Positions 1 through 38,888 of a DNA stretch of 38,888 nt are shown here, piece by piece. Each line of letters starts with the position of its first letter. Positions within the stretch are counted from its first letter, which is position 1. Source of the stretch: Gammaproteobacteria bacterium (GTDB lineage: Bacteria > Pseudomonadota > Gammaproteobacteria > Steroidobacterales > Steroidobacteraceae); the NCBI GenBank assembly GCA_010027845.1, contig RGUL01000015.1:1-38888 (forward strand). Direction: 5' to 3'. The notes under the pieces are model-generated. The model did no database searches. It worked only from the letters and a program-made list of their open reading frames with translations, and was not told the DNA's origin. Position numbers and translations under genes: made by a program.

Positions 1-102
1 CTGCTGGGCCTGCTGCGGTTGTGCGGCGGTCGTCGACGCTGCGATCGCGCCACCCAACAAAACCAAAAATGTCGTGACGACCCGCGAGCGGGTCAGCCGC
101 AT
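1..102 (-). CDS. N-terminal fragment of a secreted protein
   Basis: Only the first 34 codons lie in the window; the gene runs off the left edge. Reading the minus strand from the ATG at 102 gives a typical Sec signal peptide: a basic start (MRLTRSR), a hydrophobic core (TTFLVLLGGAIAA) and small residues before a Gln-rich mature start (AQPQQAQQ). Cleavage after TTA is plausible. The start lies inside the last codons of nrdJb, whose stop is at 93-95, so the two reading frames overlap by 10 nt, which suggests co-transcription. No clear Shine-Dalgarno is visible. The function cannot be told from so short a piece; a periplasmic or outer-membrane protein is the inference. Confidence 0.6.
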   Translation of the reverse strand, partial: MRLTRSRVVTTFLVLLGGAIAASTTAAQPQQAQQ

Positions 103-809
103 TTTGAATCGCCGCAATTGAGGCAAGTCATGCAGCCGTCCATCATCACGACCGCCGCGGTGCTGCACTTGCTGCACAACTGCGCGCCCTCCGGGAAGTG
201 CGACTTCGCGAACGCATCGGCCTGTTTGTTACGGGCTTCGAATTCCGCGCGCTTCTCGTCGACGAGTTTCTTTTGATGCTCGTCGAGTTCGGGGCGCGCC
301 ATCAAGCCGATGGTCTGCAGATGCTTTTCGATCACGTGGCCGAGCTCGGCGATGATCGACGGCATGAATTTTCCGCCGGGCTGCCAGTAGCCGCCGCGCG
401 GATCGAACACCGCCTTCAGCTCCTCGACCAAGAACGTGACGTCACCACCTTTGCGGAACACCGCGGAGATGATGCGCGTCAGCGCGACGATCCATTGATA
501 GTGATCGAGATTCTTCGAGTTGATGAACACCTCAAACGGCCGGCGCTGTTCGTGCTCGGTGCCCTCGTTGAGGATGATGTCGTTGATGGTGACATACATC
601 GCATGATCGGATACCGGGGTTTTGATTTTGTACGTCGAACCGATCAGCACCTCGGGGCGCTGCACCTCTTCGGTGAGCCGCACGACTTTACCGCCATAAC
701 TCGTCGGCAAATCGGCCACGTTGACGGGCGCGGCCGCCTGCGCCGCCTCGGCGCTCGGCTTTTGCACGCGGTACTTCGAAATCTTCTTGTCGATCTTGAT
801 GGCGGCCAT
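93..809 (-). CDS. nrdJb: Class II ribonucleotide reductase, C-terminal subunit NrdJb
   Basis: This 238-residue protein matches the detached C-terminal part of adenosylcobalamin-dependent ribonucleotide reductase, known in Pseudomonas as NrdJb. The TSCPD-like region holds the run KIKTPVSDHAMYVTIND and a segment around FRKGGDVTFLVEELKAVFDP. The extreme C-terminus is cysteine-rich: CSKC, then CMTC and CGDSKC. That layout fits a zinc site plus the mobile redox cysteines that re-reduce the active site after each turnover. It starts 13 nt after the nrdJa stop, so the two are almost certainly one transcript and act as one cytoplasmic enzyme making deoxyribonucleotides from ribonucleotides without needing oxygen. 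The start is an ATG (MAAIKIDKKISKY). Confidence 0.88.
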   Translation of the reverse strand: MAAIKIDKKISKYRVQKPSAEAAQAAAPVNVADLPTSYGGKVVRLTEEVQRPEVLIGSTYKIKTPVSDHAMYVTINDIILNEGTEHEQRRPFEVFINSKNLDHYQWIVALTRIISAVFRKGGDVTFLVEELKAVFDPRGGYWQPGGKFMPSIIAELGHVIEKHLQTIGLMARPELDEHQKKLVDEKRAEFEARNKQADAFAKSHFPEGAQLCSKCSTAAVVMMDGCMTCLNCGDSKCG

Positions 810-822
810 GACGAAACGAACC

Positions 823-2970
823 TCAAAACTTACCGTAGTAGCCTTCCTTCAAGGCATCGAAGAGATTGGCGGCGGAGTGCATCTCGCCGTCGTACTCGAT
901 TTCCTCGTCGCCCTTGACCGACACCTCGGTGCCGTCCTCGAGTGTGAACACGTAGGTGGTGTTCTTGAGGTCTTCTTCCTTGACGAGCACGCCCTGGAAG
1001 GCTTCGGGATTGAAGCGGAAGGTGGTGCAGCCCTTCAGACCCTTCTCGTGCGCGTAGAGGTAGATATCTTTGAACGCGTCGTAGTTGAAGTCGGTGGGCA
1101 CGTTGGCGGTCTTAGAAATCGACGAGTCGATCCACTTTTGCGAGGCCGCCTGGATGTCGACGTGCTCGGTCGGCGTGATGTCGTCGGCGGTGGTGAAGTA
1201 GTCGGGCAACTGCTCGGCCGGATTGCTCGAGTTCGGAATCGCGCGCCGATTCACGAGTTCGCGATAGGCGAGCAATTCGAAGGAGAACACGTCGACCTTT
1301 TCTTTGGACTTCTTGCCTTCGCGGATCACGTTACGGAAGTAGTGATGTGCGAACGAGGGCTCGATGCCGTTGCTGGCATTATTGGCGAGCGACAGCGAGA
1401 TCGTGCCCGTCGGTGCGATCGAGGTGTGGTGCGTGAACCGCCCACCGACCAACGCGAGTTGATCGACGAGTGCCGGGGCGACTGCCGCGACGCGTTGCAT
1501 GTAGCGACTGTAGCGTGCGTGCAGTACGCGACCCGGAATTTTACTGCCAACCTTCCAACCGTCGCGCGCCATCTCCGGACGCTTGCGCAGCATCTCGGCA
1601 GTGACCACGAACTCTTCGTTCATGATCGGCGCCGGGCCCTTCTCGCGTGCGAGATCGAGCGCGGCTTCCCAGCCGGCGACCGCCATTTCACGCGATACGT
1701 CTTCGGTGAATTGGATCGACTCGGGCGAACCGTATTTCATGCCGAGCAGCGTCATCGAACTGCCGAGACCCAAAAAGCCCATGCCGTGACGACGCTTGCG
1801 CAAAATCTCGTTGCGCTGCCCCTCGAGCGGCAGGCCGTTGATCTCGACCACGTTGTCGAGCATGCGCGTGAATACTTTGACGACCTCGCGATACTCTTCC
1901 CAATCAAACTGCGCATCGGCGGTGAACGGCTTGCGCACGAACCGCGTCAAGTTCACCGAGCCGAGCAGGCAAGAACCGTACGGCGGCAGCGGCTGCTCGC
2001 CGCAAGGATTGGTGGCGCGGATGTTCTCGCACCACCAGTTGTTGTTCATTTCATTGACGCGGTCGATGAGGATGAAACCGGGCTCGGCGAAATCGTAGGT
2101 GGACGACATGATGACGTCCCACATACGGCGCGCCGGCAGAGTTTTGTAGACCTTGCACGCCACGAGACCCGAGTCGTTGACCACCAAATTGTCGTTGTGC
2201 GGCCACTCGCGCCATACGTATTGACTCGGATCGTCGACGTTCGGTCGATCGGCCTCGAATTCTTTGCGCGAGATCGGGAACGCCAAACGCCACTCGGCAT
2301 CTTCGCGCACCGCCTGCATGAATTCGTCGGTGATGAGCAGCGAGAGATTGAACTGGCGCAGTCGACCGTTCTCACGCTTCGCTCGAATGAATTCCATGGC
2401 GTCGGGGTGACCGACGTCGAAGGTGCCCATCTGCGCACCGCGACGACCACCGGCGGACGACACCGTGAAGCACATCTTGTCGTAGATATCCATGAACGAC
2501 AGCGGGCCCGAGGTGTACGCACCGGCACCCGACACGTACGCGCCGCGCGGCCGCAGCGTCGAGAATTCGTAGCCGATGCCGCAGCCGGCCTTCAGCGTAA
2601 GACCCGCCTCGTGCACCTTGCCGAGGATGTCGTCCATGGAGTCGCGGATCGTGCCCGAGACCGTGCAGTTGATGGTCGAGGTCGCCGGCTTGTGCTCGAG
2701 CGCACCGGCGTTGGACGTGACGCGACCTGCGGGAATCGCCCCGCGGCGCAACGCCCAAAGAAAACGCTCGTTCCAATGCTCGCGCTGCGCCTCGGGCTCG
2801 ACATCGGCGAGTGCCCGGGCGACGCGTTTGTAGGTGTCGTCCATCGTCTTATCGACGGCGTCACCGCTCTTGGAAACCAGGCGGTATTTCTTTTCCCAAA
2901 TGTCGAGCGAGGCTTCTTGGAAAGGGATCGCATCGACGTCGTTCGTAACGAGCTTCACAACGCTATTCAT
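823..2970 (-). CDS. nrdJa: Adenosylcobalamin-dependent ribonucleoside reductase NrdJa (catalytic)
   Basis: This 715-residue catalytic subunit of a B12-dependent (class II) ribonucleotide reductase covers the alpha/beta barrel without the C-terminal redox tail, which is the separate nrdJb gene. The signature NPCGEQPL contains the Asn321, Cys323 and Glu325 used in radical chemistry; Cys323 should carry the thiyl radical formed from adenosylcobalamin. An earlier Cys in the segment STINCTVSGTI matches one of the redox cysteine pair. Near the end, HEKGLKGCTTFRF is also typical of the family. There is no N-terminal ATP-cone-like sequence, so activity control may be lacking. The ATG start lies about 190 nt downstream of a promoter and NrdR box on the same strand. 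Length agrees with Pseudomonas NrdJa. Confidence 0.93.
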   Translation of the reverse strand: MNSVVKLVTNDVDAIPFQEASLDIWEKKYRLVSKSGDAVDKTMDDTYKRVARALADVEPEAQREHWNERFLWALRRGAIPAGRVTSNAGALEHKPATSTINCTVSGTIRDSMDDILGKVHEAGLTLKAGCGIGYEFSTLRPRGAYVSGAGAYTSGPLSFMDIYDKMCFTVSSAGGRRGAQMGTFDVGHPDAMEFIRAKRENGRLRQFNLSLLITDEFMQAVREDAEWRLAFPISRKEFEADRPNVDDPSQYVWREWPHNDNLVVNDSGLVACKVYKTLPARRMWDVIMSSTYDFAEPGFILIDRVNEMNNNWWCENIRATNPCGEQPLPPYGSCLLGSVNLTRFVRKPFTADAQFDWEEYREVVKVFTRMLDNVVEINGLPLEGQRNEILRKRRHGMGFLGLGSSMTLLGMKYGSPESIQFTEDVSREMAVAGWEAALDLAREKGPAPIMNEEFVVTAEMLRKRPEMARDGWKVGSKIPGRVLHARYSRYMQRVAAVAPALVDQLALVGGRFTHHTSIAPTGTISLSLANNASNGIEPSFAHHYFRNVIREGKKSKEKVDVFSFELLAYRELVNRRAIPNSSNPAEQLPDYFTTADDITPTEHVDIQAASQKWIDSSISKTANVPTDFNYDAFKDIYLYAHEKGLKGCTTFRFNPEAFQGVLVKEEDLKNTTYVFTLEDGTEVSVKGDEEIEYDGEMHSAANLFDALKEGYYGKF

Positions 2971-3139
2971 CGCGGAATGTGGCTCCCCTCTAAAAATTCA
3001 ACAACCCTAAATTCGCGGGGAAAACCAATCAAAAAAAGCCTCGGGACGACCCGTCCACTGAGCCCTGATTGTCATCGGTTGAAAGCCGTCCACCGGCCTA
3101 CCCCAGCCCTTCGACCCCTTCGATCCGCGCGCAGCCCGC

Positions 3140-3155
3140 ACACAAGATGTTGTGT
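3140..3155 (-). promoter_or_regulatory. NrdR box at the nrdJ transcription start
   Basis: ACACAAGATGTTGTGT is a near-perfect 16-bp palindrome that fits the NrdR consensus (ACAC, AT-rich centre, GTGT). NrdR is the zinc-finger/ATP-cone repressor of ribonucleotide reductase genes. The site lies about 10 bp downstream of the predicted -10 box of the nrdJ promoter, so a bound repressor would cover the transcription start. Family knowledge supports the role; binding here is inferred. Confidence 0.75.
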
Positions 3156-3165
3156 CGACGCGGGA

Positions 3166-3194
3166 AGACTAAGCAGGGGCCGGGGGAGCGTCAA
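3166..3194 (-). promoter_or_regulatory. Sigma-70 promoter of nrdJa-nrdJb
   Basis: On the minus strand TTGACG (3194-3189, five of six consensus bases) is followed by a 17-nt spacer and TAGTCT (3171-3166, a weak -10). Transcription should start near 3159, directly before or within the NrdR box, leaving a leader of about 190 nt. Spacing and overlap with the operator make this a coherent repressible promoter. Confidence 0.5.
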
Positions 3195-3317
3195 GACTTT
3201 CTTGAGCGTTTCGAGCAGGAATATTAATCCATTTAAATCATGTGGTTATAAAACATCAGGCCGTCAAATCGCCGCCGGAACCGTGGCCGACCGCACACCC
3301 CTGCGGAAAGTCACTAC

Positions 3318-3333
3318 CCCCAAGATCTTGTGT
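3318..3333. promoter_or_regulatory. Second, partial NrdR-like palindrome
   Basis: CCCCAAGATCTTGTGT shares CAAGAT and TTGTGT with the box at 3140-3155; its core CAAGATCTTG is a perfect palindrome but the left arm lacks ACA. It lies 178 bp from the first box, close to an integral number of helical turns, whereas NrdR boxes are usually about three turns apart. It could be a distal site used with looping, or chance. Confidence 0.35.
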
Positions 3334-3450
3334 GGCGTCCCGTCCACACCGAATTCACAGGTTTTCCCCAAGCCGACCCCTTGACACCACCGCCGCACGC
3401 CGGTTCGGGACTTGAATTCCGTCCGGCGACCCGCAATTCCGGTTTCATTC

Positions 3451-3469
3451 GGGCGACGCAGGGTCGCCC
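3451..3469 (+). other. GC-rich hairpin in the hsp20 leader
   Basis: GGGCGAC and GTCGCCC form a perfect 7-bp stem with a 5-nt loop, ending 23 nt before the hsp20 ATG. It leaves the Shine-Dalgarno (CGGAG near 3480) free. It may stabilise the mRNA or form part of a larger leader fold; it is not a classical ROSE or fourU thermometer by eye. Confidence 0.4.
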
Positions 3470-3492
3470 ACCACGAATACGGAGATTGAACC

Positions 3493-3852
3493 ATGAGCCT
3501 GATCCGCTACGACTTTCGCCTCGTTCCCCAAGCTGCCGTGCGCGCCGCCGTGCAGACCGCAGCCGCTGCGGTGCCGCCCGTCGCCGTCGAAGAGGAAGCC
3601 GGTCGCTACGTGCTGCGCGCCGACCTGCCGGGCGTGCTGCCGAACGACATCGAAATAACCACCGAGGACGGCGTGTTGACCCTCAAGGCGACCCGTCGCA
3701 ATCCGGAGACGAACTACCTGCGCCGCTTCACCCTGCCCGAGGACGCCGCAAGCGATCAAATCACCGCCCGCAGCAGCCACGGCGTGCTCGAAATCACGGT
3801 CGCGAAACAACCCAAAATCGAGCCACGCCGCATCACCGTCGAAGCGGCTTGA
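3493..3852 (+). CDS. Small heat shock protein, Hsp20/alpha-crystallin family
   Basis: This 119-residue protein is a small ATP-independent chaperone that holds unfolding proteins in the cytoplasm. The alpha-crystallin domain runs from about residue 34 to 112: YVLRADLPGVLPNDIEIT, then DGVLTLKA, then the conserved RRFTLPEDA and the closing HGVLEITVAK. The N-terminal arm is short and rich in Ala/Val, and the C-terminal tail ends PRRITVEAA, so it is smaller than the usual 140-160 residues. The start has a good Shine-Dalgarno (CGGAG) about 9 nt upstream. Its stop codon overlaps the ATG of the next gene by one base (TGATG), suggesting translational coupling. A sigma-32 promoter is expected but I could not define one. 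Confidence 0.9.
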   Translation: MSLIRYDFRLVPQAAVRAAVQTAAAAVPPVAVEEEAGRYVLRADLPGVLPNDIEITTEDGVLTLKATRRNPETNYLRRFTLPEDAASDQITARSSHGVLEITVAKQPKIEPRRITVEAA

Positions 3853-4751
3853 TGAAGATCGCCATCCTAGGCGGTACCGGCTTCGTCGGAACGTCTTTGG
3901 TGACACGATGGGCGCGCGCAGGGCACGAGATCACTTTGCCCTCGCGCGACCCGTCGCGCGCCCGACATCTGGCGGTCTTGCCGACGGTGCGTGTCGTGCG
4001 CGCCGACGTGCACGACCCCGCGACGCTCGCACGTCTGTTTCGTAGCTGCGAAGTTGTCGTCAATCTGGTCGGCATCCTCAACGAGCGCGGTGACTCGGGC
4101 CGCGGCTTCCTGCGCGCGCATGCGGAACTGACTCGAAAGTCGATCGAGGCGGCGAGCGCCGCCAAAGTTTCACGATATCTGCACATGAGCGCGCTCGGCG
4201 CCGACGAGCATGGTCCGAGTCACTATCTGCGCTCCAAAGGACTGGCCGAGCGGCACGTGCGTGCGGCGCCGCTGACGCTCGACTGGACCATCATTCGACC
4301 ATCAGTGATTTTCGGCGCGCGCGACTCGCTCACCAATCGCTTCGCCGCGTTGCTGCGCCTGTCGCGCGGCATCATGCCGCTCGCCCGTGCCGGCGCACGC
4401 TTCGCACCGGTGTGGGTCGAGGACGTCGCCAGCGCCTTCGATCGCGCGCTGCACGGTGGCCCGACGAGCCGCGCGAGCTTCGATTTGTGCGGCCCCGAAA
4501 TCATGACGCTCGCCGATCTCGTGCGTTGCGTCGGCGAACTCGAGGGTGTACGAACGCACGTCATCCCGCTACCCGATGCCATCGGTCGTCTACAAGCGGC
4601 GATCATGGATTTCCTGCCCGGCAAGCCGTTCTCCCGCGACAACTTCCGTTCGCTGACCGTCGACAATATTTGCCGCGACGATGGCTGCACACGACTCGGC
4701 ATTCGTCCCGCTGCGCTGCGCGGTACCATGCGCGCATGGAAATCTGCCTAG
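3852..4751 (+). CDS. NDUFA9-like atypical short-chain dehydrogenase
   Basis: This 299-residue NAD(P)-binding protein belongs to the atypical short-chain dehydrogenase group that includes the mitochondrial complex I subunit NDUFA9. The Rossmann motif GGTGFVG sits at residues 7-13, an Asp-containing VRADVHD follows near residue 48, and VVNLVGI near residue 70 is typical of the family. The usual Tyr-x3-Lys is present as YLRSK near residue 124. In many beta- and gammaproteobacteria this family lies beside cca, as here. Substrate and partner are unknown; a link with ubiquinone or respiratory complex I is suggested only by homology. The start ATG overlaps the hsp20 stop, and the end overlaps the cca start by 16 nt. 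Confidence 0.8.
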   Translation: MKIAILGGTGFVGTSLVTRWARAGHEITLPSRDPSRARHLAVLPTVRVVRADVHDPATLARLFRSCEVVVNLVGILNERGDSGRGFLRAHAELTRKSIEAASAAKVSRYLHMSALGADEHGPSHYLRSKGLAERHVRAAPLTLDWTIIRPSVIFGARDSLTNRFAALLRLSRGIMPLARAGARFAPVWVEDVASAFDRALHGGPTSRASFDLCGPEIMTLADLVRCVGELEGVRTHVIPLPDAIGRLQAAIMDFLPGKPFSRDNFRSLTVDNICRDDGCTRLGIRPAALRGTMRAWKSA

Positions 4752-5965
4752 TCGGCGGCGCGGTACGCGACGAACTGCTCGGACGTCCGGTCAAAGAACG
4801 CGACTGGGTCGTCGTCGGTGCGACACCCGAAGATCTCGAAGCGCGTGGCTATCGCGCCGTGGGGCGCGACTTTCCCGTTTTTCTTCACCCCGAGACCAAC
4901 GAAGAACATGCACTCGCGCGACTCGAGCGGAAAGTCGCGCCGGGCTATCGCGGTTTCACCACCGACTTCGCGCCCAGCGTGACGCTGGAACAGGATCTCG
5001 CGCGCCGCGACCTCACGATCAACGCGATGGCGCGACGGGCCGACGGGACTTTGGTCGATCCGTACGGCGGCCGCGCCGATCTCGCCGCACGTGTGCTGCG
5101 CCACGTCTCGCCGGCGTTCGTCGAAGACCCAGTGCGCATCTTGCGCGTCGCGCGTTTCGCGGCGCGCTTCGCGCCGCTCGGCTTTCGCATCGCACCGGAA
5201 ACTTTGGCGCTCATGCGATCGATGGTCGACGCCGGCGAAGTCGATGCGCTCGTCGCCGAACGCGTGTGGCGCGAACTCGAGCGTGCACTCGATGAGCCCG
5301 CGCCGCGTGCGGCGCTCGAAACTCTGCGTGCCTGCGGGGCGCTGCGCGTGGTGTTACCCGAAGTCGATGCATTGTTCGGCGTACCGCAACGCGCGGAATG
5401 GCATCCAGAAATCGACACCGGTGAACATTTGTTATTGACGCTCGATGTCGCCGCCGCCCGCGCAGCGCCTAGCATCGTGCGCTATGCGTTACTCGCCCAC
5501 GATCTCGGCAAAGCACTCACGCCGCGCGACGAATGGCCGCGTCATCATGGCCACGAGACGCGTGGACTCACCGCCATCGAATCGTTGAGCGATCGACTTC
5601 GCGTGCCGCAAGAGCATCGCGAGCTCGCGTTGCTCGCCGGTCGCTTCCATACGCACGTGCATCGTGGTCTCGAATTACGCGCCAGCACCTTGCTCGAATT
5701 CTTCGAAGCGGCGGATGCGTTTCGTCGTCCGGCGCGCTTCGATGCGCTGCTCGAAACCTGCGAATGCGACGCGCGCGGCCGGCTCGGTTTAGAAACGCGC
5801 CCCTATCCGCAACGCGCACGCGTCGCGGCCGCGCACACCGCGGCGCTCGGCGTCACGCTCGATGCCGCCGAGCGTACCGGTCTCGCGGGCCCCGCCATCG
5901 GTGCACGCCTACGCCTCAAAAGACTCGCGGCGATCGAGACCGCCGCGCGCGGCGCCGCGTCATAG
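4736..5965 (+). CDS. cca: CCA-adding tRNA nucleotidyltransferase, multifunctional
   Basis: This 409-residue class II nucleotidyltransferase adds or repairs the 3' CCA of tRNAs. The head domain begins directly with VGGAVRDELLGRPVKERDWVVVG, including the GG and the catalytic D-x-D/E area, and continues with the RRDLTINAMA motif and a DP(Y/F)GG turn. The later VEDPVRILRVARFAARF is the conserved ATP/CTP-templating region. The C-terminal half has an HD domain (ALLAHDLGKALT, then HHGHE), as in the E. coli enzyme (412 residues), whose HD domain has phosphatase/phosphodiesterase activity. The chosen ATG lies inside the end of the preceding gene. The stop overlaps the convergent methyltransferase gene by 6 nt. 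Confidence 0.95.
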   Translation: MEICLVGGAVRDELLGRPVKERDWVVVGATPEDLEARGYRAVGRDFPVFLHPETNEEHALARLERKVAPGYRGFTTDFAPSVTLEQDLARRDLTINAMARRADGTLVDPYGGRADLAARVLRHVSPAFVEDPVRILRVARFAARFAPLGFRIAPETLALMRSMVDAGEVDALVAERVWRELERALDEPAPRAALETLRACGALRVVLPEVDALFGVPQRAEWHPEIDTGEHLLLTLDVAAARAAPSIVRYALLAHDLGKALTPRDEWPRHHGHETRGLTAIESLSDRLRVPQEHRELALLAGRFHTHVHRGLELRASTLLEFFEAADAFRRPARFDALLETCECDARGRLGLETRPYPQRARVAAAHTAALGVTLDAAERTGLAGPAIGARLRLKRLAAIETAARGAAS

Positions 5966-7168
5966 CGAGTGCGTCAAATCGGCGAACGCGAAGCCCGGCA
6001 GATCGATGTCGCAATCGCGGGTCAGCAACATGACTTTGACGGCCTCGCCCATCTCGCCCGGCATCAAAAGTTGGCGTGCGCCGTGTGCGATCGCAACCGA
6101 TTCCGATTCGTCGCGCGCGTCAGCCTGTGCCGCGGCCAGTTGCGCCTCGATACCACCGCCCAACAAAAACGCCGTCTGCGTCGTGAAGCCCGCGACCTCG
6201 AACCCCGCCCGGGTCGCACTCTCGGCGACGGCGGTGAAGTCGACCCAAGCCGTGACGTCGACGAGCCCCGGCCAAAGAAAAGGATCGTCGTGCGCCCGGT
6301 GTCGATAATGGCAACGCAGACTGCCCATAGTGCGCTCGGGGTGGAACAACTGCCGGCGCGGTAAACCGTAATCGGCGAGTAGTACCGTGCCACGGCGTAA
6401 CACCGCGCCCAAGGCCGCAAACCAGGCGTCGAAACCCGGATGGAATTCACCCCGATAACCGTCCGGCAAAGAAATGTCCGCGAGCGCAGCCTGCAGATAG
6501 CGCACGAACGCGTCATCACCCGCGCACGCACCGTCGGCCGGCCGCGCGCGCCACACGAGTCGGCCCGCCTCAAGCCCGACACCGAGTCGCCACGGCACAC
6601 CGTCGCGCATCAAAAATCGCTCGCAGGGCATCGCGTCGAGTAACTCGTTGCCGAACACCACGCCGGTGAAGGGTTGCGGCCAGGCGTCCGGCCACGTGCA
6701 GTCGATCACTTGCGCAGCCGGTGATGCTAGCAATCGTGCGCGCTGACGCGCCCGCATGTCGGCACTGGTGTCGAGCAAGGCATAACGCTCGAGCGGTGTG
6801 CCGAGCAGCGCGAAGATCTCGAGCGACTCGGCCGCAAAACTGCCGGTACCCGGGCCGATTTCGAGCAGCTCACCGCCGTGCACTCGCAAGCAAAGGTCGA
6901 GTTGGGTCGCGCAGGTTCGCGCGAACAGCCGCGACAACTCGGGCGCCGTGACGAAATCGCCCGCGGCACCGAATTTGCTTGCGCCGGCGCTGTAATAACC
7001 GAGTCCGGGAGCGTGCAGCACGCAATCGTGGTATTCGGCGAATGACCACCAGCCGCCGGCTGCGGCGATCGATTCGGAGACGTGCGCAAACACGCGCGCC
7101 GATTGCCGCGCCGCATCGACGTCGGGCGGCGGCAGATCGGACGTTGAGCCCGCACCCCCGCCCGTCAT
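5960..7168 (-). CDS. MidA/NDUFAF7-like SAM-dependent methyltransferase
   Basis: This 402-residue protein is a class I SAM-dependent methyltransferase of the MidA/NDUFAF7 (DUF185) family. An N-terminal segment with HAPGLGYYSAG and FVTAPELS, then a SAM site LLEIGPGTGSFA, then the family-specific VFGNELLDAMPCERF support this. Mitochondrial NDUFAF7 methylates an arginine of a complex I subunit; the bacterial substrate is not established. I chose the ATG at 7168. A further in-frame ATG at 7213 would place the start within the divergent reductase gene, whose ATG is at 7180, and would add a non-conserved tail. The short intergenic space means the promoters of both genes must overlap the coding sequences. 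Convergent with cca. Confidence 0.82.
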   Translation of the reverse strand: MTGGGAGSTSDLPPPDVDAARQSARVFAHVSESIAAAGGWWSFAEYHDCVLHAPGLGYYSAGASKFGAAGDFVTAPELSRLFARTCATQLDLCLRVHGGELLEIGPGTGSFAAESLEIFALLGTPLERYALLDTSADMRARQRARLLASPAAQVIDCTWPDAWPQPFTGVVFGNELLDAMPCERFLMRDGVPWRLGVGLEAGRLVWRARPADGACAGDDAFVRYLQAALADISLPDGYRGEFHPGFDAWFAALGAVLRRGTVLLADYGLPRRQLFHPERTMGSLRCHYRHRAHDDPFLWPGLVDVTAWVDFTAVAESATRAGFEVAGFTTQTAFLLGGGIEAQLAAAQADARDESESVAIAHGARQLLMPGEMGEAVKVMLLTRDCDIDLPGFAFADLTHSL

Positions 7169-7179
7169 ACTCTCACCCC

Positions 7180-7950
7180 ATGACAGCATCGATCGTCGAG
7201 AACCCGGCCCCACTCGCGGGCAAAGTCGCGTTGATCACCGGTGCGGCGCGCCGCGTTGGCGCAGCGATCGCACGACGCTTCCATGCCGCAGGCGCCGACG
7301 TGCTGGTGCACTGCAATCGCTCGCTCGACGAAGCCGAAAAATTGGTCGCGCAACTCGAAGCACGACGCGCCGGCAGTGCCGCTGCGGTGAGTCTCGATCT
7401 GCTCGACACCGCCAAGCTCGGGGTTTTGATCGAGACAGCGCAGCAACGTTTCGGTCGGCTCGACATTCTGGTTAATAATGCCTCGACCTTTTATCCGACG
7501 CCGATCGGCGAAATCACCGAGAAACATTGGGACGACCTGTTCGGCTCTAATTTGAAAGCGCCGTTGTTTTTGTCGCAGGCGGCTGCACCCGCCTTGCGCT
7601 TGGCGCGCGGCCTCATCATCAACATCGTCGACATTCACGGCATGCGTCCGCTGCGCCGTTATCCCGTATACGGCGCGGCCAAAGCCGGTCTGATCATGTT
7701 GACGCGTTCGCTCGCGCGCGAACTCGGACCGCAAGTGCGCGTCAACGGCATCGCACCGGGGCCAGTGATGTGGCCCGAAGACGGTATCGCCGATGCCGCG
7801 CTGCAACAAAAGATCGTCGAGCGTACCTTGTTGAAGCGCACCGGCTCCGCCGACGATATCGCCCGCACCGCGCTGTTCTTCGCCGCCGATGCGCCCTACG
7901 TCACCGGTCAAATATTGGCGGTCGACGGCGGTCGTAGCGTCGGCTGGTGA
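7180..7950 (+). CDS. Pteridine reductase (PTR1-type short-chain dehydrogenase)
   Basis: This 256-residue short-chain dehydrogenase starts with the cofactor motif TGAARRVG, the TGxxxRxG variant typical of pteridine reductases rather than ordinary family members. ILVNNASTF is the NNAS motif. In place of the usual catalytic Ser there is Asp (NIVDIHG), followed by Tyr and Lys in YGAAKAG; Asp-Tyr-Lys is the PTR1 catalytic set. The C-terminus VTGQILAVDGGRSVGW also fits. It probably reduces dihydropterins and dihydrofolate with NADPH in the cytoplasm. The neighbours folB and folK support a folate/pterin role. ATG at 7180 is the only sensible start. Confidence 0.85.
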   Translation: MTASIVENPAPLAGKVALITGAARRVGAAIARRFHAAGADVLVHCNRSLDEAEKLVAQLEARRAGSAAAVSLDLLDTAKLGVLIETAQQRFGRLDILVNNASTFYPTPIGEITEKHWDDLFGSNLKAPLFLSQAAAPALRLARGLIINIVDIHGMRPLRRYPVYGAAKAGLIMLTRSLARELGPQVRVNGIAPGPVMWPEDGIADAALQQKIVERTLLKRTGSADDIARTALFFAADAPYVTGQILAVDGGRSVGW

Positions 7951-7972
7951 TCGATGTCGCACGGCGTATCGC

Positions 7973-8506
7973 TCAATCTTTGACGGACGAGCGCGGCGCA
8001 TCGAGCGCCAGGGGCTCGCGATGCATCGGGTGTGCCGCGTGATCGAAGCCGGCCCATAACTCGGCGAGCGTACGACCGAGCGTCGGATGTCGAAGCTGCG
8101 GCTCAAGATCAACCATCGGCCCGAGCATATAGGGCCGCTTGATCAAATCGGGTCGGGGCAAAACCAATCCCGGTCGCTCACACACCAAATCGCCGTACAG
8201 CAATATGTCGAGATCCATGCTGCGCGGCGCCCACTTCGGCGCATCGCGACTCCGTCCACATTCGCCCTCGATCGTTTGCAGATGCTCTATCACCGCCTCG
8301 ACCGACAAAGTCGTGCGAAACGCCGCCGCAAAATTCAGAAAATCGTCACCTTCGAAACCGACTGCGGCATTGCGATACACGGGCGAAAAACGCACCGCGC
8401 CGAAGGCGCGTCGCAAGCCCGCCGCAGCGCGCTGCAAATTCTTCGATGCATCGACGTTGCTGCCGGCGGCGACGTAAACGTCGAGCGGCGCCTGCGAAGT
8501 CGTCAC
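7973..8506 (-). CDS. folK: Hydroxymethyldihydropterin pyrophosphokinase FolK
   Basis: This 177-residue enzyme transfers pyrophosphate from ATP to 6-hydroxymethyl-7,8-dihydropterin in folate synthesis. YVAAGSN near the start, then FLNFAAAF, then the metal-binding RSMDLDILLYGD and the LPRPDLIKRPYMLGPMVDL segment are diagnostic. There is no ATG near the conserved start. A GTG at 8504-8506 forms a GTGA overlap with the folB stop (8503-8505), so translation is probably coupled to folB and GTG is the likely start. The C-terminal tail of about 15 residues after HAAHPMHREP is not conserved. It is convergent with the pteridine reductase gene, 22 nt apart. Confidence 0.92.
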   Translation of the reverse strand: MTTSQAPLDVYVAAGSNVDASKNLQRAAAGLRRAFGAVRFSPVYRNAAVGFEGDDFLNFAAAFRTTLSVEAVIEHLQTIEGECGRSRDAPKWAPRSMDLDILLYGDLVCERPGLVLPRPDLIKRPYMLGPMVDLEPQLRHPTLGRTLAELWAGFDHAAHPMHREPLALDAPRSSVKD

Positions 8507-8898
8507 CGCGGCGCCGACTGCGCGCTGCTCTCGCGATGTCGCTCGATCGATACGCCAACGTCGCGCGAGCCGCGAATCGCACCCGGCTTGTTGATGCGCA
8601 GTCGAATCCAATCGACCGCGAATTCGTCGAGCACAAGACGCGCGAGTCGTTCGGCCATCGTCTCGACCAACTTGAACTGCGATGCCTCGACGAAGGCGAT
8701 GATGCGCTTCGAGACGAGCTTGTAATCGAGCGTGTCTTCGACCGCATCGTGCACCGCCGCGCGCGCGCAATCGACCGGCAATTCGAAGTCGATCACCACG
8801 CGCTGCTTGATCCGTCGTTCCCAGTCGATGAAGCCGATGATGCACTCGACCTCGAGCCCGTTGAGGAAGATGGTGTCCGATTTGCGAACTTGATTCAT
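8503..8898 (-). CDS. folB: Dihydroneopterin aldolase FolB
   Basis: This 131-residue enzyme cleaves dihydroneopterin to 6-hydroxymethyl-dihydropterin and glycolaldehyde, the step before FolK. The N-terminus DTIFLNGLEVECIIGFIDWERRI is typical, with the substrate-binding Glu in the DWER region. The C-terminal RLRINKPGAIRGSRDVGVSIER contains the catalytic Lys (NKP). It directly precedes folK with a 4-nt overlap, so the two successive steps are made from one transcript. The ATG start gives the standard family length plus a short tail (ESSAQSAPR). Confidence 0.93.
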   Translation of the reverse strand: MNQVRKSDTIFLNGLEVECIIGFIDWERRIKQRVVIDFELPVDCARAAVHDAVEDTLDYKLVSKRIIAFVEASQFKLVETMAERLARLVLDEFAVDWIRLRINKPGAIRGSRDVGVSIERHRESSAQSAPR

Positions 8899-8955
8899 CG
8901 TGGCATCCCGCTAAATCCAAAGAATTCGTATGACGGCGCGTCACCGCATGGCGCG

Positions 8956-9996
8956 TCACGGCACGGCGAGCGGCTGCAACGACTCTAGCGGCCAACGCGC
9001 ACGCGCCGCGATTCCGGCGCCGTCGCGCTCACCGGCTTGCAAGCGAGCGAGCCCCGCAACCGCGATCATCGCGGCGTTATCGGTGCAAAACTCGAGGCGC
9101 GGATAGTACACGCGCAAGCCGCGACGCGCGGACTCGGCATCGAAACGGGCGCGCAGTCGACGATTGGCGCCGACACCACCGGCGACCACGAGATCGACCA
9201 ACCCGGTCGCTTCGAGGGCGCGCAGTGTTTTCGCCACCAGCGTATCGACGATCGCCTCTTGCACCTCGCGCGCCACGTCGGCGCGTGCCTGCTGCAATTG
9301 CGCGGGCGATCGTTGCGCGGGAAAGGCACGCACCGCGTGCAACACCGCAGTTTTGAGTCCGGAAAAACTAAACTCTAAGCCCGGCCGATCGAGCATCGGT
9401 CGCGGAAATTCGTAGGCACCCGCGCGTCCGTCGCTCGCGAGCGCAGCGAGTTGCGGCCCGCCCGGGTACGGTAAGCCCAGTAACTTCGCACTTTTGTCGA
9501 ACGCCTCGCCTGCCGCGTCGTCGCGCGTTTCGCCGAGCACCGTGTACTCGCCGATCCCACGCACCTCGATCAACATGGTGTGTCCGCCGGACACCAACAA
9601 AGCGACATGCGGGAACGGCGGCGGTCGCGATTCGAGCAAGGGCGCGAGTAGATGCCCCTCGAGGTGGTGCACGCCGAGGGCCGGCACCCGCCATGCATAC
9701 GCGAGCGAGCGCGCGAGCGTGGCGCCACATAACAATGCACCGATCAAACCGGGGCCGGCGGTGTACGCGATGCCCTCGATGCGATCGGGCGCGGTCTCGG
9801 CGACCTCTAACGCCCGTGAGACCAGCGGTAACAGCCGCTGCACGTGGTCGCGCGAGGCGAGCTCCGGCACCACGCCACCGTAAATTCGATGCAACTCGAT
9901 CTGCGAGAACAGCTCGTGCGCCAGCAAGCCGCGATCCGAGTCGAGGATCGCGGCGGCAGACTCGTCACAGGAGGATTCGATCGCGAGAATGCGCAT
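8956..9996 (-). CDS. tsaD: tRNA N6-adenosine threonylcarbamoyltransferase TsaD
   Basis: This 346-residue ASKHA-fold enzyme transfers threonylcarbamoyl from TC-AMP to A37 of ANN-decoding tRNAs, with TsaB and TsaE. The start [17 protein letters not shown] is characteristic. HHLEGH (residues 110-115) supplies the metal-binding His111 and His115. [23 protein letters not shown] and the C-terminal [10 protein letters not shown] motif complete the family pattern. I chose the ATG at 9996, which begins exactly at the conserved N-terminus; the longer frame has no supporting conservation. It is divergent from rpsU, as in most gammaproteobacteria. A 10-bp direct repeat (GGCGCGTCAC at 8935 and 8950) straddles its stop codon and has no evident role. 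Confidence 0.95.
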
Positions 9997-10002
9997 GGAG
10001 TT

Positions 10003-10031
10003 TTGCGTTTTGCCGGTAGGGTCATTAGAAT
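10003..10031 (+). promoter_or_regulatory. Sigma-70 promoter of the rpsU-yqeY-dnaG unit
   Basis: TTGCGT (10003-10008), a 17-nt spacer and TAGAAT (10026-10031, five of six consensus bases) lie between the divergent tsaD and rpsU starts. Transcription should start near 10039, giving a leader of about 55 nt to the rpsU ATG. The place agrees with the known rpsU-dnaG-rpoD operon promoter in gammaproteobacteria. Confidence 0.55.
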
Positions 10032-10094
10032 CCCGGGCCCTGCACAAGCAGGTCGCCTTCGGAATTCCTTACAAATCAAGGGGTTGAGGTTTCG

Positions 10095-10301
10095 ATGCCC
10101 AGCGTTCGTGTCCGAGAAAACGAGTATTTCGACGCCGCCCTGCGTCGCTTCAAGCGCGCTTGCGAGAAAGCCGGCGTGCTCACGGAGCTCCGCCGCCGCG
10201 AATTCTACGAAAAGCCGACGCAAGAGCGTAAGCGAAAGAAGGCTGCGGCCGTGAAGCGCCACATCAAGCGCAGTTCGCCGCGCATCGCGCGCGCGCGCTG
10301 A
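10095..10301 (+). CDS. rpsU: 30S ribosomal protein S21
   Basis: This 68-residue, strongly basic protein matches bS21: the start [27 protein letters not shown] and then [24 protein letters not shown]. It sits on the platform of the small subunit near the anti-Shine-Dalgarno region and helps initiation. It is first gene of the classical macromolecular synthesis operon with dnaG and rpoD; here yqeY is inserted between rpsU and dnaG, as in several gammaproteobacteria. The leader has purine-rich AAGGGG and GAGG upstream of the ATG. Length agrees with the family (about 70). Confidence 0.97.
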
Positions 10302-10314
10302 GGCGGAATCGACG

Positions 10315-10770
10315 ATGTCGCTCAAGGAGCGCATCACGCAAGACATGAAGGATGCCATGCGCGCAGGCGATAAAGATCGCCTCGGGCACATCCGCATGTT
10401 GCAAGCGGCGATCAAACAGCGCGAAGTCGACGAGCGCATCATGCTCGACGACACACAAGTCCTCGCCGTCGTCGAAAAAATGATCAAACAGCGGCGCGAA
10501 GCCATCGCGCAGTTCGAGGCCGGCGGTCGCGCCGACCTCGCCGCCAAGGAACAGACGGAAATTGTTCTGCTGCAGGGTTACATGCCCGAGCAGTTGTCGA
10601 GCGCCGAGGTTGAAGCGCTGGTCGTCGCGGCGATCGGCGAGTCCGGGGCGGCCTCGATCAAAGACATGGGCAAGGTCATGGCCATCGTGAAAGCCAAGGC
10701 CGCCGGACGCGCCGACATGGCCGCCGTCAGTAACCTCATCAAGTCTAAGCTCGCCGCCGCCGCGGGCTGA
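10315..10770 (+). CDS. yqeY: GatB/YqeY domain protein
   Basis: This 151-residue, mostly helical protein is a YqeY family member, related to the C-terminal tail domain of the amidotransferase subunit GatB. Typical motifs are the start LKERITQDMKDAMRAGDKDRLGHIRML, then YMPEQLS, then IKDMGKVMAIVKAKAAGRADM. The family is found near rpsU and dnaG in many bacteria, and a role in tRNA-dependent amidation or tRNA binding is suspected but unproven. It starts 13 nt after the rpsU stop and ends 20 nt before dnaG, so it is part of the same transcript. Confidence 0.93.
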   Translation: MSLKERITQDMKDAMRAGDKDRLGHIRMLQAAIKQREVDERIMLDDTQVLAVVEKMIKQRREAIAQFEAGGRADLAAKEQTEIVLLQGYMPEQLSSAEVEALVVAAIGESGAASIKDMGKVMAIVKAKAAGRADMAAVSNLIKSKLAAAAG

Positions 10771-10790
10771 AAGCCGTATCCTTGTCGCCC

Positions 10791-12560
10791 ATGAGTGGGC
10801 GCATTCCGCAATCGTTCATCGACGATCTGATCGGTCGCACCGATATCGTCGAGCTCGTCGGCGCACGCGTCCCGCTCAAAAAGTCCGGGCGCGAATTCAA
10901 AGCCTGCTGCCCATTTCACGACGAGAAGTCACCGTCTTTTTGGGTGAGCCCCGATAAGCAGTTCTACCATTGCTTCGGCTGCGGCGCGCACGGCACGTCG
11001 CTCGGATTTTTGATGAATTACGACCGCTTGAGCTTCCCCGAGGCGGTCGAGGAGTTGGCGGCGCGCGCCGGCATCGAAGTGCCCCGTGAAGCACGCGCCG
11101 ACGAAACGCGCGGACGCAGCGACGATCTCACCGAACTCATGGGCCGTGTCGCGCGTCACTACGCCGAGACGCTACGCAAAACCCCGCGCGCCCACGACTA
11201 CGCGATACGACGCGGGCTCGATGCGGAAATTTTGGCACGCTTCATGGTCGGTTATGCGGCCGACTCCTGGAACGACGTGCTGCAAAAATTCGGCAACGGC
11301 GCCGCACAACGCGAAGCGCTGCTCGCCTGTGGTCTCGTCATCGACGGCGAGCGCACCTACGATCGGTTTCGCGATCGATTGATGTTTCCGATACGCGACG
11401 CGCGCGGTCGTTGCATCGCGTTCGGTGGTCGCATCATCGACCAAGGCGAGCCCAAATATTTGAACTCGCCCGAGACCGCCCTGTTCCACAAGGGTCGCGA
11501 ACTCTACGGTCTGTACGAGGCGCGGCAATCGCGCGCACCGTTGAAGCGCCTGATGGTGGTCGAGGGCTACATGGACGTCGTGCGCCTGCACCAAGCGGGC
11601 ATTCACTACGCCGTCGCGACGCTCGGCACGGCAACGACACCGGAACATTTGAAGCGCGCGTTTCGACTCGTCGGAGAGGTCGTATTCGCCTTCGACGGCG
11701 ACCGCGCCGGGCGCGCTGCCGCGTGGCGCGCGCTGCAGAACGCCTTGCCCGAAGTGCGTGAGGGCCGACAATTGCGCTTCTTGTTTTTGCCCGACGGCGA
11801 AGACCCAGACACTCTGGTCGGCAAAGAAGGTAAGGAAGCGTTCGAAGCGCGGCTCGATGCCGCGTTACCACTATCCGAATATTTGGTGCGCGAGCTCGCC
11901 TCGCAAACCGATCTCGGCAATGCCGACGGTCGGGCGCGATTCGCGGCGGCCGCGCGACCGCTGGTCGCGAAAGTTCCGGAAGGCGTTTACCGAGAACTTT
12001 TGGTCGAGCGGCTCGCCGAGAGCATCAAACTGCCAGCCCCGCGCTTGCGTGAACTTTGGGCCGGCGAAGTCGGTGCGGTCGAATCGCAACGTGCGCCGGC
12101 GAACGATCGAGGCGGCAGCGGGCGCACCGCGCGCAGCGCCGGTCGCGGCGGGATGATGCGACAGGCAGTGCTCACGATCGTGCACCACCCGAAAGCGGCC
12201 AGCGAACTCGCCGCGGAATCACGCGCCCTCCTCGAGAAGATCGACGAACCGGGCGCCGAGATTCTGCGCGAACTCGTCGCCGACCTGACGGCGCGGCCCT
12301 GCGCCAACACCGGTGCGCTGCTCGAACGCTGGCGCGATCGACCGGAACAGGAACGCCTCGCACGACTCGCGGCCACCGAATCTTTGATTCGGGACGACAT
12401 CGCTGCGCGCGAAGAACTCCAAACCTGCATCGCACGCATGATCGACGAGGCGCGCCGCCGTCGACTGAACGCACTGCTCGAACGCGAGCGCGACGGTGGA
12501 CTCGGGCCGGCCGAGCGCGAGGAACTGCAGCGCCTACTCGTGGGTCGAACGGCTCCGTAG
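10791..12560 (+). CDS. dnaG: DNA primase DnaG
   Basis: This 589-residue primase makes RNA primers at the replication fork together with DnaB. The N-terminal CHC2 zinc site is seen as Cys40-x2-His43 and Cys61-x2-Cys64 (CCPFH and CFGCG). The catalytic core follows, with YLNSPET and FHKGRELYGL, then the TOPRIM fold: VVEGYMDV near residue 257 and FDGDRAG near residue 301, providing the acidic metal ligands. The C-terminal 140 residues form the helicase-binding region, less conserved. I chose ATG 10791 (MSGRIPQSFIDDL), which starts at the conserved N-terminus; an in-frame TTG at 10782 adds three residues only. An intrinsic terminator follows. Confidence 0.95.
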   Translation: MSGRIPQSFIDDLIGRTDIVELVGARVPLKKSGREFKACCPFHDEKSPSFWVSPDKQFYHCFGCGAHGTSLGFLMNYDRLSFPEAVEELAARAGIEVPREARADETRGRSDDLTELMGRVARHYAETLRKTPRAHDYAIRRGLDAEILARFMVGYAADSWNDVLQKFGNGAAQREALLACGLVIDGERTYDRFRDRLMFPIRDARGRCIAFGGRIIDQGEPKYLNSPETALFHKGRELYGLYEARQSRAPLKRLMVVEGYMDVVRLHQAGIHYAVATLGTATTPEHLKRAFRLVGEVVFAFDGDRAGRAAAWRALQNALPEVREGRQLRFLFLPDGEDPDTLVGKEGKEAFEARLDAALPLSEYLVRELASQTDLGNADGRARFAAAARPLVAKVPEGVYRELLVERLAESIKLPAPRLRELWAGEVGAVESQRAPANDRGGSGRTARSAGRGGMMRQAVLTIVHHPKAASELAAESRALLEKIDEPGAEILRELVADLTARPCANTGALLERWRDRPEQERLARLAATESLIRDDIAAREELQTCIARMIDEARRRRLNALLERERDGGLGPAEREELQRLLVGRTAP

Positions 12561-12599
12561 GGACCGAAACGAGCCCGTAGGGCGGAATCGCCCCCTCGT

Positions 12600-12619
12600 G
12601 GCCCGACGGGCCGCTTTTT
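12600..12619 (+). terminator. Rho-independent terminator after dnaG
   Basis: GGCCC-GAC-GGGCC followed by GC and five T residues is a compact intrinsic terminator 40 nt after the dnaG stop. A second small stem (GGGCG-GAAT-CGCCC, 12580-12593), enclosed by CGAG/CTCG, precedes it. Together they would separate the rpsU-yqeY-dnaG transcript from rpoD, with read-through possible because of the short T run. Confidence 0.6.
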
Positions 12620-12621
12620 AC

Positions 12622-12650
12622 TGGAAGGGCCGCCCCGGCGCCGGTATAAT
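12622..12650 (+). promoter_or_regulatory. Sigma-70 promoter of rpoD
   Basis: A perfect TATAAT at 12645-12650 lies 17 nt after TGGAAG (12622-12627, a weak -35). The -10 box is the best in this window. The predicted start near 12658 leaves a leader of about 38 nt before the rpoD ATG. It follows directly on the dnaG terminator, which gives rpoD its own promoter. Confidence 0.6.
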
Positions 12651-12695
12651 TACCGGTTCCCCGGCCTTCGGCCCTCTCACACGCAATCGGCGCAC

Positions 12696-15035
12696 ATGAG
12701 CAAGAAACCCAAGGCATCCTCCGGCAAGAAACCCTCCAAGCCCGCGGCGCGCAAGGTCGCTGCCAAGGCGGTCGTCAAAGCGAAGCCGAAGGCGAAAGCC
12801 GCGCCGGAGCGTAAGGCGTCGAAGCCGGTGAAGCCCGCGTCCAAGCCGGCGGCGAAACCGGCCGCCAAACCGGTAGCGAAGCCCGTCGCCAAGCCGGTCG
12901 CCAAAGCCGCACCGGTCAAGGGCAAAGCCCCGGCTCCGGCGAAAACTGCGGCGCCCGCCAAAGCCGCGATCGCCCCGACCAAGTCGGTCGCGCCGGCCAA
13001 GGCCGCGCCTGCATCGAAAGCTGCGCCTGCATCGAAAGCTCCAGCGTCGAAAGCCCCGGCGCCGGCCGCCAAGCCGGTCGTGGCCGCGCCGGTCGAGGCC
13101 GCCAAACCGGCGGCGCCCGCCAAGGCGAGCAAGGCCTCGAAGGCCAGCGGCGAAGGCAGCAAGATCATCCAACTCCCCGAGCGCCGTCCGGTCCGCCCGG
13201 AAGAGCGTCAGTCGCAACTGAAGCAACTGATCGCGCTCGGCAAAGAGCAGTCCTACCTCACCTACGCTCAGGTGAACGACTTCCTGCCCGCAGAAATCGT
13301 CGATCCCGAGCAGATCGAAGAGATCGTCAACACGATCAACGACATGGGCATTCCGGTGTACGAAAAGGCACCGGACAGCGAGTCGCTGCTCGTCACCGAG
13401 GCGACCGCGCCGTCCGACGAGGAAGCCGTGGAAGAAGCGGCGGCAGCGCTCGCCGCGCTCGACGCCGAACTCGGTCGCACCACCGATCCAGTGCGCATGT
13501 ACATGCGCGAAATGGGCACGGTCGAACTTTTGACGCGCGAAGGCGAGATCAGCATCGCGAAGCGCATCGAGGAAGGCCTCGATGCGGTGCGTACGCAGCT
13601 TTCGCTCTATCCGCCGACCTACGATTTCTTCTTCAAGGCCTACGAGCCGATCAAAAACGGCACCGGTGGGCGCCTAGCCGATCTCATCGTCGGCTTCATC
13701 GACCCGAACGCGCCCGACGTCATCGCGCAGCCGCAAAATCCGACCAAAGTCGAAGCTGCGCCGGCGGCGGAAGAAGAGAGCGAATCGGAGGACGGTGACG
13801 ACGAAGAAGCCGCCGACACTGGCCCCGATCCGATCGAGGCCGCGAGGCGTTTTGCGTCGCTCACAAAGTTACATACGCAACTGCTCAACTCGATCGCCAA
13901 AGTCGGCCTCGAAGATCCGAAGAGCGAGAAGTTGCGCAAGAAGCTCTCCGGCGAGTTCATGGAACTCAAGCTCTCGCCGCGCATGTTCGAAGCCCTGATC
14001 GACAATCTGCGCGCCCACGTGAACGAGATCCGCCAGCTCGAAAAAGAGATCATGGTGATCGCGGTGCGCGATGCCGGCATGCCGCGCAAAGAGTTTATCG
14101 CCTCGTTCCCGCGCAACGAAACCAATCAGCGCTGGGTCGCCAAGCACGTCAAACTCGCCAAGAAATGGTCGACTCCGCTCGGTCGTTTCGAGGACGAAAT
14201 CCTCAAGCGCCAGCTGTTGCTCGGTGAGCTCGAGAAATTGCACCACCTCTCGATCGGTCAAATCAAAGATTTGAACCGTGAAGTGTCGATCGGCGAAGCC
14301 AAGGCGCGCCGCGCAAAGAAAGAAATGGTCGAGGCCAACTTGCGCCTCGTGATCTCGATCGCCAAAAAATACACCAACCGCGGCCTGCAGTTCCTCGACC
14401 TCATCCAGGAAGGCAACATTGGTTTGATGAAGGCCGTCGACAAATTCGAATATCGTCGCGGTTATAAATTCTCGACCTACGCGACTTGGTGGATCCGTCA
14501 GGCCATCACTCGTTCGATCGCCGACCAAGCTCGCACCATCCGTATCCCGGTGCACATGATCGAGACGATCAATAAATTGAATCGCATCTCGCGGCAGATG
14601 TTGCAGGAAATGGGTCGCGAGCCGACCCCCGACGAACTCGCCGTGCGCATGGAAATGCCGGAAGACAAAGTCCGCAAAGTGCTCAAGATCGCCAAAGAGC
14701 CGATCTCCATGGAAACGCCGATCGGCGACGACGAAGACTCGCACCTCGGCGATTTCATCGAAGACACGTCGGTCGCCTCGCCGATCGATCAAGCGACCGC
14801 CGAGTCGCTGCGTGAAACCACCCATGCCGTGCTCGCGCAGTTGACGCCGCGCGAAGCGAAAGTGCTACGCATGCGCTTCGGCATCGACCTCAACACCGAC
14901 CACACCCTCGAAGAGGTCGGCAAACAATTCGATGTCACGCGCGAACGCATTCGCCAAATCGAAGCGAAAGCCCTGCGCAAGCTGCGCCACCCGAGCCGCT
15001 CCGAGCAGCTGCGCAGTTTCTTGATCGAAGACTGA
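12696..15035 (+). CDS. rpoD: RNA polymerase primary sigma factor RpoD with long basic N-terminal tail
   Basis: This 779-residue sigma-70 is far longer than the E. coli protein (613). Residues 1 to about 160 are an added Lys/Ala/Pro-rich tail with KPAA and KPVA repeats, unlike any part of canonical RpoD. Region 1.1 follows ([26 protein letters not shown]). The non-conserved region contains an acidic run ([13 protein letters not shown]). Region 2 shows [27 protein letters not shown], the -10 recognition helix [14 protein letters not shown], and region 4 ends with the helix-turn-helix [20 protein letters not shown]. It directs most transcription in growing cells. The start is the ATG 46 nt after the -10 box. 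The tail is in frame and has normal codon use, so it looks real. Confidence 0.97.
13005..13040 (+). repeat. Tandem 18-bp repeat inside rpoD
   Basis: Two perfect back-to-back copies (13005-13022 and 13023-13040) encode the hexapeptide APASKA twice. The surrounding 500 bp is imperfectly repetitive at the level of AK, PA and KPV units. Such repeats can change copy number by slippage, so tail length may differ between strains. Confidence 0.8.
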
Positions 15036-15048
15036 TCCGCCGCCGCGC

Positions 15049-15714
15049 ATGTATCGCGGCGTCGCCTTCGATCTCGACGGCACTCTCGTCGACAGCATCG
15101 CCGACATCGGCCATGCGCTAAACGTCGCGTTCGCGAGCGAGTCGCTACCGACGTTCGACGTCGAACAAGTCCGTCGCTGGGTCGGCGATGGCCCAGATGG
15201 CACCATTCGACGTGCGCTCGCACACCTTGCGATCATCGATGCCGACGAGCTGCTGCATACTCGCTTGCGCGCAGCCTACGACCGTGCGGCACTCGCTGCG
15301 CCGTTCGATCACGGTCGGTTGTACCCCGGGATCATCGACGCGTTGACGAGCTTGCAGAACGAACGACCGCTCGCAGTCGTCACCAATAAACCGACGGTCC
15401 TCGCACGTGCCGTGCTCGAAGCGGCGGGCATCCTGCACTTTTTTAGGGCCGTGCACGGCGCCGATCGACGCGAACTGCGCAAGCCCGAGCCCGTGATGCT
15501 GTTCGCCGCGGCACGCGATCTCGACACGCCCATCGAGCAACTGTGCATGGTCGGCGATAGCACGGCCGACCTCGGTGCCGCCGCGCGCGCCGGCTGCGAC
15601 GCCTGCTTCGTCGAGTGGGGTTACGGTCGTGCCGAATGGCCGGCTGCGACCCCCGCGTCCGTGCCGCGCGCGACTTCGGCTTCTGCGCTATTGAAACTAC
15701 TGCATCGACCGTAA
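15049..15714 (+). CDS. gph: Phosphoglycolate phosphatase (HAD family)
   Basis: This 221-residue HAD hydrolase probably removes phosphate from 2-phosphoglycolate formed during DNA repair or oxygenase side reactions. Motif I is FDLDGTLVDS, with nucleophile Asp8 and acid/base Asp10. The helical cap follows. Motif II is VVTNKPT (Thr in place of the more general Ser/Thr), motif III the Lys of LRKPEPVM, and motif IV GDSTADLGAAARAG. The KPTxLA and KPxP pattern fits the Gph/PGP group rather than sugar phosphatases, but substrate choice cannot be proven from sequence. It begins 13 nt after rpoD, so it may be co-transcribed. Its last codons overlap a possible promoter for fba. Confidence 0.85.
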   Translation: MYRGVAFDLDGTLVDSIADIGHALNVAFASESLPTFDVEQVRRWVGDGPDGTIRRALAHLAIIDADELLHTRLRAAYDRAALAAPFDHGRLYPGIIDALTSLQNERPLAVVTNKPTVLARAVLEAAGILHFFRAVHGADRRELRKPEPVMLFAAARDLDTPIEQLCMVGDSTADLGAAARAGCDACFVEWGYGRAEWPAATPASVPRATSASALLKLLHRP

Positions 15715-15717
15715 AAT
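15691..15717 (+). promoter_or_regulatory. Possible promoter of fba
   Basis: TTGAAA (15691-15696, five of six) and TAAAAT (15712-15717, five of six) lie at the end of gph, the -10 box overlapping its stop codon. The spacer is 15 nt, shorter than the optimal 17, which lowers confidence. It would give fba a leader of about 38 nt. Confidence 0.4.
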
Positions 15718-15762
15718 GCGCCGTCACTGCTGCGCCGCATTCGAAACCCGGAGAATCCACTC

Positions 15763-16800
15763 ATGGCTTTGATCTCACTGCGACAATTGCTCGATCACGC
15801 CGCCGAACACGGTTACGGCGTCCCGGCGTTCAACGTCAACAATTTGGAGCAGGTACAGGCGATCATGCAGGCCGCCGCGCAAACCGACAGTCCGGTGATC
15901 CTGCAAGCCTCTGCAGGTGCGCGTAAATACGCCGGCGAGCCGTTTCTGCGGCACCTCGTCGAAGCGGCGATCGAGAGCTATCCCGAAATTCCGATCGTCA
16001 TGCACCAAGATCACGGCGCGAGCCCGTCGGTGTGCGTGCAATCGATCCGCTCGGGATTTTCGAGCGTGATGATGGACGGTTCGCTCAAAGAAGATGGCAA
16101 GACGCCGGCCTCCTATGAATACAACGTCGAGGTGACGCATCACGTCGTGCGCATCGCGCATGCGGTGGGCGTGTCCGTCGAAGGCGAGCTCGGCTGCTTG
16201 GGCTCACTCGAGTCGGGCAAAGCGGGTGAAGAAGACGGCCACGGCGCCGAAGGCCATTTGTCGCACGACCAGCTGCTCACCGATCCCGATCAAGCGGCCG
16301 ACTTCGTCGCCAAGACCGGCGTCGATGCACTCGCGATCGCGATCGGCACCTCGCACGGCGCCTACAAATTCTCGCGCAAGCCGACCGGCGACATCCTCGC
16401 CATCGATCGCATCAAACAAATCAACGCCAAAATTCCGAATACGCATCTCGTGATGCACGGCTCGTCGTCGGTGCCGCAGGATTGGCTGCAAATCATCCGC
16501 GAGAACGGCGGCAAACTGCGCGAAACCTACGGTGTGCCGGTCGAAGAAATTCAGGAAGGCATCAAGCACGGCGTGCGCAAAATCAACATCGACACCGACA
16601 TTCGGCTCGCGATGACCGGTGCGATCCGCCGCGCTTTCAACAAAGACCCCGCCGAATTCGATCCGCGCAAATATTTGAAAGAAGCGACCGCTGCAGCCAA
16701 GACGATCTGCGTCGCCCGCTACGAAGCCTTCGGCACTGCCGGGCAGGCCTCGAAGATCAAGACGCTGCCGCTGGAAGCGATGGCGAAGCGCTACAACTGA
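15763..16800 (+). CDS. fba: Fructose-1,6-bisphosphate aldolase, class II
   Basis: This 345-residue zinc-dependent aldolase interconverts fructose-1,6-bisphosphate with dihydroxyacetone phosphate and glyceraldehyde-3-phosphate. Evidence includes the start [18 protein letters not shown], the zinc ligand region [11 protein letters not shown], the catalytic Asp/His area, [16 protein letters not shown] (insert typical of the longer CbbA-type class II enzymes), GTSHGAYKF and [11 protein letters not shown], and [17 protein letters not shown]. It matches the 345-residue proteobacterial type used in glycolysis, gluconeogenesis or the Calvin cycle. No phosphoribulokinase or RuBisCO genes are nearby, so a central-carbon role is inferred. 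Shine-Dalgarno GGAG lies about 9 nt upstream of the ATG. Confidence 0.95.
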
Positions 16801-16825
16801 ACGACTCGCACAGAGGTCCGGGCCG

Positions 16826-18355
16826 ATGCAACGACGCACTTTTCTAGAGCGTGGCGTGACCGTGGGCGCGCTCGCACTCGGTGGTTTTTCGCTCGACGCG
16901 CGCGCCATCGCTGCTGATGCGCCGCGTTACGATCTAATCGTCGTAGGCGCCGGCACTGCCGGTTTACCTGCCGCGATTTTCGCTTCGCGACGCGGTGCGA
17001 AAGTGTTGTTGATCGACGCCGCGAACGACATCGGTGGCACGCTGCATCTGGCCAATGGTCAAGTGGCTGCTGCGGGCACGCGCACGCAAGCCAACAAAGG
17101 CATCAAAGATTCGCCCGATGCGCACTACGCCGACGTCATGCGACTCGCGCACGATCTCGCCGATCGCGACATCGTGCGGCGCACGGTCGACGAGGCGCCG
17201 GCCACAATCAACTGGTTACTCGATGCAGGCCTCACGCCACTGCCCGACCATCCGGTGACCGGCGACAACCCGACGCGCAAAGCCTATACGACGCCTCGCT
17301 ATATTTGGGCCAAAGAAGAAGGTCGAGCGATCCTCGCCGTGATCCGTCGCGAACTGGAGCCCGAAGTGGCGAGCGGTCGCGTCACCGTGCGACTCGGCAG
17401 CCGCGTCACCGCGCTCGTCACCGACCCGAACGACGCCAAAGGTGCCGTGATCGGCGTGCGCGCGGGCGATTTCGTCGCGGCCGGTCGCCACGTGCTGATC
17501 ACCACCGGTGGCTACGCCATGAACCCTGCGGTGTTCGAACGCTTGTGCGGGCAACCGACCTACGCCGGCGCGTCCTATCCTTTTTCTTTGGGTGACGGCC
17601 TCGAACTGGCGACTTCGGTGGGCGGTTGGTTGCGCGGTCGCGATCTGCACCGCCCGGGTTCGGGCTCGATCCTCACCGCCGAGGCGTTCGACTCGAAAAT
17701 TTATGCGCGCTTCGTCACGGCACCCCAGACTCGTTTGCCATGGGAAATTTGGGTCAACAATGCCGGCCAGCGTTACGTCCGCGAAGATGAACCGCTGACG
17801 TACGAGCGCGAACGTGCGTTTGTGAAACAAGATCGACTGCGCTATCAAATCGTCTTCGATGCCGCGATCGCGAACGAAGCACCGGTCGGCATCGAGAAAT
17901 GGTCGCGCGAGAAATTTTTGGCGCATTTCGACGGCCACCCGATGTTCCATCGCGCCGACACGCTCGAGGCACTCGCGGCAAAAGCGAAGATCGATGCCGC
18001 CGGACTCGTGGCGACCGTGCGCGAGTACAACGCTGCCGTGGCGAGTGGTCGCGACGCCCTCGGACGCCAGCACATGCCGCGACCGATTGAGCGTGCGCCC
18101 TTCTACGCGATCACCCAACTCGGTCACTCCGCGACATCATCGGCGGGTATCGTCGTCGATCGCCAACTACGCGTGCAGCGCGGCGACGGTAGCGTCGTGC
18201 CGAATCTGTACGCAGCCGGCGAGGTGCTCGGCAGTGGTGTCACGCTCGGCAAGGCCTTCGCGCCCGGCATGATGCTGACGCCTGCGCTCGCACTCGGTCG
18301 CTGGCTCGGCAATACCTTGCCCGTCAGTGCCGATCGCAAACCCCGTCGCGCCTAA
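16826..18355 (+). CDS. Tat-exported FAD-dependent oxidoreductase (fumarate reductase/flavocytochrome c fold)
   Basis: This 509-residue flavoprotein starts with a twin-arginine signal (MQRRTFLERG, then a hydrophobic ALALGGFSL and an AIAADAP cleavage area), so it should be exported folded. The FAD site is LIVVGAGTAGLPAAIFASRRGAKVLLIDA. The C-terminus NLYAAGEVLGSGVTLGKAFAPGMM closes the FAD fold as in fumarate reductases, 3-ketosteroid dehydrogenases and tricarballylate dehydrogenase. The arginine-containing NRLGG motif of true fumarate reductases is replaced by LGKAFAPG, so fumarate is unlikely to be the substrate. No heme-binding CxxCH is present. It lies 25 nt after fba and 24 nt before cysB. 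Substrate and electron partner are unknown. Confidence 0.75.
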   Translation: MQRRTFLERGVTVGALALGGFSLDARAIAADAPRYDLIVVGAGTAGLPAAIFASRRGAKVLLIDAANDIGGTLHLANGQVAAAGTRTQANKGIKDSPDAHYADVMRLAHDLADRDIVRRTVDEAPATINWLLDAGLTPLPDHPVTGDNPTRKAYTTPRYIWAKEEGRAILAVIRRELEPEVASGRVTVRLGSRVTALVTDPNDAKGAVIGVRAGDFVAAGRHVLITTGGYAMNPAVFERLCGQPTYAGASYPFSLGDGLELATSVGGWLRGRDLHRPGSGSILTAEAFDSKIYARFVTAPQTRLPWEIWVNNAGQRYVREDEPLTYERERAFVKQDRLRYQIVFDAAIANEAPVGIEKWSREKFLAHFDGHPMFHRADTLEALAAKAKIDAAGLVATVREYNAAVASGRDALGRQHMPRPIERAPFYAITQLGHSATSSAGIVVDRQLRVQRGDGSVVPNLYAAGEVLGSGVTLGKAFAPGMMLTPALALGRWLGNTLPVSADRKPRRA

Positions 18356-18379
18356 GGCAGCGACGAACGGCGGCAGACG

Positions 18380-19357
18380 ATGAAACTGCAGCAACTGCGC
18401 TACCTCGCCGCGATCGTCGAGGCCGATTTCAACATTTCGGCGGCAGCGAACAAGCTGCACTTATCGCAGCCGGGCGTCAGTCGACAGCTGAAGTTGCTCG
18501 AAGACGAACTCGGGTTCGAGCTATTCGTGCGAGACGGCCGCGCGCTCGAACGGCTCACGCCGGCGGGTCAGCGCGTGCTAGAGCGCGCACAACGCGCGCT
18601 GCGCGAGACTCAAGCGATCAAATCGATGTCGCTCGATGCGCGCGATGCACAACGCGGCTCACTGTCGATCGCCACCACCCACACCCAGGCACGTTACGTG
18701 CTACCGCCGGTGATCGGCGAATTCCGACGGAAATATCCGCAGGTACGCCTGCATCTGCATCAAGGCACGTCCGAGCAGATCGCCGACATGTTGAACACCG
18801 GTCACGTCGATATCGCGGTCGCGACCGGCTCACGTGAACAGTTCGCGCACTGCGTCTTGCTGCCCTGCTACGAATGGCATCGTCGAGTGGTCGTGCCACG
18901 CGATCATCCGCTCGCCCGCAGCAAATCTTTGACGCTCGCCAAACTCGCCAACCATCCGCTCGTCACCTACGTCTTTAACATGACGGGCCCCGCGTCTCTG
19001 CCCGACGCGTTCGCCGCGGCGGGCCTCGAGTTCGACATCGCGCTCACCGCACGCGACGCCGACGTCATCAAAACTTACGTAAGGGTCGGGCTGGGCGTAG
19101 GAATCGTCGCGGCGATGGCGCTCGATCCACGAGAGGACGCCGACCTCGTTTCGCTAGACGCGTCGCATCTGTTCCCGCGTCATTTGACTTGGGTCGGTTT
19201 CCGTCGCGGCAATTTCCTGCGCCGCTATATGCTCGATTTCATGCATCAACTCGCGCCGCATCTCGATCGCACGCACGTGCACAAAGCGCAGCTCGCGAGC
19301 TCGCAAGACGAAGTCGATGCGCTGTTCGCCGACGTCGAGCTACCGCATTATCACTGA
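18380..19357 (+). CDS. cysB: LysR-family regulator CysB
   Basis: This 325-residue LysR-type regulator matches CysB along its whole length, not just the helix-turn-helix. The DNA-binding start MKLQQLRYLAAIVEADFNIS and SQPGVSRQLKLLEDELG are followed by the CysB-specific SIATTHTQARYVLPPVI, HQGTSEQIADM, LLPCYEWHR, and TDADVIKTYVR-like ARDADVIKTYVRVGLGVGIVA, ending DVELPHYH. CysB activates sulfate assimilation genes in response to O- or N-acetylserine and sulfur starvation. No cys operon lies in this window, so it works in trans. It follows the exported flavoprotein by 24 nt. The ATG start is certain from the conserved first residues. Confidence 0.93.
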   Translation: MKLQQLRYLAAIVEADFNISAAANKLHLSQPGVSRQLKLLEDELGFELFVRDGRALERLTPAGQRVLERAQRALRETQAIKSMSLDARDAQRGSLSIATTHTQARYVLPPVIGEFRRKYPQVRLHLHQGTSEQIADMLNTGHVDIAVATGSREQFAHCVLLPCYEWHRRVVVPRDHPLARSKSLTLAKLANHPLVTYVFNMTGPASLPDAFAAAGLEFDIALTARDADVIKTYVRVGLGVGIVAAMALDPREDADLVSLDASHLFPRHLTWVGFRRGNFLRRYMLDFMHQLAPHLDRTHVHKAQLASSQDEVDALFADVELPHYH

Positions 19358-19359
19358 GC

Positions 19360-19379
19360 GCGACCGACTTCACGGTCGC
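19360..19379. other. Hairpin between convergent cysB and the alarmone hydrolase gene
   Basis: GCGACCG-ACTTCA-CGGTCGC is a perfect 7-bp stem just after the cysB stop and overlapping the last codons of the convergent gene. It has no T run on either side, so it is at best a weak or Rho-assisted bidirectional terminator. Confidence 0.35.
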
Positions 19380-19909
19380 TGACGATAAATTTGATCGAAG
19401 CGCGCTTCGAGTTCGGCGTTCGTACCGCGCAACTCGTCGACCACGCGCTTCGCCCAATCGAAATATTCCCGCTGCCGCTCTAGCGACCAGCGTTGCGGCG
19501 GACTCGCGACGAGACTACGTAAATTGCAAAGTTTGTCGGCTAATTTCACAAGGCGTGCACGCTGCGATGCAGTGCGTACTCGCGTGATCTGCAATTTTTT
19601 TCGCACCCGCCAATCGACCGTCGGTTCGTCACTGGTTTCCATCACGACCTTGGCGACCGCCGCACCGAACTCGCCCTGTAACTCCTGCAACGTGGTCTGC
19701 GTGTCTTCGATGGTGTCATGCAAAATCGCCGCTGCTAGCGCGATCTCATCGCGCACGCCACCTTCGAACCACAGCGCGTGCGCGAGATCGAGCGGATGAT
19801 TGATATACGGCAACCGCCCGGCGCCCTTGCGACGCTGATGACGGTGTTTCCACGCCGCAAAACGCGCCGCGTGCAGCAGCAAACCGAAATCGTCGGCGCG
19901 GCGAGGCAT
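19370..19909 (-). CDS. MESH1-like small alarmone hydrolase (HD domain)
   Basis: This 179-residue protein is a stand-alone HD hydrolase resembling animal MESH1 and the hydrolase half of SpoT. Visible motifs are AARFAAWKHRHQRRKG, YINHP with metal ligand His38, ILHDTIEDT (His64-Asp65 and the Glu68-Asp69 pair), and ARLVKLADKLCNLRSL. The C-terminal EYFDWAKRVVDELRGTN also fits MESH1. There is no synthetase, TGS or ACT domain. It likely removes the 3'-pyrophosphate from (p)ppGpp, possibly also the phosphate from NADPH as human MESH1 does. I chose ATG 19909, which begins 3-4 residues before the conserved helix; a TTG at 19957 would add 16 residues. It is divergent from rraA. Confidence 0.82.
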   Translation of the reverse strand: MPRRADDFGLLLHAARFAAWKHRHQRRKGAGRLPYINHPLDLAHALWFEGGVRDEIALAAAILHDTIEDTQTTLQELQGEFGAAVAKVVMETSDEPTVDWRVRKKLQITRVRTASQRARLVKLADKLCNLRSLVASPPQRWSLERQREYFDWAKRVVDELRGTNAELEARFDQIYRQRP

Positions 19910-19974
19910 CGTCAGAACTCGAAGGGCTGCGTCATAATCGGCATTAGTTAACACCAAAGCCTCGGAGATTGACC

Positions 19975-20451
19975 ATGCTGCGTAGCATTTGCGATTTGTC
20001 GGACGACCATCCGGGTGTGGTGCGCGCCGCCGAGTCGATCTTTCGCGACTTCGGTGGCTTGAAGGTGTTTCATGGGGCGATCACGACCGTGCGCTGCTTC
20101 GAGGACAACGCGCTCTTAAAAGCCACGCTCGCGACACCCGGTGCCGGTCGCGTGATGGTGGTCGACGGCGGCGGCTCGCTGCGGCGCGCGCTGGTTGGCG
20201 ACAAGCTGGGCGCACTGTTGCTGCAGCACGGCTGGGCGGGAATCGTCGTCAACGGCGCGGTGCGCGATGTCGAGAATTTGCGCGACATGCCGATCGCCGT
20301 ACGTGCTTTGGCCACCTGCCCGACCAGGCCCGCACAACTCGGCGCCGGTGAGCTCGACCTCGCGGTGAGTTTCGCAGGCGTCACGTTCACGCCCGGCGAG
20401 TTTCTCTATGCGGACGAGAATGGATTGATCGTCAGCGCGCGGGCGCTTTAA
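19975..20451 (+). CDS. rraA: RraA-type regulator of RNase E activity
   Basis: This 158-residue protein closely follows E. coli RraA: the start CDL, then FGGLKVFHGAITTVRCFEDNALL, then GRVMVVDGGGSLRRALVGDKLG, GIVVNGAVRDVENL and VTFTPGEFLYADENGLIVS. RraA binds RNase E and inhibits mRNA turnover; related proteins are 4-hydroxy-4-methyl-2-oxoglutarate aldolases using an RD pair with a divalent metal. Here both possibilities remain, though similarity to RraA itself is strong. The ATG has a Shine-Dalgarno GGAG about 6 nt upstream. Its TAA stop overlaps the convergent nitroreductase gene by 4 nt. Confidence 0.87.
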   Translation: MLRSICDLSDDHPGVVRAAESIFRDFGGLKVFHGAITTVRCFEDNALLKATLATPGAGRVMVVDGGGSLRRALVGDKLGALLLQHGWAGIVVNGAVRDVENLRDMPIAVRALATCPTRPAQLGAGELDLAVSFAGVTFTPGEFLYADENGLIVSARAL

Positions 20452-21014
20452 GCACCGGCGTTCGACACCCAGCGCGTCACGCCGCCGATATCGACCGCAC
20501 GCACCGGCTTCATCTCGGTCGGCCAACCGACGTGGATGAAGCCCGCGACTTGATCGGTATCGGCGAGACCGAGTGCGTGTTTGACCGTCGGGTCGTAAGC
20601 TGCCCCACCCGTTTTCCACATCGTGCCGAGACCCGCCGCGCGCGCGGCGAGGATGAGATTCTCGATCGCGGCACCCACCGCGAGCACCTGCTCGACGTCC
20701 GGTACTTTCGGATGGCTCGAAACGCTCGTCGCAACGACGATCAACACCGGCGAGCGAAACGCCTTCGAGCGCTCGCGGCTCACGGTTTCCGCATCGGCCT
20801 CGGGGTGACGGCGACGCAGAGCCGACTCCAGAGCTGCGGCGAAGACCTCACGCCCTTGGTCCAGCAAGACGACGAATCGCCAAGGCGCGAGCAAGCCGTG
20901 ATCGGGTGCGCGCGCAGCGCAGCGCAGTAGGCTTTCGATCGTCGACGCAGGCACGCCCTGGTCACTGAATTTTTTGGCCGAGCTTCGGCCCTCGATCGCT
21001 TCCAAAACCTGCAT
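20448..21014 (-). CDS. Nitroreductase family protein (YdjA-like)
   Basis: This 188-residue FMN-dependent oxidoreductase resembles E. coli YdjA, a minimal nitroreductase. GRSSAKKFSDQGVP near the start carries the FMN phosphate-binding Arg/Ser, followed by CAARAPDHGLLAPWRFVVL, then PVLIVVATSV and GAAIENLILAARAAGLGTMWKTG. It probably reduces nitro compounds or quinones with NAD(P)H in the cytoplasm; the real substrate is unknown. I chose the ATG at 21014, which has AGGA a few nt upstream and aligns with the start of YdjA; a GTG at 21029 lacks a Shine-Dalgarno. It lies 63 nt downstream of the small secreted protein gene on the same strand. Confidence 0.85.
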   Translation of the reverse strand: MQVLEAIEGRSSAKKFSDQGVPASTIESLLRCAARAPDHGLLAPWRFVVLLDQGREVFAAALESALRRRHPEADAETVSRERSKAFRSPVLIVVATSVSSHPKVPDVEQVLAVGAAIENLILAARAAGLGTMWKTGGAAYDPTVKHALGLADTDQVAGFIHVGWPTEMKPVRAVDIGGVTRWVSNAGA

Positions 21015-21077
21015 CGGATCCTGCGCCACGTCGGCTTACGGGTGGCGCAGGATACCGGATGCGCGGGGTCATGCGGA

Positions 21078-21233
21078 TCAGAATACGTCGGTGGGCGGCA
21101 GCGGCAGAACCGGACCCGACGGACGGATGCGCTCTTTCGCTTCGGCCGAGGTCGCGGCAGCGAAGAAGGTCAACGTGGTGAGCATCAAGGCGAACAGGGC
21201 AAACAACTTTTGGCGGCGATTGGTGCGGGTCAT
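21078..21233 (-). CDS. Small secreted protein, 51 residues
   Basis: A short gene with good starts signals: GGAG lies about 7 nt before the ATG at 21233, in an AAGGAGT context. The product has a clear Sec signal peptide: basic MTRTNRRQK, hydrophobic LFALFALMLTTLTFFAAA and a TSAEA cleavage area. The mature part would be only about 18 residues, KERIRPSGPVLPLPPTDVF, rich in proline, so it is a secreted peptide rather than a folded domain. I recognise no family. It lies 123 nt downstream of the Ser/Thr kinase gene on the same strand, with a palindrome between them. A role as signal, or as accessory to the kinase, is speculation. Confidence 0.65.
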   Translation of the reverse strand: MTRTNRRQKLFALFALMLTTLTFFAAATSAEAKERIRPSGPVLPLPPTDVF

Positions 21234-21262
21234 GTCGGTACTCCTTGAGTGGAAGGTGGCTG

Positions 21263-21281
21263 TGAACCCGCGGCGGGTTCA
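21263..21281. promoter_or_regulatory. 19-bp palindrome before the small secreted protein gene
   Basis: TGAACCCGC-G-GCGGGTTCA is a perfect 9-bp inverted repeat with a 1-bp centre, 30 bp upstream of the ATG at 21233. With a one-base centre it is a better fit for an operator of a dimeric regulator than for an RNA hairpin. A smaller repeat (CCGG-CTCAA-CCGG, 21301-21313) is nearby. No regulator can be named. Confidence 0.5.
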
Positions 21282-21356
21282 TCAGGGAATACGCAACCCT
21301 CCGGCTCAACCGGACATCATTTTTTGCAAATCGCCACGAACTAAAAAATCAACGCA

Positions 21357-24167
21357 TCAAAAAATTCGTTCGGGTTCGCTCATCTCCCTCGCCCTGGTCT
21401 CGCTGAGGCCGGCGAGCGGCATTCGATCCGGCGCATCGCGCAGTCGATCCGACAGCCAACGAAGCTTTCGCACGGCCGTGTGTCGTTCGGGAAAGCTCTT
21501 GCGAACTTGATCTAATAAGACCTCCGTTCGATTCAAATATTGCCTATTAAGGGATAAATCGCTCTTATTGTTTCTTATTTCAAACAATAGCTGGTTCAAA
21601 CGCAGCAGCGCGGTGTCGGGATGGTCGGGCCCCATGCCCGCCGCGCGCTCGGCCGTTTCGCAGGCGCGCGCTAGCAATTCGGCGGCGGACTTCGTTTTGC
21701 CGACCGCCTCGGCCGCCCATCCCATCGCGAACCAGCGATAAGCGAGCAAGGCATTCGGGCTCTCGGCGCCGCGTGCGCCATTCCACGACTCGTCGCTCAT
21801 CCAACCCGAGGCCGCCGGGAAATCGCCAGCGTGGAGTGCCGCAGCGGCCTCGGCGAGCGCGAGGCGCCGACGAAAACGCAGCCGGTTGTCGGGTTCCGGC
21901 GGCAAGGCGCCGAGGTCTTGCCAGGCGAAATCGAGCGCGGCGCGAGCGTCGGCGCCGCGCTCGACGAAACCGAACACCGCCGCCTCCACGATGCGTCGCT
22001 CGATTCGGTCTTCGACTCGGAGCGGCAGTGCGACGGCTCGCGCCGCGTCGGCGCGCAGCCAGTCGACCACCTCGGCGGTTTGTTGCGTACGCCAGGCGAA
22101 TTTCAGCCAGTGCAGGTGCAGGGTTTGTTGGCTGGCGGCGTACGGCCCATAGACGCCGGCGGACTCGGCAACCAATTTTTGCAAAGTCGGCCACGCCGCA
22201 CGAAAGTCGCCGAGCCGATAGGCCCAACCCATTAACTCGGTGCCGCGCCCGATGCGGCTCGATGGCGTCAACCGGGGGTCGAGCAATAAATTCGAGGCCG
22301 CGCGCTGCTCGCGACGCGACGCCTCGAGATCACCGCGCATCCAGGCGCTGCGAATACGACCGAACAAGGCGATCAGTTGCCGATCGACGTTGCCCTCCAG
22401 CCGCGCGAGCTCGAGCGCGGTGGCGAAATTCCGTTCCGCATCGACGAGCGCGCCCTCGTCGAGTGCAATCCACGCGCGATTCAACCGCCAATCGATGCGA
22501 CTCGCGTTCGGCAACGACACGTCGTCGGCCGAGACCGGTAGTTGCTGCAAAAGATTGCGCGCATGGGCGACGTCACCGGCTGCGATCGCTCGCGTCGCCT
22601 CGTCGATCCTTGCAGCGACGAAACCCGACGCGTCGCCCGCGCCATCCATCGCCTCGGCGCGTCGCTCCATCGCCGCACGCGCGCGCTGCGGATCGCCGAG
22701 TCGCTCCCAAAGCGCGGCCACCGTCAACAACAATTCGGCACGCAACAAAGGTTGCGTCGCGAGATTGGCGCGCATTTGGGTTTCGCTGTCTAGCAATAGT
22801 TGGCGGGCCGTCATATCGCGACCGCCATGTAATTCCGGATTCGCTTGTTCGAATAAATCGAGCATGAAGTCACGTGCGGCGAGCGCCTTACGGGATTCTT
22901 CGCGCGCCTCGATCGCGAGCAACACGGCGACGATGCCGACCGCGACGATGATCAAAATCGCAGCAGCGCCGAGCGTCACCGACCAACGATGTCGAGCGAC
23001 GAACTTACGTAGAACGTAGGTTCGCGACGCCGGTTGCGCAGCGACCGGCTCGCCGGCGAGCCAGTGCGTCAAATCTTGATGAAACGCGTCGACGGACGAG
23101 TAGCGCTCGTGTACGTCACGCGCCATCGCGCGTAACAACACGGCATCGAGATCGCCGCGTAACGCACGCGAAATTTTCGACGGCGTCGAGTTACGTTGCG
23201 CAGCAACCTCGGCTTCGATACGTGTGCGGCTCGCGAGCCGCAACTGTGCATCGACGATCGCTGTTTCGATCTCGGCCGAGCTATTTTTGCGTGTGACGTA
23301 CGGCGAGCTACCGGTGAGTAATTCATAGAGCATCACGCCTAGCGAATACACGTCGCTCGCGATCGATAGCGGTCGCGACTGAACCTGCTCGGGGCTCGCA
23401 TAGCGCAAGGTCATCGCACGCGCACCGATATCCGTGACGATTTTTTCGGCTGGCGTGTCTTGCAAGCGTGCGATGCCGAAATCCAGTAGTTGTGCTTGAC
23501 CGCGGGCGTTGACGAGTACGTTCGCCGGCTTCAAATCGCGGTGGATCACCAAATGACTGTGGGCGTAGCGCACGGCGTCCAGCACCTGTAAAAACAGATT
23601 GATGCGCGCATGCAGATCGAGACGTGAGCGATCGCAGTATTCGTCGAGCCGTTGCCCTTGCACGTATTCCAGCGCGAGGAATGGCCGCCCTTTGTGATCG
23701 ATGCCGGCATCGTACAAGCGGGCGATATTCGGATGCTCGAGTGACGAGAGGATGTCGCGCTCGCGTGCCATCCGCTCCGCAAGACCGGGAATCCACGCTA
23801 GCCGCGGCAACTTCAGCGCGATCTGTCGCTTCAAAACTCCATCGACGCGTTCGGCGAGCCACACCGCGCCCATGCCACCGGTGCCGAGTTCGCGCAGCAC
23901 GCGATAGGGCCCGACGATGTCGTCGGGCGCGAGTTCCGGCGCCGGTGGTGGCAGCCCTTCGATCGGCGGCAAAGACTCAAACAAAGCTTCGGACTCGGCG
24001 ACCGCTTCGATCGACAACAGACCGCGCAAACTGTCGCGAACTTCGGGTCGCAGCGTCGTTTGAGATTGCAGCCAGCGTTCGCGCTCGGCGCGGGGCAACG
24101 CGAGCGCCTCGTCGAGCAATTCGCTGATGGACGGCCAGTCGGCGACGAGACCGGGAGGAAACTTCAT
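21357..24167 (-). CDS. Transmembrane Ser/Thr protein kinase with extracytoplasmic sensor region
   Basis: This 936-residue protein has a cytoplasmic Hanks-type kinase domain from about residue 87 to 372. The Gly loop is LGTGGMGAVW, the ATP Lys is in QIALKL (Lys119), the catalytic loop is HRDLKPAN (209-216) and DFG is at 229-231, so it should be active. One transmembrane helix follows (about 398-418, LGAAAILIIVAVGIVAVLLAI). The last 500 residues are Ala/Leu/Arg-rich helical repeats resembling a TPR-like solenoid and should face the periplasm as a sensor. I chose ATG 24167; an in-frame TTG at 24227 would add 20 residues. The gene directly follows an ECF sigma factor gene, suggesting that the kinase acts on that sigma factor. 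Confidence 0.85.
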   Translation of the reverse strand: MKFPPGLVADWPSISELLDEALALPRAERERWLQSQTTLRPEVRDSLRGLLSIEAVAESEALFESLPPIEGLPPPAPELAPDDIVGPYRVLRELGTGGMGAVWLAERVDGVLKRQIALKLPRLAWIPGLAERMARERDILSSLEHPNIARLYDAGIDHKGRPFLALEYVQGQRLDEYCDRSRLDLHARINLFLQVLDAVRYAHSHLVIHRDLKPANVLVNARGQAQLLDFGIARLQDTPAEKIVTDIGARAMTLRYASPEQVQSRPLSIASDVYSLGVMLYELLTGSSPYVTRKNSSAEIETAIVDAQLRLASRTRIEAEVAAQRNSTPSKISRALRGDLDAVLLRAMARDVHERYSSVDAFHQDLTHWLAGEPVAAQPASRTYVLRKFVARHRWSVTLGAAAILIIVAVGIVAVLLAIEAREESRKALAARDFMLDLFEQANPELHGGRDMTARQLLLDSETQMRANLATQPLLRAELLLTVAALWERLGDPQRARAAMERRAEAMDGAGDASGFVAARIDEATRAIAAGDVAHARNLLQQLPVSADDVSLPNASRIDWRLNRAWIALDEGALVDAERNFATALELARLEGNVDRQLIALFGRIRSAWMRGDLEASRREQRAASNLLLDPRLTPSSRIGRGTELMGWAYRLGDFRAAWPTLQKLVAESAGVYGPYAASQQTLHLHWLKFAWRTQQTAEVVDWLRADAARAVALPLRVEDRIERRIVEAAVFGFVERGADARAALDFAWQDLGALPPEPDNRLRFRRRLALAEAAAALHAGDFPAASGWMSDESWNGARGAESPNALLAYRWFAMGWAAEAVGKTKSAAELLARACETAERAAGMGPDHPDTALLRLNQLLFEIRNNKSDLSLNRQYLNRTEVLLDQVRKSFPERHTAVRKLRWLSDRLRDAPDRMPLAGLSETRAREMSEPERIF

Positions 24168-24233
24168 GTTGCGAAAGATCGGCGGGATTGCTTGCGGGAT
24201 ACGCAGTGCCGACTCACGACCGGACAAAAATTT

Positions 24234-24794
24234 TCAGGGGTCGCGCAACGACGCGGCGAGCAACAGTCGCGCTTTTTCCCAATCGCGTCGCACGGTGCGC
24301 TCGGTCACGCCCAGCGCTGCGGCGATTTCGACTTCCTTCATGCCGCCGAAGTAACGCATCTCGACCACGCGCGCGAGCCGCTCGTCGAGCTTCGCGAGTT
24401 CGAGTAACGCCTCGTGCACGTCGATGATCTCGTCCTCGCCCGGCGACGCGAGCCGCTCGCTGACGTCGGCGTCTAGCGTGACGTGCGCCGCGTCACCACC
24501 GCGCCGTTCGGCGTTCCGCGCACGCGCGACGTCGACGATGATCGAGCGCATCACTTGCGCACCGTACGCGAAAAAATGCGAGCGATCTTTGGGGGTCAGT
24601 CGATCGGCCGCCGTGAACTTCAGGTAGCACTCGTGCACCAGGATCGTGGTGTCGAGTAAGGTGCCGCGTTTGTGGGGCGCGAGGCGCGCGTGCGCGATAC
24701 GACGCAGTTCGGGATAAAGGGCGTCGAAGAGATCGTCGAACGCACGCTGATCCCCGTCGCGGGCTTTGGCGAGCAGGCCGGTGATGTCACCCAT
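24234..24794 (-). CDS. ECF sigma factor, kinase-linked (ECF43/TIGR02999-like)
   Basis: This 186-residue sigma factor has regions 2 and 4 only. Region 2 contains FDDLFDALYPELRRIAHARL and HFFAYGAQVMRSIIVDVARARNAERRGG; region 4 ends in VEMRYFGGMKEVEIAAALGVTERTVRRDWEKARLLL. In region 2.2 the acidic DAED-type motif of ordinary ECF factors is replaced by Asp48-Thr49-Thr50-Ile51 (DTTILVHECYLKF). Kinase-dependent ECF43 factors, such as EcfP of Vibrio parahaemolyticus, lack the same acidic charge and gain it by threonine phosphorylation. No anti-sigma gene is present; the next gene is a Ser/Thr kinase. ATG 24794 is preferred over an upstream TTG at 24827. Confidence 0.87.
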   Translation of the reverse strand: MGDITGLLAKARDGDQRAFDDLFDALYPELRRIAHARLAPHKRGTLLDTTILVHECYLKFTAADRLTPKDRSHFFAYGAQVMRSIIVDVARARNAERRGGDAAHVTLDADVSERLASPGEDEIIDVHEALLELAKLDERLARVVEMRYFGGMKEVEIAAALGVTERTVRRDWEKARLLLAASLRDP

Positions 24795-24860
24795 GCCCCG
24801 AGCATACCGAGGCGTCCGCCGCGGCAAACCGGAGATGAATCCGGTTCGGCAGCAGTTCGA

Positions 24861-25211
24861 TTAGGCGAGTGCGGTGACCTGAATTTCCACGCGATATTCG
24901 GGTGCCGCGAGCTTCGCTTCGATGGTCGCACGCGCCGGTTTAGCGTCGTCGGCGACCCAAGCGTCCCACGCCCGATTCATGGCCGCAAAATCGCCGATGT
25001 CGGCGAGGTAGACGTTGGCGGTGAGGATGTGTCGTTTATCGGCGTCTACAGTCGCCAGCAGGCGATCGATCTCGGCCAGGATCTGCTGCGTCTGGCCTTC
25101 GACGTCCTGCGAGGTGTCGTTGGCGACTTGGCCGGCGAGAAAGATGAAACCGTTAGCGACCACGGCCTGCGACATGCGCACGCCGGCATCGATACGAACG
25201 ATCGAGCTCAT
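24861..25211 (-). CDS. RidA/YjgF family protein
   Basis: This 116-residue protein belongs to the RidA (YjgF/YER057c/UK114) family of small trimeric proteins. RMSQAVVANGFIFLAGQVANDTSQDVEGQTQQILAEID is typical, as is ANVYLADIGDFAAMNRAWDAWV and the C-terminal PARATIEAKLAAPEYRVEIQVTAL, which contains the Arg that in true RidA binds the carboxylate of imine intermediates. It may hydrolyse reactive 2-aminoacrylate-type enamines or a related substrate; subgroup cannot be fixed by eye. The ATG at 25211 starts at the conserved N-terminus. It is divergent from pgaB and precedes the ECF sigma gene by 66 nt on the same strand. Confidence 0.87.
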   Translation of the reverse strand: MSSIVRIDAGVRMSQAVVANGFIFLAGQVANDTSQDVEGQTQQILAEIDRLLATVDADKRHILTANVYLADIGDFAAMNRAWDAWVADDAKPARATIEAKLAAPEYRVEIQVTALA

Positions 25212-25315
25212 GAGTTGTCTAGCCTCTGCGGGGGTGATGCACGAATCGACGGCCAGGATTCTAGCATCTCGCATCCGCGACGATCGTTCAGACGCAGCGT
25301 AGACTAGGCAAATTT

Positions 25316-25325
25316 TAGGATAGGT
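25316..25325 (+). promoter_or_regulatory. Shared element before pgaB (copy 1)
   Basis: TAGGATAGGT ends 28 nt before the pgaB ATG. An identical 10-mer ends 27 nt before the cyclase ATG (29085-29094). TAGGAT fits a -10 box in four of six positions, so this could be a promoter core, but no shared -35 box is seen. Confidence 0.35.
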
Positions 25326-25353
25326 CACCGACGGTGGCCGGGGGATCGGATCG

Positions 25354-27318
25354 ATGATGTTGCGCGTTCTGCTCGCCGCACTGCTGCTACTCGGCATCGC
25401 ACCGACGGCGCATGCTGCGGAGTCCAGTCAATTAACGGTGCTCGGCTATCACGAAATCGCCGACCCGAAAGCCTCGCTGATCCCCGAGTACGCGGTCACA
25501 CCAACGATGTTCGTGCGCCAGATCGACTGGTTGCGGAACAACGGCTTCCATTTCGTCAGCGTCGACGACGTGCTCGCCGATCGCGCCGGCCTGAAACGCC
25601 TGCCCGAAAAATCGATTTTGCTGACCTTCGACGACGGTTATCGCTCGGTGTACGACTACGCCTGGCCGATCCTCAAAATGTTTCGTATCCCGGCCGTGAT
25701 CGCGGTCGTCGGCAAATGGGAAGACTCCGTCGGACAAGTCGATTTCGACGGTCGCAGCAAGCCGCGCGACTATTTCATGACCTGGGACGAGTTGCGCGAG
25801 ATGAGCGCGAGCGGTTTGGTCGAGGTCGCGAGCCACAGCTATGACCTGCATCGCGGCATCGACGGTAATCCGCAAGGCAATCGCCAGCCGGCGACGGTCA
25901 CGCGCCACTACCACAAAGAAACGAAACACTACGAGTCGGAAGCGGACTACGAAAAGCGCATCGCAGCCGATCTTAAGGCCAACAGCGACGCGATCCGCAA
26001 ACACGTCGGACGCGCACCGCGCGTGATGGCCTGGCCATTCGGACGCTACAACCGCGTGCTACGCGAGACCGCGACGCGCCTCGGTATGCCGATCGGGCTC
26101 AATCTCGAAGACGGCGCTAACACCGCCTCGACGCCGCTGTGGGGCCTGCGACGCATTCTCATCGAACACGATATGAATCTTTGGGATCTCGGTCGCGAGA
26201 TCAAAATTCGCAATCTCGATCGCACCGACAACGATCGGCCGCAAAAAATCGCGCACGTCGATCTCGATTTCATCTACGACGAGGACGAGACGCAACAAGA
26301 GCGCAACCTCGGGCATCTGCTCGACCGTCTGACTTGGCTAGGCGTGACGACAGTCTATCTGCAAGCCTATTCCGACCCCGACGCCAACGGCTCGGCGGGC
26401 GAAGTTTATTTTCCGAATCGGCACATCCCGATGCGCGCCGATCTCTTCAATCGTGTCGCCTGGCAAATTCGCACCCGCACGCCGGTGCGTAGGCTTTACG
26501 CCTGGATGCCGCTGCTCGCGTGGGAATTACCGGCCTCGTCACCTGCCGCACGCGACGTCGTCGTCACCTTGCCGAGCGAAAAGCGCGGACATCTCAACAT
26601 GGGCTACCGACGCCTCACGCCGTTCTCACCCACCGCGCGGAAGGTGATTCGCGAGATCTACGAAGATCTCGCGCGTAGCGCACAGTTCGAGGGCGTGCTG
26701 TTCCACGACGACATCACGCTGTCCGATTACGAAGACGGCAGCAGCTTCGGTCTAGCGCAATATCGATCGTGGGGCTTGCCGGGTTCCATCGAAGAAATCC
26801 GCAAGAGCGACGATCTCGTCGGTCGATGGACGATCTTGAAGATCAACGCGCTCGATAATTTCGCACTCGAGATGGCCGACGTGGTGCGTCAGCAGCAGCC
26901 GGCACTCGTGACCGCGCGCAATTTGTATGCGCAAGTCGCGCTCAATCCACGCGCGGAGGTTTGGTACTCGCAAGCCTACGAGAATTCTTTGGCGCGCTAC
27001 GACTTCACCGCGATCATGGCCATGCCGTACATGGAGAACGACCCCGATCCGAAAACGTTCTATGCGAACATGGTGGCGCGGGCCAAGGAGCGCCCGAACG
27101 GCTTGCGCAAAACCGTGTTCGAATTGCAGTCGGTCGATTGGCGTCACGACCAAAAACCGATCCCGACCGAAGAGATGGTCGAGACCATCAAACAACTTTA
27201 TCGCGCCGGCGCGATGCACGTCGGTTACTACCCTGACATGCTGTTTGAGAACCATCCAGCGCCCGCGCAGATGCGCGCGGTATTTTCTTTGAAAGACAAT
27301 AATCCAGAGGTCGACTGA
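25354..27318 (+). CDS. pgaB: Poly-beta-1,6-N-acetylglucosamine deacetylase/hydrolase PgaB
   Basis: This 654-residue periplasmic enzyme deacetylates the exopolysaccharide PNAG during export. It has a signal peptide (MMLRVLLAALLLLGIAPTAHA). The deacetylase domain runs from about residue 27 to 290, with TFDDGY (the two metal-binding/catalytic Asp) and ASHSYDLHRG. The C-terminal glycosyl hydrolase-like domain (about 300-650) includes LDFIYDEDETQQERNLGHLLDRL, ILFHDDITLSDYED-type residues around FHDDITLSDYEDGSS, and the final YYPDMLFENHP. Two-domain length matches E. coli PgaB (672). Here the lipobox Cys of many PgaB proteins is not evident, so it may be soluble in the periplasm. It is followed by pgaC 3 nt later. 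Confidence 0.93.
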   Translation: MMLRVLLAALLLLGIAPTAHAAESSQLTVLGYHEIADPKASLIPEYAVTPTMFVRQIDWLRNNGFHFVSVDDVLADRAGLKRLPEKSILLTFDDGYRSVYDYAWPILKMFRIPAVIAVVGKWEDSVGQVDFDGRSKPRDYFMTWDELREMSASGLVEVASHSYDLHRGIDGNPQGNRQPATVTRHYHKETKHYESEADYEKRIAADLKANSDAIRKHVGRAPRVMAWPFGRYNRVLRETATRLGMPIGLNLEDGANTASTPLWGLRRILIEHDMNLWDLGREIKIRNLDRTDNDRPQKIAHVDLDFIYDEDETQQERNLGHLLDRLTWLGVTTVYLQAYSDPDANGSAGEVYFPNRHIPMRADLFNRVAWQIRTRTPVRRLYAWMPLLAWELPASSPAARDVVVTLPSEKRGHLNMGYRRLTPFSPTARKVIREIYEDLARSAQFEGVLFHDDITLSDYEDGSSFGLAQYRSWGLPGSIEEIRKSDDLVGRWTILKINALDNFALEMADVVRQQQPALVTARNLYAQVALNPRAEVWYSQAYENSLARYDFTAIMAMPYMENDPDPKTFYANMVARAKERPNGLRKTVFELQSVDWRHDQKPIPTEEMVETIKQLYRAGAMHVGYYPDMLFENHPAPAQMRAVFSLKDNNPEVD

Positions 27319-27321
27319 GTC

Positions 27322-28575
27322 ATGTCGGCGGCCGTGTTCGACTTCGTCTTCTACTATCCGCTCGTCATGTCGGCGATCTGGATGGGTGGAGCGTTGTTGT
27401 TCTTCTTCACGCGCGAAGTGCGCGAGCCGCGCTATCAAAATCCGCCGAAACTGCCGAACACGCCGCCGGTGACCGTGCTCGTGCCTTGCTACAACGAGGG
27501 CCCCAACGTCGAGGAAACGCTGCGGCACGCGCTCGCACTCGATTATCCGGACTTCGAAGTGATCGCCATCAATGACGGCAGCCGCGACGACACCGGCGCG
27601 GTACTCGATCGCATGGTCGGCAGCGATCCGCGGCTGCGGGTCGTGCATCTCGCCTCGAACCAGGGCAAGGCGATGGCGCTGCAAGCGGGCGCATTGCTCG
27701 CGCGGCACGAAATTTTGATCGGTATCGACGGCGATGCGCTACTCGATCGTCACGCCGCACATTGGATCGTGCGCCACTTCGAAAGTGATCCGCGCGTTGC
27801 CGCCGTGACGGGCAATCCGCGCATCCGTAATCGCTCAACCTTGCTCGCGCGCGTGCAGATCGGCGAATTTTCTTCGACGGTCGGCATGATCAAGCGCGCT
27901 CAAAAAATGTTCGGCTGCATCTTCACGGTGTCGGGTGTGATTGCGGCATTCCGCAAGTCGGCAGTGCATTCGGTCGGCTATTGGAGCCCCGATATGCTCA
28001 CCGAGGACATCGACATTTCTTGGAAATTGCAGCGGGCCGGATGGGTGATCGATTTCGAGCCGCACGCGCTCGCATGGATTTTGACCCCGGAGACCGTCGG
28101 CGGATTGTGGCGACAGCGTCTGCGTTGGGCGACCGGCGGCGCACAAGTGTTCTTCAAAAATCTCGACGTTGTGCTGCACCCTTTCAGCTCGCCACTGTGG
28201 CCGCTGTTCATGGAGATGATCGCCAGCCTCGTGTGGTCTTATTTGCTCTTCGCGACGCTCGGACTGTGGGTGTTCGGCGAGCTGTTCCCCCCGGACGCCG
28301 TGGTGGTCGCCGAATCCTCGCCCGTCTGGCCGGGCTCGGCGGGCGAAATCCTCGGCACCGTCTGCCTGCTGCAGTTCGCACTCGGCGTCTGGCTCGACGG
28401 GCGCTACGACCGCGGCCTCGGCCGTAATTACTTCTGGCTGATTTGGTACCCGCTCGCCTTCTGGGTCATCCATTTCTCGGCCACCGTGGCCGCCTACCCC
28501 CGGGTATTGATTCGCGGGCGGAACAAACGCGCCCGTTGGACCAGCCCTGATCGAGGCATCCGTCCGCCAGACTAA
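27322..28575 (+). CDS. pgaC: PNAG synthase glycosyltransferase PgaC
   Basis: This 417-residue inner-membrane GT2 enzyme polymerises N-acetylglucosamine from UDP-GlcNAc. It has an N-terminal membrane helix (about 7-28), then the cytoplasmic catalytic domain: TVLVPCYNEGPNVEETL, AINDGSRDDT, the IDGDALLD D-x-D, TEDIDISWKLQ with the base Asp, and WRQRLRW (the QxxRW product-binding motif). Several hydrophobic segments follow (about 290-320, 340-360 and 370-395). In E. coli, PgaC acts with PgaD, and both respond to c-di-GMP. It starts 3 nt after pgaB, so both are certainly co-transcribed. Confidence 0.94.
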   Translation: MSAAVFDFVFYYPLVMSAIWMGGALLFFFTREVREPRYQNPPKLPNTPPVTVLVPCYNEGPNVEETLRHALALDYPDFEVIAINDGSRDDTGAVLDRMVGSDPRLRVVHLASNQGKAMALQAGALLARHEILIGIDGDALLDRHAAHWIVRHFESDPRVAAVTGNPRIRNRSTLLARVQIGEFSSTVGMIKRAQKMFGCIFTVSGVIAAFRKSAVHSVGYWSPDMLTEDIDISWKLQRAGWVIDFEPHALAWILTPETVGGLWRQRLRWATGGAQVFFKNLDVVLHPFSSPLWPLFMEMIASLVWSYLLFATLGLWVFGELFPPDAVVVAESSPVWPGSAGEILGTVCLLQFALGVWLDGRYDRGLGRNYFWLIWYPLAFWVIHFSATVAAYPRVLIRGRNKRARWTSPDRGIRPPD

Positions 28576-28576
28576 T

Positions 28577-28618
28577 TTTTACCGGGGAACTCCTCCGGCG
28601 ACTTTTTCCCGGGTAAAA
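28577..28618 (+). other. Imperfect inverted repeat between pgaC and pgaD
   Basis: TTTTACCGGGGA and TCCCGGGTAAAA pair along 12 bp with one mismatch, around an 18-nt loop, filling most of the pgaC-pgaD gap. TAAAAT at its right end also resembles a -10 box. It could attenuate, protect or process the pga mRNA, or reflect a separate pgaD promoter. A plain intrinsic terminator is unlikely as no T run follows. Confidence 0.4.
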
Positions 28619-28630
28619 TCGTGCCCCACG

Positions 28631-29038
28631 ATGTCCGACCCGATCATCATCGACGCTCGACGGCACTTGCGCTGGTATCAACGCCTGGCGTCGACGGGTG
28701 CTGCGTTGATGCTTTGGGCGGTGTGGATGTGGCTTTGGATGCCGTTCTTGCAACGCAAGCACGCCAATAATTTTCAGTTCGAAGAATCGAGTTTCGAACT
28801 CGTGAAACTCGCTTCGACCTTGGTCGCGATCGCTTGGTTGCTCGCGGTTTGGAATGCCCGCCGGCAACCGCAGCGCGTCACATCCAGCGCGCTGCAACCT
28901 GCTCCGCGTTTCGACCTGCCGACCTACGCTGCGCATTTCGGCCTCTCCGAAAGCGATCTCTCGCGCAGCGTGCAGAGCGCCACGGTGATCGTGCACCACG
29001 ATTCCGCCGGGCGCATCGTCACCCTCGAGCCCCGCTAA
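28631..29038 (+). CDS. pgaD: PgaD-like accessory protein for PNAG synthesis
   Basis: This 135-residue protein resembles PgaD: a short cytoplasmic start (MSDPIIIDARRHLRWYQRLAS), two membrane helices (about 23-38 with WAVWMWLWMPFL, and 58-76 with LASTLVAIAWLLAVW), and a short C-terminal domain ending SATVIVHHDSAGRIVTLEPR. In E. coli, PgaD is stabilised by c-di-GMP binding and activates PgaC. Sequence conservation is low in this family; position directly after pgaC and topology are the best evidence. No pgaA (outer-membrane porin) gene occurs in the window. Confidence 0.78.
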   Translation: MSDPIIIDARRHLRWYQRLASTGAALMLWAVWMWLWMPFLQRKHANNFQFEESSFELVKLASTLVAIAWLLAVWNARRQPQRVTSSALQPAPRFDLPTYAAHFGLSESDLSRSVQSATVIVHHDSAGRIVTLEPR

Positions 29039-29084
29039 GACTTCGAGACTCTCTCCGCCGCTTTCGCAGTCGGGGCTGCGAAGC

Positions 29085-29094
29085 TAGGATAGGT
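29085..29094 (+). promoter_or_regulatory. Shared element before the cyclase gene (copy 2)
   Basis: TAGGATAGGT, identical to 25316-25325, ends 27 nt before the cyclase ATG. It follows a small hairpin (TTCGCAG-TCGGGG-CTGCGAA, 29063-29082) that may mark the end of the pga transcript. Confidence 0.35.
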
Positions 29095-29121
29095 TTGCTT
29101 TTCTGGGGTGAGGGGTCGGCA

Positions 29122-30198
29122 ATGGCGAAGTTCTCGGTGGCGCACATCCGCAGCGGCGGTGTCGACTTAATCCTTTTTCCGGTATCCCCAGAGATCGCCA
29201 CGCTCAGCCCGGCGGACCAGGGCGCGGTGCTGCGGCAAGTGCAGAGCCTCTGCCGCTCCGCCGGCCTCGCCGGTGAAGCGATTCCCGTTTGGCAGGCACC
29301 GAACGGCATGAAGTTCTTCGCACACGAACGCTTCCATCAAATCTTGCGCGGCCACATGACGCCCGAGTTTTTGAAAGCGAACATCAACAAGGACATCAAC
29401 GCACCGCAGATCACCGGCAACATGGCCCGCATTCTGGGCGATGTCGCCTCGCACGGCCTGAGCGCTTCGATGCAAGTGCACACGCCGAGCGCGCTGGCAC
29501 CGGCGGCCGGGTCGAATACCGCGGGCGACCAAGGTAACGCGCTGCCATCGATTTTCGGCCGCGCTCGTGGCGACTATCCGATCCGCGTCGTCACACTACT
29601 GTTCACCGATCTCGTCGGCTCGACCAAGCTCAAACAAACCCACGGCGACACCCGCGCCCTCGAGGTGCTCAATCTGCACCATGCCTTGGTGCGCAAACTT
29701 CTGGCGGCGAGCGCGACGGGTGAGGAAGTTTCGACATCGGGCGACTCGTTCTTTTTGGTGTTCGGCACACCCTCTGAGGCGGCGGCCTTCGCGTTGCAAT
29801 TGCAGGCGAATCTGCGCGACGTCGACCAAACCGATGGTGTTCGGGTACAAGATCGCATCGGCATCCACTGTGGCGAAGTTTATGCGGACGCTGCCAAAGT
29901 CGCCGGCAAGACCTTCGACTTCAATGGCATCAACGTCGACACCGCTGCGCGCGTGATGTCGCTCGCCGCAGGCGATCAAATCTTGATGACCCGCTTCGCC
30001 TTCGACAATGCGCATTTGACCCTCAAAGGTCATGAGATTCCCGACGTCGGTCACCTAACGTGGCGCCATCACGGTTTGTACGAGGTGAAGGGCGTTGCCG
30101 ATCCGATCGACATTTGCGAGGTGGGCGAAACGGGTCGCGCGAGTTTGAAGGCGCCCCCGGACGCCGAAAAAGCCCATCGCGTGCAGCCGAAGCACTGA
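29122..30198 (+). CDS. Atypical class III adenylate/guanylate cyclase domain protein
   Basis: This 358-residue cytoplasmic protein has an N-terminal region of about 145 residues with no fold I recognise and a C-terminal class III cyclase homology domain (about 154-335). Metal-binding Asp163 (LLFTDLVGST) and Asp208 (SGDSFFLVF), Asp267 in DFNG (adenine-specifying position), and Arg277 of TAAR are kept. Two positions differ: the substrate-specifying Lys is Ser204 (EVSTSGD) and the catalytic Asn is Asp273 (NVDTAAR). So cAMP synthesis is uncertain. No membrane segment is seen. ATG 29122 is preceded by GGGGTGAGGGG-like purines. It follows pgaD by 83 nt and shares an upstream 10-mer with pgaB. Confidence 0.78.
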   Translation: MAKFSVAHIRSGGVDLILFPVSPEIATLSPADQGAVLRQVQSLCRSAGLAGEAIPVWQAPNGMKFFAHERFHQILRGHMTPEFLKANINKDINAPQITGNMARILGDVASHGLSASMQVHTPSALAPAAGSNTAGDQGNALPSIFGRARGDYPIRVVTLLFTDLVGSTKLKQTHGDTRALEVLNLHHALVRKLLAASATGEEVSTSGDSFFLVFGTPSEAAAFALQLQANLRDVDQTDGVRVQDRIGIHCGEVYADAAKVAGKTFDFNGINVDTAARVMSLAAGDQILMTRFAFDNAHLTLKGHEIPDVGHLTWRHHGLYEVKGVADPIDICEVGETGRASLKAPPDAEKAHRVQPKH

Positions 30199-30216
30199 TC
30201 ACGGCGAAAAACGCAG

Positions 30217-30645
30217 CTAACGATGCGGACGCATGCTCTCCCAGGCATTTCGCCGCTCGAGGTCCGCGCACGCGTAAGCGGTGTCCAGCAATACTTGCGT
30301 CGAACCGTATTCGCGCTCACGCAATAATTTTTGTAATCGCTCTTCGATGCGCGCATTGATGCGCATCTTCTCGTCACCGCGATTGTAATCGCCGATCATG
30401 CGCGCCTCGATCGCGACGCGCGTACTTTCCAAACTCTTGCCGATGCGTCCGGTCCGCAGTTCGCCCGTGCCCGAATAGCGTTGTTGTGCGAGCGTCACGG
30501 CTTTGAAGCAGGTGATCAACACTTCGAGTCGATCGCCGTCGAGTTGCATCGTCTCGCCCCAGCGGCGCGGCAAGCCGTCTTCCGCCTGCCGCGAGCAGCT
30601 CGACAACATCGCCGCCAAGACGACGCACGCGACGCGAAATTTCAT
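30217..30645 (-). CDS. Putative lipoprotein, last gene after fliA
   Basis: This 142-residue protein starts with a lipoprotein signal: MKFRVACVVLAAMLSSC with a lipobox ending in Cys17. The mature part is charged and helical (RIGKSLESTRVAIEARMIGDYNRGDEKMRINARIEERLQKLL), with only a few further Cys residues. I recognise no family. Its ATG overlaps the stop of the preceding lipoprotein gene in an ATGA junction, so it is translationally coupled. The link to fliA through another ATGA suggests that both lipoproteins belong to motility or its regulation, which is inference from position only. It is convergent with the cyclase gene. Confidence 0.72.
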   Translation of the reverse strand: MKFRVACVVLAAMLSSCSRQAEDGLPRRWGETMQLDGDRLEVLITCFKAVTLAQQRYSGTGELRTGRIGKSLESTRVAIEARMIGDYNRGDEKMRINARIEERLQKLLREREYGSTQVLLDTAYACADLERRNAWESMRPHR

Positions 30646-31097
30646 TTCGCGAGTTCGACCTGCGGACCCGCGAACGCGGGTTTGACGTAGTAGCGCACGT
30701 CGCCGTTGACGGTCTGGCCGCCGTCGAAGTCTATCGTGTAATGAACTTTGGCCTTGCAGGAATACAGCGCGACGGTTTTGTCCCGAAACGACTGCACGAC
30801 TTGGTCGACTTTAGCCTCGACCGCCGCTGACGCCCAGGACTTACAAGATTGCATACACGCGTCGGAGTGCGCCGCCTCGCCGGAACACTGCAGCTTGAGA
30901 TCGGGTATTTTTTCGTAGAGCACGCGCTCGCATTGGTAGGCGAGATCGCGCGCGGCGGTGTTTTGGGTGAGCTTGACGACCTGATCAACGGCTTTCGGGT
31001 CTTCGCAGCTCGTCTCGGGGCTGCAGCCCGTCAGTGCGGCGATCAATAGCAGCGCGACTGCGCCGCACGGTATCGATCGGCTGCACGGAGCGATCAT
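30642..31097 (-). CDS. Putative cysteine-rich lipoprotein coupled to fliA
   Basis: This 151-residue protein has a signal peptide with lipobox ALTGC (lipid Cys at about 25), preceded by AVALLLIA. The mature part has seven more cysteines (SC, YQC, LQC, DACMQSCKSW and YSCKAKV), so disulfide bonds in the periplasm are likely. The end (VHYTIDFDGGQTVNGDVRYYVKPA) looks like beta structure. I do not recognise the family. The ATG overlaps the fliA stop (ATGA, 31094-31097), and its own stop overlaps the next lipoprotein ATG. The second codon region lacks a separate Shine-Dalgarno, in line with coupling. Confidence 0.72.
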   Translation of the reverse strand: MIAPCSRSIPCGAVALLLIAALTGCSPETSCEDPKAVDQVVKLTQNTAARDLAYQCERVLYEKIPDLKLQCSGEAAHSDACMQSCKSWASAAVEAKVDQVVQSFRDKTVALYSCKAKVHYTIDFDGGQTVNGDVRYYVKPAFAGPQVELAK

Positions 31098-31813
31098 GTC
31101 TTGCGGTCGACCTTCATGTTGGTGCGTAGTTTACCCGCGATCGCCGTGAGAATCTGGCTCACCCGCGATTCGCTAACGTCCAATACCGCGCCAATTTCTT
31201 TGAGCGTGAGCTCCTCGTCGTAGTAGAGCGCCACGACCAGTTTTTCGCGCTCGTTGAGCGCGGCGATGCCCTCGCGGATGCGGGCAACGACCTGTTGCTC
31301 ATCGACTCGCTCTTCGGGCGACGCATCGTCGCTCGCGAACTCGACGTCCTCGAGCGTGGTCGATTCGGCGAGGCCTTGGTTGCGGCCGCGAAGTTTGTGA
31401 TAGCGGTCGACGTCCATGCCGAGTTCGGCGGCGATCTGCCGATGGGTCGGAGCGACACCCGTCTCGTTGGCGAGACGCGCTTCGGCTTGGCGCGCCTGCA
31501 CCGCGACTTTGACCGTGCTGCGCGGCGCCCAAGACGCGCGCCGAATTTCATCGAGCATCGCGCCGCGAATGCGCAGCTTGGCGAACGTCTCGAAGTCGTT
31601 GCCGCGTTCCGCATCGAACGAACTCAAGGCTTCGATCAAACCCACGATGCCGGCTTGGATCAAATCGTTGATCTCGATCGCGGCGGGCAGTCGCGAGCGG
31701 AAGTGTGACGCGACGCGCTTGACGAGATTCAGATGCGCGGTCGGATCCGGATTAACGGCCACGGCTGCGTCGGTGCAACCCGCTACGGCTTGATACGACT
31801 CGACCGCTCTCAT
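31094..31813 (-). CDS. fliA: Flagellar sigma factor FliA (sigma-28)
   Basis: This 239-residue sigma-28 directs late flagellar, motor and chemotaxis genes. Region 2 includes LVKRVASHFRSRLPAAIEINDLIQAGIVGLIEAL and FETFAKLRIRGAMLDEIRRASW, which are typical of FliA. Region 3 shows PTHRQIAAELGMDVDRYH. Region 4 ends in EELTLKEIGAVLDVSESRVSQILTAIAGKLR. Length agrees with E. coli (239). The start overlaps the flhG stop in ATGA, and the stop overlaps a lipoprotein ATG. In many gammaproteobacteria fliA is followed by che or mot genes; here none lie downstream. FlgM, its anti-sigma, is not in the window. Confidence 0.95.
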   Translation of the reverse strand: MRAVESYQAVAGCTDAAVAVNPDPTAHLNLVKRVASHFRSRLPAAIEINDLIQAGIVGLIEALSSFDAERGNDFETFAKLRIRGAMLDEIRRASWAPRSTVKVAVQARQAEARLANETGVAPTHRQIAAELGMDVDRYHKLRGRNQGLAESTTLEDVEFASDDASPEERVDEQQVVARIREGIAALNEREKLVVALYYDEELTLKEIGAVLDVSESRVSQILTAIAGKLRTNMKVDRKT

Positions 31814-32622
31814 GACGCCTCCGCCGGACGCGCGACGGCGCGATCGAGCAAGAAGGTCTGCGGGCCGACGATCGGCGGCAGCGCAGCGATATTGTTGGCG
31901 ATCTTGCGTAACGCGGTCGCCGCCGGACTATCGGGGCGTTGTGCCAGCATTTCACGGCGACGTGTCGCTTGCGCGACGCTCGCGTCGTGCGGAATGACGC
32001 CCGCCAGCGTCAGCGGCAGACCCAGAAAGCGCATCGACACTTCGTTGAGGCGAACGAACACGCCTTCGGCGCGGCGGGCATCGGAAGTGTCGTTGACGAT
32101 CACTTCGATTTTTTGGAAACCGAAATCGCGATGCATGACTTTGATCAAGCCATAAGCATCGGCGAGCGATGCGGGCTCATCGCGCACCACGACCAACAGC
32201 GTATCGGCCAAACGCGCGAGTGTCGTGACGTGCGGACCGATGCCGGCACCGGTGTCGATCAACAACACGTCGGGAACTGGCGAGATCGCCGTCAAATCCT
32301 GTAGCACGCGCGCCAGGCCCGTGCCGTCGAGCTCGGCCATTTCGCGCATCCCCGAAGCACCGGGAATGATGCGCATGCCGAGCGGCCCATCGACCATGAT
32401 TTCCGGCAAGGTTTTCTCGCCGGCCACGACCGAGGAGATATCGAAACTCGGATTGATCCCGAGCAGCACGTGAACGTTAGCGAGACCGAGATCACCATCG
32501 AACAGCACGACGCGACGCTGCAACGCTGCGAGCGTAGCCGCGAGCTGCAGCGTGACGAACGTCTTACCGACGCCGCCTTTGCCGCTCGAGATCGCGATGA
32601 TGCGTGGCCGTTTGACGTCCAT
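31810..32622 (-). CDS. flhG: MinD-like flagellar number regulator FlhG (FleN)
   Basis: This 270-residue ParA/MinD-type ATPase limits the number of flagella, acting with FlhF and, in Pseudomonas/Vibrio, on the activator FleQ/FlrA. The deviant Walker A is SSGKGGVGKTFV near residues 12-23, followed by LFDGDLGLANVHVLLGI and Walker B LIDTGAGIG. The C-terminus has no extended MinD amphipathic helix that I can define. I chose ATG 32622, 8 nt after the flhF stop; a longer frame runs back into flhF with no conservation. The stop overlaps the fliA ATG. Confidence 0.92.
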   Translation of the reverse strand: MDVKRPRIIAISSGKGGVGKTFVTLQLAATLAALQRRVVLFDGDLGLANVHVLLGINPSFDISSVVAGEKTLPEIMVDGPLGMRIIPGASGMREMAELDGTGLARVLQDLTAISPVPDVLLIDTGAGIGPHVTTLARLADTLLVVVRDEPASLADAYGLIKVMHRDFGFQKIEVIVNDTSDARRAEGVFVRLNEVSMRFLGLPLTLAGVIPHDASVAQATRRREMLAQRPDSPAATALRKIANNIAALPPIVGPQTFLLDRAVARPAEAS

Positions 32623-32630
32623 GGTGCCGA

Positions 32631-33704
32631 TCAATCGCCCGTCTGCACGGGCTCGGAAAGAGACAATTGAAGTATACGCTCGAGGTCGGTGGCGAGTGCC
32701 GCGCGATCGATCGCACCGAGCGCCTGCGTCACGTCCGCGGTCGCCGCGAGACCGCAAAGCGGCGCGTCATGTTCGGCGAGCAAACTCAGCAAACCGAGCG
32801 GCTGCTCGCAGGCATTCCAATGCGTGATCACCACGGCGGCGATCGGCAGACCGGATTTCAACCAGCGCAGCGCAGCACCGCGCTGCATGTGGGCAGGCAA
32901 GCACAAGATGAGACCGCGCGCCGCGAGCGCGGGTGCCGCCCGATGCAATTCTTCGATGTCCATCGCGCCCGTGTCGAACACCGAGAGCCCCTCCGGCACA
33001 CCGCCCCAACTCGCTTCGAGTTCGGCGCGATCCGCCAGGGCGAAGAAACGCTCGCGCGCACCGGGACGGGCATCGCGCAAAGCGCTCACACCGCATTCTT
33101 TGTGCGCGCGTATCGCCCGGCCCGCTTGCATCACGACGGTCGTCTTGCCGGCGCCGGCGGGTCCCATGACCGCGAGGCCGTCGCGACCGAGCACCGAATC
33201 GAGCGTCACCAACTCGAGTTCCGCAACCAAAGATTCGGCCATCGCACCGAAGTCGCGCGCGTGCGTGAGCAGTTGGCGCGCGAACGCCGCCGACACTCCC
33301 TGCTCCAACAAAGCGAGCATGCCGTCGCTCAAGCCCGCCGGCGTCGTCGCTACGGCGAGGCGTTTTTCGAGCGCATGCAATTCGGCACGAATCGCTGCGA
33401 CCAATTTCGAGCCGTCCTCCGGATCGATGCGCGAGGTGCGTTCGGCCAGACGTTCGGAGGTCGACTCCACCACGGTTTTGGCCGGCTGCAATTCGTCGTC
33501 GAGCGCCGCACGAAATCCCGCTGCGGCAGCAGGCGTCACGGCGGCGACCGGTGCCGGCTCCTCTTCGAGATCGACGCACACCAATAATTCGGTCACGTTA
33601 CCGACTTTGCTGGTCGACAACACGAGCGCATCGCGACCGAAACGCTGACGTGCGCGTTCGCTCGCTTCACTGAATGTACCGGCCACTACCCGTTCGATGC
33701 GCAT
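32631..33704 (-). CDS. flhF: Flagellar placement protein FlhF, diverged GTPase
   Basis: This 357-residue protein is an SRP-type GTPase homologue that sets the position of polar flagella. The start MRIERVVAGTFSEASERARQRFGRDALVLST is clear FlhF, followed by a variable basic/acidic region and a helical N domain. The P-loop GPAGAGKTT lies at 181-189. Beyond it the G motifs are altered: DTYRIGA reads DARPGAR, DTAG reads DTGA (244-247), and the guanine-specifying TKxD reads THWN (294-297). Length is also short for the family. Binding of GTP in the normal way is doubtful. Its place between flhA and flhG leaves no doubt about identity. Confidence 0.88.
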   Translation of the reverse strand: MRIERVVAGTFSEASERARQRFGRDALVLSTSKVGNVTELLVCVDLEEEPAPVAAVTPAAAAGFRAALDDELQPAKTVVESTSERLAERTSRIDPEDGSKLVAAIRAELHALEKRLAVATTPAGLSDGMLALLEQGVSAAFARQLLTHARDFGAMAESLVAELELVTLDSVLGRDGLAVMGPAGAGKTTVVMQAGRAIRAHKECGVSALRDARPGARERFFALADRAELEASWGGVPEGLSVFDTGAMDIEELHRAAPALAARGLILCLPAHMQRGAALRWLKSGLPIAAVVITHWNACEQPLGLLSLLAEHDAPLCGLAATADVTQALGAIDRAALATDLERILQLSLSEPVQTGD

Positions 33705-33723
33705 GGCTATTCCTCTCTACGTC

Positions 33724-35835
33724 TCAGGCTGCGTTTTGGCGCGCCTGGACGGTCACGCTCCTGTTGACCCGAAGATTGAGGTCCTCGGGCAATTCCGCAT
33801 ACGACAACACCGCGAGTCCCGGCACGCGCGGTCGCAAAATGCGCGACAGCCAAGGACGTAAGGTGGGCGAAGTGACCAGCACGGCCGGTCGATCCGCATT
33901 GAGTTCTTCTTGGGCCGACGCACTCACGGCGCGCAGCAACCCTTCGGCGAGTTCGGGCTCGATCGGCACGTTACCGCCGTTCGCACGCCGCACCGTACCG
34001 TGCAGCACTTGTTCGAGTTCCGGTGCGAGCGTCATCACGCCGAGCTCCTCGCCGTGTGCGACGTAGTTCTGCACGATCATGCGACCGAGCGCGACGCGTG
34101 CGACGCCGATGAGCTCTTCGATGTCGGTGACTTTCTCGGCAACCGGTGCGAGCGCAGCCAACACACCGCGCAGATCGCGAATCGCCACACCCTCGGCGAG
34201 CAAGCCTTGCAAAACCTGCGTGAGAACACCGATGGTGATTTTTTTGGGGATGAGTTCCTCGACGAGCTTCGGCGACACCGCAGCGAGCTTGTCAACCAAC
34301 TGTTGCGTCTCGTCGTGGCCGAGCAGCATGTGACTGTGATCTTGCAAAATTTTATTGAGGTGCGTCGCGATGGTGGTGCTCGCGTCGACGACCGTATAGC
34401 CGAGCGAGCGCGCGTAATCGCGCTGTGCCGGATCGATCCACACCGCATCGAGTCCGAAGGTCGGATCTTTGGTGCGCAATCCCTGCAACTCGCCGTGCAC
34501 CATCCCTGAGTGGATCGCGAGTTCACGCGCGGGCTTCACCTCGCCGCGACCGATCACCACGCCGTTGACCATGATCTGATACGACTCGGGTCGCAGATCG
34601 AGATTGTCGCGGATGTGAACTTGCGGCACGAGGAAGCCGAGTTCATAGGTCAATTTTTTACGGATGCCGCGGATGCGCGTGACGAGCGAACCGCCTTGAT
34701 TCGAGTCGATCAGCGCGACCAGCGCATAACCCACCTCGAGCCCGATGCGATCGGCTTGCTGCACGTCCTGCCAAGTGAGTTCGCGCGGGGTCGCCGGTGC
34801 TTCTTCGGCTTTTTTCGCCGCTTCCTCTTTGACGGTCGCACGCTTGCGACCGAGCATCCAGCCGCCCGCAGCCGTGAGCGCCGCGAGCGCAAGGAAGGCG
34901 ACGTGCGGCATACCCGGAATGATGCCGAGCAAGGCCAAGATGCAGGCTGCGAGCCACCACGCTTCGACGTTGTTGAACTGCGTCGCGGTTTGCTGGTGCA
35001 AAGATTCTTCGCCCGAAACGCGCGTCACGATGATCGCGGTCGCAACCGACAGCAACAACGACGGCACTTGCGCGACCAAACCGTCGCCGACCGCGAGTAG
35101 CGTATAGCGCTCCAGTGCCATGCCGATACCCATGCCGTGTTGCATGGTGCCGATCAGCAAGCCACCTAAAATATTGATGATAAGAACGAGCAGGCCCGCG
35201 ATCGCGTCGCCGCGGACGAATTTGCTGGCGCCATCCATCGAACCGTAGAAATCCGCCTCGGAGGCGATTTCACGACGACGAGTGCGCGCTTGGTCTTGGG
35301 TGATGAGGCCCGCGGCGAGATCGGCGTCCACCGCCATCTGCTTACCGGGCATCGCATCGAGGGTGAAACGCGCGGTTACTTCCGAGACGCGGCCCGCGCC
35401 TTTGGTGACGACCACGAAGTTGATGATCACGAGAATCGCGAACACCACGATGCCGACGATGTAGTTTCCGCCGACCAGCACCGAGCCGAAAGCCTCGATT
35501 ACCTTACCCGCCGCATCCGAGCCTTCGTGGCCGGTGGTCAACACGACTCGCGTCGAAGCGACGTTCAGCGACAAGCGCAGCAAGGTCGCGAACAGCAAAA
35601 CCGTCGGGAACACCGAGAACGACAGCGGCCGCTCGGCCGAGATCGCCAAAAAGATGATGACTAGCGAGAGCGCGATGTTGAACGTGAAGAATAGGTCCAA
35701 CAACAACGTCGGCACGGGCAGCAGCAGCAACCCGAGCAGCAACAAAAAGCCGACCGGAATGGCGATCGCCTCCAAAGGGAGGTTCTTGCCAAGCTGTCGA
35801 AGATTCGACGTCCAGTCCGTTACCGCAGTCGCCAT
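33724..35835 (-). CDS. flhA: Flagellar export gate protein FlhA
   Basis: This 703-residue inner-membrane protein is the major gate of the flagellar type III export apparatus. The N-terminal half has about eight membrane helices, beginning IPVGFLLLLGLLLLPVPTLLLDLFFTFNIALSL. The FHIPEP signature is seen as ARFTLDAMPGKQMAVDADLAAGLI, after the VVTKGAGRVSEV segment. The C-terminal cytoplasmic ring domain (about 350-703) includes GYALVALID and PRVPGLAVLSYAELPEDLNL. I chose ATG 35835 (MATAVTDW); an in-frame TTG at 35856 adds seven residues. A sigma-54 promoter lies about 80 bp upstream. flhB, often next to flhA, is not in the window. flhF follows by 19 nt. Confidence 0.95.
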   Translation of the reverse strand: MATAVTDWTSNLRQLGKNLPLEAIAIPVGFLLLLGLLLLPVPTLLLDLFFTFNIALSLVIIFLAISAERPLSFSVFPTVLLFATLLRLSLNVASTRVVLTTGHEGSDAAGKVIEAFGSVLVGGNYIVGIVVFAILVIINFVVVTKGAGRVSEVTARFTLDAMPGKQMAVDADLAAGLITQDQARTRRREIASEADFYGSMDGASKFVRGDAIAGLLVLIINILGGLLIGTMQHGMGIGMALERYTLLAVGDGLVAQVPSLLLSVATAIIVTRVSGEESLHQQTATQFNNVEAWWLAACILALLGIIPGMPHVAFLALAALTAAGGWMLGRKRATVKEEAAKKAEEAPATPRELTWQDVQQADRIGLEVGYALVALIDSNQGGSLVTRIRGIRKKLTYELGFLVPQVHIRDNLDLRPESYQIMVNGVVIGRGEVKPARELAIHSGMVHGELQGLRTKDPTFGLDAVWIDPAQRDYARSLGYTVVDASTTIATHLNKILQDHSHMLLGHDETQQLVDKLAAVSPKLVEELIPKKITIGVLTQVLQGLLAEGVAIRDLRGVLAALAPVAEKVTDIEELIGVARVALGRMIVQNYVAHGEELGVMTLAPELEQVLHGTVRRANGGNVPIEPELAEGLLRAVSASAQEELNADRPAVLVTSPTLRPWLSRILRPRVPGLAVLSYAELPEDLNLRVNRSVTVQARQNAA

Positions 35836-35915
35836 TCGAAAACCGATTCCGATCAATAACTTATGTACTATCCCAACTCAGCCTTCGTAGACCGTCGGGA
35901 TCCCTGCCCGATCGA

Positions 35916-35931
35916 TGCAAGGCACGTGCCA
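35916..35931 (-). promoter_or_regulatory. Sigma-54 promoter of flhA-flhF-flhG-fliA
   Basis: On the minus strand TGGCACG-TGCC-TTGCA matches the sigma-54 consensus TGGCACG-N4-TTGCA in every fixed position, with the -24 GG and -12 GC in correct spacing. Transcription should begin near 35905, about 70 nt before the flhA ATG. Sigma-54 control of flhA is standard in Pseudomonas and Vibrio, through FleQ/FlrA or FlrC; no enhancer-binding protein gene is in the window. The core GGCACGTGCC is also palindromic. Confidence 0.82.
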
Positions 35932-35952
35932 CGGCGGCCGAAATTTGCCGCC

Positions 35953-35979
35953 TAAAGCCCCGGCGGGACGCGCCGACTG
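35953..35979 (+). promoter_or_regulatory. Possible FliA (sigma-28) promoter for the LPP20-like gene
   Basis: TAAA (35953-35956), a 15-nt spacer and GCCGACTG (35972-35979) fit the sigma-28 consensus TAAA-N15-GCCGATAA, with the -35 complete and five of eight -10 bases. Transcription would start near 35986, only about two nt before the GTG start, so the mRNA would be nearly leaderless. This conflict lowers confidence. Confidence 0.4.
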
Positions 35980-35987
35980 GCTGGGTT

Positions 35988-36602
35988 GTGAAAGGCACCC
36001 CACTCATCGTCATCGTGGCGACCCTAGCCACGGGTGGCTGCACCAGCGTGCGGCTCGTCAATCCGGTCAAGCAGGTCGTACCGCCTGCGGCGCAGCCGGC
36101 CGTGGCGGTCGCTGCCGCACCGGCCGTCAAAGATCCGTTCGCCTGGCGCAAGCCATGGTTGCGGCTCGTACCGCGCAAGGACAATCCAAGCGCAGCAAAA
36201 ATTGAGCCGACGAGGGACGTGTCTAATCCGGCTCCTGCGCCTGTCGTTGCACCCGTCGCCGCGCCGACCGACATGGGCGAGGACATCGTCGCCGTAGGTT
36301 TCGCGTCAATCGGCGCGCAAAGCGGCAAAGATTCGGCGCAGCAGCGGCTGATGGCCGCGCGCGCCTCGAAAGTCGATGCGTACCGCAATCTCGCCGAACA
36401 GGTCTATGGCGTGACGCTCGGCAGCGAGACGGTGCTCGAAGATCACAAACTGCAGGGCGACGCCGTGCGCACGCGCATCGCCGGTATCGTCAGCGGCGCC
36501 GAACTCGTGAGCGTCGAGCCGCTAGGCTCCGACACCTATCAAACCACTTTGCGTTTGCCGGCGCGCCAAGTCGCGCAACTACGGCAACGACTCCAACGCT
36601 GA
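35988..36602 (+). CDS. LPP20/FlgP-like lipoprotein
   Basis: This 204-residue lipoprotein has a short signal peptide and lipobox ATGGC with Cys18. A Pro/Ala-rich linker (residues 30-95) follows, then a compact domain: VAVGFASIGAQSGKDSAQQRLMAARASKVDAYRNLAEQVYGVTLGSET and later RIAGIVSGAELVSVEPLGSDTYQTTLRLP. This pattern (ARASKxDAYRNLAEQVxGV, then SGAxxxxxxxxxDxxxxTLR) is the LPP20 family, which contains FlgP, an outer-membrane protein of the flagellar basal disk or H-ring in Vibrio and Campylobacter. The start is GTG; no ATG gives a complete signal peptide. It is divergent from flhA. Confidence 0.78.
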   Translation: MKGTPLIVIVATLATGGCTSVRLVNPVKQVVPPAAQPAVAVAAAPAVKDPFAWRKPWLRLVPRKDNPSAAKIEPTRDVSNPAPAPVVAPVAAPTDMGEDIVAVGFASIGAQSGKDSAQQRLMAARASKVDAYRNLAEQVYGVTLGSETVLEDHKLQGDAVRTRIAGIVSGAELVSVEPLGSDTYQTTLRLPARQVAQLRQRLQR

Positions 36603-36612
36603 GGGCGCGACG

Positions 36613-37611
36613 ATGGCACCTCGTCTGCTCCCCAGAGTGGCGCTCGGCTTGATCGGCATGGCGGTGACGCAGGCGATCTGCGCTGCGCCGCAGGTCGATC
36701 AAGCCGGGCGTAGCCGAGCGGCGCTCGCAGCGGAATGGCTGCAGCAATGCCTCGATACGGACTCGCACCTCGTGAGCGTCGAGGAGGGTCTAGCGCCGGG
36801 CGGCTCACTCCAACGTAGCCTAGCGAGCAGCCCACTCGCGACTCGCAGCGCCACTTCGCTCGCACAGCGCATGCAGCAATGCAGTGCGAAATCCGCCGCA
36901 GCCCACTCCTGCGCCTTGCCGGGATCGTTGCGTCAGCCGTTGGCGATCGAAGTCGTCGAAGGCGAGGCACACCCGGCGTGGAGCGCGAACGATCGCGCAC
37001 GCGTCGCCGATTTGGTCCCTGCCGTGCTCGCGCGTCTCGGTGAATCCAATGCGCGGGTCACCGTCGCCGAGGGCGTGCAGCGCAGCGAAGCACGTTTGCG
37101 CTTGAGCGCTCGCATCGACTACGCAGGCTCCGGCGTCTCGCAAAGATTCACCGATCAATGGCTCGTCACGCCGCGTGCGTTGCACGTCGAGCTGACGCTC
37201 ACCGATCGCAGCACGCGCACCACGGTCGCGAAGCGCGATTTGCGAGTGAGTTTGCCCTGGGGCGTGCGGCCGCGTCATGCCGAGACCGCGACGGCCACTT
37301 GGCTTAACCGCACGCTCGACGCCGTCGATACCGGCGCGCGCGAGATGTTGTCGAGTCTTGAATGTGCGCCCGACGTGCTCACCGCATCGCGCGCACCGAC
37401 CGGCACTTGGCAGTTGGACGTCGCGGGCCGTGAAGGACTCGAAAAGGGTCGACTCGTATTGCTCGTACCGGCCGACGACACCTCGCTCGCCACGCATTGG
37501 CCTTTGGCGCGCGTGGTCTCGGTGAGCGGGACGCGCAGTGCCGATCTCGAGTTCGTGCGCGGCGACGAAAGCGCCTGCGGCATCGACGGCTGCACGGCCG
37601 TCGTACTCTAA
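36613..37611 (+). CDS. Secreted protein of unknown function, perhaps FlgT-like
   Basis: This 332-residue protein has a Sec signal peptide (LLPRVALGLIGMAVTQAICA, cleavage after ICA). The mature part has about seven Cys residues, including CLDTD, QQCSAKS, HSCALP, LECAPD, and a terminal CGIDGC. The segment RLRLSARIDYAGSGVSQRFTDQWLV and the C-terminal LDVAGREGLEKGRLVLLVPADDTSLATHWPLARVVSVSGTRSADLEFV look like beta-rich domains; the latter recalls the SH3-like end of flagellar FlgT. Position 10 nt after an LPP20/FlgP-like gene supports that, since flgT, flgO and flgP cluster in Vibrio. I am unsure and regard it as a hypothesis only. Confidence 0.6.
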   Translation: MAPRLLPRVALGLIGMAVTQAICAAPQVDQAGRSRAALAAEWLQQCLDTDSHLVSVEEGLAPGGSLQRSLASSPLATRSATSLAQRMQQCSAKSAAAHSCALPGSLRQPLAIEVVEGEAHPAWSANDRARVADLVPAVLARLGESNARVTVAEGVQRSEARLRLSARIDYAGSGVSQRFTDQWLVTPRALHVELTLTDRSTRTTVAKRDLRVSLPWGVRPRHAETATATWLNRTLDAVDTGAREMLSSLECAPDVLTASRAPTGTWQLDVAGREGLEKGRLVLLVPADDTSLATHWPLARVVSVSGTRSADLEFVRGDESACGIDGCTAVVL

Positions 37612-37624
37612 AGACGATCGGGCG

Positions 37625-38461
37625 TCAGTTCGCTTTGCGGTACGCCGGTACACCCGGCTGCATACGCGAGGACTTGTCTTCCAGCGATTGACGCATCGCG
37701 CTCATCTCTTTTTTGAGGTTCGACACCTCTTCCACCGCAACACGCAGGTCCTTCGCCTGCTCTTTCGACAAAGCCGGCGCGGGTTTCGCAGCAGCAGCCA
37801 CTTCACGCGGGCGATCTTTCAAAAGCTTGACGACCTCGTCGAGACGCGAGTCGAGGCGAGCGACCGACTTTTCGAGCGACGCCATTCGCGCGGTATCTTC
37901 GGCCTTGGGTTTCGCCGTCGCTGCTTCGACAACATTACCGCGCGCGGCGGCGATGACTTCGTTCAGACGCTTCACTTCGAGTTGTTGGATGGCCAGACGG
38001 TCGGCCTTCACCTGCTCGCGCAGGGTCACGATCGCGCGTTGCGTCGTGTCGTCGGCGACTTTCTCGTATTTTTGCAAAACTTCTTCGAAGCGCGACATCG
38101 CCTTGAGCGACTCGTTCACTTTTGCAAGTTGCTCTTCTTGGGTTGCGATCGCCGCAACCAGACTCTCCGAGCGATGCGTGATTTCCGACACCACGACGGC
38201 CACGAGCACCGCGAGCACGATACCGACCGCGAGCGTCACGGCACCGAAAATCGCCGGCGCGAGCCGAATGGACTTCGCCGCTTCCTCGTTCGTCTCAACG
38301 ACGTGCGTGAGTTTGCGCAGCGCATCGCCCGTAAGCTGTGCGCTGTCATTGGCGGCATCGGCCGCATCGAGCACCAGCGAGGTCAACGCCTCGAGCGGAT
38401 TTTCCACAGTCGGCACCGCAGGCGCGGCAGCCGGCTTTTCATGTTGGTGGTCGCTCATCAT
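37625..38461 (-). CDS. Membrane-anchored coiled-coil protein
   Basis: This 278-residue protein has a Pro/Ala-rich cytoplasmic start, one membrane helix at about 68-92 (PAIFGAVTLAVGIVLAVLVAVVV), and a long charged coiled-coil from about 93 to 265 with heptad-like Leu/Val spacing (SLEKSVARLDSRLDEVVKLLKDR and VEEVSNLKKEMSAMRQSLEDK). I recognise no family; it resembles membrane-tethered scaffold proteins. Its ATG overlaps the stop of the preceding gene (ATGA). It is convergent with the secreted protein gene. A start two codons in (MSDHQHEK) is equally possible. A flagellar or polar role is only suggested by place. Confidence 0.7.
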   Translation of the reverse strand: MMSDHQHEKPAAAPAVPTVENPLEALTSLVLDAADAANDSAQLTGDALRKLTHVVETNEEAAKSIRLAPAIFGAVTLAVGIVLAVLVAVVVSEITHRSESLVAAIATQEEQLAKVNESLKAMSRFEEVLQKYEKVADDTTQRAIVTLREQVKADRLAIQQLEVKRLNEVIAAARGNVVEAATAKPKAEDTARMASLEKSVARLDSRLDEVVKLLKDRPREVAAAAKPAPALSKEQAKDLRVAVEEVSNLKKEMSAMRQSLEDKSSRMQPGVPAYRKAN

Positions 38462-38883
38462 CCCTCCATCTTCTGCATACCGCCACGCAGGGTCTTGGTA
38501 CGCAGAACGGTGCGAGTCAATCGATCACGCAGATCGTCGTTGAGAACCATCGCCTTCGAGAGTTCGTTGACCTTCTCGAGAATTTGCTCGGCCTCTTGAT
38601 AGACGACGTCGAGTTGCTGTCGACGCTGCTCGGCCTCTTGGACCAGCGCATCTATCTTTTGCAAATTTTTGGTGGCCTCGTCGAGCGGCTCCGCATCGAC
38701 GGGCTGGTCGGGTTGTGCACCGACGAAGACTTCGTCTTTGGACTGATCGGGCTCGGCACCGAGATAGACTCGATCACGCTCGGCATCGGGTGTGTCGCCC
38801 GCGAACACCTCGTCCGTGTGCGGCTCGTCCGGCGCACGATCCACTGCCGTGTCCGACACGGCAGAGTTCGTGAACTCGTTCAT
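38458..38883 (-). CDS. Acidic repeat and coiled-coil protein
   Basis: This 141-residue soluble protein has two parts. The acidic N-terminal half has three imperfect repeats: DEVFAGDTPD, DRVYLGAEPDQ and DEVFVGAQPDQ (about residues 24-60). The C-terminal half (about 68-138) is a coiled coil, KNLQKIDALVQEAEQRRQQLDVVYQEAEQILEKVNEL, ending in a basic RTVLRTKTLRGGMQKMEG. No known family is recognised. It overlaps the membrane coiled-coil gene in ATGA fashion, so the two probably work as a pair through coiled-coil contact. Only five bases lie upstream of its ATG in the window, so promoter and any earlier operon genes cannot be seen. Confidence 0.68.
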   Translation of the reverse strand: MNEFTNSAVSDTAVDRAPDEPHTDEVFAGDTPDAERDRVYLGAEPDQSKDEVFVGAQPDQPVDAEPLDEATKNLQKIDALVQEAEQRRQQLDVVYQEAEQILEKVNELSKAMVLNDDLRDRLTRTVLRTKTLRGGMQKMEG

Positions 38884-38888
38884 CTTCT

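Follow-up and report, generated by a model that had tools for sequence, protein, structure and literature searches.

The closest described systems are two pairs of an ECF43 sigma factor and a kinase. For EcfK/PknS of Xanthomonas citri, the published work (PMC13147305) describes adjacent sigma factor and kinase genes, a threonine at position 51 of EcfK within the motif QATE and, for PknS, a pre-kinase segment, one membrane helix and a TPR region. According to the same text, EcfK with a T51A exchange was functional in X. citri, while the T51A/T106A double mutant was not. For EcfP/PknT of Vibrio parahaemolyticus, two reports (PMC8999054, PMC8103513) give the motif STTA, which is devoid of acidic residues. 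The signal perceived by kinase-switched sigma factors is largely unknown.

We compared these systems with a locus of the window, i.e., the whole stretch of 38,888 nucleotides of an uncultured bacterium that was analyzed. The sigma factor gene was found at positions 24234..24794 of the minus strand (186 amino acids from ATG; an alternative TTG start at 24827 is likewise open). By its profile matches it is an ECF43-like (TIGR02999) sigma factor, the placement resting on TIGR02999 (182 bits at a cut-off of 126) and PF07638, which was also matched. Alignment with an EcfK homologue from another locus, which adjoins a kinase 99% identical to PknS, revealed 56 identical among 177 aligned residues. 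The neighboring gene at 21357..24167 (minus strand) encodes a PknS-type Hanks kinase of 936 amino acids, assigned by motifs, the match to 9EED, hydropathy and a structure model. Its stop lies at 21357 and its probable ATG at 24167, which was preferred over a listed TTG at 24227 because the TTG adjoins the promoter motif described below and the ATG agrees with the relatives. The layout comprises a pre-kinase segment (~1-60), the kinase domain (~84-372), a membrane helix (401-419) and a TPR-like solenoid (~450-911), and thus resembles that of PknS. PknS of X. citri (9EED) was also the best solved relative, with a match covering residues 10-370 of 936 including the pre-kinase segment. All catalytic motifs (GTGGMG, ALK, HRDLK, DFG, SPE) were present, and residues 401-419, the most hydrophobic 19 of the protein, indicate a single membrane helix. 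The 517 residues C-terminal to this helix were modelled as a helical solenoid by structure prediction, and the extracytoplasmic part is predicted to be TPR-like; Pfam TPR matches were found below cut-off only. The earlier note had described an intact Hanks-type kinase with one membrane helix and about 500 extracytoplasmic residues, and this description holds.

Gene order is well conserved. The kinase lies next to the sigma factor in 12 of 13 close loci of the same genus, the 13th ending too early to tell, and a kinase match at a distance of up to 2.5 kb was found in 67 of 80 named relatives. The seven neighboring genes scanned (HD_4, RraA-like, nitroreductase, L-PSP, polysaccharide deacetylase/GHL13, LysR, glycosyltransferase) yielded no match to an anti-sigma family, in agreement with the earlier note, and control by an anti-sigma factor was set aside on these grounds. 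A role as regulator of type VI secretion as in X. citri was also set aside, since the T6SS VipA gene (PF05591) was found in none of 24 genomes of the genus. The locus differs from EcfK/PknS in this respect, and further by an extra small protein and a pair of candidate promoters.

Region 2.2 of the sigma factor reads D48-T49-T50-I51-LVHE. The earlier note had regarded it as a sigma factor without the acidic motif. This applies to position 4 of the DxxD-type motif, where the charge is lost (Ile), but not to position 1 and the later acidic residue, as Asp48 and a Glu are retained. Thus, DTTI of the window differs from QATE of EcfK and, with its Asp48, from STTA of EcfP, which was compared by motif. 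The proposal of Thr49 or Thr50 as phosphorylation site could be narrowed: Thr50, not Thr49, falls on the EcfK phosphosite T51 in the alignment to the EcfK homologue, and the second Thr of STTA corresponds to it. The comparison with EcfP/PknT is an apt one. Thr50 is therefore our candidate phosphosite, and Thr106 in the linker may be a second one. T106 of EcfK falls on Thr106 in the alignment of 105 rows and two residues later in a small alignment. A compensation between both positions was considered and set aside, as cases were too few and the linker alignment is ambiguous. The motif itself, previously seen as unusual, turned out to be the consensus DTT of the clade. Judged by these comparisons, the sigma-kinase pair and its DTT motif are ordinary.

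What appears to be new is a candidate target promoter in front of both the kinase gene and a gene for a protein of 51 amino acids. Text searches of the literature yielded no target promoter for ECF43, with subscription papers mostly outside their scope and novelty thus unproven. The motif TGTCCGG-N16-CGTAT was found upstream of the kinase gene (24199..24226, minus strand) and of the small gene (21289..21316, minus strand), and the pattern TGTCCGG-N16-CGTA[TC] occurs twice in the window versus 0.01 expected copies. The five genomes with the closest sigma factors contained 18 matches, of which 12 lie at this locus; the reversed pattern gave 2. Using the relaxed pattern TGTCCG-N17-CGTA, a copy downstream of the sigma factor gene was found in 11 of 13 close loci of the genus. 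Among 73 named loci from outside the genus, 29 occurrences of TGTCCG[GCT]-N16-CGTA were counted (22 sense, 7 antisense), while all other spacings from 8 to 29 gave at most 2 occurrences per strand each, and two control patterns gave 0 at the N16 spacing and up to 4 at other spacings. Several of these matches fall within other long open reading frames. The relaxed motif lies near the sigma-kinase unit in 14 of the 73 loci and is missing in 59; in the sister genus it was found in 1 of 20 loci and is missing in 19. Outside the genus the motif-bearing loci have sigma factors more similar to that of the window (p = 7e-5, relatedness not corrected). The motif with its fixed spacing recurs in the genus of the window and in loci titled Burkholderiales. 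Counts and spacing point to a candidate target promoter of this sigma factor, and if this holds true the targets of this ECF43 subgroup would become predictable from DNA. Across the family the strict motif is scattered over 72 of 217 genomes, by eye no more common than the control in a table that was not summed. One genome (G004) has kept a motif-bearing gene and showed no match to the sigma factor of the window at E<=1e-15. In another (G020) the open reading frame following a motif match (loci L196 and L274) may be HlyD-like, an identity that Pfam did not support.

The small gene at 21078..21233 (minus strand) is preceded by an AAGGAG ribosome-binding site. Its product has a Sec-like N-terminus with a junction between AEA and K judged by eye, and a predicted mature part of 19 residues including 5 prolines; no Pfam or NCBIfam homology was detected. 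Using a crude hydropathy rule for signal peptides, a short exported-looking open reading frame 3' of the kinase gene was found in all 8 testable loci of the genus, compared with two sets of loci from other genera (1 of 51, 1 of 18). The neighborhood, whose conservation the earlier note proposed to check, is conserved for the small gene within the genus and hardly elsewhere. Its sequence diverges; a hydrophobic, proline-containing C-terminal stretch was found in 7 of 8 loci and is absent from one (L065). The motif stands directly upstream in 5 of the 8 loci. A chance open reading frame was set aside in view of the 8 of 8 loci versus 1 of 51 and the differences by codon position (55/42/75, three pairs summed), although dN/dS values are only moderately below 1 (0.74 and 0.49 for the two of three pairs that were computable). 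A strong RNA hairpin (21012..21077, minus strand; z -4.4) was predicted to separate the small gene from the nitroreductase gene, with a counterpart at the same place in locus L093 (z -2.4). No U-run was seen in 21012..21077; the hairpin is a possible terminator or attenuator.

We consider it probable (roughly three in four) that the locus is an ECF43-type unit, in which a kinase-switched sigma factor drives the genes of its kinase and of a small exported protein. The TPR-like domain would sense something outside the cytoplasm, upon which the kinase would phosphorylate region 2.2 at Thr50, and perhaps the linker at Thr106, restoring contact of the sigma factor with RNA polymerase. The active sigma factor would transcribe from TGTCCGG-N16-CGTAT promoters, providing positive feedback on the kinase gene and expression of the adjacent tiny protein, whose most likely role is that of a sigma factor output and which may be a feedback ligand. 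Against this explanation count the retained Asp48 and three sigma factors of the genus without a Thr50 equivalent, as well as the scattered strict motif in the family, the rarity of the relaxed form in the sister genus and near the units outside the genus, the matches within other long open reading frames, the motif's place directly before the small gene in just 5 of 8 loci, genome G004, and signal peptides judged by hydropathy.

These three (G001, G007, G023) carry DTAG, each beside a kinase, and they would fit a sigma factor that is not switched at Thr50, with the charge of Asp48 providing basal activity and Thr106 or another mechanism acting as the switch. The common Asp at position 1 (78 of 104 sigma factors) and the EcfK variants described above point in the same direction. 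As 91 of 104 sigma factors have a Thr where EcfK has T51, with gaps in 3 further rows, and Thr106 depends on the ambiguous linker alignment, we regard this reading as unlikely. Even less probable is that the small gene has no relation to the unit and belongs to the nitroreductase gene. A nitroreductase-like frame follows in the six loci of the genus with continuing sequence (by Pfam for the window, by eye for the others); however, a hairpin separates the two genes in both loci folded, the small gene has its own motif copy in 5 of 8 loci, and in two others without such a copy it begins 52-62 nt past the kinase stop. The motif copy, the hairpin and the 8 of 8 loci make a small gene unrelated to the unit, as the earlier note had allowed, improbable, and we rate this reading lowest.

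Somewhat better placed, though still quite unlikely, is the small protein as a ligand of the kinase, or as an inhibitor made by the cell itself. Its mature C-terminal peptide would bind the solenoid much as secreted RRNPP peptides bind their TPR receptors, though here from outside the membrane. A tiny Sec-like gene directly 3' of a receptor kinase gene, the predicted TPR-like receptor domain with peptide-bound TPR structures among its fold matches, the C-terminal stretch kept in 7 of 8 loci while the rest diverges, and the motif copy, which would close a feedback loop, are consistent with it. Against it stand the near-total absence of the small gene beside similar kinases outside the genus, the missing stretch in L065, and the loose Foldseek matches (E 2e-5 at best; TM-scores normalized by query length of at most 0.52 among the 50 matches listed). 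Moreover, divergence is faster in the sensor than in the kinase domain whether or not the small gene is present, so that no specific coevolution signal of sensor and peptide was obtained and such coevolution was rejected. In RRNPP pairs such as PlcR-PapR (PMC10075063), a small Sec-type peptide gene likewise adjoins a TPR receptor gene. Those receptors are intracellular and of ~250-500 amino acids; the window, from a proteobacterium, encodes a membrane kinase of 936 amino acids that has its predicted TPR-like part on the outside and would signal through a sigma factor. A complete peptide circuit, with the sigma factor driving a secreted propeptide that the TPR-like domain reads outside before the kinase phosphorylates the sigma factor, is slightly more doubtful again. 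Such a circuit would correspond to RRNPP quorum sensing turned outward, the promoter recognized by the sigma factor governing both kinase and peptide. In either role, the small exported-looking protein next to the sensor offers a concrete candidate, be it for output or for signal.

The anatomy, homology and motif statistics of the unit were observed directly. On the minus strand, the sigma factor gene (24794-24234) is followed by the kinase gene (24167-21357), the ORF for 51 amino acids (21233-21078) and, 3' of the latter, a hairpin and a nitroreductase gene. A polysaccharide deacetylase/GHL13 gene and a glycosyltransferase gene, which we take to be PgaB and PgaC, lie beside the unit on the opposite strand (25354-28575). 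The genome of the window, comprising 182 contigs at about 91% completeness, holds a single match to the sigma factor (E<=0.001). One genome match to a PP2C-type phosphatase was obtained (PF13672; locus L253, contig C95 of genome G000), a possible counterpart of the kinase. Using a cutoff of E<=1e-15, the sigma factor was matched in 13 of the 24 genus genomes, one of them distantly (G012); the other 12 yielded 13 close loci. The kinase gene was found next to the sigma gene in 12 of these, with some kinases cut by contig ends and one broken frame, and the contig of the thirteenth locus (L076) stops too early to see a kinase. In the broken case (locus L069 of genome G009, 2825-4724), the kinase ORF stops at 492 amino acids and homology resumes in another ORF, reflecting either decay or an assembly error. 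In the wider family the sigma factor was matched in 46 of 217 genomes (E<=1e-40). Among the best 80 of 580 named relatives found, many of which carry Burkholderiales or its genera in their record titles, 67 showed a kinase match starting within 2.5 kb downstream of the sigma gene; contig ends cut some of the remaining 13. The sigma-kinase neighbourhood, whose conservation the earlier note had proposed to test, is thus conserved both in the genus and among the named relatives.

Profile matches place the sigma factor in TIGR02999 / PF07638, and this membership, the adjoining kinase and the aligned phosphosite are the basis for the label ECF43 used here. Phosphorylation of a sigma factor by the adjoining kinase is already known. 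A search with the chain of PknS, partner of EcfK in X. citri, led to a 99%-identical kinase in genome G844, and the adjoining sigma factor of 179 amino acids was used as stand-in for EcfK; its residues Q49, T51, E52, H55 and T106 agree with those of EcfK in the accessible part of PMC13147305. In the large and the small alignment alike, Q49-A50-T51-E52 of the EcfK type fell on D48-T49-T50-I51 of the window. Phosphorylation of EcfP from Vibrio parahaemolyticus occurs on the second Thr of STTA (accessible text of PMC8999054), which likewise indicates Thr50. Of the two candidate phosphosites suggested previously, Thr50 is favored over Thr49 by sequence comparison. Among 104 non-identical sigma factors of the fetched loci (3 rows gapped at all four positions), the motif reads D in 78, T in 92, T in 91 and A/S/V in 89, so that DTTx represents the normal state of the clade. 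Three sigma factors of the same genus carry DTAG (rows L136, L089, L090; loci L068, L070, L071 in genomes G023, G007, G001); there, the Thr aligned to EcfK T51 is gone and the kinase still adjoins. Elsewhere this position is A in L162, H in L188 and Ser in five rows. The EcfK linker residue T106 fell on Thr106 of the window in the 105-row alignment and on an Asp two residues later in the small one. The former placement was preferred because it better fits the published frequencies at T106 and S108, and we infer that the two residues correspond.

For the kinase, PknS of X. citri (9EED) was the best PDB match by sequence (E 6.6e-56), including the pre-kinase segment, and ranked first by structure comparison. 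The full kinase model reached a mean pLDDT of 83.7 and a pTM of 0.56; the extracytoplasmic part modelled alone was all helical with a pLDDT of 85.8 and a pTM of 0.84. The best 50 Foldseek matches listed for this predicted solenoid (best E 2e-5, TM-scores <=0.59) include the TPR proteins MalT domain III, LGN, Tom70 and APPBP2, and Pfam TPR matches in the kinase fall below the cut-off. At three loci a stand-alone second match to the pre-kinase segment (about 70 amino acids) lies between sigma and kinase genes (L065, 3132-3389, plus strand; L066, 2744-3013, plus strand; L067, 7511-7245, minus strand). These have their own TGTCCGG-type motif, and a role as decoy or docking partner is possible.

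The motif TGTCCGG-N16-CGTAT was first seen in an alignment of the small-ORF leader sequences and then found before the kinase gene too. The window holds it at 24226-24199 before the kinase gene and at 21316-21289 before the small ORF, both on the minus strand, 2 observed versus 0.01 expected from shuffling. A scan of the 24 genus genomes gave 21 matches to the strict form (CGTAY) versus 12 to the reversed control; 12 of the 21 fall at the sigma-kinase locus in five genomes, another 4 precede an orthologous membrane protein (G008, G020, G015, G004) and the remainder is scattered. The five genomes with the closest sigma factors gave 18 strict matches versus 2 for the control. With any seventh base and any base after CGTA allowed, the motif was present 3' of the sigma gene in 11 of 13 close genus loci; L069 has none there and L073 a single one, far upstream. 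As an independent test, spacings of 8 to 29 between TGTCCG[GCT] and CGTA were scored across 985 kb from the 73 named loci that do not belong to the genus. The spacing of the window gave 22 sense and 7 antisense matches, every other spacing at most 2 per strand; reversed and complemented controls gave 0 at this spacing and up to 4 at others. Some of the copies outside the genus immediately precede the kinase (L112, L117, L133, L145) or a membrane protein encoded between the sigma factor and the kinase (L103, L104, L108); further matches, within unrelated-looking long ORFs (e.g., L097, L120, L124), may be chance. It was found near the unit in 21 of the 80 best named loci (7 in the genus, 14 of 73 outside), and, ranked by sigma similarity with the genus included, in 15 of the top 20 versus 6 of the other 60. 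Across the family 72 of 217 genomes carried the strict form, by eye no commoner than the control in a table that was not summed, and 1 of 20 sister-genus loci carried the relaxed form; the candidate promoter is therefore regarded as a subgroup motif. No ECF43 target promoter was found in the accessible parts of the literature naming the group (PMC13147305, PMC8999054, PMC8103513, and PMC4758666 on Leptospira). The membrane protein sharing the motif in four genus genomes has about 128 amino acids (L208, L211, L197, L207), and its L208 copy gave no Pfam match. G004 has this motif-bearing gene, yet lacks a match to the window sigma factor at 1e-15.

Exported-looking ORFs following the kinase were scored with one crude hydropathy rule and a start no more than 160 nt from the kinase stop. 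All 8 genus loci that could be scored have one (the window, L093-L096, L107, L119, L071); these loci share ancestry and do not represent eight independent events. Outside the genus this held for 1 of 51 testable loci (22 others untestable), and in the sister genus for 1 of 18 (20 fetched). A small exported-looking ORF thus accompanies the pair within the genus and rarely beyond it. A sequence search in 60 genomes gave one clear relative (53%, E 9e-6; next best E 0.04). C-terminal stretches such as GPVLPLPPTDVF, PIVLPIWP, IVILPP and VPILPPFPIF occur in 7 of the 8 small proteins, one of which (L066) is cut there by the contig end; the L065 protein has none. A motif of its own directly precedes the small ORF in 5 of the 8 loci. 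The distance from the stop of a motif-bearing kinase gene to the ORF start is 62 nt in L063 and 52 nt in L064, and L071 has the motif before the kinase only.

In the proposed mechanism, the solenoid would sense an extracytoplasmic signal, the kinase would phosphorylate the sigma factor at Thr50, transcription would start from both motifs, before the kinase and before the small gene, and the small protein would be exported. We put first a role of this protein as output of the sigma factor, because the genes after the motif vary by lineage, with small exported proteins here and membrane proteins elsewhere. A bolder alternative, by analogy, is that it may be the ligand of the kinase. RRNPP pairs are recognized by a TPR receptor gene with a gene for a small Sec-type propeptide beside it (accessible text of PMC10075063), and the layout here is similar, with a small exported-looking gene adjoining the gene for a TPR-like receptor. 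However, this receptor is a membrane kinase, and the unit is therefore not an RRNPP member.

An inverted repeat, GAACCCGC-G-GCGGGTTC (21264-21280), closely follows the small gene's -10 element and is kept in part in L093. The hairpin between small ORF and nitroreductase gene is strong at the two loci folded (z -4.4 in the window, -2.4 in L093). The predicted mature peptides of the window (21111-21125) and of G006 (L093, 11812-11826) have RPSGP in common. The APPBP2 structure among the solenoid matches is bound to an RxxGP degron, a likeness that is probably coincidence.
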